Positions 1-64,000 of a stretch of 64,000 bases of DNA are shown here, one piece after another (position 1 is the stretch's first letter; every line of letters starts with the position of its first letter). The notes beneath the pieces were generated by a model, which worked only from the letters and a program-made list of their open reading frames with translations, made no database searches and was not told the DNA's origin. The position numbers and the translations under genes are program-made. Source of the stretch: Clostridiales bacterium. Lineage in GTDB: Bacteria > Bacillota > Clostridia > Saccharofermentanales > Saccharofermentanaceae. The stretch is from assembly GCA_017451265.1 (NCBI GenBank), contig JAFSPU010000006.1, positions 1-64,000 on the forward strand. The letters are read 5' to 3'.

Positions 1-40
1 GGAGATCTTGGATAATTATATGGAATATTTCCATGAGTGA
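1..40 (+). CDS. DUF6462-family protein, C-terminal end only
   Basis: The reading frame ending at the TGA at 38-40 encodes ILDNYMEYFHE. This closely matches the last residues (ILDDYMEFFHE) of the two-domain DUF6462 protein that ends at 1331. It is therefore the 3' end of another paralogue cut by the window edge. It lies 17 bp before the next DUF6462 gene, so the copies form a tandem array in one transcription unit. Confidence 0.6.
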   Translation, partial: EILDNYMEYFHE

Positions 41-57
41 TAGAAAGGAATGGTTTT

Positions 58-345
58 ATGAATACAACAGTTAATGAAAACATTGATGATAACAAGTTAG
101 TTGATTGCATCTACGGCGAGAACGTCATAAAGGTCCCGAAGAAGGTAGTCAGGGCGATGATCGCAAGACTACAGTTCGATAATCGTAAGTTCGTAAGATA
201 TAAGGAAGGCGCTCAGATCTACGGTATGTGTGAGAGGGAGTTCAATAAACTTGCCCATGATGCCAATGCTATATATAAGCGCAACAGACTTGTCCTGGTG
301 AATATTGAGATCATCGATAAGTATCTGGAAATCTACAGAAAATAA
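58..345 (+). CDS. DUF6462 family protein, single domain (95 aa)
   Basis: The core RKFVRYKEGAQIYGM, then HDANAIYKRNRLVLVN, is the signature of the DUF6462 family. These are small helix-turn-helix/excisionase-like proteins usually found beside integrases of Clostridia integrative elements. The ATG at 58 is chosen because AGAAAGGAA (42-50) sits seven bases before it; the in-frame GTG at 37 overlaps that site. The N-terminal part also carries the short VDCIYGENVIKVP strand-like motif seen in the downstream paralogue (VECHYNGATVQVP). Role by context: DNA-binding accessory factor for excision or control of the element; inferred, not shown. Confidence 0.75.
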   Translation: MNTTVNENIDDNKLVDCIYGENVIKVPKKVVRAMIARLQFDNRKFVRYKEGAQIYGMCEREFNKLAHDANAIYKRNRLVLVNIEIIDKYLEIYRK

Positions 346-427
346 TAGAGTAAGCACAGGAACATATATTGACTTAAGAGGTTCTCGAAAGTACAATGGT
401 AATAGTTGTATTTGGAGGTGCAATTCT

Positions 428-598
428 ATGGCTAAGATGGGAAGACCGATATCGGATAATCCTCATAAACATGTTCTGTCTATTCGTTTTACGGATGATG
501 AATATGCTGAGCTTAAGAAGCGCGCTGCTAAGTATAACCTTACTATTGCGGAGACGGTACGTAAGGAGATCGGGTTGAAAGCAACCAAGAAATCCTAA
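428..598 (+). CDS. Ribbon-helix-helix domain protein (56 aa)
   Basis: The 56-residue protein has a short basic N-terminus (GRPISDNPHKH), a beta strand (VLSIRFTDDE) and two predicted helices (YAELKKRAAKYN and IAETVRKEIG). This is the layout of RHH/Arc-MetJ DNA-binding proteins and of MobC-like mobilisation accessory proteins. GGAGGTG (415-421) supports the start. It lies between two DUF6462 genes in the same orientation. It may be a transcriptional repressor or relaxosome accessory of the integrative element; which of the two cannot be told. Confidence 0.7.
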   Translation: MAKMGRPISDNPHKHVLSIRFTDDEYAELKKRAAKYNLTIAETVRKEIGLKATKKS

Positions 599-644
599 GT
601 ATCAAAAGACTTCTTCCTAACCTAAATACGAAAGGAGTTTTTCA

Positions 645-1331
645 ATGAAAGCAGTTAGGAAAGAAGAAAACAACGAGAACCAAATGGTCGAATGTCATTT
701 TAACGGGTCAACCATCATGGTGCCATGGGACAGATTCATTTCTTTGATGGAAGCAGATGCTTCTCAAATTGAAGGAAAGATTGAATGTCACTATAAGGAT
801 ATCGTGATGTATATCTCACTCAAGACATATCATTCTCTTGTTGTGAGAACACAGTTTGATGGCAGGAAGTTCATCAGGTATAAAGAGGGCGCTCAGGTTT
901 ATGGAATGAGCGAACGAGAGTTTTTCAACCTGGCTAAAGATGCAAAAGCTGTTTATAAGAGAAACAGAATGGTCCTGGTCAGTATTGAGGCACTTGATGA
1001 ATACATTGCATCTAACTGGTCGACTCAGGGTAAAAGGATAAGTATTCCTAAATCCCCTGAACGTAAATATGAGAAGGACCAAGTGGTGGAGTGTCACTAC
1101 AACGGAGCCACGGTTCAGGTTCCTGTGAATGTTTTTATCTCAACGGTGATGGGAATCACGCTAAATGAGAGGAAGGTCGTCAGATATAAGACCGGTGCCA
1201 AGATATACGGCATGAGCGTGACGGAGTTTAATCAGTTAGCTCACGATGCTGATGCAATATACAAGAGAAATAAGATGGCGCTGGTTAGTCTTCAGATTCT
1301 CGACGATTATATGGAATTCTTTCACGAGTAA
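645..1331 (+). CDS. Duplicated-domain DUF6462 protein (228 aa)
   Basis: Two full DUF6462 domains are fused. The first (about residues 50-125) reads RKFIRYKEGAQVYGM and KDAKAVYKRNRMVLVS. The second (about 150-228) reads RKVVRYKTGAKIYGM and HDADAIYKRNKMALVS. Each is preceded by a VECHYNG/IECHYKD strand motif, and a third such motif stands alone near residue 15. A linker rich in Lys, Pro and Ser joins the halves. AAGGAG upstream supports the ATG at 645. Most family members are single-domain, so this looks like an internal tandem duplication that could bind a two-site DNA target. Confidence 0.75.
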   Translation: MKAVRKEENNENQMVECHFNGSTIMVPWDRFISLMEADASQIEGKIECHYKDIVMYISLKTYHSLVVRTQFDGRKFIRYKEGAQVYGMSEREFFNLAKDAKAVYKRNRMVLVSIEALDEYIASNWSTQGKRISIPKSPERKYEKDQVVECHYNGATVQVPVNVFISTVMGITLNERKVVRYKTGAKIYGMSVTEFNQLAHDADAIYKRNKMALVSLQILDDYMEFFHE

Positions 1332-1345
1332 TAAGGAGCTTGAAC

Positions 1346-2578
1346 ATGGGAAAAGTTAGAAGAGACACCAAAGGCAGAGTGCTACATAAAGGCGAGTCCT
1401 ACAAGGCTTGTAGAAATACATATGTATATTCTTATACCGATGCATTCGGTAAGAGACGTTACATATACGATCAGGATCTGGGGAAACTCAGAGAACGAGA
1501 GAAGCAAGTCATGAAGGATGAACTGGACGGAATTGATATCTATGCCCTTAGTAAATCTGATCTTAACTTTGTTTTTGACAGATACATAGAGACCAAGTCC
1601 GAACTGAGAAGCTCTACGAGATCTAATTACGTATTTACTTATAACAGGTATGTTCGTAAAGGATTCGGAAAAAAGAAGATTGCTGACATCAAATATTCAG
1701 ATGTTCTCTTCTTCTATAATTCGTTACTCAGAGAGGGTTTATCAGTTTCGACAGTAGAAACAGTTCACGGACTGATTCATCCTACGTTTCAAATGGCGGT
1801 TCGCGATAACATCATAAGGAATAATCCTTCTGATAATGTTATTGCAGAGATCAAGAAGAAGCAAAAGGGACGCCCGGAGCCGAGAAGAGCTCTCACAGTA
1901 GAACAGCAGGAAGCATTCTTGAAGTTTATTGAAAGACCGGAATACATTCGCTGGAGACCGATGTTCATAGTAATGTTTGGTACCGGTGTAAGAGTCGGAG
2001 AATTGATAGCTTTAAGATGGGATGATGTTAATTACGAAGAGAATAAGATCTCTATCAGACATGACATCACATACTGTCCGAGAGTCGAACACGATTCAAA
2101 ATGTGAATACAAGATCGAGGCTCCTAAAACAGCAGCAGGATTGAGAGATATCCCCTTGCTGGATAAAGTAAGAGAAGCACTTATTGCCGAAAAGAATTAT
2201 CAGGATGAGAATGGCATCCGAAATGTGATGGAACTTGACGGTTTTTCCGGATTTGTTTTCTGCAACAGGTTTGGAAATTTCCATAACCAAGCATCGATCA
2301 ATCGCGAGATAAAGAGAATCGTAAACGATTACAATGCGCGCGAAGAAGTCAATGCAAGAAGAGACGGAAGAAAGCCGATAATAGTTCCGGGATTCAGTTG
2401 TCACATTGCCAGACATACATTCTGTACTCGTCTCTGCGAGAACGAGACAAACATCAAAGTGATTCAGACGATAATGGGTCACAATGACATTCAGACAACT
2501 ATGGATATTTATGCAGAGGTGTCTGAGAAGAAGCAACAGGAAGTGTTCAGGAAACTGAATACATCGAACATAGTGTAG
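1346..2578 (+). CDS. Tyrosine recombinase/integrase, Tn916 type (410 aa)
   Basis: Catalyses site-specific strand exchange that integrates and excises a mobile element. The N-terminus (residues 1-60) resembles the AP2-like arm-binding domain of Tn916 integrases. Residues about 70-165 form the SAM-like core-binding domain. The catalytic domain shows the first Arg in GTGVRVGEL, the H-x-x-R box in HIARHTFCTRL, the GH motif, and the Tyr nucleophile in TTMDIYAEV. All key residues are present and length is normal, so the enzyme should be active. The ATG at 1346 is preferred over TTG 1340 because TAAGGAG lies seven bases before it. Last gene of the DUF6462 array, next to the expected attachment site. 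Confidence 0.92.
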   Translation: MGKVRRDTKGRVLHKGESYKACRNTYVYSYTDAFGKRRYIYDQDLGKLREREKQVMKDELDGIDIYALSKSDLNFVFDRYIETKSELRSSTRSNYVFTYNRYVRKGFGKKKIADIKYSDVLFFYNSLLREGLSVSTVETVHGLIHPTFQMAVRDNIIRNNPSDNVIAEIKKKQKGRPEPRRALTVEQQEAFLKFIERPEYIRWRPMFIVMFGTGVRVGELIALRWDDVNYEENKISIRHDITYCPRVEHDSKCEYKIEAPKTAAGLRDIPLLDKVREALIAEKNYQDENGIRNVMELDGFSGFVFCNRFGNFHNQASINREIKRIVNDYNAREEVNARRDGRKPIIVPGFSCHIARHTFCTRLCENETNIKVIQTIMGHNDIQTTMDIYAEVSEKKQQEVFRKLNTSNIV

Positions 2579-2786
2579 GAAGAAAGGAAAAAATCTGCAC
2601 CACACAAAAAATACCCGGCACCAGCTGCGCACCACAAAAGAGTGGTTCATTGGTTAAATGGTGATTGATGATTCACATCAAGAAAATCGGGAGATGACCT
2701 TCTATGTATAGATGATGGTCAATAGAACATATGTTTGTTCGCAGTCCCGACACTCAAGAGCATCGGCTGAAAAAGTCAATAAAATC
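2579..2786. other. Region 3' of the integrase: probable element end/attachment region
   Basis: No credible gene lies between the integrase and the small membrane protein at 2998. Integrases of this type usually sit next to their attachment site, so an end of the element is expected here or up to about 2900. The direct-repeat partner lies outside the window, so no exact att sequence can be named. No tRNA was found. Confidence 0.3.
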
Positions 2787-2788
2787 AG

Positions 2789-2816
2789 GGGTTCCCAGAC
2801 AGGGAACCCTATTTTT
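2789..2816 (+). terminator. Rho-independent terminator
   Basis: GGGTTCCC (2789-2796), loop AGACA, GGGAACCC (2802-2809), then TATTTTT. A perfect 8-bp stem followed by T-rich sequence, well placed to end the integrase transcript. Confidence 0.75.
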
Positions 2817-2997
2817 ACGCCAATTTGACACCAATTGTGTACCAAAATCCCGGAACGCAGGTATATCGGGCTTTTTAGGTCTAACACCACTATAATTGAT
2901 GGTATTCTGTTCCTCATTAGGTATTTCAGAAAATGATTCTTCATTCAAGGCGATTTATTCGTGTAAAATAAAGTTATTATTCTTTGTGGGAGAAGGT

Positions 2998-3318
2998 ATG
3001 GCGAATAAAGTAACGTATGCTATAAAGATTAAGGCTATTATTGCATTAGCAATGCCGTTACTGTATTTCCTGATGTTTCTTCCTATATGGAATAGAAATG
3101 AATTAAAGATAATCCCGATTGATGTCATTGACATTATCCAGATAGCAAGTTTATTGATCGCTGTGATCAATCTGTACTTGGTGTTTGTAAAGAAAGATGT
3201 GAAGAACCAAACTTTCTTTACGGTGGTTATGGTTATTTCTGCATTATTAACCTGTTTCTTTGGTGTCTTCTTTGTAGAGAAACTAATGGGGATCCCCCTA
3301 TTTCCTCCACAAGATTGA
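2998..3318 (+). CDS. Small membrane protein, unknown function (106 aa)
   Basis: Three hydrophobic segments are visible: near residues 10-30 (IIALAMPLLYFLMFL), 42-62 (IIQIASLLIAVINLYLVFV) and 72-95 (FFTVVMVISALLTCFFGVFF). The ATG at 2998 has GGGAGAAGG just upstream; an in-frame ATG at 2896 lacks such a site. No family recognised. It follows the integrative element and is followed by gene debris, so it may be an accessory gene left near the insertion point. Confidence 0.55.
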   Translation: MANKVTYAIKIKAIIALAMPLLYFLMFLPIWNRNELKIIPIDVIDIIQIASLLIAVINLYLVFVKKDVKNQTFFTVVMVISALLTCFFGVFFVEKLMGIPLFPPQD

Positions 3319-3319
3319 A

Positions 3320-3448
3320 GGTTGGCATAAATCAGCGGAAAGATTCGGTATCGGCTTCTCTATAGGCAACCTCGTTCAAAGCATCATCAATGAGGAGAAG
3401 CGCTTCCATTTGAAAACGGCATTTCCTCTCGAAAATGCCGTTTTATAA
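3320..3448 (+). pseudogene. Possible 3' remnant of an unknown gene
   Basis: An open stretch of 42 codons without a start (WHKSAERFGIGFSIGN, then VQSIINEEKRFHLKT) ends at TAA 3446-3448 and overlaps a terminator-like hairpin. The protein-like composition and the missing 5' part suggest the tail of a deleted gene. No family could be assigned. Confidence 0.3.
3413..3446 (+). terminator. Hairpin, terminator-like
   Basis: AAAACGGCATTT (3413-3424), 7-nt loop, then AAATGCCGTTTT (3433-3444). The stem ends in T residues in both directions, so it can act bidirectionally. Confidence 0.55.
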
Positions 3449-3462
3449 ATAGTCATGAAGTT

Positions 3463-3584
3463 TTGCCGGGACAATGGTCAATTGTAGTGGATAACTCTCC
3501 TGATTCTGTTCAGAACCTGCTCATGAGTATCAGATCGTAAAGGTTGAGGATGGGTTCAACTTCTACCGGAAAATAAGAAGCTAA
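3463..3584 (+). pseudogene. Possible frameshifted 3' gene remnant
   Basis: One frame reads PGQWSIVVDNSPDSVQ and then meets a stop at 3540. The +1-shifted frame from 3513 continues as EPAHEYQIVKVEDGFNFYRK up to TAA 3582-3584. The join looks like one protein tail with a single-base frameshift near 3513. No start and no recognisable family. Confidence 0.28.
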
Positions 3585-3600
3585 CCACTGCAAAGGGCGG

Positions 3601-4551
3601 TTATTCCCCGTAATTGGAGTACCACTCTCCGTATTCAACTCTGTTGTTAACGAGGAAATTGCAAATGAAGAATTCCTGACCGTCAGCCTCGAAGTAATAT
3701 CGCATAACCATGTCATCTTCTGTCCGGGGATATGGCTGATAATAGGACTCGACTACATTGTACAGATCAGCGCCTGTATCGGAGAACGGAATCTCTTCAC
3801 TTCTGATAAAGACTGCATCAGGATTCTTCATCTGCGCCATCTCAAGATAATAATCTTCAGCTTCCTTCGCGGGATCTCTGAAGGATATTTCCGGTAATCT
3901 CACGCTTCCGATATGACGCAGATCGCCACCGCCTGCAGGAGAGAGTAAGTAAGAATACTCAGGATCGTTATAAATGTCTTCACCTTCGTAATCGTTCATC
4001 AGCTGCTCATAGTATGCTGTGAGCCACCCCTCGCCGTGCTCCAGGTAGATAGTCCATCCGTCCATCCTTGATTCGAGATTATATCTTTGGAATACATCGG
4101 CTATCTTCTCGATGCCTTCCTGAACCTGCTCATCAGAGAACTCCGGATCCGCCGAATACCAGTAACAATCCTCGAGATTCGATTCTTCTTCTGTTAATCC
4201 GTATTCAGCACATATATCTTCCAATTCGGCCGCAGCATCTTCAAGAACATAGTAATGCAAAGCCCAGTTAAATGAGTCGGAAGAAGCCGGAACAGAACCG
4301 AACGATGCCCCGTCGATATTGATATCCGCCATATTACTTGATACCTGGTATTCGAACCCCTGAAGTTCGTCTCTTAAAACTACGACCGACCCTTCGTCAT
4401 CAGTAGTCTGACTTACTACTTCGCAGGGACCATGGTCACGTCTCGCCTGCCTTATCAGACCGCGGGCGCTCTTAGGACTGCATCCTGTTGCCAGAATTAC
4501 CGAAGATATGACAGATAAAGATAATACTGCGACACCGAACTTGTTTCTCAT
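3601..4551 (-). CDS. Lipoprotein of unknown function (316 aa)
   Basis: A signal peptide of about 23 residues ends in the lipobox LATGC, so the protein should be lipid-anchored on the outer face of the membrane. The mature part is acidic and rich in Glu, Asp, Tyr and Trp, with no metal- or sugar-binding motif that I recognise. A purine-rich GGGGGTGA site precedes the ATG. It stands alone on the minus strand, with no gene between its start and the plus-strand gene at 4880. Confidence 0.75.
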   Translation of the reverse strand: MRNKFGVAVLSLSVISSVILATGCSPKSARGLIRQARRDHGPCEVVSQTTDDEGSVVVLRDELQGFEYQVSSNMADINIDGASFGSVPASSDSFNWALHYYVLEDAAAELEDICAEYGLTEEESNLEDCYWYSADPEFSDEQVQEGIEKIADVFQRYNLESRMDGWTIYLEHGEGWLTAYYEQLMNDYEGEDIYNDPEYSYLLSPAGGGDLRHIGSVRLPEISFRDPAKEAEDYYLEMAQMKNPDAVFIRSEEIPFSDTGADLYNVVESYYQPYPRTEDDMVMRYYFEADGQEFFICNFLVNNRVEYGEWYSNYGE

Positions 4552-4790
4552 ACCGTCACCCCCTAATTAGAGTATGTTGATTATATGATATTGGGGAATA
4601 CTTTGATAATCAAACTAATTATGTGGCAATCCTGTATTATTCAGAAATGCCGGGCAATTGTTACCATGGCTACATAGCTAATAATCATTAAGAGTAAGGT
4701 TTATAATTATTCTCAGGAATGGAATTGGGATACGTATCATTTCGAATATGATGCCATTGGCTTCAGGCACTACCGGTTCTTCAAGTGTGA

Positions 4791-4834
4791 TTACTGACGA
4801 TACAGTTAATTACTTTGTGGAGATGTTTGAATAA
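4791..4834 (+). repeat. Exact 44-bp copy of the 3' end of the lipoprotein gene ending at 9053
   Basis: The 44 bases ending in the TAA at 4832-4834 are identical to 9010-9053, encoding the last 13 codons (DDTVNYFVEMFE, stop). The match stops abruptly at its left edge; bases 4781-4790 do not resemble 9000-9009. The stretch 4552-4790 has no gene. This is a relic of a deleted paralogue or of a recombination event. Confidence 0.75.
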
Positions 4835-4879
4835 TCTTCGGTTATAATATCAGTCAGCATGGAATAAGGGAGGAAGATC

Positions 4880-6172
4880 ATGCCGCCTTCAAGAAGAAGT
4901 TCAAGTTCGAGCTCGCACAGAAGCTCAAGTTCACACAGAAGTTCAAGCAGAAGTTCTCACAGGAGCCACTCCTCGAGTAGGAGCAGCCACAGTTCCCACA
5001 GCAGCAGGAGCTATTCCGGCGGGTCGCATACTTTCGGAAGTTACGGGAAGACAAGGACCGTAACTCCGCCGAAGAGACAGCGCACCAACCAGCCTCGAGG
5101 CTACGTCGGGTCGACCGCGGCCCCCTTGCTTCGATCTTCGAGACACGATTATCAGTACTACCCTTCAAGATGGTACGACGAGTCCACAGGCACGCAGTAT
5201 GAGGCCGGTTACTATGACGAGAACGGTCAGTACTACAAGAACGTCGCCGTCAAGAAAGGCAGCAGTTATGAGACGCTTCTGGAGTGCGAATACTGCGGCA
5301 CACAGATCAAGCTTAAGTGGGAGGAGGGAGCCATTCCTTCGTGTCCCAATTGCGGAGCGCAGCTTACGAGTGTAGCCGACAATGCTGTTGTTGAGGACGC
5401 ACTTCAGGATCAGATCGTATCTTCCGGCAACTACAGAAGAAGTTCAGGAAGCGGCTGTGTAAAGCCTATAATCATCGCTCTGTCGTGCTTCTTCTTTCTG
5501 CCCACGCTGTTTTACGCATGCATGACCAGGATCATGAACATCGACAGAAGCCCCCGTACGGAATATGTGCAGGAGGAGGTCGCGGACGACAGCATCTACA
5601 TCGACGTCCTCGGAAGAGAATGCTACTGGGATGACGAATACGAGTGCTACTACGACGAGGAGACCGACTGCTACTTCGTCTACGCCGATGAGGTCAACCC
5701 TCCTGAGTGGCAGTACTGGTACGAGGGCATATCGTCCGACTATGGCGATTACGGCTGGATGTCATATCACTACGACGAGGGACTCTGGTACATAGAGACT
5801 AGTAACGGCAACTGGGAAGTGCTTCCCGATTCTTATGACACGTCAGGACTTTGGCACGTGCCCGAGATGGGAACAGGCAAGTACATGGATCAGGAATCGA
5901 TCTATGTTGAAGAGATAGACAGGACATGTGAATGGATCCCGGAAGAGGAAGCGTATTACGATCATGACACGGACTGCTACTTCTTCTATAACGACTATGT
6001 GGAACCGCCTGTCTGGCAGTACTGGTACGACGGAATCTCTTCGGAGTATCCGGGGTACGGCAATATGGAGTTTGATACCGTCGAAGACTGCTGGTACATC
6101 GAGACCCGCGAAGGCTACTGGGAAGTGCTCCCGGAAAACTACGACACAAGCAGCCTCTGGCATATGGAATAA
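4880..6172 (+). CDS. Ser-rich, zinc-ribbon, single-pass membrane protein with a C-terminal tandem repeat (430 aa)
   Basis: Four parts are visible. Residues 1-50 are almost only Ser, His and Arg. A zinc ribbon has Cys pairs CEYCG (136/139) and CPNCG (155/158). A membrane segment lies near 196-215 (IIIALSCFFFLPTLFYAC). Two tandem repeats of about 90 residues follow (239-328 and 341-430), each with the same landmarks: ECYW/CEWI, DCYF, PP-W-QYWY-GISS, WYIET, WEVLP-YDTS-LWH. The repeats are rich in Trp, Tyr and acid residues. GGGAGGAA precedes the ATG. The Ser/Arg tail should be cytosolic and the repeats outside, if the zinc ribbon is cytosolic. No known function. Confidence 0.8.
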   Translation: MPPSRRSSSSSSHRSSSSHRSSSRSSHRSHSSSRSSHSSHSSRSYSGGSHTFGSYGKTRTVTPPKRQRTNQPRGYVGSTAAPLLRSSRHDYQYYPSRWYDESTGTQYEAGYYDENGQYYKNVAVKKGSSYETLLECEYCGTQIKLKWEEGAIPSCPNCGAQLTSVADNAVVEDALQDQIVSSGNYRRSSGSGCVKPIIIALSCFFFLPTLFYACMTRIMNIDRSPRTEYVQEEVADDSIYIDVLGRECYWDDEYECYYDEETDCYFVYADEVNPPEWQYWYEGISSDYGDYGWMSYHYDEGLWYIETSNGNWEVLPDSYDTSGLWHVPEMGTGKYMDQESIYVEEIDRTCEWIPEEEAYYDHDTDCYFFYNDYVEPPVWQYWYDGISSEYPGYGNMEFDTVEDCWYIETREGYWEVLPENYDTSSLWHME

Positions 6173-6297
6173 GAGACAGCGAAATAGATGCTTAGTCGGG
6201 AAATTTACAGTAAATCCAACTTAACCGGTTTCTATTCCCCAAAAATGAATATTTATTGATTTTGGGGAATAGAATGTCTTTGTTTCATATCATGCTA

Positions 6298-6337
6298 CAA
6301 GTTAGCATAAACTAACTTTGTGTTATAATTGTCTCTG
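6298..6337 (+). promoter_or_regulatory. Promoter overlapped by a palindromic operator, copy 1
   Basis: AAGTTAG-CATAAA-CTAACTT (6299-6318) is a perfect 7-bp inverted repeat, followed by a TATAAT -10 box at 6324-6329; the palindrome covers the -35 region. The shape recalls sites of DtxR/MntR-type metal regulators, an inference from sequence likeness only. A 40-bp near-identical copy lies at 10265-10304. Here it drives the thiazoline hydrolase-like gene starting at 6358. Confidence 0.65.
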
Positions 6338-6357
6338 AATTACAGAGAATAGAAGCC

Positions 6358-6954
6358 ATGAGTATTAAGCAACAAAAATCAATAAGAGAGTTTCTTCAGA
6401 CTGAGTATCCCCACGCCAGAGCGGAGGAGATATTTAACAAGCAGGATAGTCTCCTTAATAAGATGCTCGAATCCGTAAAGGACGAAGCTGGGAGCAGATA
6501 TAAGACTCTAAAGCAGACTATACTTCCAAGGATCGCGCTTTACAAAGTCCTGGGAGAATATGCCGGCGATGAAGAAAGAACTAATATCATGCGCAAGTAC
6601 ATGCTCGATGTTGTCGCATCGAAGAAGCATGCTTCTACCGCGAGGATGGAAGTGGTACCGGGCTTCTTCTATATCTACCGTGCTGTGTTTCTTAAGATAA
6701 TGAGGACGACGGCACTTCAGGAAAGCACACAGGTCAAAGGCAAGGGATACTACGATATAACCATAACAAAGTGTCTGTGGCACGAAGCCTGCGTACGGTT
6801 TGAATGCCCGGAACTCTGTCAGCTTTTCTGTGATGTTGACGACGTAACCTATGGAGGGTTAAGAAAATTAGGATTCTCCCGCTCCAAAACACTTGGTTAC
6901 GGCGGCGACTGCTGCGATTTCCATTTTTATCAGAAAGAGAGTACAAGGCGATAA
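6358..6954 (+). CDS. L-2-amino-thiazoline-4-carboxylic acid hydrolase family protein (198 aa)
   Basis: The C-terminal half carries the family pattern YDITITKCLWHEAC, FECPELCQLFCDVDDVTYG and then TLGYGGDCCDFHFYQ. Several conserved Cys and the paired Cys in GDCCDF are present. The characterised Pseudomonas enzyme opens the thiazoline ring in a route to L-cysteine, but most members in Clostridia are untested, and many may act on other substrates. The gene stands alone behind the palindromic promoter at 6298, so expression is probably repressed by a ligand- or metal-sensing protein. Length fits the family. Confidence 0.75.
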   Translation: MSIKQQKSIREFLQTEYPHARAEEIFNKQDSLLNKMLESVKDEAGSRYKTLKQTILPRIALYKVLGEYAGDEERTNIMRKYMLDVVASKKHASTARMEVVPGFFYIYRAVFLKIMRTTALQESTQVKGKGYYDITITKCLWHEACVRFECPELCQLFCDVDDVTYGGLRKLGFSRSKTLGYGGDCCDFHFYQKESTRR

Positions 6955-6994
6955 TCCGTTATCATACTAAGCACTATCCTGGCGAGAAATACAG

Positions 6995-7117
6995 ATAATT
7001 AAGCTCGCGAAGAAATATGGCTATGAGGAACTAATCCCTCATATATGTGCTCTGGATCATGCCTATAGTCTGAAATCCAAAGAAGCTGTTAAGGCAGTAG
7101 AACAGGGTAATAAGTAA
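6995..7117 (+). pseudogene. 3' remnant of an unknown gene
   Basis: A startless run of 40 codons (IIKLAKKYGYEELIPHICAL, then DHAYSLKSKEAVKAVEQGNK) ends at TAA 7115-7117. Just upstream in another frame is HYPGEKYR, which may continue it across a frameshift near 6995. It looks like a truncated gene tail; the family is not recognised. Confidence 0.35.
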
Positions 7118-7199
7118 CGCCCGGTTACGGCTGCATATATGAATCTTCTCAATTTGGTTAAGGTTGATTAAAATACTATCAACAGAGGAGGTAATCGTC

Positions 7200-8429
7200 A
7201 TGGAAGAGCAGACAGTTTATTCATTAAGACATGAAGTTAATCCTGTGTTCACAACAGCTCAGTCCTGTGTAAGAGTCATGGCGGGACTCGGAGATGAAGA
7301 TTCCGGGTTGCTCGTTGACAGGCTGGATTTTGATGCTAATAAGAATTCTACTGCGACAACAGACGAGGTTGATCTTCTGAATAAAGTTAAGTCTATCCCG
7401 GGATTTGCCGAGACGATCGAGGCGAGGTTCGAGTGCTCGAATAAGCTGATAGAAAATCTTGGTTACAGATTCGTGCTTGATATTCCCTGCGGCTATACCT
7501 CCAGAGGCCTTAAGCTTGCGAGGAAAGACATAAGATACTACGGCTGTGATCTTCCTGCTGTAATCGATGCTGTGAAGCCCGCGGCGAAAGGCATTATCGG
7601 CGGCAGTGGCAGCATCTCTTATCATGAGGTGGATGCCACCAATTATGATTCGATAAGAAGATGTCTTGATGATGTTAGAGGAGGCCTTCTCATAACAACA
7701 GAAGGGCTTCTGATGTACATGACGCAGTCAGAGCTCGAAGAGATATTTGTTAATATGAAGCGTCTTCTGACGGAGTTCGGAGGCGTATGGATAACGACTG
7801 ATAACATGATCATTTCTTCCCAGCAGGCGATCATGGCCGCTTCCATGGGCGAAGAGGCATATAAAGAGGCAGTATGCAATTTACCGGATCCTCCGCCTCC
7901 TCTGAATTTGTTTTTGGATGTTGATAAGGCTCCCGAGTTCATCGACAGGATGGGATTCGAACTTGAGAGAGTATCGATAGGGGAGTATATGCCGGACGAA
8001 CTGCTGACGCTTAAGGACCTTCCGGAAGATAAGAAGCGTGAAGTAAAGAAGGCTATGGGAGTCATGGAATTCTGGATGATGAAGGTTAAGCCGGATAGTG
8101 TCTCCGGAAGTTACACACGCAGAGCAACGAATTTCAGCGCGGATTGTAAGAGGGAGAATGACCGGCTGTTGTTCAGGCTGTCCGGAAGGATAGACACGAT
8201 AACGTCACCTGATCTTCTGTCGGTGTACCGGGAGGCGGATGATAAGAGTATCCGGACTGTTAGGATGGATATGAAGGATGTCAGCTATATCTCGTCTGCA
8301 GGTCTTCGCGTTCTGATGATAATGCTTGGTGATCATCCTGATAACGTCAAGCTTGATAATGTAAATGAAGATATCATGGAGATATTAAGAACAACGGGTT
8401 TTGACAGTATTCTCTTCGACGAAGAATGA
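7200..8429 (+). CDS. Leucine carboxyl methyltransferase-like (LCM/PPM1) protein with C-terminal STAS domain (409 aa)
   Basis: Residues about 1-290 form an S-adenosylmethionine-dependent methyltransferase of the LCM/Tcm-type O-methyltransferase family. VLDIPCGYTSRG is the SAM-binding loop, followed by YYGCDLP and LLITTEGLLMYM. Residues about 310-409 are a STAS domain as in anti-sigma factor antagonists. The segment DMKDVSYISSAGLRVLMIML contains the position of the usual phosphorylated Ser and its Ser-Ala-Gly-Leu helix start. AGAGGAGGT at 7184-7192 selects ATG 7200. The fusion suggests a methyltransferase whose location or partners are controlled by phosphorylation of the STAS part; this is inference. 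No kinase or phosphatase partner is adjacent. Confidence 0.8.
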   Translation: MEEQTVYSLRHEVNPVFTTAQSCVRVMAGLGDEDSGLLVDRLDFDANKNSTATTDEVDLLNKVKSIPGFAETIEARFECSNKLIENLGYRFVLDIPCGYTSRGLKLARKDIRYYGCDLPAVIDAVKPAAKGIIGGSGSISYHEVDATNYDSIRRCLDDVRGGLLITTEGLLMYMTQSELEEIFVNMKRLLTEFGGVWITTDNMIISSQQAIMAASMGEEAYKEAVCNLPDPPPPLNLFLDVDKAPEFIDRMGFELERVSIGEYMPDELLTLKDLPEDKKREVKKAMGVMEFWMMKVKPDSVSGSYTRRATNFSADCKRENDRLLFRLSGRIDTITSPDLLSVYREADDKSIRTVRMDMKDVSYISSAGLRVLMIMLGDHPDNVKLDNVNEDIMEILRTTGFDSILFDEE

Positions 8430-8489
8430 CTTATGTCCGGCATGCGGTCAACAGATTGATATTAATAACAAGTAAGAAAGGATACATTT

Positions 8490-9053
8490 ATGAAAAGATT
8501 AATCGCATTAGCACTTTCCACAGCAATGGTATTATCATTTGCTTCCTGCAGCAGCGAGCCTGCGGAAACAACTGAGGCAGAGCAGACAGCGGTAGTGGAG
8601 ACAGAAGCTTCGCAGAGTGATGAGCAGATACCCAATCCCTGGACTGAGACGAATGATATTCTCGAGGCGATATCAGGTTCCGGAATCTCGGATATCTCCT
8701 ATCCTTCCGACGGAAGTGAGGATACTGATCAGGGTATGATCTCCTGGTATGTTATCCGTTATACAGACGGAATGATCGAGCTTCAAGGTTACATCGGAGC
8801 CGGTCTCATCACTATCCGTAAAGGTCTGGATTCCCTGGGTGAAGATATCTCCGGTGACTACAATACTTATGATACGACATATACTCGCGGTATAGCCACC
8901 TGCAGATCTTATGCACCTGATGCAGCCCGTGTAGTAACATGGCAGGCAAACGGCTTCAGCTACAGCGTCGTCGTTCAGCCTCAGGGCGATGATGATTATT
9001 CTTACGGTCTTACTGACGATACAGTTAATTACTTTGTGGAGATGTTTGAATAA
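8490..9053 (+). CDS. Small lipoprotein (187 aa)
   Basis: The signal peptide ends in the lipobox SFASC, followed by a Thr/Glu-rich linker and a compact domain of about 135 residues with many aromatic and acidic positions (YVIRYTDGMIELQGYIG, GIATCRSY, VVVQPQGDDDYSYG). No catalytic motif is visible. AAGAAAGGA precedes the ATG. The last 44 bp of the gene recur exactly at 4791-4834, so a paralogue probably existed there. Between the preceding methyltransferase and this gene lies a short zinc-ribbon-like tail (LCPACGQQIDINNK, ending 8474) that may be another gene-end relic. Confidence 0.7.
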   Translation: MKRLIALALSTAMVLSFASCSSEPAETTEAEQTAVVETEASQSDEQIPNPWTETNDILEAISGSGISDISYPSDGSEDTDQGMISWYVIRYTDGMIELQGYIGAGLITIRKGLDSLGEDISGDYNTYDTTYTRGIATCRSYAPDAARVVTWQANGFSYSVVVQPQGDDDYSYGLTDDTVNYFVEMFE

Positions 9054-9160
9054 CCAGGCAGCTGTAATAAGTGCGCAACCCCACATATTATAGTCCCGTA
9101 GACCTTAGGCGGCGGCTTAAAAACTGCACAAATCCGCCGGCAAAAGATGGTTCAACTTGA

Positions 9161-9187
9161 TTAGCACTCTCCCCTTGCGAGTGCTAA
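9161..9187 (+). promoter_or_regulatory. CIRCE operator (HrcA binding site)
   Basis: TTAGCACTC-N9-GAGTGCTAA, a perfect match to the CIRCE inverted repeat. HrcA binds this site and represses heat-shock genes; heat inactivates HrcA and releases transcription. It covers the -35 region of the promoter of the Hsp20 gene. Confidence 0.95.
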
Positions 9188-9202
9188 TTAGAGGACTATA
9201 AT
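9175..9202 (+). promoter_or_regulatory. Sigma-A promoter of the Hsp20 gene
   Basis: TTGCGA (9175-9180), 16 bp, TATAAT (9197-9202). The -35 lies inside CIRCE, which explains repression by HrcA. The transcript would have a leader of about 75 nt. Confidence 0.7.
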
Positions 9203-9286
9203 GGTGACAGAACAAAGGAACGAAGATCAATAGATCAGACCTCCGCTTCGATGCTCGGATAACAACAATCAAAGGAGATGATAATT

Positions 9287-9733
9287 ATGTTGATGTCCGA
9301 TCTGTTTGGAGAGAATTTGTTTGATGAGTTTTGGGGTTTTCCTACACAGCATGAGCTTGCCAATATAGACAAGAGGCTCTACGGTAAGAATTCTCAGCGT
9401 ATGATGAGCACTGATGTTCATGAGACGGAAGAGAATTATGAGATGGATATGGATCTTCCGGGATTTAAGAAGGATCAGATCAACATCAAGCTCGAAGACG
9501 GCTATCTTACGATAAGTGCAGCAAAAGGACATGATGAAGAAAAGAAGCGCCATGGCAAAGTAATCCGTCAGGAACGTTACTCTGGTGCTATGCAAAGAAG
9601 CTTCTATGTCGGTGATGCAGTAAAGAAAGAAGATGTTAAGGCAAAATTCGAGGACGGTGTATTGAAGCTGACTATTCCGAAGAGGGAATTGCAGGCTTTG
9701 CCTGAGAATAACACTATTAACATAGAAGGCTAG
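9287..9733 (+). CDS. hsp20: Small heat-shock protein, Hsp20/alpha-crystallin family (148 aa)
   Basis: An ATP-independent holdase chaperone. The alpha-crystallin domain spans about residues 40-135: ETEENYEMDMDLPGFKKDQI, DGYLTISAAK, then VLKLTIPKRE, which contains the conserved GVL-x-L-x-x-PK end motif. AAAGGAG (9271-9277) best fits ATG 9287; the in-frame ATG at 9278 sits directly against that site. Single-gene unit under CIRCE control. A strong hairpin at 9843 follows. Confidence 0.93.
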   Translation: MLMSDLFGENLFDEFWGFPTQHELANIDKRLYGKNSQRMMSTDVHETEENYEMDMDLPGFKKDQINIKLEDGYLTISAAKGHDEEKKRHGKVIRQERYSGAMQRSFYVGDAVKKEDVKAKFEDGVLKLTIPKRELQALPENNTINIEG

Positions 9734-9842
9734 AGGATATTTTAGAAGGTCAGATTAAGACACATCGAGGAACGTTAAGAACTCCAGAAACGCGCTCACG
9801 TACGTATGACCGTGGGCACCATATCTACTACAACACAACAAC

Positions 9843-9864
9843 ACCCGGGACATGTGTCCCGGGT
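9843..9864. terminator. Strong hairpin between convergent genes
   Basis: ACCCGGGACA-TG-TGTCCCGGGT, a perfect 10-bp stem. T-runs are weak on both sides, so it may end both the Hsp20 transcript and the minus-strand peptide gene only partly. Confidence 0.6.
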
Positions 9865-9888
9865 GATTGGTTATAGGTTAATAGTAAT

Positions 9889-10113
9889 TTAGCAGCACTC
9901 TGCGTAAACTGTATAGTATTCAGCGATTGTTCTAAGCTGGCCGTTTACTTTAATCTGTCTGTATCTCTTACGGCGAATCTGTCTGCGTACAGGTGCAGCA
10001 TCTACTGAAGAAACTTCAGGCTCAGGGATTTCAGGAGTGATCTCAATCTGCTCGTCTTCTCCGCCGTTAACCATTTCCAAATCCTTAATGTCTAATGTTT
10101 TAGTGTTTTTCAT
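9889..10113 (-). CDS. Double-glycine leader peptide, candidate bacteriocin/signal peptide precursor (74 aa)
   Basis: The N-terminus MKNTKTLDIKDLEMVNGG has the ComC/class II bacteriocin leader layout: charged start, hydrophobic residues at -12, -7 and -4 (L, L, V) and GG at -2/-1. Such leaders are cut by C39-peptidase exporters. The predicted mature part of 56 residues starts EDEQIEITPE and continues with a basic run (RRQIRRKRYRQIK) and an aromatic tail ending ECC. Cys-Cys at the very end is unusual. AAGGAGAAC precedes the ATG. No exporter, modification enzyme or immunity gene is visible nearby. Controlled by the special promoter at 10161-10224. Confidence 0.72.
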   Translation of the reverse strand: MKNTKTLDIKDLEMVNGGEDEQIEITPEIPEPEVSSVDAAPVRRQIRRKRYRQIKVNGQLRTIAEYYTVYAECC

Positions 10114-10160
10114 TGTTTTGTTCTCCTTAGATATTAGTTAAGTTTGTTTCAACTGTCCGT

Positions 10161-10224
10161 ATTCTGACATTAAGCAAGGAGCAAACCAATGAGTAATATA
10201 AGCGTGTATTGTTGCTTATGCGAC
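10161..10224 (-). promoter_or_regulatory. Fixed-geometry promoter module A: -10, -35 and upstream inverted repeat
   Basis: Read on the minus strand: inverted repeat GTCGC-ATAA-GCAAC (10224-10211), 21 bp, TTGGTT -35 (10189-10184), 17 bp, CAGAAT -10 (10166-10161). The same arrangement with identical spacings occurs at 10724-10787 and 63332-63395. A weak -10 and an upstream palindrome point to an activator-dependent promoter. Confidence 0.6.
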
Positions 10225-10264
10225 ACTTTGACATAAATGTGTTGTTAAGAAAGGATTCACGCTG

Positions 10265-10304
10265 CAAGTTAGCATAAACTAACTTTGTGCTATAATTGTC
10301 TCTG
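10265..10304 (+). promoter_or_regulatory. Promoter with palindromic operator, copy 2, without a gene
   Basis: Matches 6298-6337 at 39 of 40 bases, including the palindrome (10266-10285) and TATAAT (10291-10296). Pointing right, it meets the strong terminator at 10334 about 30 bp after the expected start, so it can only yield a transcript of roughly 60 nt, or it is an orphan left after gene loss. Confidence 0.6.
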
Positions 10305-10333
10305 TATATCGATAATGATTAATTAAGCAAATA

Positions 10334-10364
10334 AAAACGGATATCGGTCTGATATCCGTTTTCT
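10334..10364. terminator. Bidirectional terminator
   Basis: AAAACGGATATC (10334-10345), loop GGTCT, GATATCCGTTTT (10351-10362): a perfect 12-bp stem with T-runs in both directions. It ends the minus-strand peptide gene at 10385 and any transcript from the promoter at 10265. Confidence 0.85.
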
Positions 10365-10384
10365 ATTATTAAGCTAAGTGTGCT

Positions 10385-10651
10385 TTATTGCAAAGCGATT
10401 AACTCGCGAATCTCGGGCGGGAGACGTCTCTCAAGATCCGGGCTTAAGCGCCTGATCGGTACATCCTGACCGGACCGCTCCCTGAGCTCTCTTATGAGAT
10501 CTTCCACAGTTCGCCGGGGCATGTTTCCGCCTAACATCTGCTCTCTGAGACGCTGTTCGAGTAACTCCCTGATGTCGACTCTGTGATCAACCTCAGTGCC
10601 GCCTGTAACCTGCTCTAATTCCTTAGTATTCATCTTCTTATTCTTAGTCAT
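10385..10651 (-). CDS. Double-glycine leader peptide precursor (88 aa)
   Basis: MTKNKKMNTKELEQVTGG is a double-glycine leader like that of the peptide at 9889. The predicted mature part (about 70 residues) is rich in Arg, Glu and Leu (RELLEQRLREQM, TVEDLIRELRERSG, DLERRLPPEIRELIAL) and should be strongly helical and amphipathic, with no Cys. CGGAGGAAC in front of the ATG at 10651 sets the start; an upstream in-frame ATG at 10705 has no such site. Promoter module C lies upstream. With its neighbour it could form a two-peptide system, but no transport or immunity gene is in the window. Confidence 0.68.
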   Translation of the reverse strand: MTKNKKMNTKELEQVTGGTEVDHRVDIRELLEQRLREQMLGGNMPRRTVEDLIRELRERSGQDVPIRRLSPDLERRLPPEIRELIALQ

Positions 10652-10723
10652 TTTAAGTTCCTCCGTTTGTAAGTTTTGTTTGTAAGTCGTGTCTGTTATG
10701 TTCATGTCGTTGCAACTGATTGC

Positions 10724-10787
10724 ATTTTGTCATCGCCCGCTGCCGGTGCCAATAGATAATTTGTGCCCGTTATGTTGCTTAAGCAAC
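10724..10787 (-). promoter_or_regulatory. Fixed-geometry promoter module C
   Basis: Minus strand: GTTGC-TTAA-GCAAC (10787-10774, a perfect palindrome), 21 bp, TTGGCA -35 (10752-10747), 17 bp, CAAAAT -10 (10729-10724). Same spacings as modules A and B; drives the peptide gene 10651-10385. Confidence 0.6.
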
Positions 10788-10906
10788 GTATGGACGTGAG
10801 AGTGTGGATTTGCATTCAAATAAACCGAAGACAATCGTAAAAACTAAAGATTTCACAGAGCGTTCCGAACGTTGTATGATAGTGGCAGCGTAAAAGGACG
10901 GAACAG

Positions 10907-12265
10907 ATGGAAAAGAAACGCGAGAGCTTCGGCAGCAGAATAGGATTCATACTCGTAAGTGCCGGGTGTGCCATCGGTATCGGCAATGTGTGGAAGTTCC
11001 CTTATGTTGCCGGACAGAACGGCGGCGCTGTTTTCGTGCTGTTTTACCTGCTTTTCCTTGTGATAATGGGACTGCCTGTGCTTACGATGGAGTTAAGCAT
11101 CGGCCGCGCGAGCGGGAAGACGATCGTCGACGGATACAAAGCTCTCGAAAAGAAGGGCAGCAAGTGGCACCTTCACGGCTGGATCTGCCTTTTTGGAAGC
11201 TGCTTGCTTATGATGTACTACACCACGGTCTCAGGCTGGATGCTCGCGTACTTCTGGAAGTTCCTTACAGGCGTTTTTATTGATAAGACTCCGGCTGAAG
11301 TGACAGCCGTGTTCTCGGATATGCTTGCCAATCCTGTCGAAATGCTGATCTTCATGGCGATAACGGTTATCGCCGGATTTGTCGTCTTAAGCTTCGGTGT
11401 CAGGAACGGACTCGAAAGAGTAAACAAGTTCATGATGACAGGACTCATACTTCTCATAATCACACTTGCCGTAAAGGGTCTGACTTTGGAGAACGCATCG
11501 GAAGGCATGAAGTTCTACCTGCTGCCGAACATTGAAAGTATCAGGGAGGCGGGTCTGCTGAATGTGATCACAGCCGCCATGAATCAGGCGTTCTTTACGC
11601 TGAGTCTCGGTATAGCCGCGATAGAAGTATTCGGAAGTTATATGTCCAAAGAGAATTCTCTTACCGGAGAGGCCGTTCAGATCTGTGTGCTGGATACTTT
11701 GGTGGCGATCGTATCCGGACTTATCATATTCCCGGCATGTTTCTCGTTCGGGATAGAACCTTCGGAAGGACCGTCGCTGATCTTTATTACGTTGCCCTGT
11801 GTCTTTATCGATATGCCGGGCGGAATGATGTGGGGTACTTTGTTCTTTATTTTCATGACTTTCGCGAGTTTCTCCACGGTGCTTGCAGTGTTCGAGAACA
11901 TAGTCGGAGTGTCGATGGACAGCTTCGGCTGGAGCAGGAAAAAGGCAGTTAACATAGACGGGCTCATCATGCTGATCACGGGCATCCCCTGTGTACTCGG
12001 CTTTAATGTTCTTAAGGATGTTCATCTTATCGGAGAGCGTGGCATTATGGACAGCGAGGATTTTCTCGTAAGCAATCTGCTGCTTCCGCTGGGTTCTCTG
12101 ATCTTCGTGCTGTTTTGTACGACAAAGTTCGGCTGGGGTGCCGATAATTATCTTAAGGAGACCAACACCGGTGCGGGAATTAAGATGAGCCGGAAGTTTA
12201 TCATTTACTTTAAATATATTCTACCTGTTCTGATAATAGTGATACTCATAAGCGGTTTGCTGTGA
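10907..12265 (+). CDS. Sodium-dependent transporter, NSS/SNF family (452 aa)
   Basis: An integral membrane symporter that imports an amino acid or related amine with Na+. The family signature GIGNVWKFPYVAGQNGG lies near residues 24-40 in the first membrane segment (unwound helix 1, substrate and Na+ site). Hydrophobic segments run along the whole length, about 11, as in bacterial MhsT/LeuT-like members that lack helix 12. Substrate cannot be told; hydrophobic amino acids are usual. A purine-rich GGACGGAAC precedes the ATG. It appears to be a single-gene unit. Confidence 0.9.
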   Translation: MEKKRESFGSRIGFILVSAGCAIGIGNVWKFPYVAGQNGGAVFVLFYLLFLVIMGLPVLTMELSIGRASGKTIVDGYKALEKKGSKWHLHGWICLFGSCLLMMYYTTVSGWMLAYFWKFLTGVFIDKTPAEVTAVFSDMLANPVEMLIFMAITVIAGFVVLSFGVRNGLERVNKFMMTGLILLIITLAVKGLTLENASEGMKFYLLPNIESIREAGLLNVITAAMNQAFFTLSLGIAAIEVFGSYMSKENSLTGEAVQICVLDTLVAIVSGLIIFPACFSFGIEPSEGPSLIFITLPCVFIDMPGGMMWGTLFFIFMTFASFSTVLAVFENIVGVSMDSFGWSRKKAVNIDGLIMLITGIPCVLGFNVLKDVHLIGERGIMDSEDFLVSNLLLPLGSLIFVLFCTTKFGWGADNYLKETNTGAGIKMSRKFIIYFKYILPVLIIVILISGLL

Positions 12266-12299
12266 CGTAGGGCTCATTGGATATGGCATTAACAGATAA

Positions 12300-12485
12300 T
12301 CAGCCGAGGTCATTCAGGAACTCATCAATTATCTCGATGCACTCCTCTGTCCTGTCGAGGAAGATAACGTGATCGCCCGGAAGGTCGACTATTTCCGTGT
12401 TACCTAATCTCTCGGCATAAGGGATCAGCTCGTCATCATAATCAGCAGCATACTCTCCAAAGTAAGAAAAAGCTGCGTGAAGGAT
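12300..12485 (-). pseudogene. Truncated alpha/beta hydrolase, C-terminal fragment
   Basis: On the minus strand an open frame of 61 codons reads AAFSYFGEYAADYDDELIPY, then NTEIVDLPGDHVIFLDRTEE, then IEIIDEFLNDLG and a stop at 12300. The DLPGDHVIFLDR stretch matches the catalytic-His region of alpha/beta hydrolases. The nucleophile part is absent; the frame is stopped upstream at 12486-12488, next to the end of the neighbouring gene. The 5' part of the gene has been deleted. Confidence 0.6.
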
Positions 12486-12490
12486 TTAGT

Positions 12491-12823
12491 TCAGAAATAT
12501 AACGGCCACATCAAACTGTCAGCGCTTCCCGAGGAAGACCATATCGTCTCCCAGTGGGTCATCTCCCAGCTGCCGTTATGTAATTTAAACTCCAGGACAT
12601 TAGTGCACACGCCTTTTTCAATATAAACGCATCTGGCATGTGAACCGTCATATTCCAGCACCTTACAGTAGTCTGCATAAACTAACATGTGAGTTTGCTC
12701 ATACAGACCTTCGAACTGCGAACCATACCTAGCAGTCAGATATTCAGCCTTCAGGTACGGAAATGAAATAATAATGATGGCTACAAAAGCAGCCAAGATT
12801 ACGGCCAATGTCTTCTTTTTCAT
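12491..12823 (-). CDS. Small secreted or membrane-anchored protein (110 aa)
   Basis: A hydrophobic N-terminal segment (residues 5-24) follows KKK and lacks a clear lipobox, so it is a signal anchor or signal peptide. The remaining 85 residues hold three Cys and several Trp in the last part (WEMTHWETIW). No family recognised. It starts 6 bp after the stop of the upstream gene 13297-12830 and should be co-transcribed with it. Confidence 0.6.
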   Translation of the reverse strand: MKKKTLAVILAAFVAIIIISFPYLKAEYLTARYGSQFEGLYEQTHMLVYADYCKVLEYDGSHARCVYIEKGVCTNVLEFKLHNGSWEMTHWETIWSSSGSADSLMWPLYF

Positions 12824-12829
12824 CTTAGA

Positions 12830-13297
12830 TCACTCTTCAGAGATGATGCTCAGATCGTCCTTGACCCTTGCGATGATGGCACGGTCACCTGCGTTGTATT
12901 CCTTTTTGCCGAACAGGACGCTGATCTTGCATTCTTCAAGACCTCTGATCACGTAATTGCCGCTGTCTGTCTTTCCGATTACTTCACCGTAGAAGAATTC
13001 GTAATCGTGATTCTTGAGCGCCTTTGATGTGGCAATCGCATCGTAGATCGCATAAATAGGGAGGATGATGCAGAAAAGCGCCAATGCACTTATTATCAGT
13101 CTGTTGAAGAAATATACGACCACGAAGATGATCGCGAGTATAACTACCGCGACAATGAATGATATCGGGATAAGCTTGATGGAGGACGACTTTGTCTTCT
13201 TAACGAATTCTGTCACCAATTCCTCACTAACAGTAGCAGGGATGAGAGCCTGTTCATCCTTCGCCTTATTCACCGTAAACTTTACATCAGCAGCCAT
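12830..13297 (-). CDS. Two-TM membrane protein of unknown function (155 aa)
   Basis: A cytosolic-looking N-terminus of 40 residues (FTVNKAKDEQALIPATVSEE) precedes two adjacent hydrophobic segments at about 42-63 and 66-87. A C-terminal domain of about 65 residues has beta-strand character (FFYGEVIGKTDSGNYVIRG, GDRAIIARVKDDLSIISEE). The layout recalls small membrane proteins with an SH3/PH-like tail; no name can be given. Likely first gene of a pair with the protein ending at 12491. Confidence 0.6.
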   Translation of the reverse strand: MAADVKFTVNKAKDEQALIPATVSEELVTEFVKKTKSSSIKLIPISFIVAVVILAIIFVVVYFFNRLIISALALFCIILPIYAIYDAIATSKALKNHDYEFFYGEVIGKTDSGNYVIRGLEECKISVLFGKKEYNAGDRAIIARVKDDLSIISEE

Positions 13298-13331
13298 AAG
13301 TCCTCCGAATCATCCTGATAGAGTGCAGATG

Positions 13332-13589
13332 TTATTTTACCGCTGATCTTAACTTAAAGCACGAGATTATTAACAACACTATATCTGCAATAAGGGGGAT
13401 CGTATAAAACGGCCACAGGAAGAATACTCCGATAAAGAATCTGTCCTTCCAGTTGAATACATCACCAGCTATCGTCGGATAGGGATAATTTCCCGAATAA
13501 GTCAGGCTGTCGTACAGATTGTAAAGAACGAATCCGACGAAACACAACAGCAGAAATAATGTGATTATTCTTACAATTTTCCAGTTCAT
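13332..13589 (-). CDS. Small two-TM membrane protein (85 aa)
   Basis: Hydrophobic segments at about 6-25 (IITLFLLLCFVGFVLYNLY) and 52-78 (FIGVFFLWPFYTIPLIADIVLLIISCF), separated by an aromatic, polar loop. GGGAGGATAA-like purines precede the ATG. Function unknown. Confidence 0.5.
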   Translation of the reverse strand: MNWKIVRIITLFLLLCFVGFVLYNLYDSLTYSGNYPYPTIAGDVFNWKDRFFIGVFFLWPFYTIPLIADIVLLIISCFKLRSAVK

Positions 13590-13659
13590 TTATCTTCCCT
13601 CCATGCAATAATAATAACACTTGGAATTTATAAAGGGAGTCTATAATAAAACATTTCTT

Positions 13660-14043
13660 ATGGATCATGCAGTAACACAAATTATTCTTTCTGTGGGAAT
13701 AGGGGCGATTATACTGGTCCTTCTCACAGTGTTTATCGTTCTTTTCTTTGTTAAGAAGCGCAAGCATCAGAAAGTCACAGGGATGATCATCTCCATTGTT
13801 GCCTGCTTGATAGTAGGCGGGATGTACGCGCTGTTCTGCGCTTCACATCAAACTGATCTCAGGTATAACGATTGGTTCATTATCGGTCACAACATAATGG
13901 ATGTCGAAAAGAAATACGGATACGTGGCTTTGAGAAGACCCGGATGGGCCTGCTTTGACGAGGACGGTCACGGGTATTGGATGGAACTCGACGAAAACGG
14001 AACTGTAGTATCCGTCAGTTACGGCAACGGTCCCTGGGGCTGA
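13660..14043 (+). CDS. Membrane protein with small C-terminal domain (127 aa)
   Basis: Two hydrophobic segments near residues 7-30 (IILSVGIGAIILVLLTVFIVLFF) and 40-60 (GMIISIVACLIVGGMYALF) precede a domain of about 60 residues (WFIIGHNIMDVEKKYGYV, then GYWMELDENGTVVSVSYG) that resembles the short recognition domains of secreted Clostridia proteins. No good ribosome binding site precedes ATG 13660. A TATAAT at 13642-13647 could start the message only a few bases before it, so a nearly leaderless mRNA is possible; a longer form from TTG 13621 cannot be excluded. Confidence 0.5.
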   Translation: MDHAVTQIILSVGIGAIILVLLTVFIVLFFVKKRKHQKVTGMIISIVACLIVGGMYALFCASHQTDLRYNDWFIIGHNIMDVEKKYGYVALRRPGWACFDEDGHGYWMELDENGTVVSVSYGNGPWG

Positions 14044-14080
14044 ATGCTTTTGCTGAAGATAAATTAAGCAATAAAACAAG

Positions 14081-14115
14081 GGTTCACTTCAGTAAAGTGA
14101 CCTCTGTTTTTATCG
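14081..14115 (+). terminator. Terminator-like hairpin
   Basis: GGTTCACTT (14090-14098 area), short loop, AAGTGACC, then CTCTGTTTTT. The stem has one bulged base and is followed by five T residues. Confidence 0.55.
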
Positions 14116-14258
14116 CTTATCCCATAAGATGTTTATCTTGCCATGATAGAATTAAAGGCAGCAGATCCAAAATTTTGAAAAATTTTTCTCGAACCACCCA
14201 ATAATCCGTGCCGCTTATTCGTTAAGTAAGTAGATGCGGATAGAAAGGAGTTAAGTTC

Positions 14259-15575
14259 ATGACCGACAAGGAGCTCGAGCACATCTACAACGAAGCGTAC
14301 CGTCCGGTGTACTGGACAGCATATTCGTTCCTTAAGAATGATCAGGATGCGGAGGATGTTGTTCAGGATACATTCATATCTTTCATCACGTCTTATGGCG
14401 ACCTGAAGGATACAAGCAAGGCCGTTGCGCTTCTGAAGAAGATCGCTGCCAACAAGTGCCTCGACCGTATTAAGCTTACGAAGACCGATGCAGTTGAAGA
14501 TGAGTTCTTTGAGAACATTGAAGCAGTTCCGGAGGATTTCCTGCCCGAATCGATAATCGAATCGGAGCAGATGCGCAAGATCGTTATGGATATCATCGAG
14601 AAGACTCTTTCCGAAGATATCAGAAGAACGCTGATACTGTTCTACTTTAACGAGCTTACCACCAGGGAGATCTCAGAAGCCCTCGGCGTCCCGCAGGGAA
14701 CTGTTTTGTGGCGTCTGAACTTTGCCAAGAAAAAGATCAAGAAGGAGGTCGAGAAGTATGAAGAAGAGAATGACACGAAGCTGTTTATGGCAGTCCCGTT
14801 CTTAACCAAACTGTTTATCAAAGAAGCAGAGCAGGTAACTTTTAAACCCATGCCTGCTTCATTCACAAATTACCTGTCCGCATCTACAAAGACTTTTGCA
14901 ACAGAGGCAGCAAAGAAAGGTGCAGGTATTATGTCTAAGAAGTTAATCGGTATTATTGCAGCAAGTGTAGCTGTAACAGCAGTAATCGGCGGTATCGCTG
15001 TCATTAAGAACAGCTCGAAAAGTAACCCGGGAAGTGCTCAGGAAAGCAATTCGATCGTATCTTATGAGTCAGTAGCGGAGCAGGGTGCAGAGGAGACTCC
15101 TCCTACACTATATCCTCAGGATTATCTTATCCCTGATGTGTCGATGGTATTCGACGGGATGACAAGGGACGAAGTGAAGACCAACCTCATTAATATTCTG
15201 ACAGTCAGCCAGTATACTTTCGGCGAAGGATACGGCAGAAGATTCGGCATTGAGTCCCCTGATATTTATTACAGCGCAGACTTTGAATATACATGGCCTG
15301 AAGGTACTTTTGACGCAGATGCGTGCATCTACAGTATTATCGCTTTTTTGGATATTGAAGACATAATAACGGGAACCCATGGCGATATGGGAGACGTGAT
15401 ACTGGTGGTACATTGCACTGATGAAGCAATGGCACAGATGATTACGGAGGTCGGCCGCGAGATACAGGAAGAGTACCACCTCGATCCCGGCTACCCACAG
15501 GATTCAGATTACAGTCTTACTGAAGACGGCATATACCATTGCATAATGAACTTGCCGATAATCGTAAATGAATAA
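14259..15575 (+). CDS. ECF sigma factor fused to a membrane segment and extracytoplasmic domain (438 aa)
   Basis: Residues 1-75 are sigma region 2 (FLKNDQDAEDVVQDTFISF, with the -10 recognition helix). Residues about 110-165 are region 4 (ELTTREISEALGVPQGTVLW, a helix-turn-helix for the -35 box). A linker leads to one membrane segment at 229-249 (IGIIAASVAVTAVIGGIAVI) and a C-terminal part of about 185 residues that should lie outside the cell. The sigma factor is thus tethered to the membrane in the same chain as a possible sensor. No separate anti-sigma gene is adjacent. GAAAGGAGTT precedes the ATG. Confidence 0.85.
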   Translation: MTDKELEHIYNEAYRPVYWTAYSFLKNDQDAEDVVQDTFISFITSYGDLKDTSKAVALLKKIAANKCLDRIKLTKTDAVEDEFFENIEAVPEDFLPESIIESEQMRKIVMDIIEKTLSEDIRRTLILFYFNELTTREISEALGVPQGTVLWRLNFAKKKIKKEVEKYEEENDTKLFMAVPFLTKLFIKEAEQVTFKPMPASFTNYLSASTKTFATEAAKKGAGIMSKKLIGIIAASVAVTAVIGGIAVIKNSSKSNPGSAQESNSIVSYESVAEQGAEETPPTLYPQDYLIPDVSMVFDGMTRDEVKTNLINILTVSQYTFGEGYGRRFGIESPDIYYSADFEYTWPEGTFDADACIYSIIAFLDIEDIITGTHGDMGDVILVVHCTDEAMAQMITEVGREIQEEYHLDPGYPQDSDYSLTEDGIYHCIMNLPIIVNE

Positions 15576-15603
15576 GTTATTATAAATAGAGGAGGAATTA
15601 ATT

Positions 15604-15939
15604 ATGAATATGTCTTTTATGTTATTGAACGGTGATGCAGCGACTGCAACGGGATCAGACGGACACTTTATGATTTCCTATTACGTCACCCTTATCGTGA
15701 TTTTTGTGGTGTTCTACTTGATTCTGACGTATCCCAAGGTCCTGAAGGAGAAGAAGGCGAAAGAGGCGCGTAAGCAGATGATCAAATCAATGGAAATCGG
15801 TGATGTGGTGGTGACCACTTGCGGCTTTTACGGCATTGTCATTGACATAACCGAAGAAGATATAATTCTTGAATTCGGCAGCAACAAGAACTGCCGCATC
15901 CCCATGAGCAAAGACGCAATAGCCAAGGTCGAGAAGTAA
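15604..15939 (+). CDS. yajC: Preprotein translocase accessory subunit YajC (111 aa)
   Basis: One membrane segment at about 26-44 (VTLIVIFVVFYLILTYP) is followed by KEKKAKEARKQMIKSMEIGD and VVTTCGFYGIVIDITEEDI, the typical YajC pattern with its small soluble domain. YajC binds SecDF and the Sec translocon. GGAGG precedes the ATG. It usually sits beside secD/secF or tgt; here it lies between a sigma factor and small lipoproteins, so it may be an extra copy. Confidence 0.85.
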   Translation: MNMSFMLLNGDAATATGSDGHFMISYYVTLIVIFVVFYLILTYPKVLKEKKAKEARKQMIKSMEIGDVVVTTCGFYGIVIDITEEDIILEFGSNKNCRIPMSKDAIAKVEK

Positions 15940-15969
15940 AAACAACAACGGAATTATGGAGATAGATTA

Positions 15970-16359
15970 ATGAGAAAGATTCTTTCGGTTCTCTTAAGCG
16001 TTGTGGCGGTTTTTGTCATGTGTTCCTGCACATTGGTTTCCGCATCCGCTCCCGGAACAGAGTATGGCAGCTTTACGATCGAGAAAACTTCAAGTTATGA
16101 CGGCAAGTATTATGCATATATGACTCAGCGCGATCAGATGATCGTCGTAAATATATATTCCGAAGATGACAATGAGGTATTCACCTTCGAGCCTTGCAGA
16201 AAGAGTGATTTCTGGGGTATCTGTTGGGAGAACGACAGTTATAATCTGTGGGTTCAGTCAGGCGATATAGGAATAATCTGCTACACCGAGTCAGATGAGG
16301 TCTGGAGCGTCGATGATTCTGCCGTAAGACCTGATTACATAATAAGTAAATACGAATAA
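15970..16359 (+). CDS. Small secreted protein/lipoprotein (129 aa)
   Basis: A signal peptide with FVMCSC at about residues 15-20 could serve as a lipobox (Cys 20). The mature part of about 110 residues is rich in Tyr, Ser and acidic residues (GKYYAYMTQRDQMIVVNIYS, NDSYNLWVQSGDIGI) and resembles small Clostridia domains with a beta fold. GGAGATAG precedes the ATG. It follows YajC by 30 bp and may share its transcript. Function unknown. Confidence 0.6.
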   Translation: MRKILSVLLSVVAVFVMCSCTLVSASAPGTEYGSFTIEKTSSYDGKYYAYMTQRDQMIVVNIYSEDDNEVFTFEPCRKSDFWGICWENDSYNLWVQSGDIGIICYTESDEVWSVDDSAVRPDYIISKYE

Positions 16360-16434
16360 TTACTACGTGTTGGGATAACGGATTTGTGACCTTTAAGATC
16401 AGATTCACGTCTTAAGGGTATGGAGGGAATTGTT

Positions 16435-16845
16435 ATGAAGATAAGATCCTTTTTACCGGTAGTGATGTTGGCAGTTGTTTTCGCGTTTGCCGGGTGCAAG
16501 AGCGCAGAAGAGACTCAGGCTGGTCCCGTGGATAAGACGCTTTCTGTTCAGGAAACTAAATGGTACGAGACGGGATCTACTGTGAATGATCCTGTTGTAT
16601 ATAATCCGCTTGAAGCAGGCGATGTGGTATATGACGACGGTTATTACAAGATCGGGATCGAATCCGTAAATGAAGATGTGATCGTTCTTGATGTAGACGG
16701 CTGCCTCGTCGAGCCGAACAGCGACGGGACGATCAATCTTCGTGCTGATTCCGTTGATGAGATCGAGATCGCTGCAGGTGAATCCATCGAATTGGTCTCC
16801 CAGACAATGGACAGCGGGATCAATTTGATCATATCGTATGAATAG
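16435..16845 (+). CDS. Small lipoprotein (136 aa)
   Basis: MKIRSFLPVVMLAVVFAFAGC ends in a clear lipobox FAGC. The mature part is acidic (VYDDGYYKIGIESVNEDVIV, LDVDGCLVEPNSDGTINLRA). GGAGGG at 16423-16428 selects ATG 16435 over an upstream in-frame ATG at 16420. Function unknown. Third small exported protein in a row on this strand. Confidence 0.65.
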   Translation: MKIRSFLPVVMLAVVFAFAGCKSAEETQAGPVDKTLSVQETKWYETGSTVNDPVVYNPLEAGDVVYDDGYYKIGIESVNEDVIVLDVDGCLVEPNSDGTINLRADSVDEIEIAAGESIELVSQTMDSGINLIISYE

Positions 16846-16870
16846 TGTTGCTTAACCGACATCCGGTGTC

Positions 16871-16890
16871 GACGGGGGCTGAGGCCCGTC
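16871..16890. terminator. Hairpin between convergent genes
   Basis: GACGGG (16871-16876), 8-nt loop, CCCGTC (16885-16890). GC-rich stem without a marked T-run, where the lipoprotein and GH3 genes converge. Weak support. Confidence 0.4.
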
Positions 16891-19300
16891 ACTCCATCTT
16901 AAGAATTAATTCCAACACATGCTTCGCGGCGGCGTAAAGGTGATCATGCGTGATCTCGCCTTTATCGTACGCTTGCCTTACTCTGTCGGGGTAACCGTTG
17001 CCCATCTTAAGATCGTTGCCGGCTTTTGCCTCAAGGTAATGCTCGCCAGATGTCCACCAGTCGGTCATTACGAGACCGTTAAAGCCCCACTCTTCTCTTA
17101 AGATTCCGTTGATGAGCTCCGCGTTCTCGGAACACTGAATTCCGTTAACCTTGTTGTATGCGGTCATTATGCACATGGGGGCCGCCTCGCGCACGATGAT
17201 CTCGAAAGGCTTCAGGTAGATCTCACGCGCGGCTCTCTCGGACACTCTGGAATCGCTGTTCTTGCGGTTCGTCTCTTTGTTGTTAACAGCGAAATGCTTT
17301 ACCGTGGATGCGATATTCTGCGACTGCACACCCGTAACAACAGCGGCTCCGACCTTGCCTGCGACAAGCGGGTCTTCCGAATAATACTCGAAATTTCTTC
17401 CGCACATCGGCGTCCTGTGGATGTTGACTGCAGGTGCGAGCCATATGCCGATGTTATTCTCTTTAACTTCGGTGGCTGTGGCGCGTCCGATACTCTCGGC
17501 AAGCTCCGTATTAAAGCTGCATGCGAGCATTGTTGCACACGGCCATGCGGTCGTGTAGATGCCGACGTGGGGGAGGATGCGAAGTCCCGCAGGACCGTCT
17601 GCCGTTGATATTTCCGGTACACCGTACTCGGACATGTTGCCGATACCGAAAGTGTTTGATACACCCTGATTCTTCTGACCGCCGATGAGGTGGATCAGAT
17701 CGTCGTCGCTTAACTGCGCCATGAATTCATCGAGCGTATTCTTGCCGTCAGCGACGTCCTCGAACATGATTTCTGCTCTGTCCGAGATGTGGTAGAGTTT
17801 TCTTTCTCTCTCGCAAGGACATATACCCTCGGTCTCTTGGTTGGTCATTCTGGGGAGGATGCTTACATCGGGCGCATAAGGCTTCGTCTCAAGCTTCTCC
17901 ATCGTGCCGTCGGGTCTTAATCTTTCTGTAAGCCGGGAGGGTGCGATCCTTTCTGTTAATTCACAAACGACGCTGTCTTCATCGATGCTGTACACCTGAT
18001 CGATCTGCTTGAGCTCGCGGATGTTGTTTCCGATGAAGAACTTGTAGTCGCCTTTCTCGAGGATCCAGGAAGACTTATTGATCTTGCCGGTGTCATCGTA
18101 AGATGCCATCTGCGGGATGCTTAAAGTGAGAGTTACTTCTTCTTCTGCGCCGGGTGCGATAAGACCGGTCTTAACAAAAGCGCCGAGCTCTTTAGCAGGT
18201 TTGCCGAGCACGCCCCGCGGAGCGGAGTAGTAGAGCATCACGACTTCTTTTCCTGCGAAGTCGCCGGTATTTTTAACACTTACTCTAGCCGTGATAACAT
18301 TGTCGCTGATATTAAATTCAGCAACCTTCTTCTCGAAGCTTGTATACGACAGACCGAAGCCGAACGGATAGACCACCTTCTCGGCTGCACCGGGGATGGT
18401 CTCGAAATATCTGTAGCCTACATAGATGTCGTCCGTATACTCGGCGTAGTCGTTGCTGTCGTGGAAGTTGTAACTCGATGGATAATCTTCCAGGGAGCGC
18501 GCGAAAGTATCGACGAGTTTACCCGAAGGATTCGCGTCGCCGACGATAAGGTCAGCCGCAGCAAGACCGCCTTCCATGCCGCCCTGCCATGCGTACAAAG
18601 CAGACGAGATCTTCGCATCGTTCTTAATCCACTCCGTCTCCATGACGCCGCCGACATTAAGTACGACGATGATGTTGTCGAATCTGGACTTAACGTCTTC
18701 GATCATCTTCATCTCGTTGGGTGTTAAGTAATAGTCGCCCTTGGGGAATACGGCTTCCTGAAGTTCTGCCAGTCTGCGCTCGCCTTCCCAGAGATAATCT
18801 ATATTCTCGGAAGAGGTATTGCGGTCCCAGCCTTCGCCTGAGTATCTGCAGAGGGTGATGATCGCGGTGTCGGCGAATTCTCTTGCGCCGTCCAGAAGTT
18901 CAGTGGGGATAACAGGCTCGACCGTCATTCCGGGGTCTCTTCCTGCCTCGTACTGTGACTTGATATCTTCCTCGTAGAACTTAATAAGATCACGGCAGAT
19001 CCTGATTTTGCCTTCAGCTTCTTTGATCTTCATGCCTTCGCAGAAGTTTCTTACATACTTAACGGTAACGTCGCCGGAGCCTCCGCCGCCCTTAACATAA
19101 TCGACCGTGCCCTTGCCGAAAAGCGCGATCTTCGCGCCATTCTTAACGGGGAGAGTCTTGTCCTCATTCTTAAGAAGCACCATGCCTTCAGTCGCACCGC
19201 GGCGTGATAATTCGATGTGCTCAGGTGAGCCTGTAACGCGTCTTCCGTCTTCGCCTAAGGGCAATCCCGGCTGATATAAATGTCTGATCCATCTTGTCAT
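16889..19300 (-). CDS. Glycoside hydrolase family 3, permuted domain order; beta-glucosidase-like (803 aa)
   Basis: Hydrolyses terminal beta-linked sugars from oligosaccharides. Domain order is the reverse of the usual one. The GH3 C-terminal domain comes first (residues about 25-280; SRRGATEGMVLLKNEDKTLP and ALYAWQGGMEGGLAAADLIV). A fibronectin-III-like domain follows (about 340-430; RVSVKNTGDFAGKEVVMLYY). The catalytic TIM barrel comes last (about 515-803; STADGPAGLR, KHFAVNNKETNR, GLVMTDWW). Asp 747 in MTDWW is the nucleophile. The same order is known from BglA of Butyrivibrio fibrisolvens and a Ruminococcus albus enzyme. No signal peptide, so it acts inside the cell. Last gene of the operon; AAAGGAG precedes the ATG, two bases after the kinase stop. 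Confidence 0.92.
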   Translation of the reverse strand: MTRWIRHLYQPGLPLGEDGRRVTGSPEHIELSRRGATEGMVLLKNEDKTLPVKNGAKIALFGKGTVDYVKGGGGSGDVTVKYVRNFCEGMKIKEAEGKIRICRDLIKFYEEDIKSQYEAGRDPGMTVEPVIPTELLDGAREFADTAIITLCRYSGEGWDRNTSSENIDYLWEGERRLAELQEAVFPKGDYYLTPNEMKMIEDVKSRFDNIIVVLNVGGVMETEWIKNDAKISSALYAWQGGMEGGLAAADLIVGDANPSGKLVDTFARSLEDYPSSYNFHDSNDYAEYTDDIYVGYRYFETIPGAAEKVVYPFGFGLSYTSFEKKVAEFNISDNVITARVSVKNTGDFAGKEVVMLYYSAPRGVLGKPAKELGAFVKTGLIAPGAEEEVTLTLSIPQMASYDDTGKINKSSWILEKGDYKFFIGNNIRELKQIDQVYSIDEDSVVCELTERIAPSRLTERLRPDGTMEKLETKPYAPDVSILPRMTNQETEGICPCERERKLYHISDRAEIMFEDVADGKNTLDEFMAQLSDDDLIHLIGGQKNQGVSNTFGIGNMSEYGVPEISTADGPAGLRILPHVGIYTTAWPCATMLACSFNTELAESIGRATATEVKENNIGIWLAPAVNIHRTPMCGRNFEYYSEDPLVAGKVGAAVVTGVQSQNIASTVKHFAVNNKETNRKNSDSRVSERAAREIYLKPFEIIVREAAPMCIMTAYNKVNGIQCSENAELINGILREEWGFNGLVMTDWWTSGEHYLEAKAGNDLKMGNGYPDRVRQAYDKGEITHDHLYAAAKHVLELILKME

Positions 19301-19301
19301 A

Positions 19302-20264
19302 TTATTGTGCTCCTTTAATCAGTTCGAGTACTTCGTCCCTGCCGGGCATCGATTTGATAGCACCCCTTTTCGACGTGACGAGAGACGCGGCTGCGTTCGC
19401 GAAAGTAAGCATGTCGCGCAGTTTGTTCCCGTTTAAGTTGTCGAGACCGTTCTCGCAGACGTAGTTTAACATGCACGCGCAGAAGGTGTCGCCCGCGCCT
19501 GTCGTGTCCACTACGTTTTCCTGCTTAAATCCCGGCACCTCGACGCGAAGATCCTTATAGTAAGCGCGGCTTCCGTCTTTGCCCAGGGTGAGGCAGATAA
19601 GCTTGGTGTTGAACTCCTCGCGGATAAAACGGATGCCTTCATCGTAGTCGTCCATGCCTGATAAGAACTGCACCTCGTTGTCGGAGATCTTGAGTACGTC
19701 GCATAGCGAGATCGCCTTCATCATCTGCCCGCGTGCGTTCTCCATGGAATCCCAGAGGGGAGGGCGGAGGTTAGGATCGAGCGAGATGATCATGCTCTTG
19801 CTCTTCGCGATCTCAACAGCTTTCAGTGTCGCTTCGCGCACCTCGGGTGCCGTCATGGAAAGCGTGCCGAAATGGAATATCTTAGCGTCTTCAAACATCT
19901 CCTCTTTGATTTCGTCTGCCTTGAGCATCATGTCTGCGCCGGGCTTCCTGTAGAAGGAGAAATCCCTGTCGCCGTCGGGCAGTTTATGCACGAAAGCAAG
20001 CGTGGTGGGAATGTCCGGGTCATTAAAAAGATACGTGCTGTCGATGCCGACATCTTCGATCGTGTCGCGCAGCATCCTGCCGAACTGATCGTCGCCGACT
20101 TTACCGATGAATGCGGTATTCTTTCCGAGCTTGCTTAACATCGAAAGTACGTTGCAGGGCGCGCCTCCGGGGTTCGCCTCGAAGAGGTTATTGCCTTGCT
20201 CGCTTAATCCGTTCATCGTGAAATCTATCAGCAGTTCACCGAGTGCGATTACTTCATTCTTCAT
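19302..20264 (-). CDS. PfkB-family carbohydrate kinase, fructokinase-like (320 aa)
   Basis: Phosphorylates a sugar with ATP, most likely fructose to fructose-6-phosphate. VIALGELLIDFT at the N-terminus, NPGGAPCNVLSMLSKLG (sugar-binding region) and DTTGAGDTFCACML (PfkB signature 2 with the catalytic Asp) are all present. ATG 20264 is chosen since it gives the family's usual N-terminus; a GTG at 20276 overlapping the isomerase stop is the alternative. Between an isomerase and a glucosidase, it completes a route from mannose via fructose to glycolysis. Confidence 0.88.
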   Translation of the reverse strand: MKNEVIALGELLIDFTMNGLSEQGNNLFEANPGGAPCNVLSMLSKLGKNTAFIGKVGDDQFGRMLRDTIEDVGIDSTYLFNDPDIPTTLAFVHKLPDGDRDFSFYRKPGADMMLKADEIKEEMFEDAKIFHFGTLSMTAPEVREATLKAVEIAKSKSMIISLDPNLRPPLWDSMENARGQMMKAISLCDVLKISDNEVQFLSGMDDYDEGIRFIREEFNTKLICLTLGKDGSRAYYKDLRVEVPGFKQENVVDTTGAGDTFCACMLNYVCENGLDNLNGNKLRDMLTFANAAASLVTSKRGAIKSMPGRDEVLELIKGAQ

Positions 20265-20272
20265 GCCGAGCC

Positions 20273-21499
20273 TCACTTTCTTCCGGCCGCGACTGCTACG
20301 GAAACAGCGATATCACAGTAGGGGATAAGTGTTGCCTGCAGTGCGTGGTAGATGTCGGACTTACCCGGCCATACTGTGCCGATGACGTTGTTGTCGCGGT
20401 CCAACTGATGGAACCAGGAACCGTTCTCGTGGTCCAATACCTTCTCGTCCAAGTACTGCATGAACTCTGCATAGTTGTCAGCGTATTTGGAGTCCCCGGT
20501 TGCTCTGTAGAGGACGGCAGAGGTGTTGATCGCTTCGGCCAAAGTCCAGTGCATTCTGTCATGGACGACGGGCTTGCCGTCCCAGTCTGTCGTATAGACG
20601 ATACCGGGCGCGCCGTCGGCGTTCCATGCATCTGTAATCGCGCGGTTGAACAGGTTCTCGGCGGCATCGATGTAAGCCTTAGCCTGAGCCTTATCTTCGT
20701 AAGTTGAAGTCGCCCACTGGGTGATGAGTCTTGACCATTCGATGCCGTGACCGGGAGTTGCGCCGTAGGGCTTGAACTGATCTGCGGGTCTGTCCTTATT
20801 GCACTCGAGGTCCGGCTTCCAATCGCTTGTGAAGTGTTCAGGAATTCTCCAATTGTTGTTCTTCGCCCAAGTTATCACATGATCGATGATCCTTCCTGCG
20901 CGCTCCCTGTAAAGTTCGTTCCCGGTAACGTCAGCGACTGCGAGAAATGCCTCGACCGTATGCATGTTCGCATTAAGTCCTCTGTAAGGATCGCAGACTG
21001 TAAATTCCGTATTCCAGGTGTCACATGCCAAGCCTTCCTCGTCGTTCCAGAATCTCTTGTCGTAGAGCTCCAGGGCTTCCTTCAGAAGTTCCTCTGCACC
21101 CGGTTTTCCGGCAAGTAAAGCGGAGCTTGCAGCAAGGATTACGAAAGCGTGAGCATAGCACTGCTTGTCGGGCAGGATCTTGCCGTCAGCGGTTACACCC
21201 GGATACCATCCGCCGTTGATGTCATCGTGAAGCTCGCCTTTTATACCTTTAAGCGCCTGATCGATCAGTTCCTCTGAACCCTCGTGACCCAGGACGGAAC
21301 CGATGCTGTATACATGCGCCATGCGGCAGGTGATCCAAGTCTCACGCGGTCTGTCAGTCCAAGGTGTGCCGTCGTTGCCCAGGTAGTATGAAGAACCTGT
21401 CGGGGCAGGGAACTTGTGCCCGAACCTAAGAAGGTCTTCCGTGAGTCCCTTCATGAATGATTTATTCTCTTCGGTATCGATGATGTATTTGCTGTTCAT
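20273..21499 (-). CDS. Aldose-ketose isomerase of the AGE superfamily, YihS-like (mannose isomerase) (408 aa)
   Basis: An alpha/alpha-barrel enzyme. Along its whole length it resembles E. coli YihS: TWITCRMAHVYSIGSVLG, GGWYPGV, NANMHTVEAFLAVADVTG, RIPEHFTSDWKP, FKPYGATPGHGIEWSRL, YTTDWDGKPVVHDRMHW, ENGSWFHQLD and KSDIYHALQ. His residues in MHTVE, EHF, PGHGIEW and IYHA fit the catalytic set. YihS interconverts sulfoquinovose/sulfofructose and also mannose, fructose and glucose. The neighbours here (beta-mannosidase, fructokinase, no sulfolytic genes) favour mannose to fructose. AAGGAGGT precedes the ATG. Confidence 0.85.
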   Translation of the reverse strand: MNSKYIIDTEENKSFMKGLTEDLLRFGHKFPAPTGSSYYLGNDGTPWTDRPRETWITCRMAHVYSIGSVLGHEGSEELIDQALKGIKGELHDDINGGWYPGVTADGKILPDKQCYAHAFVILAASSALLAGKPGAEELLKEALELYDKRFWNDEEGLACDTWNTEFTVCDPYRGLNANMHTVEAFLAVADVTGNELYRERAGRIIDHVITWAKNNNWRIPEHFTSDWKPDLECNKDRPADQFKPYGATPGHGIEWSRLITQWATSTYEDKAQAKAYIDAAENLFNRAITDAWNADGAPGIVYTTDWDGKPVVHDRMHWTLAEAINTSAVLYRATGDSKYADNYAEFMQYLDEKVLDHENGSWFHQLDRDNNVIGTVWPGKSDIYHALQATLIPYCDIAVSVAVAAGRK

Positions 21500-21509
21500 G
21501 GGGACCTCC

Positions 21510-23948
21510 TTAATTTATGTCGTATACGCTTCTTAATCTGAGATTCGTTATGTCTCCGCTTAATACTTCGACTGTCTTTTCTCCTGCATTCATGTCGAAG
21601 AAATTATCTGTGAGGATCAGATCGTCATTGTCGTTTCTTATCTCGATGCTCTTCGCGTAAGCGTCTGCAAATACCGTAATTTTGTTGCCGTCGACCTTAT
21701 AACTTAGATGTGGATCTATATATCTGAAGTACTTCGGCAGCGAGAAGATCACGGTTCCTTCGGAGACGATCTCATCTCCGATCAGCGCCCGGTAACTTAC
21801 ATATTCGTTCCAGATATCGATGTCGGGAAGATCAACTTTGTCGAGCCACAGGGATGTCTGCGCGGAGACTGTTCGCGTGGTGCAGAAGCCATCCAGGATA
21901 TTGGCCTTGCTGTCTCTGATCTCCCAGTTGATCTGAACCTGCTTCTCTTCCAAAGTCTCGTTGGACACGCACAGCCTTACGGACTTATTAAACCCGAACG
22001 GGAGTCTTACTAACTCCTGCCCGCTTCCGAGCATGCCCTCTTCTTCGCAGGATATCATTACCGGTGCGAAGAAGCGTCTCGCATAATAATGAAGTGCCTT
22101 GAGTCTTCCTTCGTAGTCGACGCTCGACCAGGAAGCGACCGGCCAGCAATCGTTGAACTGCCAGTAAACAGCACCCATGCATCTGTCGTCGTTTCTGTTT
22201 CTTCTGAAGTGTTCGACTCCGTAACGGATCGCTTCCGCCTGCAGCAACTGCGAGGCATAGATCAGCGTGTCGAAATATGTCGGATACCTGAAGGTTTGCT
22301 GCATGTAGTTCAATATCTTGCCGTTTGCAGCACCGTTACGCTGATGCCTCTCCATGATGTAGGAGAAGATGTTCATGTCGCGCTCGTCGTCGGTAAAAGT
22401 CTCGACAGTCTTCTTCGAAGGGAAGGACTGGAAACCGAACTCAGAAAGATAGCGGAAATGGAATTTCCTGTACTCTGAGAAGGGCTTGTTGCCGTGCCAT
22501 ACATCCCAGTAGTGAACGTCTCCGCGGTTCTCGTCCTGAGGCTCGTCGAAGCCTCCGCCTGAAGACGGGCTCGCGGGCCAGTAGAAGACCTGAGGCGCCA
22601 GCTCCTTCATCATCTCCGGGAGGATCTGCTCGTACATCTTAGTGTAGTCTTCGACCTCTTGCGGCTTGCTCACCCAGACGCCTTCTTTGACGAACTGCTC
22701 CATCTCGTTGTTGCCGCACATGAGACCGAGCGATGCGTGATGTCTTAACCTTACGATGTTGTCCTTAAACTCGGCGCGGATGTTCGCCTCGAATTCGGGC
22801 GTCAGATCGTAGACCGCGCATGCGAACATGAAGTCCTGCCATACGATTATGCCCATCTCGTCGCACATATCGTAGAACCAGTCGTCCGGGTAGTATCCTC
22901 CGCCCCAGACTCGTATGGAATTGAAGTTCGCGAATAACGCTTTCTCGAGAAGTTTGCGTGTGGTCTCGGGTGTGACTCTGCCGAGCAGGTGATCCTCGGG
23001 AATGTAGTCTGCACCCATCGCGAAAATATTAACGCCGTTAACTCTTACACAGAACTTTTCTCCCCACTCATCGGGTGTTCTGTCCATGGTGATCGTACGT
23101 ATGCCGATGCGCTTCGTCATGGAATCCAGTACTGTATCACCGTCGCAGATATTGACAGTTACCGTGTACAGATTCTGCTCGCCGTAGCCTCTGGGCCACC
23201 AGCGTGTCGCGGGGTCGATCTCGATCTTGTTGTCTTCATTCCTGAAGGTGCGCTTCGTGCCGTCGGGCACGGTTATTTCATATTCGATTGTGAAGTTTTT
23301 GCTTTCGTCTAACACCTCGAATTCAGGGGTGATCTCGAGAACTATATTTTCGCCGTGATGCTGAGTGAAGCTTACTGAGTTCAGTCTTACTGTGTTGTAA
23401 GAGACGAGCGATACGTCGCGCCAGATCCCCATGTCGGGAAGGTGCGCGCCCCAGTCCCAGCCGAACATGCAGTGTGCTTTTCGAATATGGACGAAACCGG
23501 GCATACAGTCCTCTGTGCCGAGCGTTGGAGCCTTCGCGAAAGCTTCTGCGATGAACTTGGTCGGGGAGTGGAAGATCACTTTAAGTGTGTTGCCGGCGCT
23601 CTTAAGAAGAGCCTTCACGTCGCACTCCCAGGTCCTGTGCATGTTGTTCGCGGTGATGATAAGTTCGCCGTTAAGATATACGTCGGCGAGGGTGTCGAGT
23701 CCGTCGAATCTGATGACAGTCTGATCGGAGTTCAGGAAGCTCTCATCCGCATCGAAGACGGTCTCATATTCATAGTCGAAGTCCATGAGCTTCAGTGCTT
23801 CTATCTCGTTGTCTTTCCAGAACGGATTATCCATCTGCCCGTTGCTGAGCAGATCGCCGTAGACCGAACCCGGAACGGTTGCCGGGAATCTGTCTTCGGT
23901 GTCTGTTCTTCTCATGGTCCAATTGTTGTTAAGAAGTATCTTGTTCAT
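21510..23948 (-). CDS. Beta-mannosidase, glycoside hydrolase family 2 (812 aa)
   Basis: Removes terminal beta-mannose from manno-oligosaccharides. N-terminal sugar-binding jelly roll (residues 1-180), an immunoglobulin-like domain, then the TIM barrel. The acid/base is Glu 415 in MCGNNEMEQF and the nucleophile Glu 503 in YLSEFGFQSFP, both with the flanks typical of beta-mannosidases. WDWGAHLPDMGIWRDV and VWGGGYYPDDWFYDMCDEMG are also typical. No signal peptide, so cytoplasmic action on imported oligosaccharides is expected. GGAG nine bases before ATG 23948 selects it over ATG 23963. First gene of the operon, divergent from the AraC gene. Confidence 0.93.
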   Translation of the reverse strand: MNKILLNNNWTMRRTDTEDRFPATVPGSVYGDLLSNGQMDNPFWKDNEIEALKLMDFDYEYETVFDADESFLNSDQTVIRFDGLDTLADVYLNGELIITANNMHRTWECDVKALLKSAGNTLKVIFHSPTKFIAEAFAKAPTLGTEDCMPGFVHIRKAHCMFGWDWGAHLPDMGIWRDVSLVSYNTVRLNSVSFTQHHGENIVLEITPEFEVLDESKNFTIEYEITVPDGTKRTFRNEDNKIEIDPATRWWPRGYGEQNLYTVTVNICDGDTVLDSMTKRIGIRTITMDRTPDEWGEKFCVRVNGVNIFAMGADYIPEDHLLGRVTPETTRKLLEKALFANFNSIRVWGGGYYPDDWFYDMCDEMGIIVWQDFMFACAVYDLTPEFEANIRAEFKDNIVRLRHHASLGLMCGNNEMEQFVKEGVWVSKPQEVEDYTKMYEQILPEMMKELAPQVFYWPASPSSGGGFDEPQDENRGDVHYWDVWHGNKPFSEYRKFHFRYLSEFGFQSFPSKKTVETFTDDERDMNIFSYIMERHQRNGAANGKILNYMQQTFRYPTYFDTLIYASQLLQAEAIRYGVEHFRRNRNDDRCMGAVYWQFNDCWPVASWSSVDYEGRLKALHYYARRFFAPVMISCEEEGMLGSGQELVRLPFGFNKSVRLCVSNETLEEKQVQINWEIRDSKANILDGFCTTRTVSAQTSLWLDKVDLPDIDIWNEYVSYRALIGDEIVSEGTVIFSLPKYFRYIDPHLSYKVDGNKITVFADAYAKSIEIRNDNDDLILTDNFFDMNAGEKTVEVLSGDITNLRLRSVYDIN

Positions 23949-24023
23949 GCTTTCATTCTCCATAATATCGTGTTATAAATGTATTAAGAATGGTGCAGAA
24001 AATTGTAAAAATCTATTATTGCT

Positions 24024-24872
24024 ATGGAACTGTTTGAATATATCGACCGTCAGGACACCCCCTACGATATCTTCTATACCCCGTCAGTGAATTCGCCTAA
24101 GCACTGGCATTATTACTCTGAGATCCTGTATATCAAAAGCGGTCGGATCAAACTGATCTGTAACGACTACAGTTTCATCCTCGAGAAAGGCGATATCTGT
24201 TATATCTATCCTCTTCAGCTTCATGAGATCACGAGGGCGGATAACGATACGGGCGAGCCGGTCGATTATGCAGTAATCAAATTCGACATCCACACCATAA
24301 GTATCCCTGAGGCCTACGTCCAGAAGATGTATGATTATTTCGTGACCAGAGGCTCGGATCAGGACTACTGCCTCATTGTAAAAAACGCTGAGGAGATTTC
24401 AGATTCCGTCATCTCTTGTGTAAGTGAGTATAATTCCCGCGATTTTCTTCATACCTTTAAGATGCAGTCGGATATATTCGGAATTCTTATTTACATCGCA
24501 CGCATGTGTGACAAGGTTTTGCCCGAGAAAGAACACAAACAGAACGAGGTGTCCTTGTCCTTTTACCGCATTCTCGAATACATAGATATGCATTCATCGG
24601 AGAAGCTCGAGATCGCGGATCTGGCGGCGAAGTGCCACTTAAGTTATTCGCATTTCGCGAGGCTGTTTCGGGACAACTACGGGCGCTCGTGCAAGGAGTA
24701 CATCAACTACATCCGTCTTCATAAGGCGGATGAACTTCTGATGCATACCGATTACGATATCTCGTATATAGCGGCGCAGACCGGGTTCTTCGACAGCAGC
24801 CATTTTATCAGGGCTTATAAAGCGTGGAAGGGGAAGACTCCTAAGCAGCAGAGATTTATTTACAACAGATAG
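24024..24872 (+). CDS. AraC-family regulator with cupin sensor domain (282 aa)
   Basis: The N-terminal cupin (residues about 15-100; HWHYYSEILYIKSGRIKLIC and EKGDICYIYPLQLHEI) should bind a sugar. The two helix-turn-helix motifs lie at the C-terminus (ADLAAKCHLSYSHFARLFRD, then DISYIAAQTGFFDSSHFIRA with the AraC signature). It is transcribed divergently from the mannosidase operon with 75 bp between the start codons, so it very probably activates that operon on a mannoside or product. No clear ribosome binding site precedes the ATG. Confidence 0.88.
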   Translation: MELFEYIDRQDTPYDIFYTPSVNSPKHWHYYSEILYIKSGRIKLICNDYSFILEKGDICYIYPLQLHEITRADNDTGEPVDYAVIKFDIHTISIPEAYVQKMYDYFVTRGSDQDYCLIVKNAEEISDSVISCVSEYNSRDFLHTFKMQSDIFGILIYIARMCDKVLPEKEHKQNEVSLSFYRILEYIDMHSSEKLEIADLAAKCHLSYSHFARLFRDNYGRSCKEYINYIRLHKADELLMHTDYDISYIAAQTGFFDSSHFIRAYKAWKGKTPKQQRFIYNR

Positions 24873-24910
24873 GGGACCGACACGCAGGAAGTTTCTTTGA
24901 CCTTGCTGTA

Positions 24911-24947
24911 TCCGAGGCGCTTTATACAGGTCTCGGAGCCTTTTTTA
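24911..24947 (+). terminator. Rho-independent terminator
   Basis: TCCGAG (24911-24916), 15-nt loop, CTCGGA (24932-24937), then GCCTTTTTTATTT. Ends the AraC transcript. Confidence 0.75.
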
Positions 24948-24951
24948 TTTG

Positions 24952-25002
24952 TTGACAAAAATACAGCAGGTGGATAATATAAATGACAAATCGTCATTTA
25001 TA
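24952..25002 (+). promoter_or_regulatory. Consensus promoter and TetR-type operator
   Basis: TTGACA (24952-24957), 17 bp, TAATAT (24975-24980). Overlapping and just after the -10 is the palindrome TATAAATGAC-N5-GTCATTTATA (24978-25002), a perfect 10-bp repeat. It lies where a TetR repressor would block its own promoter. Confidence 0.8.
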
Positions 25003-25017
25003 TCCAAGAGGTCTGTT

Positions 25018-25677
25018 ATGCCTAAAGTTACTGAAGAATATATCGCCAACAAGAAGAAGGAAATCATCGATGCGGCCTATCAGGTCTGCCTTGAGAAGCC
25101 TATAACCGACATTGTCCTTCAGGACATCACTGATAAGACCGGCTTTTCGCACGGTGTGATCTACAGATACTACAAAGACATTGATGAGGTGCTGCATGAC
25201 CTGGTCGCCAGCATCAACTCAAGTTATTCCTATGATGAGAAGTGGAAGGCTATTCTGAAGGGAAGTAAAGACTGGCAGACTGTTATCCGTAAGACATGCA
25301 AAATGGGAAGCGATCTGACTTCAAGCATGGATATCGGAACACTAAAGATCAGCGCGTATGCGAACGTTCTTGCCATGAGCGATCCCGACAGAGTAATAAG
25401 CATTGGTTCATCGCTGAAGGAAGAGGAGAAGAATCCGTTTAATGCTCTACTAAGATCCGTTAAGGACTACCTCGAAGATCTGATCGATAAAGGAGTAATC
25501 CATCCGTCAGCAACGCCCTCCGAGATCATTCAGTACATATATATTTCAGTGCGTGGGATTCAGCAGGTCTACACGCTTAACAAATGCACCGGCGGAAGAG
25601 TTTTCAAAAGTGAATATGATGTAAGCAAAATGTTCGATATGTTAAGTGATTCATTGATCGGAATAATAGGGGGATAG
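25018..25677 (+). CDS. TetR/AcrR-family repressor (219 aa)
   Basis: The N-terminal helix-turn-helix (PITDIVLQDITDKTGFSHGV, IYRYYKDIDEVLHDLV) is typical. The C-terminal ligand domain is not assignable. AGAGGT six bases before ATG 25018 sets the start, after the operator. It is followed after 3 bp by the alpha/beta hydrolase gene, so the repressor and enzyme share the autoregulated promoter, and the hydrolase substrate or product may be the inducer. Confidence 0.9.
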   Translation: MPKVTEEYIANKKKEIIDAAYQVCLEKPITDIVLQDITDKTGFSHGVIYRYYKDIDEVLHDLVASINSSYSYDEKWKAILKGSKDWQTVIRKTCKMGSDLTSSMDIGTLKISAYANVLAMSDPDRVISIGSSLKEEEKNPFNALLRSVKDYLEDLIDKGVIHPSATPSEIIQYIYISVRGIQQVYTLNKCTGGRVFKSEYDVSKMFDMLSDSLIGIIGG

Positions 25678-25680
25678 GAT

Positions 25681-26505
25681 ATGGAAGAGCTACACAACAA
25701 CGGAGATTATGTCGACATTAACGGGCACAGGATGCACGTTTTCAGAACCGGTAATGAAAACGGCCCTAAGCTGGTGTTTATGGCAGGTTCGAGCACGTTT
25801 GCTCCTGCGTATGATTTCAGGAATCTGTATGAAAAGCTGCAGGAAGATTTCAGGATAATCGTCATCGAGAAATTCGGTTACGGGTATTCGGACCTATATG
25901 TGGGACCTGCAGATATAGATACGCTCGTAGGCTGCCAAAGGAAGGCGTTAGAGCAGCTCGGCGAAAAGGGCCCGTTCATTCTGCTCCCGCACTCTATGGG
26001 TGGGATAGAGGCTATCAGGTGGATACAGATGTATCCGGAAGAGATCAGCGCACTTATAGGGATCGATATGACATCACCGGTATCTTACGCCGAATGGACT
26101 GATGCGGATGTAGAAAGCCGGGTAAGGACCATGCGCAACCTTAAGAGACTTAACTTGTACTGGCTGACTCCCATCCCGCATTGCGCGTCATTTACTAAGG
26201 ATGATAAGAGGCAGCTAAAGCTCCTTCGTAAGAGAAATGCATTTAATGATTGCTATTTCAAAGAGGCGGAAGCAGTAAAACAAAATGCATCTTATGTAGG
26301 TGAACACGGAACGATAAACTGCCCTGCATTGCTGTTCTGTTCTAACGGCAAGCAGACCTTCAGGAACTGGATTCAGAATCAGAAGACATTTGCACAGCAG
26401 ATAAATGCCGAACTGATCTGTTACGACTGCGGTCACTATCTGCACTATTACAAGAGCGAGGAAATGAGTTCTGCTATAATGAGCTTTATGAAATCTATTT
26501 CATAA
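25681..26505 (+). CDS. Alpha/beta hydrolase (274 aa)
   Basis: A serine hydrolase fold. The nucleophile elbow is PHSMGG (Ser at about residue 108) and the oxyanion region is FMAGSSTF. The catalytic His is in DCGHYLHYY near the end, and Asp is expected after the strand ALLFCSNG. VIEKFGYGYSD is the usual conserved element after strand 4. No signal peptide. Substrate unknown. In one operon with the TetR gene upstream. Followed after 18 bp by the GH25 gene, which has its own start site but could be read through. Confidence 0.85.
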   Translation: MEELHNNGDYVDINGHRMHVFRTGNENGPKLVFMAGSSTFAPAYDFRNLYEKLQEDFRIIVIEKFGYGYSDLYVGPADIDTLVGCQRKALEQLGEKGPFILLPHSMGGIEAIRWIQMYPEEISALIGIDMTSPVSYAEWTDADVESRVRTMRNLKRLNLYWLTPIPHCASFTKDDKRQLKLLRKRNAFNDCYFKEAEAVKQNASYVGEHGTINCPALLFCSNGKQTFRNWIQNQKTFAQQINAELICYDCGHYLHYYKSEEMSSAIMSFMKSIS

Positions 26506-26523
26506 AAATTAGTAGGGATAAAT

Positions 26524-27261
26524 ATGAAGTCTAAGCTCAAGCCTTTAATAATTACTGCAATTGCCATCATGTCTGTCGTGATTATTCTGGCCGGCTTGTT
26601 GTATTTCGGAGTGCTTCATATAAATAATCCTGAGCTTAAAGGATTAACCGTAAAGGGCGTGGATGTCTCTTCATATCAGGGAGATATCGATTGGCCCGTA
26701 CTTGTTTCTCAGGATATTGATTTTGCTTATATTAAAGCTACAGAAGGTTCATCACATCAGGATCCGTATTTCGATCAGAACTGGCAGAATGCATCTGAAA
26801 CAGATATAAGAATCGGTGCCTATCACTTCTTCAGTTTTGAGTCCGGAGGCGATACGCAGGCTCAGAATTTTATTGATACAGTTGAGCCCGTTGATAATAT
26901 GCTGCCGCCTGTAATCGATGTTGAATACTATGGAAGCTTCGGCTCGGCCGAAACAATTGACGTTGATGCGGTAAGAAATGAACTTCGGACAATGGTGGAT
27001 CTGCTCGCAGAAGCATACGGCATGAAGCCGGTGATCTATGTAAGTGAAGATTCTTACAGCACAATTGTGCAGGGCTTTTTTGATGACTGCAGTTTATGGT
27101 ACAGAAGCGTCTATTCCGGTGTTCCCGGTGATGTTAACTGGACGTTCTGGCAGTATTCAAACAGGCACAGACTCCACGGTTATAACGGCGAAGAAGACTT
27201 TATTGATATGAATGTTTTTAACGGCAGTGAGGATGAATTCAACACCTTCACCGACACGTAG
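26524..27261 (+). CDS. GH25 lysozyme (muramidase), membrane-anchored (245 aa)
   Basis: Cuts the N-acetylmuramic acid beta-1,4 bond in peptidoglycan. One N-terminal membrane segment (residues 8-30) anchors or exports it. The GH25 barrel follows: GVDVSSYQGDIDW (catalytic Asp), FAYIKATEGSSHQDPYF, GAYHFFSFESGGD, PPVIDVEYYG (the acid Asp-x-Glu), WTFWQYSN and DMNVFNGS. All family motifs are present. Likely role in wall turnover. The upstream spacing of 18 bp suggests possible co-transcription with the hydrolase. Confidence 0.92.
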   Translation: MKSKLKPLIITAIAIMSVVIILAGLLYFGVLHINNPELKGLTVKGVDVSSYQGDIDWPVLVSQDIDFAYIKATEGSSHQDPYFDQNWQNASETDIRIGAYHFFSFESGGDTQAQNFIDTVEPVDNMLPPVIDVEYYGSFGSAETIDVDAVRNELRTMVDLLAEAYGMKPVIYVSEDSYSTIVQGFFDDCSLWYRSVYSGVPGDVNWTFWQYSNRHRLHGYNGEEDFIDMNVFNGSEDEFNTFTDT

Positions 27262-27280
27262 GATTGTTTAAGGGGGAATC

Positions 27281-28099
27281 ATGAGAAAGTATTCATTGCC
27301 GATAATAATGCTGGCCATATTTGAAGCTGTAGCAATCACACTCTGGCTGACCAAGCATAATATCTTTTATCTGTTTAATTTCAGCTATATCGGAATTTCA
27401 ATTGCTCTCGGAGTATTCCTCTTTATAAAGAACTACAAGCATGCCCGCCGAGTTGTGCAGCTTCTCGTGGGCCTTTACATGCTGGTGTACCTCGGCCTTA
27501 TCAGTCAGGAGAACATGCAGATCGAAGGCTTCTGGTATTATCTCTTCACGGGCGTGTTCGAGGCTGCCACCATACACTACGCCGTCGCAAAGATCTTCGG
27601 CCCCCTGATATTCGGCAGGGGCTGGTGCGGCTACGCGTGCTGGACTGCAATGGTGCTGGATTTTCTCCCTTACAAAACTCCCCAGGAACCCCGCAAGAAG
27701 ATAGGCTTCATCCGCTACATCACCTTCGCAGCCTCACTTATCTTTGTGGCGGCACTGTTCCTCGCAAAGGTAGGCAACATCGAGCGCATCATGTTCTGGG
27801 CTTTTATCATAGGAAATGTTTTGTACTACGTTACAGGAATCATACTGGCGTATGCGTTCAAGGATAACAGGGCGTTCTGCAAGTATATCTGTCCTATCAC
27901 GGTGTTCCTGAAGCCGATGAGTTACTTCGCGCTTATCAGGATCAAGTGCGATAAGGACAAGTGCATCTCCTGCGGCAAGTGTAAACGCGTGTGCCCTATG
28001 GATGTTGATGTAACTGATAACTCCCGCAAGCGTGAGAACGGAACAGAATGCATTCTTTGCATGGAGTGCACGAAGAATTGCCCGAAGAAAGCTCTTTGA
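27281..28099 (+). CDS. Membrane 4Fe-4S protein, NapH/CcoG-like (272 aa)
   Basis: Five or six hydrophobic segments are followed by a cytosolic ferredoxin-type tail. The FGRGWCGYACWTAMVLDFLP and FCKYICPITVFLKPMSY motifs are those of NapH/RdxA-type membrane iron-sulphur proteins. The tail holds two 4Fe-4S motifs: CDKDKCISCGKCKRVCP and CILCMECTKNCP. It probably passes electrons through the membrane, partner unknown. Starts 19 bp after the lysozyme stop with GGGGGAA upstream. Confidence 0.85.
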   Translation: MRKYSLPIIMLAIFEAVAITLWLTKHNIFYLFNFSYIGISIALGVFLFIKNYKHARRVVQLLVGLYMLVYLGLISQENMQIEGFWYYLFTGVFEAATIHYAVAKIFGPLIFGRGWCGYACWTAMVLDFLPYKTPQEPRKKIGFIRYITFAASLIFVAALFLAKVGNIERIMFWAFIIGNVLYYVTGIILAYAFKDNRAFCKYICPITVFLKPMSYFALIRIKCDKDKCISCGKCKRVCPMDVDVTDNSRKRENGTECILCMECTKNCPKKAL

Positions 28100-28100
28100 T

Positions 28101-28181
28101 ATGTTCGGATTCAGGAAGAAAAAAGCAAAGGAAAAAACTGAGGGCAGAGTTAACAAAAAACCTGAACATTCATTACAGTAA
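28101..28181 (+). CDS. Possible small Lys-rich peptide (26 aa)
   Basis: ATG directly follows the stop of the iron-sulphur protein gene (one base gap). It encodes a basic peptide (MFGFRKKKAKEKTEGR, then VNKKPEHSLQ). Translational coupling to the upstream gene is possible, as there is no separate ribosome binding site. It could be a real accessory peptide or chance; weak support. Confidence 0.3.
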   Translation: MFGFRKKKAKEKTEGRVNKKPEHSLQ

Positions 28182-28240
28182 TTAAGTGCTATAATGAAAC
28201 CCGTTTTACTCGTAATATTTTCAACACAGGAAGTATATGT

Positions 28241-28672
28241 ATGAAGGGTGTAAAAGACTTAATACTTGATGACAGCCCCAAGAACGCCAAGAAGCTCGAG
28301 AAGCTTCTTTCCAAGGATCCCGGATCCGCAGCTTATTTCGAAGCTGCAAAGGCAGAGGCTGCAAGACCTGCCGCACAGGAATTTACCAAGTTCAGAATGA
28401 TGGTGACAGACTCGTTCGTCTGCTTCTCCCGTATCGGGATCGGCGGCGCACTTATAATCATTCCCATCTCTCAGATCACGAATATCTACAGAACTAACGT
28501 CGTAAGAAATACCTACGATTTTGATAGTGTCACTCTCGCTGTGGAGACCGGCTCACAGATCAGATATCTGGCGGTTTATCCCCGCACCAGTGCGAAGTCT
28601 CTTGATGTATTCAATGAGGTGATCGCAGCAGTGAGAAACAGGATGTCAGCTAACGGGGGTGCACAGGTATGA
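28241..28672 (+). CDS. Conserved-looking cytosolic protein, unknown (143 aa)
   Basis: A helical, Lys/Ala-rich N-terminus (residues 1-45) is followed by a beta-rich part (FTKFRMMVTDSFVCFSRIG, IIIPISQITNIYRTNV, DSVTLAVETGSQIRYLAVYP) that resembles a PH-like/GRAM-type fold. No signal peptide or membrane segment. AGGAAG precedes the ATG; a TATAAT lies at 28190. Its last 4 bp overlap the zinc-ribbon gene, so the two are translated together. Confidence 0.65.
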   Translation: MKGVKDLILDDSPKNAKKLEKLLSKDPGSAAYFEAAKAEAARPAAQEFTKFRMMVTDSFVCFSRIGIGGALIIIPISQITNIYRTNVVRNTYDFDSVTLAVETGSQIRYLAVYPRTSAKSLDVFNEVIAAVRNRMSANGGAQV

Positions 28673-28911
28673 TCATAGTTTACGGAACTAGAAAGAAACT
28701 TAAGACAGTAAAGCAGCTCGGCAGAATGAGATGCACGAACTGCGGTCATGAGGTCGATGCTTCACTTACAAAGGAGACCGGATATTTCCATATTTGTTAC
28801 ATACCCGTGTTTCCTCACTTCGGCTTAAAGTTCATCATGTGCCCCCACTGCGGGATCATGAAGACCCTGACAGGCGCTGAGTTCAAGGAGATGAATAACA
28901 GCGATTACTGA
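28669..28911 (+). CDS. Zinc-ribbon protein (80 aa)
   Basis: Two Cys pairs are visible: MRCTNCGHEV (about residues 21-27) and IMCPHCGIMK (about 61-67), separated by an aromatic stretch (YFHICYIPVFPHFGLK). This is the layout of the short zinc-ribbon family often beside membrane proteins in Clostridia. ATGA overlap with the gene upstream. Its last 7 bases overlap the 3' end of the convergent condensation-domain gene. Confidence 0.7.
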   Translation: MIIVYGTRKKLKTVKQLGRMRCTNCGHEVDASLTKETGYFHICYIPVFPHFGLKFIMCPHCGIMKTLTGAEFKEMNNSDY

Positions 28912-30101
28912 CCTTCACTGTAAACGTGCGTGGACACGTTCATGCTTCCGCCTGCCGTGACGATGCCGATTATGGTTTTCCCGTAAGACACCACCGGCGG
29001 CACGAAGATGATGTCCTCGACCTTGTACTCACCATAATCGTAGGGAATGTCCGCGCGCGTCAGGTTGGTTATGCTTATGTCCTTGACCTTGCTTCCATAG
29101 CCCATAAGTTCCGCAACTCTGGCCGACAACTTGCTTGAGTAGTACTCCGCGTGCTCCAGGTTAAGCGCGTCGGTCAGCGTCGGGTCAAGCTTCCCCATAA
29201 ACTGCAGCACCAGGTAACGGCTTGCGGTGTCTTCGAGTTTCTTTTTCATCAGGCCCTGCACCTTAAGCGCGTTGTCCCTGAAAGACAGCTTCCTGTTGTA
29301 CTCATACTCCACCGAGATGCCCGTGGCCTGGTTGCCCATAGCATGGGTTTTATCAAGTCTGCCGTCCACCGCGAGCCCCACGTCCGCCTTGCGCCTCATG
29401 TCTTTTATCATGTCGGTGATAAGATACGCCGTGAGCGTAACGCCCGCTTCACGCGCCTTGCCTAAAAGCTCATCAAGTTCAGCACTGTCGTAGTGCCTGA
29501 TGGAAGTCTCGGTCCTGTGCGCGGCCCAGAAAGAATCGTAAGCTGCATCCAGGTCGCTGAAAGTAAACACGGGCCTGTTTTTCTGCCACTTTCTGTTCCA
29601 GCCCTTCTCGAGCAGGTCAAAGAAAAAGGGCAGGCGGCTTTCCGCGGGAAGGTTATCCAAAGTAAGTGAGCGGAAGGCGGTGTACTCGCACGGCTCGCCG
29701 CTCAGACACTTCAAAAACGTCTCGATAAAATACAGCAGCGACTTGCCGTCACCGCCTAAGTGATGCATCAGGAACACGAGGCCGTCAGGGGAGAGAAAGC
29801 CCCTTATAAACTCTCCGTCCTCCAGCCTGAACCTCACGGACTCGTTGGCGCTGATAAGCTCCGTGAACGTAAGCTCGGTCTCGTTAAAACTGCTGTGCGG
29901 GCCGTCAGCTTCCACATAAAATGCCTCGCCGGAAGGCTCTATCACCACCTTGGTATTAAGCACCTCGTGGAGCCTGCACGCGGCATCAAAAGCGTCCTTC
30001 AGCGCCGGCAGATCCGGCATCACATTAAGGCGCACCGCCATCGCGATGGTCATGTTCACATCAAAAAGATCGGCGCGCTCCGTCTCTATCTTATGTCTCA
30101 T
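28905..30101 (-). CDS. Condensation-domain/acyltransferase-like protein (398 aa)
   Basis: Carries the catalytic HHLGGDG motif (about residues 123-129), the HHxxxDG signature of NRPS condensation domains, PapA and WS/DGAT acyltransferases. The N-terminus DVNMTIAMAVRLN, the middle region FSDLDAAYDSFWAAHRTETS and the C-terminal NLTRADIPYDYG fit the two-lobed CoA-dependent acyltransferase fold. It is a stand-alone enzyme without carrier protein. It probably joins an acyl group to an alcohol or amine. ATG 30101 overlaps the SDR stop by 4 bp (ATGA); an ORF extending further upstream lies inside the SDR gene and is not real. Confidence 0.78.
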   Translation of the reverse strand: MRHKIETERADLFDVNMTIAMAVRLNVMPDLPALKDAFDAACRLHEVLNTKVVIEPSGEAFYVEADGPHSSFNETELTFTELISANESVRFRLEDGEFIRGFLSPDGLVFLMHHLGGDGKSLLYFIETFLKCLSGEPCEYTAFRSLTLDNLPAESRLPFFFDLLEKGWNRKWQKNRPVFTFSDLDAAYDSFWAAHRTETSIRHYDSAELDELLGKAREAGVTLTAYLITDMIKDMRRKADVGLAVDGRLDKTHAMGNQATGISVEYEYNRKLSFRDNALKVQGLMKKKLEDTASRYLVLQFMGKLDPTLTDALNLEHAEYYSSKLSARVAELMGYGSKVKDISITNLTRADIPYDYGEYKVEDIIFVPPVVSYGKTIIGIVTAGGSMNVSTHVYSEGQ

Positions 30102-30844
30102 ACGTAATCCTTTATTCCTCTCATCCACATCTTCATTATCATGCTGTGCGGCGTGACCTTGCTTAAGAAGCGCAGGTACCGGTTGTAAAGGGAGCACACC
30201 GAAACGTCCTTTCCTCTGCGCGCGTCCTTCAGAGCCGCCGCCACCACCTTGTCCGCCGTGACCATGCCGGGGTAGCGGATCTGCTTTCCGTTCCTGTCCT
30301 TGGGCAGCATCTTGGTGTCCACCCAACCGGGGCAGACGGCCGTGCACGTCACGCTTTTATTCTCCACATTAAGGCTCCTCGTAAACGACATCAGAAAGGC
30401 CTTGCTCGCGGAGTACAGCGCAATGTAGGGGTTCGGCTGGAACGCAGACGCGGACGCCACATTAAGGATAAAGGAGCCCGCGGGCATGCAGGGAAGACAG
30501 GCGCGGCAAAGAAGCGCGGCAGCCTTGTCGTTTATGTCCAACATGGAGCTGATCTCCTCCGGGGGGAAGTCCGTGACAGGCGCCATCCTCGCGGTGCCTG
30601 CGTTGTTAACAAGGTACCTGATCTGCGGCTTCTCTTTCTCAATCTTCCGGCAAAACGCGAGCAGCTCATCCGTGTCGGAAAGATCGACCTGCACAGGCAC
30701 GATCTTCTCCCCGAAAGTTCCCTTCAGCGCGGCAAGTTTTTCCGCACTTCTGCCGACAGCCCAGACCTGCTCGACATCATCCTTGATCTGCTTTATAAAT
30801 TCCTGCCCGAGGCCTCCCGTGGCCCCCGTTACTATCGCAATCAT
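30098..30844 (-). CDS. Short-chain dehydrogenase/reductase (248 aa)
   Basis: NAD(P)-dependent oxidoreductase. TGATGGLG at residues 7-14 is the cofactor-binding motif, LVNNAGTA the structural motif, and Ser plus YSASKAF (Y-x-x-x-K) the catalytic pair. VCPGWVDTKM follows as usual. C-terminal residues are basic and hydrophobic. Overlaps the TetR gene upstream (4 bp) and the condensation gene downstream (4 bp), so the three are one operon. Substrate unknown; probably a hydroxyl or keto group on a lipid-like molecule that the acyltransferase uses. Confidence 0.9.
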   Translation of the reverse strand: MIAIVTGATGGLGQEFIKQIKDDVEQVWAVGRSAEKLAALKGTFGEKIVPVQVDLSDTDELLAFCRKIEKEKPQIRYLVNNAGTARMAPVTDFPPEEISSMLDINDKAAALLCRACLPCMPAGSFILNVASASAFQPNPYIALYSASKAFLMSFTRSLNVENKSVTCTAVCPGWVDTKMLPKDRNGKQIRYPGMVTADKVVAAALKDARRGKDVSVCSLYNRYLRFLSKVTPHSMIMKMWMRGIKDYV

Positions 30845-31419
30845 TTTCTGTCCTCCAGTAAAAGTCGTGAAAGGTCGTCAGCGTTGATCATGGCGGCGTC
30901 GGCGGTGTAAAGGGTCTTCACCGCATACAGGTAGACCACGCCCCAGTAAAGCTCGGAAAGCTTGCGCACGTTGCCCGACACCACGCAGCCCTCCTTCTGT
31001 CCCTGCCTTATGATCTTCTCGGTCGTTTTGTAGAAGGCGGCGTCCGCTTCATCCTCGAGCAGCCTCTGCGTAAAAAGCGCAATGCCCGCGGAGAACATCT
31101 CGTCCTCCTTAAGGTTCTTGATGACATACTCGGACATCATCCTGATTTTCTTCTCGGCAGGGAGGGGGAGCTTGGAAAGCGTGGTGAGCTTGCCGTTACT
31201 TGCGATCTTGTCCGAGATGGAGAAAATCTCCTCGTAAAGGTCCTCCTTGGACTTGAAGTAAATGTATATCGTGCCCTGCGCAATGCCGATGTGCTTGGAA
31301 AGGTCGCTTATCTTGGTGCCGGCGAACCCGTTCCTGGCAAAGTACAGCACGGACTTCTTAATGATGAGATTCCTCGTCTCTTCGCGGATCTCCCGGCAGC
31401 GTTCCTGTGACTTAGGCAT
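30841..31419 (-). CDS. TetR/AcrR-family repressor (192 aa)
   Basis: The N-terminal helix-turn-helix reads FAGTKISDLSKHIGIAQGTI then YIYFKSKEDLYEEIF. GCGAGG before ATG 31419 sets the start; an in-frame ATG at 31452 lies inside the operator palindrome. It heads the SDR/condensation operon and should repress it and itself. Confidence 0.88.
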   Translation of the reverse strand: MPKSQERCREIREETRNLIIKKSVLYFARNGFAGTKISDLSKHIGIAQGTIYIYFKSKEDLYEEIFSISDKIASNGKLTTLSKLPLPAEKKIRMMSEYVIKNLKEDEMFSAGIALFTQRLLEDEADAAFYKTTEKIIRQGQKEGCVVSGNVRKLSELYWGVVYLYAVKTLYTADAAMINADDLSRLLLEDRK

Positions 31420-31432
31420 GTTAACCTCGCTA

Positions 31433-31456
31433 ATGAATGAAAATTTATTCATTCAT
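31433..31456 (-). promoter_or_regulatory. TetR operator
   Basis: ATGAATGAA-N6-TTCATTCAT, a perfect 9-bp inverted repeat directly in front of the TetR start codon. TGAATGA/TCATTCA half-sites are common for TetR proteins of Clostridia. Confidence 0.7.
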
Positions 31457-31532
31457 AAAATAGCACGGGGATGATCAATAAGTCAATTATCTGATCGGCG
31501 CGTGCAAGGCCGTCTCCGGGAAACAGGAAATG

Positions 31533-31541
31533 TGATATAAT
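31533..31541 (+). promoter_or_regulatory. Extended -10 promoter
   Basis: TGATATAAT (TG-n-TATAAT) at 31533-31541, without a good -35. Transcription would start near 31548 and run into the leader terminator at 31561. Confidence 0.55.
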
Positions 31542-31560
31542 AAACGGTATGAGAAACAAT

Positions 31561-31598
31561 GGCGTTTCATCCGATGGGATGGAGCGCCTTTTTTATTT
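31561..31598 (+). terminator. Terminator in the leader of the PEP-synthase-like/RelA operon (attenuator)
   Basis: Bases 31561-31572 pair with 31577-31588 (12-bp stem with two G-U pairs, 4-nt loop), followed by TTTTTTATTT. It lies between the promoter at 31533 and the ribosome binding site at 31603. The gene upstream runs in the other direction, so this cannot be its terminator. It must act on the operon itself. Confidence 0.7.
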
Positions 31599-31616
31599 CG
31601 ACAGGAGGCGGCGGAC

Positions 31617-34187
31617 ATGGCACCATTCGACAGGATTTTAAGCGGCATTCCGGAGATGGATCAGGCGTTCGATAACATAAGACTCGGCGATAACGTGGTC
31701 TGGCGCGTGTCCGACCTTGCGCAGTTTAAGCTGTTCATGGAGCCGTATGTGGAGCAGGCGGTTAAGGACAAGCGAAACATCATCTACTTCCGCTTCGCAA
31801 GCCACGAGCCGCTCATCGAGGACCGCCCTGAGGTAAAGACCGTAAACATTCCGCTGTCCCACAGGTTCGAGACGTTCACCATCGACATCCATAATGTGAT
31901 TGAGGCGGAGGGCTTGGACGCGTTCTACGTTTTCGACTGCCTGTCCGAGCTGCAGACCGCATGGGCCACGGACCTCATGATGGGTAACTTCTTCCGCGTG
32001 ACGTGCCCGTTCCTTTTCATCCTGGACACGGTGGCCTTCTTTCCGATCATCCGCGGCAAGCACTCCGTCAATTCCATCAACAAGATCCTGGACACCACCC
32101 AGCTTTTCATCGACGTTTATTCCGACAACAAGAACATCTACGTAAGGCCCGAGAAGGTCTGGAACCGCGACTCCGATACCATGTTCCTGCCGCACACCTA
32201 CGAGCCTGAAACGGGCAAGTTCCGCCCCATCCTGGACGGCGTTAAGTCCAGCCGTTTCTATCAGGCTCTGGGCCAGGCGCAGCGCTCGGCCGAGGAGCAG
32301 TTCTCCGACTCCTGGGACAGGTTCTTCAACCGCACTAAGATCCTGCACGAGAGCGACGCCGACATCACGGCAGAGTGCAGCAGAATGTGCAACATCATGA
32401 TGACGCGTGACGAGAAGATGCGCGAGATGGTTAAGAAGAACTTCACCCCTGAAGACTACTTTGCGGTGCGTGACCACATGATCGGCACCGGCATGATCGG
32501 AGGCAAGTCCTGCGGCATGCTTCTGGCCCGTGCCATAATCCGCAACAAGGAGCCGGACATCGCCGAGTACCTTGAGCCGCACGATTCTTTCTACGCGGGC
32601 TCCGACCTTTACTACACCTACATCGTCGACAACGGGCTGTGGGATTTGCGCGTAAAGCAGCGCACTGACGAGGGTTACTTCACGCTGGCGGACGAGTTTG
32701 CGCAGAAGCTTATGCAGGGCAAGTTCTCCAAGTCCATGCGCAGGCAGTTCATGAGGATAATTGAGTACTACGGGCAGGACCCGTATATCGTGAGGTCCAG
32801 CAGCATTCTGGAGGACGGCTTCGGCAACGCATTCGCGGGCAAGTACGAGTCCGTTTTCTGTGCCAACAGGGGCACGCCGGAAGAGCGCCTGGAGGAGTTC
32901 GAGAAGGCCATCAAGACTGTGTACGCCAGCTCCATGAGCCTGTCCGCACTCGACTATCGTAAAAGACGCGGCCTCGACAAGCGCGATGAGCAGATGGCCC
33001 TGCTGATACAGCGCGTCTCGGGTTCCTATTACGGCCCTTACTACATGCCGTGCGCCGCGGGCGTCGGCTACTCTTACAGCCCATACAGAGTCATGAAGGA
33101 CTCGGATCCCACGGCAGGCATGCTGCGCCTTGTAATGGGACTCGGCACTTCCGCCGTAGACAGGACCGAGGGCTCCTACCCGAGGATCGTAAACCTCGAC
33201 ATGCCGGAGAAGTCCTCGTACTCTTCGTCAGCCGACAAGCACAAGTTTTCCCAGGGCAAAGCGGAGGTCATCGACATGGCCTCGCATCAGCTCGAGAAGC
33301 TCACTTACGACAAGATCGCGCCCGAGATCCCGCAGTACCTTGAGAACGTGCTTCTGGAGCACGACTACGACGCTGAGGGGAGACTTCGCGAGATGGGAAG
33401 GCCCAGGCAGGTTAAGTTCATCTCATGCAAGGGCCTCGTTCAGAACAGTCAGCTCATGGAGCACATGAAACGAATGCTTCGAAGCATCCAGGAAGAATAC
33501 GATTACCCCGTGGACACGGAGTTCACTATCAACATCTCGGACAGCGGCGAGTACTCGGTAGACCTGCTGCAGTGCCGTCCGCTTCAGATACAGAAAACGT
33601 CATCCGGTACGGTCATCCCCGAGGGGCTTGCGGAGGATAAGATCCTGCTTGAGAGCAAGGGCACATCCATGGGTCTTACCAAGGCCCATGAGCTCGATAT
33701 AATCGTGTATGTGGACCCCGTAAACTATTACAACATGCCCTTCCTGGAAAAGCCTGGCGTGGCAAGGCTCATCGGCAAGCTTAACTGGCATTACAGGGAC
33801 CAGGGCAAGCACATGATGCTGATCGTCCCGGGACGCGTCGGCACCACTTCACCGGAACTCGGCGTGCCGACGTCCTTTGCTGACATCAGCGCCTTCGAAA
33901 TCATCTGCGAGCTGGAGGAGACCCGTGCGGGATATAACCCTGAGCTTTCCTACGGCAGCCACATCTTTCAGGACCTGGTGGAAGCGCAGATACTTTATAC
34001 CGCGGTGTTCCACGATCAGCGCACTGTGCATTTTCATCCCGAGATGCTCGCGGATGCGCCTGATCTGATAAGTGAGTTTGATGAAGGCGGTAAGCTTTCC
34101 GACATCGTCCATGTTTATGACGTGTCCGGAAGATCAAGCCGGGTATATAACGACGTGGCGAATGAGCATCTTGTAATAACGTGTTAA
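31617..34187 (+). CDS. PEP-synthase-like ATP-binding protein with degenerate RecA/KaiC-like N-terminus (856 aa)
   Basis: Residues about 1-200 resemble a RAD55/KaiC-type ATPase (FDRILSGIPEMDQAFDNIRL, then GDNVVWRV) but the Walker A Gly-Lys-Thr loop is missing, so it should not hydrolyse ATP. Residues about 290-680 match the PEP synthase/PPDK ATP-binding domain: MIGGKSCGMLLARAII, YIVRSSSILEDGFGNAFAGK, VMGLGTSAVDRTEGSYPRIV. The C-terminal part (GRVGTTSPELGVPTSFADIS) lacks the TSH-type phospho-His motif of true PEP synthases. It probably transfers phosphate to an unknown target rather than making PEP. AGGAGG precedes the ATG; the RelA-like gene follows after 10 bp. Confidence 0.72.
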   Translation: MAPFDRILSGIPEMDQAFDNIRLGDNVVWRVSDLAQFKLFMEPYVEQAVKDKRNIIYFRFASHEPLIEDRPEVKTVNIPLSHRFETFTIDIHNVIEAEGLDAFYVFDCLSELQTAWATDLMMGNFFRVTCPFLFILDTVAFFPIIRGKHSVNSINKILDTTQLFIDVYSDNKNIYVRPEKVWNRDSDTMFLPHTYEPETGKFRPILDGVKSSRFYQALGQAQRSAEEQFSDSWDRFFNRTKILHESDADITAECSRMCNIMMTRDEKMREMVKKNFTPEDYFAVRDHMIGTGMIGGKSCGMLLARAIIRNKEPDIAEYLEPHDSFYAGSDLYYTYIVDNGLWDLRVKQRTDEGYFTLADEFAQKLMQGKFSKSMRRQFMRIIEYYGQDPYIVRSSSILEDGFGNAFAGKYESVFCANRGTPEERLEEFEKAIKTVYASSMSLSALDYRKRRGLDKRDEQMALLIQRVSGSYYGPYYMPCAAGVGYSYSPYRVMKDSDPTAGMLRLVMGLGTSAVDRTEGSYPRIVNLDMPEKSSYSSSADKHKFSQGKAEVIDMASHQLEKLTYDKIAPEIPQYLENVLLEHDYDAEGRLREMGRPRQVKFISCKGLVQNSQLMEHMKRMLRSIQEEYDYPVDTEFTINISDSGEYSVDLLQCRPLQIQKTSSGTVIPEGLAEDKILLESKGTSMGLTKAHELDIIVYVDPVNYYNMPFLEKPGVARLIGKLNWHYRDQGKHMMLIVPGRVGTTSPELGVPTSFADISAFEIICELEETRAGYNPELSYGSHIFQDLVEAQILYTAVFHDQRTVHFHPEMLADAPDLISEFDEGGKLSDIVHVYDVSGRSSRVYNDVANEHLVITC

Positions 34188-34197
34188 GCGAGGTTTT

Positions 34198-35181
34198 ATG
34201 ATCACATTAAACGACTATCTTTATTCCGGCGATACGGTCCTGAAGATCCTTCTTAAGTATTCATCCGATCTTAAGGAGGAAGCCATCAGCACGCATAATC
34301 CGATAGACCTGGCGCACAGCAATTTCCTGATCCAGATAATCGAGCTTCTGGAGCATACGGACTTCCTTACTTCGCAGTCACAGCGCATAAAAGAGTTCTA
34401 TCATTACATGACCGAGAAGTATCCGTTTCTGGCCTTCACCTTCAAGGGCAGGATCAAGTCTTTGATACGCGCGGAGGAGAAGTTTAACGGCTACATCCTG
34501 GAGTACATCTACAACTACTACAAGGAGCACGGCGAGTATCCCACTGACGCGCAGATAAAGAATAACCTTAACTGCTTCAGGGACCTGATCGCATACAGGA
34601 TCGTGATCTCGCTTCCGGTCTGCCATGTAGACGATGAAGAGAAGCTGGATGCGCAGGAAGTCGGTTACCTCTATGAAATCGCCAATGTGCTCCCGCAGTT
34701 TCTGGAGGAGCGCGGGTTTACGCCCGAGCTTTCGGGCCACCCGGATGACTTAAGGGGAGAAGCGCTCGCGGAGAGTGTACGACCCTACTACAGGGATTAT
34801 GTGCAGACGCCGCGCCCCACAGGCTACCGCTCCATGCACATCACGCTTTACGACAACCAGGCGCGCTGCTACACAGAGATGCAGCTTAGGACCAAGGACA
34901 TGGACGACTACGCCGAGATAGGAGAGGCTAACCACTTCGGTTACGAGAAGATCCAGGAGGAGAGCAGGAGCAAAAGGGACATCATTGCGCCCGGCGAGTG
35001 CGCCATCTTCGACGAGGCTTACGAGAGGCTCATTAAGCTTCAGGATCTGGACCTCTCGCAGATCAAGGTCAACATGTTCAAGGCCTATAACAACCAGCTG
35101 ATAAACGACGGCTGCGGACTGTTCAGAGGCCGCCAGATCCTCCCTTTCGAGCACCTGTCCCGCTTCCAGTTTGACACTTAA
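34198..35181 (+). CDS. RelA/SpoT-type nucleotidyltransferase, (p)ppGpp synthetase-like (327 aa)
   Basis: The synthetase domain covers about residues 75-260. RDLIAYRIVISLP corresponds to the conserved RelA strand with the G-loop. YRDYVQTPRPTGYRSMHITL matches the K-x-x-GYRS-H motif, and EMQLRTKDMDDYAEIGEANH is the E-x-Q-x-RT motif that binds GTP and metal. No HD hydrolase, TGS or ACT domains, so it is a small-alarmone-synthetase-like enzyme with an extra helical N-terminus of about 75 residues. It may make pppGpp or a related alarmone. Paired in an operon with the PEP-synthase-like protein. Confidence 0.82.
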   Translation: MITLNDYLYSGDTVLKILLKYSSDLKEEAISTHNPIDLAHSNFLIQIIELLEHTDFLTSQSQRIKEFYHYMTEKYPFLAFTFKGRIKSLIRAEEKFNGYILEYIYNYYKEHGEYPTDAQIKNNLNCFRDLIAYRIVISLPVCHVDDEEKLDAQEVGYLYEIANVLPQFLEERGFTPELSGHPDDLRGEALAESVRPYYRDYVQTPRPTGYRSMHITLYDNQARCYTEMQLRTKDMDDYAEIGEANHFGYEKIQEESRSKRDIIAPGECAIFDEAYERLIKLQDLDLSQIKVNMFKAYNNQLINDGCGLFRGRQILPFEHLSRFQFDT

Positions 35182-35235
35182 ACAACTTCTGTTGTACCAT
35201 TACGGCAGACATAAACTTAACAAGGAGGAACACCA

Positions 35236-35256
35236 ATGAGGAAGACAATCTGCTGA
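35236..35256 (+). CDS. Six-codon leader peptide MRKTIC
   Basis: AAGGAGGAACACC followed by ATG and five codons, then TGA. The near-ideal ribosome binding site for such a short frame, about 150 bp before an antibiotic-resistance type ABC-F gene, is typical of ribosome-mediated attenuation. Stalling of drug-bound ribosomes on the leader would favour read-through of the hairpin at 35340. Confidence 0.65.
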   Translation: MRKTIC

Positions 35257-35339
35257 AGTTTTATAAACTAACCTGCGGATAAGTCTTTTTGCGTGTTCTT
35301 TCACGTTACTTAAGTATATATAGATGCACATCAATGCTT

Positions 35340-35374
35340 CAGCCGCGGTCGCTTTCCGCGGCTGTTGATTTATC
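35340..35374 (+). terminator. Attenuator hairpin upstream of the ABC-F gene
   Basis: CAGCCGCGG (35340-35348), 7-nt loop, CCGCGGCTG (35356-35364), followed by TTGATTTAT. It lies between the leader peptide and the ABC-F ribosome binding site. A smaller stem (CGTG/CACG near 35292-35305) lies before it and could take part in an alternative fold. Confidence 0.6.
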
Positions 35375-35403
35375 CGGCAGGCGATTTCTTACGGAGGAAT
35401 CTT

Positions 35404-36861
35404 ATGCCATTAATAAACATCAAAAACTTAACTTTCGGATATGACGGATCGGACACCATGCTGTTCGATAACATCAGCGTGGGGATCGACTCCTCATGGC
35501 GCCTGGCACTTGCGGGCAGGAACGGCCGCGGCAAGACCACTTTCTTCAAGCTCTTAAGAGGTGAGCTTCCTTACTCGGGAACCATCACCGGCGTGCCTGA
35601 GACCGTGACCTTCCCCTGCGAAGACCTTCCCGATGTGCCTGAGTGGCGCGTGAAGAAGGAGCTGAATCTTCTGGGCGTGGACCCTGACATCATGTGGCGC
35701 CCCATGGAGACGCTCTCGGGAGGCGAGAGGACCAAGCTCATGCTGGCGCACCTGTTTGCGCAGGACGGTATCTACCCGCTGATCGATGAGCCCACCAACC
35801 ACCTGGACAGGCATGGGCGCGAGACGATCGCGAGGTATCTTGCGTCCAAGGACGGCTTCATCCTGATCTCGCATGACCGCGACTTTTTAGACATCTGTAC
35901 CGACCACACGCTCGTGATAACCAGGACCGGCGTGGAACTCACGCAGGCGGTTTTCTCCACCTGGTGGGACAACAACGAGGCGCGTCAGGCGGGCGAGCAG
36001 GCGCGTAACGACCAGCTAAAGAAGGAGATGAGCTCCATCGATGCCGCCATGAAGAAAAACGCGCAGTGGTCGCGCAAGGCTGAAAGCGACAAGAGCCGCA
36101 ACAACTCCAAGGTCTCAGAGAACCACTTGAGGCGCGTATACGAGGCCTCCAGGGCCGCCAAGCTAATGTCGCTGTCCAAGAACCTGGAGCAGAGAAATGA
36201 GAGGAAACTCGAGGAGAAGAAGTCTCTCCTGCGTGATGTGGAGAAGACGGAGAAGCTTAAGATAGAGGGCACCGTTCACCATAACAGGACGCCCGTCAGG
36301 CTTAATGACGTCACGCTGCTGCGCTGGGGTGAGCCCGTGGCAGAGCACATCAGCCTCACGGTGGAGGCGGGTAAGAAGATCTCGCTTCAGGGCCCGAACG
36401 GTTGCGGCAAGAGCACACTGTTTAAGTTCCTCGCGGGCCGCGGGGAAGAGGAAGGCATTACCGTGGAAGGGGACGCGTACCTGGCGCCCGGACTTAAGAT
36501 CTCGTACCTGTCCCAGGACACGTCTTCGCTTAAGGGCACGCTTTACGATGCGTGTGCCGAGCGCGGTGCCGACAGGACTCAGTTCTCCACCATCCTCGTG
36601 AAGATGGGCTTTACCAAGGAGATGCTTTACCGTGACAGCTCGTGTCTCTCGCTGGGCCAGAAAAAGTGCGTCATGACAGCGCTTTCCCTGTGCGAGAAGG
36701 CGGACCTTTATATCTGGGACGAGCCTTTAAACTACATCGATGTTTACCTGCGCCGCGAGATCGAGCGCCTCGTAAAGAACAGCGAGATCACCATGCTCTT
36801 TGTGGAGCATGACTCAGCCTTTGCGCGTGAGGTAGCGGATTATGAGTTTGTGTTCGAATAA
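35404..36861 (+). CDS. ABC-F protein, Lsa-type ribosomal protection/antibiotic resistance (485 aa)
   Basis: Two ATP-binding cassettes in one soluble chain without membrane segments. Cassette 1: Walker A AGRNGRGKTT (near residue 40), LSGGERTKLML, and LIDEPTNHLD. Cassette 2: QGPNGCGKST, SLGQKKCVMTALSL and IWDEPLNYID. A long charged helical linker (about residues 185-285) joins them; in ABC-F resistance factors this arm reaches the ribosomal exit site and dislodges drugs. The Lsa/Vga group acts on lincosamides, pleuromutilins and streptogramin A; the exact drug is not deducible. ACGGAGGAA selects ATG 35404. Controlled by the upstream leader/attenuator. Confidence 0.85.
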   Translation: MPLINIKNLTFGYDGSDTMLFDNISVGIDSSWRLALAGRNGRGKTTFFKLLRGELPYSGTITGVPETVTFPCEDLPDVPEWRVKKELNLLGVDPDIMWRPMETLSGGERTKLMLAHLFAQDGIYPLIDEPTNHLDRHGRETIARYLASKDGFILISHDRDFLDICTDHTLVITRTGVELTQAVFSTWWDNNEARQAGEQARNDQLKKEMSSIDAAMKKNAQWSRKAESDKSRNNSKVSENHLRRVYEASRAAKLMSLSKNLEQRNERKLEEKKSLLRDVEKTEKLKIEGTVHHNRTPVRLNDVTLLRWGEPVAEHISLTVEAGKKISLQGPNGCGKSTLFKFLAGRGEEEGITVEGDAYLAPGLKISYLSQDTSSLKGTLYDACAERGADRTQFSTILVKMGFTKEMLYRDSSCLSLGQKKCVMTALSLCEKADLYIWDEPLNYIDVYLRREIERLVKNSEITMLFVEHDSAFAREVADYEFVFE

Positions 36862-37823
36862 GATGCTGGCAGTACACCGGGAACGGGAGCGTTCTTGGGC
36901 TTGGCACAGCCGCAGTTTCCGCAGAAGTTAAATGACGACAGCGTGCCGCACTCGGGGCAGTACCAGGGGGTATTGATCATCGGGCGGGGCTTGCCGCATG
37001 CAGAGCAGAAGTTGAAGTTGTTGGTGATGCCGCAGGAGCATGTCCATGTGCCGGCTACCTGAGGTCTGTAGATAGTCTGAACAGCGGCGGCGCCGGGAAC
37101 AGGCGCGGGTACGGTTACGATGCAGTAGTCGTTCTTGGAAGCCTTGAATACCATGATGCCGCTGATGGTGAACATTACGATCACGTAGCCGAGCCACAGG
37201 AGTGCGCCGAGGCCCATGACGATCTCGTAGTCGGAGGCGCTGGCGGACATGATGATGCCGTCGTACAAGCCGTGGCCGATGATGGGCACGAGAAGTGTAA
37301 GTGCATTGAACTTGGCGTATTCGCCCTTCTTGCCGCGCAGTTGTGCCTGCTTGGCCTTGCTGTAGAAGAAGCCCATGAACACTGCAAAGCATGCGTGTCC
37401 CGGAACTGCCGTGAACATTCTAAGAAGCGCGGTGCCGAGGCCGTACATGAAGCAGTAGCCGACGTTCTCGAAGCACGCAAAGCCCAGCGAAACGAATACC
37501 GCATAGACGATGGCGTCGTAGCTGTAGTTGAAGTTCTTGTTCTTCCAGGTGATGAGTCTTAAGACGGCGTACTTGCCGAGCTCCTCTGCAGGACCCACAA
37601 TGCAAAGCGCGAAGATAAAGGACTTGATCATGGATTCGTAATAGAAGATGGCGTTGAGAAGGGCCTCGCCGATGAACTCCAGGATCATGGCGGTGAAGCA
37701 TGTGCCCATGCCTGCAAAGAACAGGCCGATGAGAAGGCCGATCGGCTCCTTCTCTTTCTTATCTCTAACATAAATAAATATCAGAAGTGCGATTACCGGT
37801 ATCAGCGCCAAAGCAAAAAGCAT
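36840..37823 (-). CDS. prsW: PrsW-family membrane protease with two C-terminal zinc ribbons (327 aa)
   Basis: Intramembrane metalloprotease family. About eight hydrophobic segments occur in residues 1-225, with GPAEELGKYAVLR (Glu-Glu), FENVGYCF, HACFAVFMGF and IIGHGLYDG as the conserved catalytic elements. In Bacillus subtilis PrsW cuts the anti-sigma factor RsiW. Here the last 75 residues add two zinc ribbons (CSCG...CSACG and CPECG...CGNCG), an unusual cytosolic extension. The gene's 3' end overlaps the convergent ABC-F gene by 22 bp. Confidence 0.85.
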   Translation of the reverse strand: MLFALALIPVIALLIFIYVRDKKEKEPIGLLIGLFFAGMGTCFTAMILEFIGEALLNAIFYYESMIKSFIFALCIVGPAEELGKYAVLRLITWKNKNFNYSYDAIVYAVFVSLGFACFENVGYCFMYGLGTALLRMFTAVPGHACFAVFMGFFYSKAKQAQLRGKKGEYAKFNALTLLVPIIGHGLYDGIIMSASASDYEIVMGLGALLWLGYVIVMFTISGIMVFKASKNDYCIVTVPAPVPGAAAVQTIYRPQVAGTWTCSCGITNNFNFCSACGKPRPMINTPWYCPECGTLSSFNFCGNCGCAKPKNAPVPGVLPASYSNTNS

Positions 37824-37932
37824 ACGTAACTCCTTATTCTTAAAATCTCACAAATCAGAGAATAGCACGGATTTTTGAGGATGTCACTTGCGGGAACACC
37901 TTATCTTTAAACTTTCTTATAACTTTATTGGA

Positions 37933-37961
37933 TTGTTTTTCATACTATCGCGGTATATTAT
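37933..37961 (+). promoter_or_regulatory. Probable promoter of the RND transporter
   Basis: TTGTTT (37933-37938), 17 bp, TATTAT (37956-37961), about 20 bp before the ATG at 37983. Confidence 0.4.
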
Positions 37962-37982
37962 TAGCAACGCGGGGGTAATGGG

Positions 37983-40900
37983 ATGGAGAAATTCAGCGTA
38001 AAGAAGCCTTTTACAGTACTTGTAGCAGTAATTGCGATTATTGCTCTCGGTGCTGTGTCCATAATGAAGCTCCCGCTGGACCTGCTCCCTGAATTCAGCC
38101 TTCCGTATCTCATTGTAATAACTGCATATCCGGGCGCCAGTCCTGAGAAGATAGAGGATCAGGTCACCGTGCCTATCGAGAATGCTCTCGGTACTGTAAA
38201 CGGCGTCGTGAATGTCACGTCGTCCAGTGCTGACAGTTATTCCATGGTTCAGCTTGAATTCGCAGATGACACCGACATGAACGTCGCGATGGTCCGTATC
38301 ACGAGCGCCCTCAATGAGCTGGAAAGTTCGCTCCCTGTCGGCTGCATGACTCCTAACATAATGGAGATCAGCCTCGATATGCTCGCGACAATGTACGTCG
38401 CAGTCGAGGTCGACGGCTACGATATCTATGAGCTCACCGACTTCGTTAATAACGATGTCGTTCCTTATATCTCCAGACAGAACGGCGTCGCCAGCATCAC
38501 GACTATCGGTATGGTCGAGAAGAGCATCCAGGTAGAGCTTAACCAGGACAAGATCGACGCGCTTAACGAGAGAATCTTAAGAGAGACCAACAGTTCTCTT
38601 GCCGATGCACAGGATCAGCTTGATGATGCACAGGAAGCACTCACAGATGCGCAGAACCAGCTTGATACCGCACAGAACAATTTCGGATCCATGATGTCCT
38701 CTGCGATCTTCTCGCAGATCGACGGTCAGGCGGAGGAGATCGCCGACGGCTTGAGGGGCGGCATCGATACTCTGGTGGAGAGACTCCAGCAGGTCGAGCA
38801 GGGCATGGGCGGCCTTCAGAATATGCAGAACACCGCGCTTAACGGCCTTCAGACCAGAGTCGACGGCGCGCGTTCCACCCTGGACAGAGCCACCACCACC
38901 ATGATCCTTGCGCGCAATGCGCTTAATGAATCACAGTCAATGTTAAGCCGTGCACAGGCGGCGCTCGAGCAGGCTGCCACAGACCCGAACTTCCCTCCGG
39001 AAGAGTACAACGCTCTCGTGGAGGCGGAGGCTGCAGCTGCGGCTAACCTCATTGCGGCGCAGCAGGCTTACGATGCAGCATCGGCAGAAGTCGCTGCGGC
39101 ACAGGCAGCTTTCGATGAAGCCAACCAGGCGCTCATCAGCGCGTCGCTCGAGCTTGCGGGCATCACTCCCCAGGAGATGACGACGCTCATTAACGACCTT
39201 AACGGCATCAGAAACAACTTCACACAGTCCAGAGGCAGCATCAACGGCTCTTCTGCCACAAGCCTCATCGACACCACCCGAGGCCTGTCATCACTCATGA
39301 CGCAGCTTTCAAATCTCATCGCGCGCGTCAGAGCCGCAGATCCCGCGGGCAGCCTCACCTCTCAGGTAAACAACCTCGAGTCACAGCTTACAAACTTAAG
39401 GGGAGTCGCAGATTCCATCCCTGATATCCTGAACGGACTTCAGTCTGCAGTTGGCGGCCTCACACAGGCTCAGCTTGATGCGGCAGTTCAGTTCTCCACA
39501 GCAGCAGTCGGTCTTTCTAACGCGCAGACAGCACTGGATCAGGCACAGGCCCAGTACGATGCGGCGCGTGAGACAGCGCTTGAGAGTGCCAACGCGGACG
39601 CACTCATCGATCCTGCAACACTCTCGCAGCTTATCTACGCACAGAACTTCTCGATGCCGGTAGGCTACATCGACGACGCCAACGACGAGTCGTGGCTTTT
39701 AAGAGTAGGCGAGGAGTTCTCGAGTGCCGAGGACATCGCCAACGCGCTTCTTATTGATAACGAGACGATCGGTACCGTCCGCCTTGAGGACATTGCCGAT
39801 ATCGCAGTCATCGACACTGCGGGCGACAGCTACACCAAGCTGAACGGCTCCGACGGCATCATCCTTTGTATTTTCAAGTCTTCAAGTGCCGGTACCAACG
39901 AAGTATCCGGTACCTGTAACGACGCTCTTGCCGAGCTGAGTGAACTCTATCCCGGATTCCACTCTATCAACCTCGTTGACCAGGGCGTTTATATCAACAT
40001 GATCATCGAGAGCGTATTCCAGAGTATGCTCGTCGGTGCTATCCTCGCTATCATAATCCTCGCGCTCTTCCTGAAGGACGTGAAGCCTACGATCGTAGTT
40101 GCCATCAGCATCCCGCTGTCAGTCCTGTTCGCCATCGTCCTCATGTACTTCACGGGACTTGAGCTGAACATGATGACGCTCTCGGGACTCGCGCTAGGTA
40201 TAGGAATGCTTGTAGATAACTCGGTCGTCGTAATGGAAAACATCTTCCGACTCATAGGCCGCGGTCTGCCTGCACCGAGAGCTGCCGTGCAGGGTGCGAA
40301 GCAGGTTAGAGGCTCCATCATAGCTTCTACGCTTACGACTATCTGCGTATTCTTCCCGGCAGTCTTCGCGAGAAGTATGGTAAGAACACTGATGTACCCT
40401 CTCGCGATGTCTATCAGCTACTGTCTCGTGGCATCGCTCATTATGGCGCTCACGGTAGTGCCTTCCTCGTGCAGCACGCTGCTGGCGAAGTCGAAGCCGA
40501 AGGAGCATAAGCTTTTCGAGAAGGTGCTGGATCAGTACGGCAAGTCCTTAAGGTGGTGCCTGTCACACAAGACGATACCGCTCACAGTTGCTGTCGGTCT
40601 GCTCGCGTTCACGATAATCATGGTATTCAGAACAGGTATCATCTACATCCCTGAAATCACCACGAACGAGTTGGCGATAACTATCACAACTCCTGAAGAG
40701 ATGACGCGCGAAGAGTCGTATGCCGCTGTCGACGAGGTCATGAATGAGATACTTGAAGTGGATGGCGTCGTAGATCTGGGAATTATGGATTCCAGCAGTT
40801 CATCGAGTTTCCTGATGGCGGGCATGTCTTCTGACGAATACGGAACTTACATGTGCTACGGTCTTGCCCCTGAGGGTTCATCTGCGGAACAGATGAGTAA

Positions 40901-42338
40901 TATCGCTGATGCGATAACGGAAGCGACAGCTGACTCTGTGTGCACGGTAGATGTATCTACAGCAAGTATGGGTAACGGCAATATGCTTTCCGGTACCACC
41001 GGTATCAGTGTTGTCATCTTCGGTGACGATTACGATCAGCTTAGAGCGATAAGCGCGAGTGTGTGCGCTATTATGGCTTCAGAGCCGGGGATCGTTGACG
41101 TAACTGACAGTTTCGCTGACGGTGAGCCGACGCTGCAGGTTGTCATCGACCGAGATAAGGCGATGGAGTACGGACTTACGGTAGCTCAGATCTATGCGGG
41201 CATCGCGAGCCACACATCTTCAAGCGTTGATGCAGTTAATATCACAGTTGACGGAACTGACATGACAGTAAGTATCGTGGATAACACGGACGAGCTTACA
41301 TACGAGAATCTGATGGATATCGAGTTCGAAGCAGTCGATATGACAGCTATGTCGAGCGGCATGTCAGGAAGCATGTCGGGAGGTTCAGCAAGCTCGTTCG
41401 CAGGAGCATCTTCCGGATCATTCGATTCGCTGGCAGCTATGTTCGGTGTTGATCTTGACGAGATGGAGCAGACCGAGGTCGATGATACAGTTGCGCAGGT
41501 CGAACAGAGCGAGGATGAAGAGGCGCCTAGCGTACATACTCTGTCTGAGTTCGCGACTGTCGTAGAGACTGAGACTTCCTCATCCATCAACAGAGAGAAC
41601 CTCGTAAGATATGTAACTGTCAGCTCATCTATGGCTGACGGATATAACGCTACACTCGTGTCAAGAAGCCTCGAGCCCAGGATCGAAGAATTCAGCAGAA
41701 CACTTCCTGACGGATACACCGTAGAGCTCTCCGGTGAGTCAGAGCAGGTTAACGACCTCGTTAAGCAGATGCTTGAGATGGCGGCGCTCGCACTGCTGTT
41801 TATCTACCTCGTAATGGTAGCGCAGTTCCAGAGCCTCCTGTCACCGTTCATTATCCTGTTTACTATCCCTCTCGCATTCACGGGCGGTATGATCGGACTC
41901 CTTGTTACAGGAGAGCCGCTGTCTATGCTGTCGATGCTGGGCTTCGTTATCCTGATGGGTACCGTAGTTAATAACGGTATTGTATTCGTAGACTATACGA
42001 ACCAGCTTAGAATCGGAGGCCTCGAGAGGCGCGAGGCGCTCGTCGCGACAGGCCAGACGAGAATGAGACCTATCCTCATGACGGCACTGACGACAATCCT
42101 TGCCATGTCCATGATGATCATAGGTACGGGTATGGCTTCTCAGCTCGGTAAGGGCATGTCCATCGTTATCGCAGGCGGTCTTCTGTATGCGACACTCATG
42201 ACGTTGTATATCGTGCCTATCATGTACGATATCCTGTTCAAGCGCCCGCCGGTCAACGTCGATGTCGGCAGCGACACAGACGAAGCGATCGACGATGCTG
42301 CAGAGTATCTTGAGAAGATGGGACTTGAGAAGTCTTAA
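37983..42338 (+). CDS. RND-superfamily efflux transporter with large coiled-coil insertion (1451 aa)
   Basis: HAE1/AcrB-like permease. Typical N-terminus KKPFTVLVAVIAIIALGAVS, and LDLLPEFSLPYLIVITAYPG, GIGMLVDNSVVVMENIFRLI (membrane Asp for proton relay) and VILMGTVVNNGIVFVDYTNQ. Twelve membrane segments are expected. An insertion of about 330 residues (about 205-540) in the first outer loop is made of Ala/Gln/Leu heptads (AQDQLDDAQEALTDAQNQL) and should form long coiled coils. AcrB-type pumps normally use a separate membrane-fusion protein; none is encoded here, and the insertion might replace it. Substrate unknown. Single-gene unit. Confidence 0.85.
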   Translation: MEKFSVKKPFTVLVAVIAIIALGAVSIMKLPLDLLPEFSLPYLIVITAYPGASPEKIEDQVTVPIENALGTVNGVVNVTSSSADSYSMVQLEFADDTDMNVAMVRITSALNELESSLPVGCMTPNIMEISLDMLATMYVAVEVDGYDIYELTDFVNNDVVPYISRQNGVASITTIGMVEKSIQVELNQDKIDALNERILRETNSSLADAQDQLDDAQEALTDAQNQLDTAQNNFGSMMSSAIFSQIDGQAEEIADGLRGGIDTLVERLQQVEQGMGGLQNMQNTALNGLQTRVDGARSTLDRATTTMILARNALNESQSMLSRAQAALEQAATDPNFPPEEYNALVEAEAAAAANLIAAQQAYDAASAEVAAAQAAFDEANQALISASLELAGITPQEMTTLINDLNGIRNNFTQSRGSINGSSATSLIDTTRGLSSLMTQLSNLIARVRAADPAGSLTSQVNNLESQLTNLRGVADSIPDILNGLQSAVGGLTQAQLDAAVQFSTAAVGLSNAQTALDQAQAQYDAARETALESANADALIDPATLSQLIYAQNFSMPVGYIDDANDESWLLRVGEEFSSAEDIANALLIDNETIGTVRLEDIADIAVIDTAGDSYTKLNGSDGIILCIFKSSSAGTNEVSGTCNDALAELSELYPGFHSINLVDQGVYINMIIESVFQSMLVGAILAIIILALFLKDVKPTIVVAISIPLSVLFAIVLMYFTGLELNMMTLSGLALGIGMLVDNSVVVMENIFRLIGRGLPAPRAAVQGAKQVRGSIIASTLTTICVFFPAVFARSMVRTLMYPLAMSISYCLVASLIMALTVVPSSCSTLLAKSKPKEHKLFEKVLDQYGKSLRWCLSHKTIPLTVAVGLLAFTIIMVFRTGIIYIPEITTNELAITITTPEEMTREESYAAVDEVMNEILEVDGVVDLGIMDSSSSSSFLMAGMSSDEYGTYMCYGLAPEGSSAEQMSNIADAITEATADSVCTVDVSTASMGNGNMLSGTTGISVVIFGDDYDQLRAISASVCAIMASEPGIVDVTDSFADGEPTLQVVIDRDKAMEYGLTVAQIYAGIASHTSSSVDAVNITVDGTDMTVSIVDNTDELTYENLMDIEFEAVDMTAMSSGMSGSMSGGSASSFAGASSGSFDSLAAMFGVDLDEMEQTEVDDTVAQVEQSEDEEAPSVHTLSEFATVVETETSSSINRENLVRYVTVSSSMADGYNATLVSRSLEPRIEEFSRTLPDGYTVELSGESEQVNDLVKQMLEMAALALLFIYLVMVAQFQSLLSPFIILFTIPLAFTGGMIGLLVTGEPLSMLSMLGFVILMGTVVNNGIVFVDYTNQLRIGGLERREALVATGQTRMRPILMTALTTILAMSMMIIGTGMASQLGKGMSIVIAGGLLYATLMTLYIVPIMYDILFKRPPVNVDVGSDTDEAIDDAAEYLEKMGLEKS

Positions 42339-42491
42339 GAGAAGTCCTGAGGCTTACTTATTAAATATTAGTTAATCCTGCCTCAAGATATAAAAAATTC
42401 TTTCCTAATCGGTTATAATTGATATGTTGAGCCGTGGGTCTTACGGGCGCGCGGCCGCATATGAATTGAAGTCAGGGAAGGGGTTTGCAAC

Positions 42492-43397
42492 ATGAGTTTG
42501 GCAGAGAAGACTTTTCGTCAGGGCGAGATAATCATCAAGGAAGGCGATATCGGTAACAGTTTTTTCCAGATACTTAACGGTAAGGCAGGCGTTTATGCCA
42601 ACTACGGAAAGGGTGATCCGCTCCGTATCGCAGTCCTTGAGAAGGGCGAGTATTTCGGTGAGATGGCTATCATCGAGGAGTACCCCAGAAGCGCCACAGT
42701 TGTTGCCATCGGTAATGTTACCGTACTTGAGATCCCCGAGATTGACCTGAATTCATTCTTCGCAGAGTATCCCGACCAGATCGTGGAACTCATGAAGCAC
42801 TTAGGCTCCAGAGTGGAGTCCATGACCAAGGACTATAACGACTCCGTGGCCCTCCTGAAGGAACTGCGTGAGGACGATGAGAAGAAGAAAAAGTCCCTTT
42901 TTACCAAGATCAAGAAGCACATTGATGCTTACCAGAATAACAAGAACAAGATCTCCGATCCCGGTGAAGATCCGCTGAGTCAGGCGTTCGCCGATTTCAG
43001 AGATGATGACTCCGGCAAGACCGAGACATTCACCAAGGGCAAGATCTTCTATAGAGAAGGCGAGCCCGGCACAGGCCTGTATATCCTTAAGAGCGGTACT
43101 GTTGGAATCTACAACAACTACCACGAGAAGAATGAGGTCAAGACCGCTGAGCTGAATGCCATTGCGCTTTTCGGTGAGATGGGCCTGATGGTGGGTGAGA
43201 GCAGACTTGCCACAGCAGTTGCCGAGTCCGATGAGACTAAGGTAGAAGTCATCCATAACGAGGATCTGGAGTCCCTGTTCCAGACTAACCCCATCAAGGT
43301 GGCTATTATCCTGCGTCATCTGTCTTACAGCCTGCGTAAGGTTACCATCGACTTCCTGAATACATGTAAGGAGATCACTGAGACTTACAATTCCTGA
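42492..43397 (+). CDS. Protein with two cyclic-nucleotide-binding domains (301 aa)
   Basis: Domain 1 (residues about 5-115) has EGDIGNSFFQILNGKAGVY and EYFGEMAIIEEYPRSATV, close to the phosphate-binding cassette consensus with its Arg. Domain 2 (about 175-290) has EGEPGTGLYILKSGTVGIY and ALFGEMGLMVGESRLATAV, also with Glu and Arg. A charged coiled linker (KELREDDEKKKKS) joins them. There is no helix-turn-helix or enzyme domain, so it is not a Crp transcription factor; it may be a regulatory subunit or scaffold. GGAAGGGG precedes the ATG. Confidence 0.82.
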   Translation: MSLAEKTFRQGEIIIKEGDIGNSFFQILNGKAGVYANYGKGDPLRIAVLEKGEYFGEMAIIEEYPRSATVVAIGNVTVLEIPEIDLNSFFAEYPDQIVELMKHLGSRVESMTKDYNDSVALLKELREDDEKKKKSLFTKIKKHIDAYQNNKNKISDPGEDPLSQAFADFRDDDSGKTETFTKGKIFYREGEPGTGLYILKSGTVGIYNNYHEKNEVKTAELNAIALFGEMGLMVGESRLATAVAESDETKVEVIHNEDLESLFQTNPIKVAIILRHLSYSLRKVTIDFLNTCKEITETYNS

Positions 43398-43589
43398 CGC
43401 GCAATTAATAAAAGAAATTTGAGAGGCTGGTCGCTTGATTTAGCCTTATATAACGCGTTATTATTAATTGCTTAAGTTGATATATGGTTTATCGGTTCTT
43501 TACATAATAGTAACCATTTTCATTTTCGGGCAAATTATAATGAAAATAGGGCTTTTCCGGCCCTGAAATACAATGTCACGGGGGCAAAA

Positions 43590-45209
43590 ATGACACTAGA
43601 AACTCTCTATTCCGGTCTTGATCTCAACGATTACTATCTCGGTCAGGTTACTCAGGTATACAGAAGCTGTTCTATCGCTCAGATAGACAACCTCTCACTT
43701 ATTACCGACAGAAGTAAGTTCACGAGTTCTTTCAGAGCTAATACGATCAACAATTTCGTAGTAATCGACTCCACCGTCGGCGTCTTCCTCGGAGAGGTCT
43801 TCGAGAACAAGGCATCACGTAAGAACATCTTCGAGATGTCCTCCACAGCCGATGAGAAGCCTAATGATTATCACGAGATCAGTATCGATACCATCGCTCT
43901 CATGACCCCCGAATCCGATAAGTTTGAGCTCGCAGGCTTCAAGACACTCGGTATCACAGACAAGGTTTACCTTGCTACAAATGAAGTATATGAGCTGTTC
44001 CTGCACTCTCTGGAGTTTGGTCATGAGCAGGAAGAACCGCTTCCTCCGTTCGCTACATTCCTTAACAGATCGGAAGCCAGCGTTTCACTGAAGCCCAGTA
44101 CTTTGTTTAACCGTCACCTCGTATGTATCGGTGCTACTAACTCCGGTAAGTCCACCACGGCTCTTGCCATCCTCGATAAGGTCATCTCCACTAAGCGTAA
44201 GGCTTTGATCATTGACCCGACAGGTGAGTACAGAGACGCTTTCTCCGATGATGAGATCACCAAGCTCACACTCGGCGTAGATACTACGATCTCCCCCAGC
44301 AAGATCACCATGGAGCAGTGGGAGAAGCTGTTCGAGACTGAGAACAGCGGTCAGGGTGCCGTACTTTCCGAGGCTATCACTTCACTTCGTTACATGAAGA
44401 AGATCGGCTACGATTCTTACTATCCTAAGGTCGGTGAGAACATTGATGAGGTTCAGGAGAATCTCGCTTCCGTATCTAACGGTGATACAGACTTCAACAT
44501 CGAACTGCTCCCTGAGCAGATCCAGGCTGAGTCCGTATGTGAGCCTGACAGATCTTCAGACTACAACTTCAAGTACTGCTACGATTCACTGAAGGCTAAC
44601 TCGAATGCTTCACTCGTTCAGAAGATCCAGTATCAGATGACGAACACAAGCTTCCTGTCATTCTTCTCCAATGACCCGAGCATGTACAACCTTCTCGATG
44701 TAATCGAGGACTTCGTACATCTTCCTGAGGCTTCCCTTTACATCGATACATCCACACTCGGTGCTTCCGAGGGTATCGGTGGAATGGTTATCGACCTCGT
44801 AAGTAACTTCGTAATCTCACGTGACGATATCTGCCCCTTCATCTTCTTCATCGATGAGGTTCACAGATATGCCAAGTCCAGATATTCCGATAAGGAATTC
44901 CACGGCGGTCTCACACTCCTCGCTCGTGAGGGCCGTAAGAAGGGTATCTTCCTGTATCTGACAACTCAGAACCCTAAGGACGTATCTCCTGTCCTGTTCG
45001 GTCAGATCGGTACCATGCTCATCCACAGACTCATGCTTAACGATGAGATCCGTACGGTAGAGAGCCACCTGGACGATTACGCCATCAAGCATGTACGTAA
45101 GCTTAACCAGGGTGAAGTTATCCTGACGAGTGTTAACCTCCTGCATAACATGTTCATCCATGTTAACAAGTCGGAGAGAACTCAGTACAACAACACACCT
45201 CTCCTGTAA
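43590..45209 (+). CDS. HerA-like/DUF87 ATPase, solo (539 aa)
   Basis: An N-terminal beta-barrel-like part (residues 1-165; LGQVTQVYRSCSIAQIDN) resembles the HAS-barrel of HerA. The FtsK/HerA-type ATPase follows: Walker A GATNSGKSTT at 181-190, DPTGEYRDAF, Walker B FIFFIDEVHRYAKSRYS, the sensor LYLTTQNPKDVSP and an arginine-rich end. HerA translocates DNA, with NurA in archaea or with SIR2/DUF4297 nucleases in bacterial defence. No nuclease gene is adjacent here. TATAAT at 43536-43541 suggests its own promoter. Codon use is strongly biased (CTC, ATC, GTA), which suggests good expression. Confidence 0.83.
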   Translation: MTLETLYSGLDLNDYYLGQVTQVYRSCSIAQIDNLSLITDRSKFTSSFRANTINNFVVIDSTVGVFLGEVFENKASRKNIFEMSSTADEKPNDYHEISIDTIALMTPESDKFELAGFKTLGITDKVYLATNEVYELFLHSLEFGHEQEEPLPPFATFLNRSEASVSLKPSTLFNRHLVCIGATNSGKSTTALAILDKVISTKRKALIIDPTGEYRDAFSDDEITKLTLGVDTTISPSKITMEQWEKLFETENSGQGAVLSEAITSLRYMKKIGYDSYYPKVGENIDEVQENLASVSNGDTDFNIELLPEQIQAESVCEPDRSSDYNFKYCYDSLKANSNASLVQKIQYQMTNTSFLSFFSNDPSMYNLLDVIEDFVHLPEASLYIDTSTLGASEGIGGMVIDLVSNFVISRDDICPFIFFIDEVHRYAKSRYSDKEFHGGLTLLAREGRKKGIFLYLTTQNPKDVSPVLFGQIGTMLIHRLMLNDEIRTVESHLDDYAIKHVRKLNQGEVILTSVNLLHNMFIHVNKSERTQYNNTPLL

Positions 45210-45231
45210 TCGAAGAGTTTTTAAGCAAATT

Positions 45232-45266
45232 AAAGGACCGTCTCATGCGAGGCGGTCCTTTTTATC
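45232..45266 (+). terminator. Rho-independent terminator
   Basis: AAAGGACCG (45232-45240), 12-nt loop, CGGTCCTTT (45253-45261), then TTATC. Perfect 9-bp stem after the HerA-like gene. Confidence 0.85.
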
Positions 45267-45277
45267 TGTGATTTTGC

Positions 45278-46312
45278 TTACGGTGTATAGTAGTCAGCCC
45301 ACTCGGCGGCATTTACCATGAAGTGGAGGTTGTTATCCTCAATGCAGCCAGTGTCGATGATGTAGGTGACGCCGTTGGCATCCATCTCGCCCCAGTAGTG
45401 GTTGTTATGGCGGCGGCCGATGTGTCCGTGTACCATTCTGACGTTGTAGCCCAGGTAAGACATCATGGCGAGCATAGCGCCGTTGTACTGTGCGCACTGG
45501 CCTGTGCGGTGGTTGAAGATGGCATCGCAGTAGCTGCCGCCGACACCGCTGTAAGCGTAGTGCACGTTAAGTCTGATCCAAAGTGCCGTGTACTCGAGCT
45601 TCTCGAGGTCGGTCCACTCGGGTCTGAAGTGCTCATCCGCAAACCTCTGGCAGATGGCGTAGTCAGCCGCGGAGACTGTGACCGTGCCCGTCATTGCGCC
45701 GTTGTGCTCGCCTGAAGGATAGGAGCTTCTGGGTGTCCTGTCTGTGTGGTTCTGCAGGTAAGACCTGGCCTCGGGTGTCATGGCGCCCTCCCACCAGCAG
45801 TACTGGAAGAAGACCTCGGTGCGGCCGAAACCATCAGGTACCGAGAGGTGGTCGCCGGGGTTAACGCCAAAAGCGAGGCACTTATTCCTGAACTCGTCTG
45901 AGTCGGCAAAGCCGTTAAAGAGCATGGAGATGGATCCGTCCGGATCGAAGAGGCGGTCGTACCAGTAGTAGAAGCCGTTCTCGTCGGAAGGCCTGTCCAG
46001 GAAGACACGGTAGAATCTGTCGATCGTCTCGCTGACTTCGCTGTTTGCGGTTATGCTTAGAAACTCGTTGCTGAAGAAAAAGCCGTATGCAGCCTGCTTG
46101 CCCGTGATCTCGCCGTTGGCGAGCTTTCTGCACCAGTCGTCGTAGCCGGTGGGGTCAGGCTCGCGGCCGAGGCACTCTGAGTAAAGGTTGGACACGAAGC
46201 GTCTGATGCCGTCGGAGGGCTCCACGTCAGCGCGGATGCTGTTTCCGCAGAACACCAGTGCGAGTGCCGCCACCATCACGGCGGAAATACTCTTAATAAA
46301 AGATCTTCTCAT
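45278..46312 (-). CDS. Secreted DUF4214 and transglutaminase-like protein (344 aa)
   Basis: A signal peptide (residues 1-28, AVMVAALALVFCGNSIRA) precedes a DUF4214-type region (about 35-165) with two copies of the GREPDPTGYDDWCRKL / DRPSDENGFYYWYDRL pattern. The C-terminal 110 residues are a transglutaminase/CYZ-type domain: Cys in HRTGQCAQYNGAM, His in NHYWGEMDANG and Asp in YIIDTG give a complete catalytic triad. It probably acts outside the cell as a protease or crosslinking enzyme. GGGAGGT seven bases before ATG 46312 selects it over the TTG at 46318. Converges with the HerA gene. Confidence 0.83.
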   Translation of the reverse strand: MRRSFIKSISAVMVAALALVFCGNSIRADVEPSDGIRRFVSNLYSECLGREPDPTGYDDWCRKLANGEITGKQAAYGFFFSNEFLSITANSEVSETIDRFYRVFLDRPSDENGFYYWYDRLFDPDGSISMLFNGFADSDEFRNKCLAFGVNPGDHLSVPDGFGRTEVFFQYCWWEGAMTPEARSYLQNHTDRTPRSSYPSGEHNGAMTGTVTVSAADYAICQRFADEHFRPEWTDLEKLEYTALWIRLNVHYAYSGVGGSYCDAIFNHRTGQCAQYNGAMLAMMSYLGYNVRMVHGHIGRRHNNHYWGEMDANGVTYIIDTGCIEDNNLHFMVNAAEWADYYTP

Positions 46313-46419
46313 AAACAATACCTCCCATAAGCGTGATTATACAACATCTCAAGAAAAGGTGATAACTCGCTTTGCCTGCCTCTGCGCACCTTCATCCCCG
46401 CAGCCCCCCGCGCGTGGTA

Positions 46420-46425
46420 TATAAT
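46420..46425 (+). promoter_or_regulatory. -10 box of mnmA
   Basis: TATAAT 25 bp before the ATG; no convincing -35 (the upstream region is GC-rich). Confidence 0.4.
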
Positions 46426-46449
46426 AAGTAAACTTATGAGGAGGGCAGC

Positions 46450-47514
46450 ATGAAAGCACTTATCGCCATGAGCGGCGGCGTAGACTCATCCGTCGCGGCA
46501 TATCTTACACAGAAAGAAGGATATGAGTGCATCGGCTGCACCATGAAGCTTCATGACGACCCCGCGGTGGTGAAGGAGAACTCCCACACATGCTGCACCC
46601 TGGATGACGTGGAGGATGCGCGCGCGGTAGCTTTCAGGCTCGGCATGCCTTACTATGTCTTCAATTTCAAGGACGGCTTCCGCGAGCATGTTATAGATAA
46701 GTTTATTTACGCGTACGAGCACGGCCTCACGCCGAACCCCTGCATAGACTGCAACCGTTTTATGAAGTTCGACAAGCTCTTTGAGCGCGCTCAGGTGCTC
46801 GGCTGCGAGAAGATCGTCACGGGCCATTACGCACGCATCGAGAAGCGCGGCGACCGCTATGCGCTGCTGAAGGCACCTGATGAGAACAAGGACCAAAGCT
46901 ATGTGCTGTACTCGCTTACGCAGGAGATGCTCTCGCATGTGCTCCTGCCGGTGGGGGACCTCACCAAGCAGCAGACGCGCGCCCTCGCCGAGGAGAACGG
47001 CTTTATAAATTCCAACAAGCCCGACAGCCAGGACATCTGCTTCGTGCCACAGGGCAAGTACACTGACGTCATCCGCGAGCTCACAGGCCGCGATTATCCC
47101 AAGGGCGACTTCGTCTACACCGACGGGCGCGTCCTGGGCAAGCATGAGGGCATCATCCGCTACACCCGCGGCCAGCGCAAAGGCCTCGGCATCGCCTTCG
47201 AGGAGCCGCTTTACGTGCTGCGCGTGGACCCCGCGACTAATAATGTTTATGTAGGTCTCGAGAAGGATCTCTACTCCGACCGTCTCACAGCAGGCGACTT
47301 CATCTGGACCTGCGGCTTTATTCCCGAGGCAGGCTTCAAGTGCAAGGCCAAGATCCGTTACCGCCAGAAGGAGCAGCCCTGCGTGTGCAATCCGCTGCCC
47401 GACGGCCGCGTGGAGGTGCTCTTCGATGAGCCCCTGCGCGCCATCACGCCCGGCCAGGCCTGCGTCCTCTACGACGGCGATGAAGTCCTCGGCGGCGGCA
47501 CGATCGAGCCCTGA
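46450..47514 (+). CDS. mnmA: tRNA-specific 2-thiouridylase MnmA (354 aa)
   Basis: Thiolates U34 of tRNA-Lys, -Glu and -Gln. ALIAMSGGVDSSVAAYL is the PP-loop that activates tRNA with ATP. NPCIDCNRFMKF holds the first catalytic Cys and DSQDICFVPQGKY the second. GHYARI, RGQRKGLGIAFEEPLYVLR and the C-terminal beta domain (EVLFDEPLRAITPGQACVLY) are typical. Length is normal. GAGGAGGGC precedes the ATG. No iscS-type sulphur donor is adjacent. Confidence 0.95.
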   Translation: MKALIAMSGGVDSSVAAYLTQKEGYECIGCTMKLHDDPAVVKENSHTCCTLDDVEDARAVAFRLGMPYYVFNFKDGFREHVIDKFIYAYEHGLTPNPCIDCNRFMKFDKLFERAQVLGCEKIVTGHYARIEKRGDRYALLKAPDENKDQSYVLYSLTQEMLSHVLLPVGDLTKQQTRALAEENGFINSNKPDSQDICFVPQGKYTDVIRELTGRDYPKGDFVYTDGRVLGKHEGIIRYTRGQRKGLGIAFEEPLYVLRVDPATNNVYVGLEKDLYSDRLTAGDFIWTCGFIPEAGFKCKAKIRYRQKEQPCVCNPLPDGRVEVLFDEPLRAITPGQACVLYDGDEVLGGGTIEP

Positions 47515-47520
47515 GCTTCA

Positions 47521-47630
47521 TTGACAGAATCATTGACAAATATTCAAAACTGTCAATGGTTTTGGCAATATCAGCCCTATATTGCCAAAAGTAGTGTCAG
47601 AAATTAAAAACTGTCAATGATTTTGTCAAT
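47521..47630. repeat. Nested inverted and direct repeats downstream of mnmA
   Basis: A 24-bp unit occurs twice (47546-47569 and 47607-47630, 22 of 24 identical). An inverted copy of 18 bp lies at 47521-47538 (17 of 18 against 47613-47630 reversed). Between the direct repeats is a perfect 12-bp stem TTTTGGCAATAT/ATATTGCCAAAA (47560-47571, 47579-47590). The 330-bp region 47515-47845 has no gene. It may end mnmA transcription, bind a regulator of the sugar importer, or be a small non-autonomous element. Confidence 0.65.
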
Positions 47631-47801
47631 AACTCCCCGCGGCTTAGATATTCCAACACAAATCTGAAGAAATCTAACAAAATCGGTGGAAAAATCTACG
47701 GGTAAAAATCTACACCCCGATCTATCCCAAAAATTCCCACAAACTTGATAACTGATTCGATTCAGACTGACCTTCAACACTGATAACCTCATCTCAACAA
47801 A

Positions 47802-47818
47802 GCAATCGAAGAGATTGC
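47802..47818 (+). promoter_or_regulatory. Short palindrome before the sugar importer
   Basis: GCAATC-GAAGA-GATTGC, a 6-bp inverted repeat 28 bp before the start codon of the substrate-binding protein gene. Possible operator; weak. Confidence 0.35.
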
Positions 47819-47845
47819 AATTTATCCACAAAGGAGAATGAGGTA

Positions 47846-48982
47846 ATGAAAAAGAAGATCATCGCAACTGCATTGAGTTTCGCAATGGCAGCTTCTTTTG
47901 CAGGCTGCGCAGCAAGCGGCGAAGACGCTGAAAATTCCGCTGCAGGAGACGGAGAGCTCCAGGTAGGTATCGTACTTCCTACAAGAGATGAGCCCAGGTG
48001 GATCCAGGATGAGGCATCCTTCACATCCATCCTCGGCGATGCAGGTTTCACATCTGAGGTTCTTTTCTCTCAGGGCAGCTCTGCTACAGAGCTCACAAAC
48101 GTTGAGTCACTCATCGAGAAGGGCATTGACGTACTCGTAATCTGCGCACAGGATGCTACAGCAGCTGCACAGGCAGTTGAGGTTGCACACGCTGCAGGCG
48201 TAGAGGTTATCTGCTACGACAGACTTATCACAGACACAGACGCAGTTGATTACTACGTAACATTCAACAGCTTCGACGTAGGTGTACAGCAGGGCCAGTA
48301 CCTGATCGACGCTTACGAGGGCCAGACAGACGTACCTCTTTATCTGTACTCCGGCGCTACAACAGACAACAACGCTTTCATCTTCTTTGCAGGCGCTTGG
48401 TCAGTTCTCTCTGACGCAGTAGCAAACGGTCAGTTCACAGTAGCTAACTGCGACGCCATCACACCTTACATCGGCCAGACACTCGACGTTACAGCTGATC
48501 ACGAAGCACTCGCTGACATCCTCGGTACTATCACAACTAACTGGGATTTCAACACAGCTAAGTCACTTGCAGAGGCTAACCTCGTTGCTAATGACGCTTC
48601 TCTCAAGGGCGATGTTGCTATCCTCGCTCCTAACGACGGTACAGCAAGAGCTATCGCAGACGCTTTCAATGCAGACGCTGACGTTTCTTCCTTCGTAGTT
48701 ACAGGTCAGGACTGCGAGACAGCTTCCCTGGGTTATATCTGCTCCGGTCTCCAGAGCATGACAATCTGGAAGAACACAGCTTCCCTCGCAGCTACAACAT
48801 GTGACATGGTAAACGCTATCCTTTCCGGCAACACACCTAACACTTCCACAACTTACAACAACGGTGTTATCGAAGTTCCTTCCAATGAGACAGCAGTTAC
48901 TGTTATCACCATCGACAACATCAGCGATCCTGTTGACGCAGGTTATGTAAACGCAGGCGATATCGAGGGTTATCCCGGATAA
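47846..48982 (+). CDS. chvE: Multiple-sugar ABC transporter substrate-binding lipoprotein, ChvE type (378 aa)
   Basis: Captures monosaccharides outside the cell for the importer encoded next. The signal peptide ends in SFAGC (Cys 21), giving a lipid anchor. The two-lobed type I periplasmic-binding fold shows VGIVLPTRDEPRWIQD, LVICAQDATAAAQAVEVAHA, VICYDRLITDTDAVDYYVTF and VTGQDCETASL, closely following ChvE/xylose-binding proteins. Codon use is extremely biased to a few codons (ACA, GCA, GTA), a sign of high expression. GGAGAATGAGGT precedes the ATG. Confidence 0.92.
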   Translation: MKKKIIATALSFAMAASFAGCAASGEDAENSAAGDGELQVGIVLPTRDEPRWIQDEASFTSILGDAGFTSEVLFSQGSSATELTNVESLIEKGIDVLVICAQDATAAAQAVEVAHAAGVEVICYDRLITDTDAVDYYVTFNSFDVGVQQGQYLIDAYEGQTDVPLYLYSGATTDNNAFIFFAGAWSVLSDAVANGQFTVANCDAITPYIGQTLDVTADHEALADILGTITTNWDFNTAKSLAEANLVANDASLKGDVAILAPNDGTARAIADAFNADADVSSFVVTGQDCETASLGYICSGLQSMTIWKNTASLAATTCDMVNAILSGNTPNTSTTYNNGVIEVPSNETAVTVITIDNISDPVDAGYVNAGDIEGYPG

Positions 48983-49033
48983 TCACCAAACCATCAAGTA
49001 ACTTTCCAAAGCAATAATCCTATATTAATTTTC

Positions 49034-49088
49034 GGACCGGGGCGCACCAACAACCAAAGTCATAAGCAAGCCCCACGCGCCCCGGTCC
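49034..49088 (+). other. Long GC-rich stem-loop between the binding protein and ATPase genes
   Basis: GGACCGGGGCGC (49034-49045) pairs perfectly with GCGCCCCGGTCC (49077-49088), with a 31-nt loop and no T-run. Such hairpins after a binding-protein gene stop 3' exonucleases or cause partial termination, so that the binding protein is made in excess over the membrane parts. Confidence 0.7.
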
Positions 49089-49113
49089 AACTTCATGAAG
49101 AGAGGAAAAACAC

Positions 49114-50643
49114 ATGTCTGACGAATATATCCTGGAGATGCGAAACATAGTAAAAGAGTTTCCGGGTGTTAAGGCTTTAAACGACGTCAACTTCAAGGTA
49201 AGACGCGGAGAGATCCATTGCCTGGTCGGTGAGAACGGAGCCGGTAAGAGTACGCTCATGAAGGTTCTGTCCGGTGTATGGAAATACGGTACATATACAG
49301 GCGACATCGTACTCGACGGTGAGGTCCAGCAGTTCAAAAGCATAGCAGACAGTGAAGCAAAAGGTATTGCCATAATCTATCAGGAACTGGCTCTTTTCCC
49401 GGAACTGTCGGTTTATGAGAATATCTTTATGGGCCACGAGATCATGAAGGGTAAGCAGATCGACTGGAATGAGACGATCGTGCAGTCCAAAGAATACCTT
49501 AAGAAGGTAAGACTGGACGTTAACCCCGCCTGGCAGGTCAAGAGACTTAACACAGGTAAGCAGCAGCTGGTCGAGATCGCCAAGGCACTGTCCAAGAACT
49601 GCCGTCTCCTGATCTTCGATGAGCCTACTTCATCACTTAACGAAGACGACTCCGAGAACCTTCTTAACATCATGCGAGAGTTAAGAGACCAGGGCATCAC
49701 CTGCATCATGATCTCCCACAAGCTAAGAGAGGTCACGGCCATCGCAGATACGATCACAGTCTTAAGAGACGGTTCCACCATCTGCTCACTGGATGCCAAG
49801 ACGGACGACATCTCGGAGGCCAACATCATCAAGCACATGGTCGGCAGAACGATCGATGATATCTACCCGAAAAGACTCGAGAAGAATGTCGGCAACGTCA
49901 TGTTCGAGGTAAGGAACCTGTCCGCCGAGGACAGAGCTACCGGAAGACAGATCTTAAAGGACGTAAGCTTTAACGTTAGAGCCGGTGAGATCGTAGGACT
50001 TCAGGGCCTCATGGGCGCAGGCAGAACGGAATGCGCACTCGCAGTCTTCGGCAATCCCTACAAGTACAAGATCACCTCGGGCGATGTCTGGCTCGACGGC
50101 GAACCAGTCCACTTCAAGACACCCAAGCAGGCCATCAAGAAGGGCCTCGCCTACGTCAGCGAAGACCGTAAGGGTAACGGCTTGGTACTCATCCAGGACG
50201 TGAGATACAACACCACCATCTCCAACCTCGAGGAGCTCATAAACAAGATCTCCATCGATGAGAACAAGGAGATCGGAGTGGCCAACAAGTACAAGAAGGA
50301 GATCAACATCAAGACTCCTACAGTGGCCCAGAAGGTCGGCAACCTCTCCGGAGGAAACCAGCAGAAAGTGCAGATTGCCAAGTGGCTGTTCTCACACCCC
50401 AAGGTCCTCATCCTGGACGAGCCGACACGAGGCATCGACGTAGGCGCCAAGTTCGAGATCTACTCCATCATGAACGAGCTGGTTAAGCAGGGCATGAGCA
50501 TCATCATGATCTCGTCGGAGCTCCCCGAAGTGCTCGGCATGAGCGACAGGCTCTACGTCATGAGTGAAGGTAAGATCACAGGCCAGCTTGATATCGAAGA
50601 CGCCACAGAAGAGAAGGTCATGAAGATGGCCATCAACGCATAA
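49114..50643 (+). CDS. mmsA: Multiple-sugar ABC transporter ATP-binding protein, MmsA/GguA type (509 aa)
   Basis: Two fused ATPase domains, as in the CUT2 sugar importers. Domain 1: Walker A GENGAGKSTLMKVLSGVW, LNTGKQQLVEIAKAL, LLIFDEPTSSLN. Domain 2: GLQGLMGAGRTECALAVFG (degenerate Walker A, normal for CUT2), NLSGGNQQKVQIAKWL, LILDEPTRGIDVGAKFEIYS. Energises uptake of monosaccharides. AAGAGAGGA precedes the ATG. Operon with chvE and mmsB. Confidence 0.94.
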   Translation: MSDEYILEMRNIVKEFPGVKALNDVNFKVRRGEIHCLVGENGAGKSTLMKVLSGVWKYGTYTGDIVLDGEVQQFKSIADSEAKGIAIIYQELALFPELSVYENIFMGHEIMKGKQIDWNETIVQSKEYLKKVRLDVNPAWQVKRLNTGKQQLVEIAKALSKNCRLLIFDEPTSSLNEDDSENLLNIMRELRDQGITCIMISHKLREVTAIADTITVLRDGSTICSLDAKTDDISEANIIKHMVGRTIDDIYPKRLEKNVGNVMFEVRNLSAEDRATGRQILKDVSFNVRAGEIVGLQGLMGAGRTECALAVFGNPYKYKITSGDVWLDGEPVHFKTPKQAIKKGLAYVSEDRKGNGLVLIQDVRYNTTISNLEELINKISIDENKEIGVANKYKKEINIKTPTVAQKVGNLSGGNQQKVQIAKWLFSHPKVLILDEPTRGIDVGAKFEIYSIMNELVKQGMSIIMISSELPEVLGMSDRLYVMSEGKITGQLDIEDATEEKVMKMAINA

Positions 50644-50682
50644 GAATAAAGAAACAAGAAGCACCACAAGGAGGAGAAGCAA

Positions 50683-51921
50683 ATGGGAACGGTAGAATCT
50701 TTGCTTACACCCACAGAAGAGCAGGAACAGGGTACCGGCAGTAAAACAATGTCAGCGTTAAAGGAACTTATTACGCTGATCAAGACAAACGCATCGAGCT
50801 ATATGATGTACTTCGCACTCGTAGTCATCATGCTCGTGTTCCAGATCTGGACAGGCGGTAAATTCTTCACCGCACAGAACATCACGAACTTATTCAACCA
50901 GGCAGCATACGTCGCAGTACTCGCCATCGGTATGACGATCATCCTTATCCTTAAGCACATCGATCTGTCATGCGGATACGTCGCAGGTCTCTCGGGAGCG
51001 GTGGCAGCGATACTTATGGAAAAGGCAGGTATCAATGTATGGCTCTCAATGTTGATCGTTCTTCTTATGGCTCTTGCCATCGGTTTCTATCAGGGCTTCC
51101 TCGTAACCAAAATGGGAATCCCGGCGTTCATCACAACACTCGCGGGCATGTTCATCTTCAGAGGACTCCTCACAAGGTCCCTCGCCAAGACAGGTACGAT
51201 CATCGTAACAGACGAAGCGTTCAAGGGCATGTGCCAGGGCTACCTCCCCGACATCCCGGGCCTTCACTTAGGCTTCCACCTCGTCACCATGATCATCGCA
51301 GTAGTTGCAGTCCTCGCTTTCATATGGTTCCAGTGCAGAAGCAGAGCTCACAAGAGAAAGTACGACTTCCCGGTAGCTTCCACTTCTATCTTCGTTGCAG
51401 GAATGTTCGCAGTATCAGCAGTCATCCTCACAGCAGCTTGGATGCTCGCCATCAACAAGGGTATCCCGGTCAGCCTCTGCATCGTAGGCGTGATCCTCGC
51501 AGGCTATGCGTTCATGTTAAGTAAGACAAAGCTCGGCCGTCACATCTACGGCATCGGCGGTAACGACCAGGCAGCAGAGCTTTCCGGCGTAGACGTTAAG
51601 AAGGTAACGATGTTCGCGTTCTGCTCCATGTCAGTCCTCGCTGCAGTTGCCGGCTTCCTGTACACATCAAGGCTTTCATCCGCCACACCTACTGCAGGTC
51701 TCGCATTCGAGATGGATGCCATCGCATCTTCCTACATCGGCGGTACAGCAGTCAGCGGCGGCGTCGGCAAGGTAACAAACGCCATCATCGGTACATTCGT
51801 TATCATGTCACTCACCAACGGAATGAACCTTCTGATGATCGACATCTCTTACCAGTACATCGTTAAGGGAATCATCTTCATCATCGCAGTTGCATTTGAT
51901 GTCAGGTCCAGAAAAAAATAA
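50683..51921 (+). CDS. mmsB: Multiple-sugar ABC transporter permease, MmsB/GguB type (412 aa)
   Basis: Integral membrane protein with about ten hydrophobic segments. NLFNQAAYVAVLAIGMTIIL, IDLSCGYVAGLSGAVAA, GIPAFITTLAGMFIFRGL, LGRHIYGIGGNDQAAELSGV and GGTAVSGGVGKVTNAIIGTF are the CUT2 permease landmarks. It has a short polar N-terminus of about 40 residues. AAGGAGGAG precedes the ATG. Forms the channel of the importer with the ATPase upstream. Confidence 0.94.
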   Translation: MGTVESLLTPTEEQEQGTGSKTMSALKELITLIKTNASSYMMYFALVVIMLVFQIWTGGKFFTAQNITNLFNQAAYVAVLAIGMTIILILKHIDLSCGYVAGLSGAVAAILMEKAGINVWLSMLIVLLMALAIGFYQGFLVTKMGIPAFITTLAGMFIFRGLLTRSLAKTGTIIVTDEAFKGMCQGYLPDIPGLHLGFHLVTMIIAVVAVLAFIWFQCRSRAHKRKYDFPVASTSIFVAGMFAVSAVILTAAWMLAINKGIPVSLCIVGVILAGYAFMLSKTKLGRHIYGIGGNDQAAELSGVDVKKVTMFAFCSMSVLAAVAGFLYTSRLSSATPTAGLAFEMDAIASSYIGGTAVSGGVGKVTNAIIGTFVIMSLTNGMNLLMIDISYQYIVKGIIFIIAVAFDVRSRKK

Positions 51922-51960
51922 TCGCTTGTTTTCAAGTAATAACCTCCCCAAATCCGGAAT

Positions 51961-51992
51961 TGTCGCATGCGGTTTTGCATGCGGCAGTTTTG
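51961..51992 (+). terminator. Rho-independent terminator
   Basis: TGTCGCATGC (51961-51970), loop GGTTTT, GCATGCGGCA (51977-51986), then GTTTTGGTCTTT. Separates the importer operon from the regulatory genes. Confidence 0.75.
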
Positions 51993-52044
51993 GTCTTTAT
52001 AATAATAAAGTTAAGCCTTACACAAACTTAACAGGAGGAGCCGT

Positions 52045-53634
52045 ATGTATACCGTAGTAGTCGCGGACGACGAAGAAGAGATCAGAAGAGCGCTGGTTCG
52101 GAAGATGGACTGGAACGGCCTGGGCTTCGAGCTCGTCGGCGAGGCGAGCAACGGTGCCGAAGCTTTGGAGCTCGTGGAAAAACTGGGCCCCGACCTTCTC
52201 CTCACTGACATCATGATGCCCTTCATCGGAGGCATCGAACTCGCGCGCCAGGTGCGTGAGGTAAGGCCTTCCACTCAGATCGCATTTCTCACGGGCTATG
52301 AAGTCTTCGAGTACGCCAAGAAGGCCATCCAGTACAACATCATAAGCTACATCCTAAAGCCCATCTCATCCGAGGAGATGAGCGTGGAGCTCGTAAAAAT
52401 AAGAAAACTCATCGACAGGAAGTTCGAGCAGTTCCGCTCAAGCGAGCAGGCCAGGGAGCACCTGGACACGCTGTCATTCATTATGCCGCTTCTTCTTGAC
52501 GGCTACAGCCACGCCGACACCACCAACAGGAGCAGCATCCTAAGCGAGGCTGACAGGCAGGGCCTCATGGTGCCGGGCGCGGAGACATCCTACTGCGTTC
52601 TCGTGACTTCGGTCACTGACGGCAGCGGCATCAACATCACCTCCAAGGCCACGGTCAACTCGTTTGACCTGATTCTGGACAAGTACCTGCAGCACGTAAG
52701 CTTCTACACGGGCGGGCGCGTCATCACACTGCTTCACGGCACGCGCAGGACGCTCGAGAAGTACCTGCACATTGCGGTGGAAGATATCTCGCAGAGCGTC
52801 GCGAGGATCATGAACTGCACCAGTTCCATCGGCATCAGCAGGATCGGCGACGACATCCTTAACCTGCACGAGCTTTACGTGGAGGCCATGAACGCGGTCT
52901 CCTACAACAGCGGCACCGCGGGCAACATAAAGTACATCTCCGACGTGGAGAACGATTACTTCTCGGACATCGAGATGTATGAGAACTTCGTGGCGGAAGA
53001 AGAGAGGCTCGTAAGAAACGGGCAGGCCGAGGAAGCGGGAGCAGCGTGTGACAGGCTTTTCGACACGCTCGGAAACGTCAGCAAGTACAAGCTCTCGGCA
53101 AGCTTCATCGTGCCTAACCTCACCAGCTCCGTGTACAAGATCCTGTACTCGGTCGTCGACAAGGAGTATGCGGATGCCCTGCAGGAGCAGTGCCCTCTGC
53201 AGATGACGGATCTTAACGGCAACATCGACAGCATAAAAGCCTACTGCAGGAAGCTGTGCGTAATGGCGGCGCAGCTCGTGGAAGAGCAGTGCCAGAAGTC
53301 CGGCTCGCGTCACTGTGAGCTCGCGCTGGAGATAATTAATAAGGAGTTTGCGGACCCCGATATCTCGCTGGTGTCCGTGAGCCGTCAGATCGCGGTGAGC
53401 CCGAACTACTTAAGCTCACTCGTGCGCAAGGAGACAGGCAGCACCTTCATCGAGCTTCTCACGAGAAGGAGAATGGAAGAAGCGCAGCTGCTTCTTAAGT
53501 ACCCCGCGCTGAAGGTCAAGGACGTGGCGCTCAAGTGCGGCTACGAGGACCAGCATTACTTCAGCTACAGCTTTAAAAAGGAGACGGGCATGTCCCCGAT
53601 CCAGTACAAGAAGTCCTGCGGGGAAGAGGGCTGA
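52045..53634 (+). CDS. Response regulator, YesN type, with AraC DNA-binding domain (529 aa)
   Basis: The receiver domain (1-125) has the acidic pair DDEEE at 8-12, phospho-acceptor Asp 55 in LLLTDIMMP, Thr in FLTGYEVFEYA and Lys in SYILKPIS. A long middle region of unknown fold follows. The C-terminus is an AraC helix-turn-helix pair (DISLVSVSRQIAVSPNYLSS, VKDVALKCGYEDQHYFSYSF, then GMSPIQYKK). It probably activates the sugar importer operon upstream. AGGAGGAGCC precedes the ATG. Next gene, the kinase, starts 9 bp later. Confidence 0.92.
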   Translation: MYTVVVADDEEEIRRALVRKMDWNGLGFELVGEASNGAEALELVEKLGPDLLLTDIMMPFIGGIELARQVREVRPSTQIAFLTGYEVFEYAKKAIQYNIISYILKPISSEEMSVELVKIRKLIDRKFEQFRSSEQAREHLDTLSFIMPLLLDGYSHADTTNRSSILSEADRQGLMVPGAETSYCVLVTSVTDGSGINITSKATVNSFDLILDKYLQHVSFYTGGRVITLLHGTRRTLEKYLHIAVEDISQSVARIMNCTSSIGISRIGDDILNLHELYVEAMNAVSYNSGTAGNIKYISDVENDYFSDIEMYENFVAEEERLVRNGQAEEAGAACDRLFDTLGNVSKYKLSASFIVPNLTSSVYKILYSVVDKEYADALQEQCPLQMTDLNGNIDSIKAYCRKLCVMAAQLVEEQCQKSGSRHCELALEIINKEFADPDISLVSVSRQIAVSPNYLSSLVRKETGSTFIELLTRRRMEEAQLLLKYPALKVKDVALKCGYEDQHYFSYSFKKETGMSPIQYKKSCGEEG

Positions 53635-53643
53635 AAGTAACCC

Positions 53644-55356
53644 ATGTCGGAGCGCAAAAACAGTACCGGAGTATCGCTTTCCAGGGCCATGACGGTGGTC
53701 GTGGTCATCATGGTCTTCACGGCAGTTATCATTGCGCTTTTCGTCTTTAACTACCTGTTCCGCGACTCGCTCGAGAACGCGGCCATGACGAGTGCCGGCC
53801 AGTCCGTGGACCAGGTGGCAGTCACCATCAACAACTACACTGACGACATGGTGGAGATCATGGACAAGCTCTACACCAACAGCATCGAGGACCCCGACTC
53901 ACAGGAGGAACTCTTCCAGAACCTGATCAACATAAGAAGCGACATCGTCATGGTGGCGACTTACGACAGCCATAACAACAACACCGGCATCTGGACCAAC
54001 TACGACATCAAGGACATGATCTACACCAACCTGTCGCTGTATTCCGTGCCCGCGGAGTCGGACGACAGCATCTCCATCTCGGCGCCTCACGTGGTGTCCG
54101 TGCTGGAGAACTATTACCCATGGGTCGTTACCATCACCAGGGGCGCGGACGAGACCTTTTCCAACGCGGCCAAGATCGCCTTTGACGTAAGGTTCTCCAC
54201 CATTGCGAGGTATATAGATGAGGTCGGTATCGGTCAGCACGGCTACTGCTTCATCATGGATTCGTCCAGCAACATCATCTACCACCCGCAGCAGCAGCTC
54301 ATCAACGCGGGGCTTAAGTACGAGAACACATACCTGTCGGCGCTGCCCGACGGATCGCACATGATCGACGGCGTGATCTACACGGTAAAGACGCTCGAGA
54401 ACAGCAACTGGAAGATCATCGGCATCACATACCTCGATGAGACCGTGAACGACAGGGTGCGCGCCATGACGCTCGCGTCCGTGCTGATCTTCATTGTGGT
54501 GGTGCTCATGACGTTCCTTTTCGGAAGTCTGTTCTCATACCTGTTCACCAAGCCTGCCAAGAAGCTCGCGGGCGCCATGAAGGAGTTCGAGGATAACGCG
54601 TCGGGATTCGTGTTCGAGCCCATTGAGGGCTTCGTGGAAGTAAACAAGCTGTCCGACTCCTTCGAGCATCTGGTTAAGAGGATCCAGGAGCTCATGGAGG
54701 AGGTTAAGGAAGAGGAGACGACGCTGCGCAAGACCGAGCTTAAGGCCCTGCAGGCACAGATAAACCCGCACTTCCTGTACAACACGCTCGACTCCATCTC
54801 GTGGATGTGCGAGGAGGGCAAGAACGAGGAAGCGGTGGCCATGGTAAACGCCCTCGCCAAGCTGTTCAGGATCAGCATCAGCCGCGGCCATGAGATCATT
54901 CCCATCGAGAAGGAAGTCCAGCACGCCGAGTGCTACCTGCAGATACAGAAGTACCGCTACACCAACCACTTCGACTACGAGTTTGACGTGCAGGAGTCCT
55001 GCAAGGAGTACCTGTGCAATAAGATCACGTTGCAGCCGCTCATTGAGAACGCGCTGTACCACGGCCTCAACATGATCGACGAGGGTCACATCTCCATCCG
55101 TATCTTCGAGGAGGGAGAGGACGTTATCATGGAGGTCGAGGACAACGGCAGCGGTATGACCGAGGAGCAGGTGAAGGAGCTGTTTATAAACGACGGCACC
55201 GACCACCACGGCATCGGCGTAAAGAATGTAAACGACAGGATAAAGATCTATTTCGGCGAGAAATACGGCATCACGGTCAGGTCCGAGCTTGACGAGGGCA
55301 CCTGCGTCGTGATCAGGATTCCGAAGGTAACGGAGGAGAGAAAGTATGAGAAGTAA
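53644..55356 (+). CDS. Sensor histidine kinase, YesM/LytS type (570 aa)
   Basis: Two membrane segments (about 15-37 and 278-300) flank an outer sensor of about 240 residues with a Cache-like pattern (HGYCFIMDSSSNIIYHPQQQ). HAMP follows, then the His-kinase dimerisation motif QINPHFLYNTLDSISWM (His near residue 375) and an HATPase domain with LQPLIENALYHGL and VEDNGSGMTEEQV. Phosphorylates the response regulator encoded just upstream. Overlaps the next gene by 11 bp. Confidence 0.93.
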   Translation: MSERKNSTGVSLSRAMTVVVVIMVFTAVIIALFVFNYLFRDSLENAAMTSAGQSVDQVAVTINNYTDDMVEIMDKLYTNSIEDPDSQEELFQNLINIRSDIVMVATYDSHNNNTGIWTNYDIKDMIYTNLSLYSVPAESDDSISISAPHVVSVLENYYPWVVTITRGADETFSNAAKIAFDVRFSTIARYIDEVGIGQHGYCFIMDSSSNIIYHPQQQLINAGLKYENTYLSALPDGSHMIDGVIYTVKTLENSNWKIIGITYLDETVNDRVRAMTLASVLIFIVVVLMTFLFGSLFSYLFTKPAKKLAGAMKEFEDNASGFVFEPIEGFVEVNKLSDSFEHLVKRIQELMEEVKEEETTLRKTELKALQAQINPHFLYNTLDSISWMCEEGKNEEAVAMVNALAKLFRISISRGHEIIPIEKEVQHAECYLQIQKYRYTNHFDYEFDVQESCKEYLCNKITLQPLIENALYHGLNMIDEGHISIRIFEEGEDVIMEVEDNGSGMTEEQVKELFINDGTDHHGIGVKNVNDRIKIYFGEKYGITVRSELDEGTCVVIRIPKVTEERKYEK

Positions 55357-56359
55357 GCGTGAAGTTTCTCCCCTGCACGTGGTGCTGTGCATAATCCTGC
55401 TCGCGGTGTCGATCGTGGCCGTGTTCATGGTGCTGGGTAAGAGCCGGCGCGAGAACCCGCTCCTGCGCACCACCAACCGCAAGTCCTTCATCGTCGTCAT
55501 CGGCAAGTCCGACACCTCCGCCTTCTGGCAGAGCGTGGCTTCAGGCGCCAATGCAGCAGCCGCTGAGTACAACCTGGACATGAACTTCGTTGCCCCCGTG
55601 CACGAGGAAAGCTACGAGGACCAGAACGACATGATCCGCGCCGCCATCAACGGCCGCGCGAGGGCAATAGTCTTCTCCGCCATCGACTACAACGGCAACG
55701 CCGACGCCATCAACGAGGCCATAGAAGCCGGCATCCCGGTCATCATCATAGACAGCGATGTCAACTCCGACCGCGTATCCTGCAGGATAATGACGGACAA
55801 CTACCTTGCGGGCCGCATGGCAGGCGAGCAGGCCGTGCACAATAACGAGGGCGAGCTTACCGTGGGCATCATAAACTACGACATCAACTCCATGAACGGC
55901 CAGGAACGCGAGCGCGGCTTCTGCGATGCGGTAAACGAATCCGGCAGGGTGGCCGGGATTTACACGGTAAACTGCCTTTCCACCGAGGAGTCCGCTTACG
56001 AGGAGACGACCGCGCTTCTTAACGAGCACCCCGAGATCAACACCATTGCGGCGTTAAACGAGCTCATGAGCCTGGGCTCGGGCTATGCCGTGCGTGACCT
56101 GGAGCTTGCCGACAGCGTGGATATCTACGCTTTTGACAGTAACGTCATCTCCGTGGGCATGCTGGAGACGGGCGAGATAGACGGGCTCATCGTGCAGAAC
56201 CCTTACGCCATGGGCTACTTAAGCGTGGAGGCCGCGTATAACCTCATAAACGGGCGCGAGCTTTCCTCTGAGAACATCGACACCACCACCACTTATGTCT
56301 CCGAGTCGAACATGTACGACCCGAGCATCCAGAGGCTGATCTTCAGGTTCGAAGGGTAA
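55346..56359 (+). CDS. Membrane-anchored periplasmic-type sugar-binding protein, probable sensor accessory (337 aa)
   Basis: One N-terminal membrane segment (about 10-31; VVLCIILLAVSIVAVFMVLG) without lipobox is followed by a type I periplasmic-binding fold: FIVVIGKSDTSAFWQSVASG, RAIVFSAIDYNGNADAINEA, GIPVIIIDSDVN and DIYAFDSNVISVGMLETGEI. Translation is coupled to the kinase through the 11-bp overlap. It likely delivers sugar-binding information to the kinase rather than serving transport, as in other three-component YesM/YesN systems. Confidence 0.88.
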   Translation: MRSKREVSPLHVVLCIILLAVSIVAVFMVLGKSRRENPLLRTTNRKSFIVVIGKSDTSAFWQSVASGANAAAAEYNLDMNFVAPVHEESYEDQNDMIRAAINGRARAIVFSAIDYNGNADAINEAIEAGIPVIIIDSDVNSDRVSCRIMTDNYLAGRMAGEQAVHNNEGELTVGIINYDINSMNGQERERGFCDAVNESGRVAGIYTVNCLSTEESAYEETTALLNEHPEINTIAALNELMSLGSGYAVRDLELADSVDIYAFDSNVISVGMLETGEIDGLIVQNPYAMGYLSVEAAYNLINGRELSSENIDTTTTYVSESNMYDPSIQRLIFRFEG

Positions 56360-56446
56360 ATTTTAAAGATATTTAACAATTGATTAACCCATGCACAACC
56401 TGAGCCTTGTAGAATAGCAGTATCTATTCTTATTAAGAGGTGTACT

Positions 56447-59400
56447 GTGCCCGGAGAAAACCAGAATAAGAAGACTATAACTTTCAGTGAGATCGCATTG
56501 GCGCTGGCGAACGACTACGACAGCATTTTTATAATTAACTCCGAGGACGACAGCTATGTCGAATATCTTGCGGAGGGTGATAACAAGGAGCTTGTAAAAA
56601 GAGCTTCAGGTAAGAACTTCTATGAGGACGTTAACCATGATGCCCGTGAACAGGTTTATCCTGATGATCAGGACATGTTCATTGAGTCTTTTAAGAAAGA
56701 GAATATCACCGAGATCTTAAGGACCGGCAAGTCGTTCTCCATTAACTACCGTCTGATGATAGAAGGCAAGCCGTATCACTATTTTCTCAAGACCATTAAG
56801 GGGGCTGACAAGAATGTAATCATCGGCGTACAGAATGTGGATGATCAGGTAAAGCGCCAGCGTGCTGATGAATTGGAGAGGATCACATATCAGCACATCG
56901 CGGGAGCCCTCGCGAGCCGCTATGAGGCCATCTACTATATTAATGTCAACACTGATGCTTATACCGCATACAGCACATCCGATGAGTATGCCAAGCTCGG
57001 AACCGCCAAAGAGGGTACGGATTTCTTCACCGACATGGTGGCGGACGTTAAGGCATTAATCTATAAGGAAGACGTGAAATACGTCATCTCCGAGCTTCAG
57101 AAGGATAACCTGCTTAGGAACCTGGAGCTGACCGGAAACGTCACGCTCACTTACAGGCAGCTATTAGGTGACGGTACCAAGTATGTAACGAATTCCATCG
57201 TACGTCCGAAGAATGATCCCGATCACATCGTTATGGGTGTGGCCAATGTCGATGCACAGATGAAGCGCGAGCAGGAGATGCTTGAGAATAATCAGATATA
57301 TAACGAGATGGCGCTGGCTCTGGCGAGCCGCTATGAGGTTCTCTACCGCGTTAATGTTAATACCAACGAGTATTACGAATACAGCGCCAGCTCCCAGTAT
57401 ACCAAGCTTGATATAGGTAATAGGGGAGACGACTTCTTCGCTGATACCCAGCGCAATATGAAGCGCGATATCTATGAAGAGGATTACCCCATGATGGCCC
57501 AGGCGATGGATAAGACGAATCTTCTGAGAAGGCTGAGTGCGCTCGGCAAGATATTCCTTAACTACAGACTCCTGTTGGACGGCAGGCCGCAGTATGTAAA
57601 CCTCGTCATCCTCCGTCCTAAGGAAGATTCCGAGCATATCATCGTCGCTCTCGAGAACATTGATGAGGCCAAGAGACGTGAGATGGAGTTTGAGGCTGCC
57701 ATCGGCACCGCCATCGACATGGCAAACAAGGATGCCCTCACGGGTGTTAAGAACAAGCACGCCTATGTAAGCCTTGAGGGGTCTCTTGATAACGAGATCA
57801 TCAGCGGCGAGAATGTGGAATTCGCCATTGCGGTGTGTGACATCAACGGCCTGAAGCAGGTTAACGACGAGCAGGGTCACATCGCGGGTGACGAATATAT
57901 TAAGGAAGCGAGCAATATCATTTGCGAGGTCTTCGACCACAGCCCGGTCTTCAGATACGGCGGAGACGAGTTCGTCGTCGTCCTGAGAGGTACGGACTAT
58001 AAGCTGCGCCATGAACTGTTTAAGAGACTTGCCATCGAGCAGCATATTAACGCCGATAACGGCAAGGTTACCTTCGCTTACGGCATGTCCGAGTTCGCGC
58101 CTGAGACTGACCTTCGTGTGCAGGATGTTTTCGAGCGTGCTGACTCGCTCATGTATGAGAATAAAAGAAGGTTCAAGGGCGGCATAGACTTCGAGGATGA
58201 GACACCTGCTGATGAGAGCTATTCATTCGTAAGATTCTACGAGCTTTACGAGCAGCTCCTGACCGAGATGGTTACTTTCAAGGAGCCGAATGTTCCTCTT
58301 ATTGAAGATCTGCTTATCAGGATCAGTACCATGTTCAGATTAAGCAAGGGCATCACGCACGTTTATTCGAGTCCTCAGGAAGAACGAGAGGGTAAGGGTG
58401 AGGTGTTATGCTGCTTCGACAGGCATATTGAAGGCGTTGAGATCTTGTCGATCCGCGCCGTGACGAGCGTTATGTCGAGCGCACAGATGAAGATCTATAT
58501 GTCTCCTGATGAGGTACCGTTAAGCCCCGAGGAGCTGGCCAAGGTGGAGCTCGTTGTAAGGACGACCTTAAGCTTTATCACACGTAACAGACTTAAGGAT
58601 ATCGTCTATGACCTTGCTTATTTCGATGAGTTCGGCTACCCGAATCTGAGGTCCTGGAACAAGTCTATGATGGAGATCCTGCATACCCCTGCTTTCGTTT
58701 CAAAGGTGTTCTTCAGATATAACTTAAGACACTTCGTGCTTGTTAATAAGGAGTACGGAAGACCTGTCGGCGACCGGGTCATGAAGACGCATTTTAAGGG
58801 CCTTGAGAAGCTCATAGGTGATGGCGGATTCCTGGGACGCTTAGGCGGTGACAACTACATCGGTTTCTGTGATAAGGCACGGATGTATGAGATCATCGAA
58901 TACCTCAATGATACGCGCGTCAGGATAGACGAGAACAACTCAGTTAAGATCAAGTGCAGCGCGGGCGTGTTCGTGGTAAGGCCTGAATTCAAACCTAATG
59001 ATCCGGGTGACCTCATGGAGAAACTTACCATGTCATTCAACATCGCTCAGAGCGGAGGCAAGGATCAGATCGTATTCTTCGATGAATCGCTGCTGAAGGG
59101 CAGAGAGAAGCAGATGCGTGTTCAGCAGATGTTCCTGGATGCTCTTAACAACCACGAGTTCGTTCCTTATTATCAGCCTAAGGTCGATGTCACCACAGGA
59201 AGGATCGTCGGAGGCGAGGCCCTTTGCAGATGGATCCGCGGAGGCAAGACTGTTCCGCCGATCGAATTCATCCCGGCGCTTGAGCAGACGAACGATATCT
59301 GCAAGCTTGATATGTATATGCTTGAGCATGTCTGTCAGAACCAGCGTGCCTGGCTTGACGGCGGTGAGAACAGAAAGCTCGTTCCGATGTCTATCAACTT

Positions 59401-59896
59401 CTCGCGCAAGCACATAATGAATCTGGATTTCCCGGATGCCGTGGAGCGCATAATGGATAAGTACAGGATCCCTCATTATGCCATTGAAGTAGAGCTTACA
59501 GAGACCACCGGTGATGCGGAATTCAGCGATATCAGGCGCGTTGTTTCGAGCTTCCATGAGAAGGGCATTAACACTTCCATCGATGACTTCGGCATGGGAT
59601 TCTCTTCACTTAATATTTTGAGGGATATTCCGTGGTCTACAGTCAAGGTCGACAAGAGCTTCCTGCCCGAGGAAGGTGATGATGAGAACTCCGATAAGAG
59701 CATTATGTTCAGGGGTGTCATCTCCATGGCAAGGGCCATGGGCTACAGTTGCATCGCCGAGGGCGTCGAGACCGAGTATCAGGTCAATATCATGCGCAAG
59801 TACGGCTGCAATATCGCGCAGGGCTACTACTACGACAAGCCCCTGCCGAAGGATGAGTTCGAGGCAAGACTCGTCACCAAGCTTTATGAGAAATGA
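56447..59896 (+). CDS. Cyclic-di-GMP signalling protein: three PAS-like repeats, GGDEF, degenerate GGDEF, EAL (1149 aa)
   Basis: No membrane segment, so it is cytosolic. Three PAS-like repeats of about 130 residues cover 10-410 (ALANDYDSIFIINSEDDSYV, ALASRYEAIYYINVNTDAYT, ALASRYEVLYRVNVNTNEYY). A complete diguanylate cyclase has RYGGDEFVVVL near 505. After a linker domain comes a second GGDEF-type domain with LGGDNY near 800, probably inactive. The EAL phosphodiesterase has YYQPKVDVTTGRIVGGEALC near 915, DDFGMGFSSL and VKVDKSFL, so its catalytic residues look intact. It could make and destroy c-di-GMP. GTG start with AAGAGGTG upstream. Confidence 0.9.
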   Translation: MPGENQNKKTITFSEIALALANDYDSIFIINSEDDSYVEYLAEGDNKELVKRASGKNFYEDVNHDAREQVYPDDQDMFIESFKKENITEILRTGKSFSINYRLMIEGKPYHYFLKTIKGADKNVIIGVQNVDDQVKRQRADELERITYQHIAGALASRYEAIYYINVNTDAYTAYSTSDEYAKLGTAKEGTDFFTDMVADVKALIYKEDVKYVISELQKDNLLRNLELTGNVTLTYRQLLGDGTKYVTNSIVRPKNDPDHIVMGVANVDAQMKREQEMLENNQIYNEMALALASRYEVLYRVNVNTNEYYEYSASSQYTKLDIGNRGDDFFADTQRNMKRDIYEEDYPMMAQAMDKTNLLRRLSALGKIFLNYRLLLDGRPQYVNLVILRPKEDSEHIIVALENIDEAKRREMEFEAAIGTAIDMANKDALTGVKNKHAYVSLEGSLDNEIISGENVEFAIAVCDINGLKQVNDEQGHIAGDEYIKEASNIICEVFDHSPVFRYGGDEFVVVLRGTDYKLRHELFKRLAIEQHINADNGKVTFAYGMSEFAPETDLRVQDVFERADSLMYENKRRFKGGIDFEDETPADESYSFVRFYELYEQLLTEMVTFKEPNVPLIEDLLIRISTMFRLSKGITHVYSSPQEEREGKGEVLCCFDRHIEGVEILSIRAVTSVMSSAQMKIYMSPDEVPLSPEELAKVELVVRTTLSFITRNRLKDIVYDLAYFDEFGYPNLRSWNKSMMEILHTPAFVSKVFFRYNLRHFVLVNKEYGRPVGDRVMKTHFKGLEKLIGDGGFLGRLGGDNYIGFCDKARMYEIIEYLNDTRVRIDENNSVKIKCSAGVFVVRPEFKPNDPGDLMEKLTMSFNIAQSGGKDQIVFFDESLLKGREKQMRVQQMFLDALNNHEFVPYYQPKVDVTTGRIVGGEALCRWIRGGKTVPPIEFIPALEQTNDICKLDMYMLEHVCQNQRAWLDGGENRKLVPMSINFSRKHIMNLDFPDAVERIMDKYRIPHYAIEVELTETTGDAEFSDIRRVVSSFHEKGINTSIDDFGMGFSSLNILRDIPWSTVKVDKSFLPEEGDDENSDKSIMFRGVISMARAMGYSCIAEGVETEYQVNIMRKYGCNIAQGYYYDKPLPKDEFEARLVTKLYEK

Positions 59897-59927
59897 GTCT
59901 TTTGAAGGCTTCTTCACATGAATATGC

Positions 59928-59943
59928 GCGTCCTTCGGGGCGC
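59928..59943. terminator. UUCG-loop hairpin between convergent genes
   Basis: GCGTCC-TTCG-GGGCGC, a stable 6-bp stem with a UUCG tetraloop. No T-run follows, so termination strength is uncertain. Confidence 0.4.
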
Positions 59944-59954
59944 TGTGCTGCGGT

Positions 59955-60704
59955 TTACGTGCGGAATTCGCTGCGGTTTGACTCCCTGCGGTACCTGGCG
60001 GGCGGCGTGCCGTAAGCTTCCTTAAACACCTTGCAGAAATAGCTTTCCGAGGGGAACGCGAGTGTGTTTGTGATCCACGAGACGGGGTGCTCGCTGTAGT
60101 CGAGCATGTTGCGCGCGGTCTCGAGCTTTTTGTCCAGGATGTAGGCCGTGACCGTGACGCCTGTTTCCTCCTTGAAGATGCGTGAGAGGTATGAAGAGGA
60201 GAGGCCGGTCAGAGCGCACAGGCCGCTCATTTTTATGCGCGTGTCGAGGTGCTCCAGGATGTAGTCGATGCAGGCTGCCACGGGCTTGGAGAAGACCTTG
60301 CCTGAGGACAGCTTCCTCATGCGGGTGGCGTACTCCAGGCTCATCTCGTCATGCAGCTCCGAGATCTTTTCCATGTCGGTCTCGCGGTCGGCGAGGCGTA
60401 TGTAGTAGTCGCTCATGCCGTAGGACTCGGACAGCGGCATGCCGCCTTCAATGCACATGCGCGCGATCAGTGCCGCAGAGATTATGAAGTGGTACCGAAG
60501 GTTTCTAAGAGCGTTTTCCGAGAGCACTCCGAGGCCCTCCTTGGCGCTGAAGGGTTCCTCGCATAACTGCTTTACTTTGAGCACGTTGCCGGTCTTGACT
60601 GCAGTGTAGAAGTCCATCTCCGGCATGTAAGGTGCATGCACGGATTCAGGCTCACGCGGCAGGTATTTTACGATGGAAATGTGTTTGTTTTTCTTGGCGC
60701 TCAT
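59955..60704 (-). CDS. AraC-family transcriptional regulator (249 aa)
   Basis: The N-terminal 140 residues are helical (YTAVKTGNVLKVKQLCEE, HFIISAALIARMCIEGGMP), not a cupin. The C-terminal helix-turn-helix pair reads MSGLCALTGLSSSYLSRIFK and PVSWITNTLAFPSESYFCKV, then YGTPPARYRR. It is divergent from the GH16 gene with 124 bp between starts, so it probably controls it. GAGGAA precedes the ATG. Confidence 0.88.
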   Translation of the reverse strand: MSAKKNKHISIVKYLPREPESVHAPYMPEMDFYTAVKTGNVLKVKQLCEEPFSAKEGLGVLSENALRNLRYHFIISAALIARMCIEGGMPLSESYGMSDYYIRLADRETDMEKISELHDEMSLEYATRMRKLSSGKVFSKPVAACIDYILEHLDTRIKMSGLCALTGLSSSYLSRIFKEETGVTVTAYILDKKLETARNMLDYSEHPVSWITNTLAFPSESYFCKVFKEAYGTPPARYRRESNRSEFRT

Positions 60705-60828
60705 GGGTAATTCCTCAAGAAAAGATTATAGCACTAAAATGTAAAAAATCACATTAAAAGAACAAAGCTGTCAAAGCCATAATGCTATCTTTAAAGCATC
60801 ACCGCTGAAACTTAGATGAGGTTATACT

Positions 60829-62247
60829 ATGCGTAAGGACAAGTTTCTTAAAGTAACTGCTGTTTCCGGCCTGTGCCTCAGCATTTTATGCTCATGTACA
60901 GCAACTCCCGCAGAAACTACGGAGGTTAACGAGATGAATGAGAATACCGCAGCTGAGACGACTGTACCCGCAACAGTAACCCCCGAGCTTGAAGGTTACA
61001 ACCTCCTTTGGGCTGACGAGTTCGACGGCGACACACTTAACGAAGCCATCTGGAACCGCGAGATGCGCGAGCCCGGCTGGACTAACAACGAACTTCAGGA
61101 ATACACAGATTCTGACGACAATATCTATGTTGAGAACGGCTGCCTTGTTCTGCGCGCCCTCCGCGAGGACAGAGACGGTACGCCTTACTATACTTCGGGC
61201 AAGGTAAACTCGCAGAACAACGCTCAGTTCCAGTACGGAAGAGTCGAGGTTCGTGCGAGGGTACCCGAGGGACAGGGCCTCTGGCCTGCCATCTGGATGA
61301 TGCCCCAGGACGAGAGCCTTTACGGACAGTGGCCTAAGTGCGGCGAGATCGACATCATGGAAGTTCTGTGCAATGACACCACTACTTCTTACTCCACTAT
61401 CCACTACGGCGAGCCTCATGCTGAGCAGCAGGGCATCTTCTACCTTGACAGCGGCAGCTTCTCCTCTGATTTCCATGTATGGGCAGTGGAGTGGGAGCCC
61501 GGCGAGATGAGATTCTACACAGACGATCAGCTCGTGCTCACAGTTAACGACTGGTTCACTGCAGCAGGCGGCGAGGAGCAGCCTTATCCGGCACCTTTTA
61601 ACCAGCCCTTCTTCGTACAGCTTAACCTTGCTGTCGGCGGAGACTGGCCCGGAAATCCTAATGATTCCACTGATTTCGAGAACGCAAGATTTGAGATCGA
61701 TTACGTACGTGTTTACCAGAGAGATGAGTACGACATGAACGTTGAGAAGCCCCCGATGGAATTCCGTGAGGCGCTCGAGGACGGCAACTTCATCTACAAC
61801 GGAGACTTTGCTGATGATGCTGAGGACTTGAACGATGAAGAGGACTGGTTCTTCCTGCAGCTTAATGAGGGTGTCGGTTCTGCCCGTATCGAGGATAATC
61901 AGATCATAATCGAGACCGAGAACGACGGCACGGAAGAGTATTCCATCCAGCTCGTACAGCCGGATCTGCCTGTAGTAAACGGTCACACATACAGAGTAAC
62001 TTTTGACATCATGGCTGAAGAGGAAAGAGACTGCGTCGTCTGCGTTTCCGCCCCGAGAGCAGGCTGGATCAGATACCTGCCTGACACAGCGATCGATATC
62101 GGACCCGACTGGCAGACATTTACCTTCGAGTTCACATCGAACGAGAGAGACGACAACTACGGAAGACTTGAATTCAACATGGGTAACCACGGTTACACTT
62201 CGACGATCCACATAACCAACGTAAGGTATGAGGATATAACTGAATAA
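60829..62247 (+). CDS. Lipoprotein GH16 beta-glucanase with C-terminal carbohydrate-binding module (472 aa)
   Basis: Signal peptide with lipobox ILCSC, Thr/Glu-rich linker, then the GH16 domain (about 60-305). LLWADEFDGDTLNEAIW, NNELQEYTDSDDNIYVENG and GLWPAIWMMP are present, along with the catalytic GEIDIMEVL (E-x-D-x-x-E) near 180. The M in the EIDIME motif is the form usual in laminarinase/beta-1,3-glucanases. Residues about 320-472 are a CBM4/9-like module (FIYNGDFADDAEDLNDEEDW, YRVTFDIMAEEERDCVV). It cuts beta-1,3(4)-glucans on the cell surface. GATGAGG precedes the ATG. Confidence 0.9.
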   Translation: MRKDKFLKVTAVSGLCLSILCSCTATPAETTEVNEMNENTAAETTVPATVTPELEGYNLLWADEFDGDTLNEAIWNREMREPGWTNNELQEYTDSDDNIYVENGCLVLRALREDRDGTPYYTSGKVNSQNNAQFQYGRVEVRARVPEGQGLWPAIWMMPQDESLYGQWPKCGEIDIMEVLCNDTTTSYSTIHYGEPHAEQQGIFYLDSGSFSSDFHVWAVEWEPGEMRFYTDDQLVLTVNDWFTAAGGEEQPYPAPFNQPFFVQLNLAVGGDWPGNPNDSTDFENARFEIDYVRVYQRDEYDMNVEKPPMEFREALEDGNFIYNGDFADDAEDLNDEEDWFFLQLNEGVGSARIEDNQIIIETENDGTEEYSIQLVQPDLPVVNGHTYRVTFDIMAEEERDCVVCVSAPRAGWIRYLPDTAIDIGPDWQTFTFEFTSNERDDNYGRLEFNMGNHGYTSTIHITNVRYEDITE

Positions 62248-62275
62248 GAAATTCTTCTCATTAACCCCCTGATAT

Positions 62276-62315
62276 TGACCCGCCTATGCCCCCAGCCAGC
62301 GCGGGTCATATCTTT
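62276..62315 (+). terminator. Terminator of the GH16 gene
   Basis: TGACCCGC (62276-62283), 17-nt loop, GCGGGTCA (62301-62308), then TATCTTT. Confidence 0.65.
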
Positions 62316-62340
62316 GCCCGGAATTCTTTCCGGACGCAGT

Positions 62341-62370
62341 GAAAGGGACTGTCTTGCGACAGCCCCTTTC
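62341..62370. terminator. Strong hairpin after the minus-strand DUF4214 gene
   Basis: GAAAGGGACTGTC (62341-62353), loop TTGC, GACAGCCCCTTTC (62358-62370); 13-bp stem with one A-C mismatch. It lies about 50 bp past the stop of the DUF4214 gene. Confidence 0.55.
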
Positions 62371-62421
62371 GAAATGGAAGTATGTTATGAAGTTGATCGA
62401 TTGATCTTGCCGGTTTATTGA

Positions 62422-63282
62422 TCAGAATCCGTAGTAAGCGCAGAGGTTAGTGAAGTTTGTCTGAGCTTCGAATGTCTGAATGAGCTGAGCTCTTGTCATT
62501 CCGTTGTTAAGAGCGTTAACCCAGTTGTTGAGGCCCTGTGTGTCAGGCTCTCTGTCGAGAAGTGCACGGTAGCAAGCTGTTACGAATGCCTTGTTGTCAG
62601 GATTCTTAGCGTTGCACTCATCGCTTCCGAGGATAGTAGCTGCAACCTGAGCGGGTGTCATTGTGCCGTTGATGATTGCGTTGGCGTACTGGTCTCTGGA
62701 AGGAATATCAACTGTTCTGCCGATGCCGATGTTGTACAGTCTCTCGATGTAGTTGTTGATAACGAGTCTTCTTACGGAGAGTGCATCCTGGTTGCGGCTT
62801 GTGGCGTAGATTGTACCGATGTTGCCGGCTGTTGCCCAGGAGATCGTCATTGCTGTAGAAACGTTGCCGCCGTTAGTTCCAAGTACGAAATCGGGAGCTG
62901 CGTTGGTATCGATCGGGATGCCTGCGAGTGTGGACTCAGCTACGCGGAGTGCGATACGAAGATCGGAACTTGCCTGTGTTACTGCCTGAAGGTCATCGCT
63001 GTCGAGAACCTTGAATGCGTTATCTCTGGCGCTCTCGAGACAGATCCTTACGTCGTTGGGAAGTTCATTGTAGTGGATTCCCAGGAAAGCTGTGGAAGAA
63101 TCGTAAACGTTGAGGAAGTATGTGCGTGTAGCGTCATCAACGTTAGCTGTCTGAGATGCTGTTGTCTTTGTCATTGTAGCTGCTCTGGATGTCATCGCTG
63201 TGAGCGGAAGTACCGAAGTAGCGAGTGCAATCGAAAGGATGATTGCGGGGAAAGTAGTCTTAATAGATGTTGTGTTTTTCAT
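62422..63282 (-). CDS. Secreted DUF4214 protein (286 aa)
   Basis: Signal peptide of about 35 residues (IILSIALATSVLPLTAMTSR). The middle (about 45-140) is helical and polar. The C-terminal DUF4214 part (about 165-286) has YIERLYNIGIGRTVDIPSRD, AATILGSDECNAKNPDNKAF and VTACYRALLDREPDTQGLNN, ending WVNALNNGMTRAQLIQTFEA. DUF4214 occurs in secreted and surface proteins; its role is not established. AGGAGG eight bases before ATG 63282 favours it over ATG 63288. Transcribed from promoter module B, the same kind as the two double-glycine peptides. Confidence 0.78.
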   Translation of the reverse strand: MKNTTSIKTTFPAIILSIALATSVLPLTAMTSRAATMTKTTASQTANVDDATRTYFLNVYDSSTAFLGIHYNELPNDVRICLESARDNAFKVLDSDDLQAVTQASSDLRIALRVAESTLAGIPIDTNAAPDFVLGTNGGNVSTAMTISWATAGNIGTIYATSRNQDALSVRRLVINNYIERLYNIGIGRTVDIPSRDQYANAIINGTMTPAQVAATILGSDECNAKNPDNKAFVTACYRALLDREPDTQGLNNWVNALNNGMTRAQLIQTFEAQTNFTNLCAYYGF

Positions 63283-63331
63283 TTTCATGTCCTCCTTAAT
63301 TCGATTAGTTTGTTTAACCTATCGTGGCTTT

Positions 63332-63395
63332 ATGTTGCCATGGATTAAGGGCGCAACCAATGTGCAGATAAAGTGCCGTGTGTCGCTTTTTCGAC
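63332..63395 (-). promoter_or_regulatory. Fixed-geometry promoter module B
   Basis: Minus strand: GTCGA-AAAA-GCGAC (63395-63382, inside the longer GTGTCG/CGACAC palindrome), 21 bp, TTGGTT -35 (63360-63355), 17 bp, CAACAT -10 (63337-63332). Spacings equal those of modules A and C. Confidence 0.6.
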
Positions 63396-63546
63396 ACGCC
63401 CGGGGGAGTATGTCGCTTAATGAACACAAAACGTGATAATTGTCCGTGAATATTTGTCTGTAACGCCATGTAGAAGCCTGGTCTATATTTATTTCTAATA
63501 TGCTATTATTACGCGTGCATTAAAAAAGAGTCATGGAGGACAGTGA

Positions 63547-64000
63547 ATGCGTAAGTTTGAAGGCTTTCAGAAGGGTGTTAATCTCGGCGGCTGGATCTCA
63601 CAGTTCAGCAAGTATGATACGGCTCACTTTGATACGTATATAACCGAGGAAGATATAAAGAACATCAAAGACTTCGGTTTCGACCACGTACGCTGCCCTG
63701 TTGACTATATCGTTCTTGAGGATGAGGACGGAGTGAGGAAGGACAGCGGCTACGAGTACCTTCACAACTGCCGCAAGTGGTGCGAGAAGTACGGTCTTAA
63801 TATGATCATCGACCTTCACGAGTGCCACGGCTATTCCTTCGATCCCATGAAGAAGGACGACAAGAAGCAGTTCTTCTATAACCCCGAGCACCAGGAAAGA
63901 TTCCTGAAGCTGTGGGAACAGATCGCTAATGAGTTTAAGGATTATACGGACCATGTTGCCTTCGAGCCTTTGAACGAGGTTGTTATGTTCGAGGTTGTCG
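63547..64000 (+). CDS. Glycoside hydrolase family 5 (glucanase-like), 5' part only
   Basis: The first 151 codons are in the window; the gene runs past its end. KGVNLGGWISQF is the usual GH5 opening, followed by FDHVRCPVDYIVL, NMIIDLHECHGYSFDP and AFEPLNEVV, where the Asn-Glu holds the catalytic acid. No signal peptide, so it is likely cytosolic or a short-oligosaccharide enzyme; beta-1,3- or beta-1,4-glucans are likely substrates. GGAGGACAGTGA precedes the ATG. The divergent region to the DUF4214 gene is 264 bp and holds promoter module B. Confidence 0.87.
   Translation, partial: MRKFEGFQKGVNLGGWISQFSKYDTAHFDTYITEEDIKNIKDFGFDHVRCPVDYIVLEDEDGVRKDSGYEYLHNCRKWCEKYGLNMIIDLHECHGYSFDPMKKDDKKQFFYNPEHQERFLKLWEQIANEFKDYTDHVAFEPLNEVVMFEVV

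Follow-up and report, generated by a model that had tools for sequence, protein, structure and literature searches.

In uncultured rumen bacteria, double-glycine peptides and bacteriocins have so far been counted in genomes. Rgg-type regulators would be expected for such genes, as would two-component systems. DhaS (TIGR02366, PDB 2iu5), the activator of the dihydroxyacetone kinase operon, has the same Pfam pair (TetR_N and TetR_C_8) as the candidate regulator described below. According to PMC2628434, LuxR of Vibrio harveyi is a TetR-type quorum-sensing master regulator. The site of ComA of Bacillus subtilis (PMC4797271) shares with the present promoters an inverted repeat with a 4-nt spacer, a location upstream of the promoter, and an additional element.

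Three promoters of the window and their target genes

The window is the whole 64,000-nt stretch of DNA that was analysed (G000:C14:1-64000); it belongs to a genome of 1.96 Mb in 15 contigs that is 69.5% complete. An earlier note had placed an inverted repeat, a -35 element, and a -10 element at three positions on the minus strand, with exactly equal spacings of 21 and 17 bp. Direct reading confirmed all three: GTCGCATAAGCAAC-N21-TTGGTT-N17-CAGAAT at 10224-10161 (promoter 1), GTTGCTTAAGCAAC-N21-TTGGCA-N17-CAAAAT at 10787-10724 (promoter 2), and GTCGAAAAAGCGAC-N21-TTGGTT-N17-CAACAT at 63395-63332 (promoter 3). The ORFs 3' of the sites agree with the genes that had been taken as controlled, i.e. 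two double-glycine leader peptides and a secreted DUF4214 protein. The predicted start reads CA in all three promoters. The features are as follows.

10240..10244, minus strand: promoter 1, upstream half-site CAACA
10210..10225, minus strand: promoter 1, operator palindrome TGTCGCATAAGCAACA
10184..10197, minus strand: promoter 1, ATTACTCA and -35 TTGGTT
10161..10166, minus strand: promoter 1, -10 CAGAAT (predicted start A at 10154, in CA)
9889..10113, minus strand: target 1, 74-aa double-glycine leader peptide (...LEMVNGG)
10803..10807, minus strand: promoter 2, upstream half-site CCACA
10773..10788, minus strand: promoter 2, operator palindrome CGTTGCTTAAGCAACA
10747..10760, minus strand: promoter 2, ATTATCTA and -35 TTGGCA
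10724..10729, minus strand: promoter 2, -10 CAAAAT (predicted start A at 10717, in CA)
10385..10651, minus strand: target 2, 88-aa double-glycine leader peptide (...LEQVTGG; TIGR01847 bacteriocin_sig, 17.2 bits, cut-off 15.7)
63411..63415, minus strand: promoter 3, upstream half-site CGACA
63381..63396, minus strand: promoter 3, operator palindrome TGTCGAAAAAGCGACA
63355..63368, minus strand: promoter 3, TCTGCACA and -35 TTGGTT
63332..63337, minus strand: promoter 3, -10 CAACAT (predicted start A at 63325, in CA)
62422..63288, minus strand: target 3, 288-aa secreted protein with DUF4214 (PF13946, 71.5 bits, cut-off 23.2)

Elsewhere in the window (37983-42338, plus strand), a 1451-aa RND (AcrB-type) permease was noted, with matches in three separated stretches; the genome is of Gram-positive type.

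Architecture of the site and composition of the regulon

In the whole window genome, the self-complementary core GTYGMWWWWKCRAC was found at 14 sites, versus 0 for a reversed control pattern, which places it above chance. Exactly 21 bp downstream of the palindrome, in one orientation, stood TTGG in 12/14 cases and TTGC in 1/14; the fourteenth palindrome (G000:C10:73204) had neither at +21. Each of the 13 spaced sites is closely followed by a gene that has a ribosome-binding site. These 13 sites aligned almost gap-free and were used to train a sequence-only model. At E<1e-3, this model returned 24 matches in the window genome, 11 of them outside the training set; the two weakest (C5:113912 and C10:395917) had a degenerate palindrome or no TTG. 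When the scan was extended to relatives, matches at E<=0.01 were obtained in 38 of 85 same-genus genomes and none in the other 47, although these counts are rough, as filters were strict and some reverse-strand readings of the palindrome were included. The count of the bare palindrome was near that of the control in most of 59 relatives' genomes; the exception was G030 (14 vs. 0).

The logo of 72 distinct promoters from the 38 genomes reads TGTYGC-TTAA-GCRACA, ATTRMTSA, TTGGTT, and TG-n-(T/G)(A/T)(T/A)AAT, followed by YR seven bases past the -10 and an A-rich leader. The inverted repeat of the earlier note is thus present, but its extent had to be revised: the palindrome spans 16 bp and is accompanied by an upstream half-site (TAAnCRACAC in the logo, -20..-15 from the palindrome start), whose CRACA lies 30 bp upstream of the palindrome's right arm. 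The model columns end at the -10, and the half-site therefore falls outside the model; its ACA nevertheless stood at the fixed place in 12/13 of the genome's own promoters and in 64/73 promoters of the genus. Among the same 73, the -35 contained TTG in 71 and TTGG in 54, TG preceded the -10 in 48, and YR occupied the predicted start, 7 nt past the -10, in 70. This position is in keeping with the 6-8 bp that the earlier note expected between the -10 and the start. A strict CARMAT -10, as first proposed, was too narrow, since CATAAT, GATAAT, TTTAAT, TTAAAT, and CANAAT were also seen. Counted from the R of YR as +1 (the predicted start), the -10 spans -12..-7 and the -35 spans -35..-30; the palindrome is centred on -63.5, and the half-site occupies -90..-86. 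The suggestion that the palindrome is in an activator-like place is supported. The promoter is of the sigma-A type, with an upstream operator where an activator would stand, and we infer activation.

All three window promoters are members of a single regulon, which numbers about two dozen promoters in this rumen-type bacterium. A called downstream gene was available for 69 of the 73 promoters surveyed, and a rule-of-thumb script classed these targets as 23 double-glycine peptides, 20 Sec-type proteins, 5 lipoproteins, 1 polytopic protein, and 20 others. The downstream genes share a character: 48/69 were exported-like, compared to 34/245 other ORFs (at least 80 aa) from the same stretches. In the window genome, the fraction was 16/22. 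DUF4214 was present in five tested targets. On contigs C12 and C14, 7/7 motif-found double-glycine ORFs lay behind a site, one of them as second gene, C12 having been chosen for reading because it carries sites. An AMP-binding gene stood behind a site in a Ruminococcus-type genome (L400) and also in the window genome:

G000:C12:40853-43792 (L021 end 2793), minus strand: NRPS-type target with AMP-binding and Condensation domains, behind a regulon promoter

The idea of a small export regulon under one regulator was thus borne out as to the single site, the single architecture, and the exported products, but not as to size, because there are 24 model matches in a genome that is 69.5% complete. 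No sign of the cell-density control suggested in the earlier note was seen.

Two near-identical tandem cassettes were observed at G000:C12:53964-56711 (L021); in each, the regulon promoter is followed by an ORF for a double-glycine peptide (98 aa in one, 95 aa in the other) and by another ORF. A 48-aa target peptide at G000:C1:728-600 (L015), MKSLMKSKKGMCLIEMVLVVAIICILA, resembles by look the N-terminus of a type IV prepilin in truncated form, and G030 (L093) has a comparable 44-aa peptide behind a site.

A TetR-family candidate regulator and its alternatives

A scan for genes recurring by the sites found a TetR homologue near them in four genomes. The homologue of the window genome is on another contig:

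G000:C12:34502-35083 (outside the window), 193 aa: TetR gene, TetR_N and TetR_C_8

Its product exceeded the cut-offs for the helix-turn-helix domain PF00440 (TetR_N; 30.6 bits, cut-off 24) and for PF14278 (TetR_C_8; 50.3 bits, cut-off 26.1), a C-terminal ligand/dimer domain. The best NCBIfam model was DhaS (TIGR02366), with 51.2 bits against a cut-off of 129; hence, the protein is no DhaS equivalog. The nearest solved chain was 4mk6 (8.8e-18), and DhaS itself (2iu5) scored 1.9e-6.

Candidate families were tested for co-occurrence with the sites across the 85 same-genus genomes. TetR orthologues were defined by E<1e-50, for which 33 genomes qualified. The earlier note had called for a co-conserved regulator gene, and TetR answers to that description: it was found in 31/38 site-bearing versus 2/47 site-less genomes (Fisher 3.4e-14). 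With a threshold of three matches, the figures were 28/34 and 5/51; in the genomes at least 90% complete (n = 46), they were 18/19 and 2/27. Both traits change often (15 and 16 times) on an AlaRS tree, which covers 80/85 genomes (five had no AlaRS match) and may not equal the species tree. Of the independent pairs, 12 differ in TetR; among them, the sites changed in concert in a mean of 7.8 and in the opposite direction in 0.0 (p 0.008). In 8 pairs differing in sites, the corresponding figures for TetR were 7.3 and 0.0 (p 0.016). This TetR-type protein, whose presence among relatives follows that of the promoters, is probably their activator.

The TetR orthologue was missing in seven site-bearing genomes (G063, G067, G068, G026, G004, G101, and G092), the last of which is 99% complete and has 8 site matches. 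All seven also lack the C39 peptide exporter, so a single shared deletion or an assembly gap might explain them. No site was found in G074 and G085, which have a divergent TetR orthologue with the helix ADVNRVTF in place of ADINR[G/A/T]TF; G076, with the same helix, gave one weak site match.

A site divergent from the TetR gene was located 108-134 bp upstream of the start codon in G104, G072, and G030; TetR may thus control itself or a neighbour. The homologous place in the window genome (C12:34314-34388) holds a degenerate site, GTCGGAAAAGCAAC-N21-TTGGTT-N17-TTATAT (E 0.125). A site within 150 bp of the gene was found for only 3 of the 32 orthologues examined, and in the second clade most site-bearing genomes gave no site upstream of it.

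A GTDB scan with the TetR alignment returned 297 relatives, 80 of which were kept. These were records of Saccharofermentans, Ruminococcus (R. flavefaciens MC2020 and YRD2003, Ruminococcus sp. YE71), Ruminiclostridium, and Lachnospiraceae, mostly rumen MAGs, with the window's genus included. The model matched at E<=0.1 in 34/80 TetR loci. In 17 of these 34, the match was at most 350 bp from the TetR gene, compared to 4.9 expected by uniform placement; this count used 52/67 rows, the 15 omitted being mostly reverse-strand readings of sites already listed, with a few partial ones (L358, L355, and L320), and all of them from loci that the count includes. Ruminococcus-type sites by TetR genes kept every spacing and also the upstream half-site (often GCTACA), and their operators mostly had the half-site TGTAGC in cases with a V in the recognition helix. 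A second model (R2) was built on 17 such sites. Its weaker rows were mostly the plain promoter half, and only palindrome-covering matches were used; these occurred in 13/13 genomes searched, 7 of which had given no training sequence. By reading, the Ruminococcus-type targets included secreted proteins, lipoproteins, one double-glycine peptide, peptides of 31-34 aa, and the AMP-binding gene. The gene order at L346 (goat rumen, RGIG3635) was C39 ABC, second ABC, TetR, site, and a short leader-like ORF that is truncated where the contig ends. A Nif11-leader reading of the L346 and L314 peptides was withdrawn to "leader-like" after no Pfam match was obtained.

Within about 120 bp at L361:8888-9010, the palindrome recurs several times, in either orientation; this cluster is about 0.8 kb downstream from the TetR gene.

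Of 86 loci examined, 26 (23 of them distinct) had a site no more than 450 bp from a TetR gene; for these, the recognition helix was compared to the operator, using residue x in NRxTFY and base 4 of the half-site TGTn. Residue x opens the segment that aligns with the recognition helix, which is helix 3 in MtrR (PMC8053128). Where x was G or A (10 distinct loci), the outer base was A in 1/20 half-sites; where x was V (13 distinct loci), it was A in 20/26. RGIG3635 has two TetR genes with a matching operator each, NRA with TGTTGTATTAGCGACA (L317) and NRV with TGTAGCTTAAACTACA (L346). The covariation is contradicted by L339 and by L325, where x is V but the outer A is missing. Helix and operator changed about three times on the TetR tree, and the supported pairs agreed (2/2 in most draws); with so few changes, the covariation is not significant by itself.

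We consider it likely that a TetR-type activator at -63.5, with a helper half-site at -90, serves a secretion regulon. A TetR dimer (TetR_N and TetR_C_8) would bind the palindrome TGTYGC-TTAA-GCRACA, centred at about -63.5, and also the single half-site at about -90..-86; the palindrome and the helix/operator covariation agree with dimer binding. Bound TetR would recruit sigma-A RNA polymerase to promoters whose -35 (TTGG or TTGT) departs from the consensus. The genes thereby switched on would mostly encode exported products: double-glycine leader peptides, proteins secreted by Sec (several of them with DUF4214), and lipoproteins, together with the NRPS-type gene. An NHLM-type two-ABC peptide exporter accompanies them in many of these genomes, often close to the TetR gene. 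This account starts from the architecture, the regulon, the co-occurrence, and the gene position, which were observed directly; it adds presumed binding by TetR, presumed activation rather than repression, and a presumed signal.

The C39/NHLM exporter also co-occurs with the sites (26/38 site-bearing vs. 6/47 site-less genomes, Fisher 1.3e-7) and with TetR (26/33 TetR-bearing vs. 6/52 TetR-less genomes), and in the fetched stretches it was close to the TetR gene in 10/19 genomes. Together with the seven site-bearing genomes that have no TetR gene, these observations would suit another regulator binding the palindrome, with TetR as a member or passenger of a mobile export module that answers, for example, to the exporter. 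We regard this as unlikely, because the sites are tracked better by TetR than by the exporter, they flank the TetR gene in genera with no exporter seen in the locus, and helix and operator vary together.

TetR might instead bind the site as a repressor that is relieved by a ligand. Most TetR-family proteins are repressors, and the Ruminococcus-type core promoters are near consensus (TTGAAA, TATTAT), such that less is asked of an activator; both points favour repression. However, 21 bp separate the palindrome from the -35 downstream of it, which places the palindrome outside the core promoter and in one fixed helical place, the non-consensus -35 is conserved in the window's genus, and the activator DhaS is among the closest named relatives of the TetR protein. 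Repression thus seems a little less probable than the passenger role.

A LytTR quorum regulator of the Agr/ComE type, as in many double-glycine bacteriocin regulons, is improbable. LytTR genes occur in 83/85 genomes, for which reason their presence does not discriminate, and a candidate Agr-like locus is found at the start of contig C12 (G000:C12:120-2090, L085; AgrB-like, GHKL-kinase-like, and LytTR-like ORFs by reading). LytTR sites are direct repeats, though, whereas the present site is an inverted repeat and its logo contains no direct repeat. A LuxR/NarL-type response regulator like ComA, whose site (TTGCGG-N4-CCGCAA and a further element; PMC4797271) resembles the present one in its N4-spaced inverted repeat and its additional element, was rejected as most improbable, because GerE is absent from 23/38 site-bearing genomes, is commoner in site-less (34/47) than in site-bearing ones (15/38), and is lacking in G100 and G102, which are site-rich at 97% completeness.

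Three other candidates were discarded. The 16-bp geometry fits a CRP-type class I activator, but full-length CRP (E<1e-9 to PF13545; weaker short matches occur in 84/85 genomes) was found in 4/38 versus 6/47 genomes. A LysR-type regulator, with a palindrome at about -65 and a -35 element, would follow the operator rule T-N11-A, and the even palindrome is without it. The XRE-zinc ribbon neighbour of the TetR gene, the one protein compared with the sites that bears on an Rgg/RRNPP-type regulon, showed no association (30/38 vs. 30/47, p 0.16).

As an extension of the TetR-activator reading, the TetR_C_8 protein could answer a signal that its own regulon makes or exports, which would make this a self-sensing secretion regulon in rumen Clostridia; we find this doubtful. 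If true, either a double-glycine peptide, once exported, or whatever the NRPS-type target makes would serve as the signal, co-induced with peptide export and secreted DUF4214 proteins. There would then be a quorum-type TetR activator of double-glycine peptides, acting on a fixed three-half-site platform common to Saccharofermentans-type and Ruminococcus-type bacteria.

Comparison with known systems

In the open-licence literature, no description was found of the operator, of the three-half-site platform, of TetR control of double-glycine peptides with NHLM export, or of TetR-activator control of NHLM/NHLP export. The present result gives the exported small proteins of uncultured rumen bacteria a DNA address, together with a candidate regulator and a list of targets. 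If the TetR-activator reading is right, the regulator model predicts more members in any genome that bears the TetR gene, and each pairing of operator and helix offers a ready-made mutant for work on specificity.

ComA targets include exported products, as here. ComA differs in being a response regulator with GerE, and its extra element is a direct repeat located downstream (PMC4797271). In the C6:42995 region (L165) of the window genome, both ABC subunits pass the cut-offs of the NHLM/NHLP export systems described in PMC2887384 (TIGR03796, 862.8 > 853.3; TIGR03797, 713.4 > 709.4). Unlike in those systems, the HlyD-like third protein is short and below the TIGR03794 cut-off (27.1 vs. 156.2 for the 144-aa protein of G030); two target peptides tried as NHLP/Nif11 gave no Pfam match.

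The C-terminal family of Vibrio harveyi LuxR differs from that of the window genome's TetR, and V. harveyi is Gram-negative, unlike the bacterium of the window. The likeness is that of a TetR-type activator over a regulon (PMC2628434). Compared to DhaS, the TetR protein of the window genome has no seen role in a Dha operon, many dispersed targets, and a different operator. TetR activators as such are already known; the present system, if the reading is right, would add one where two-component and Rgg-type control is expected.
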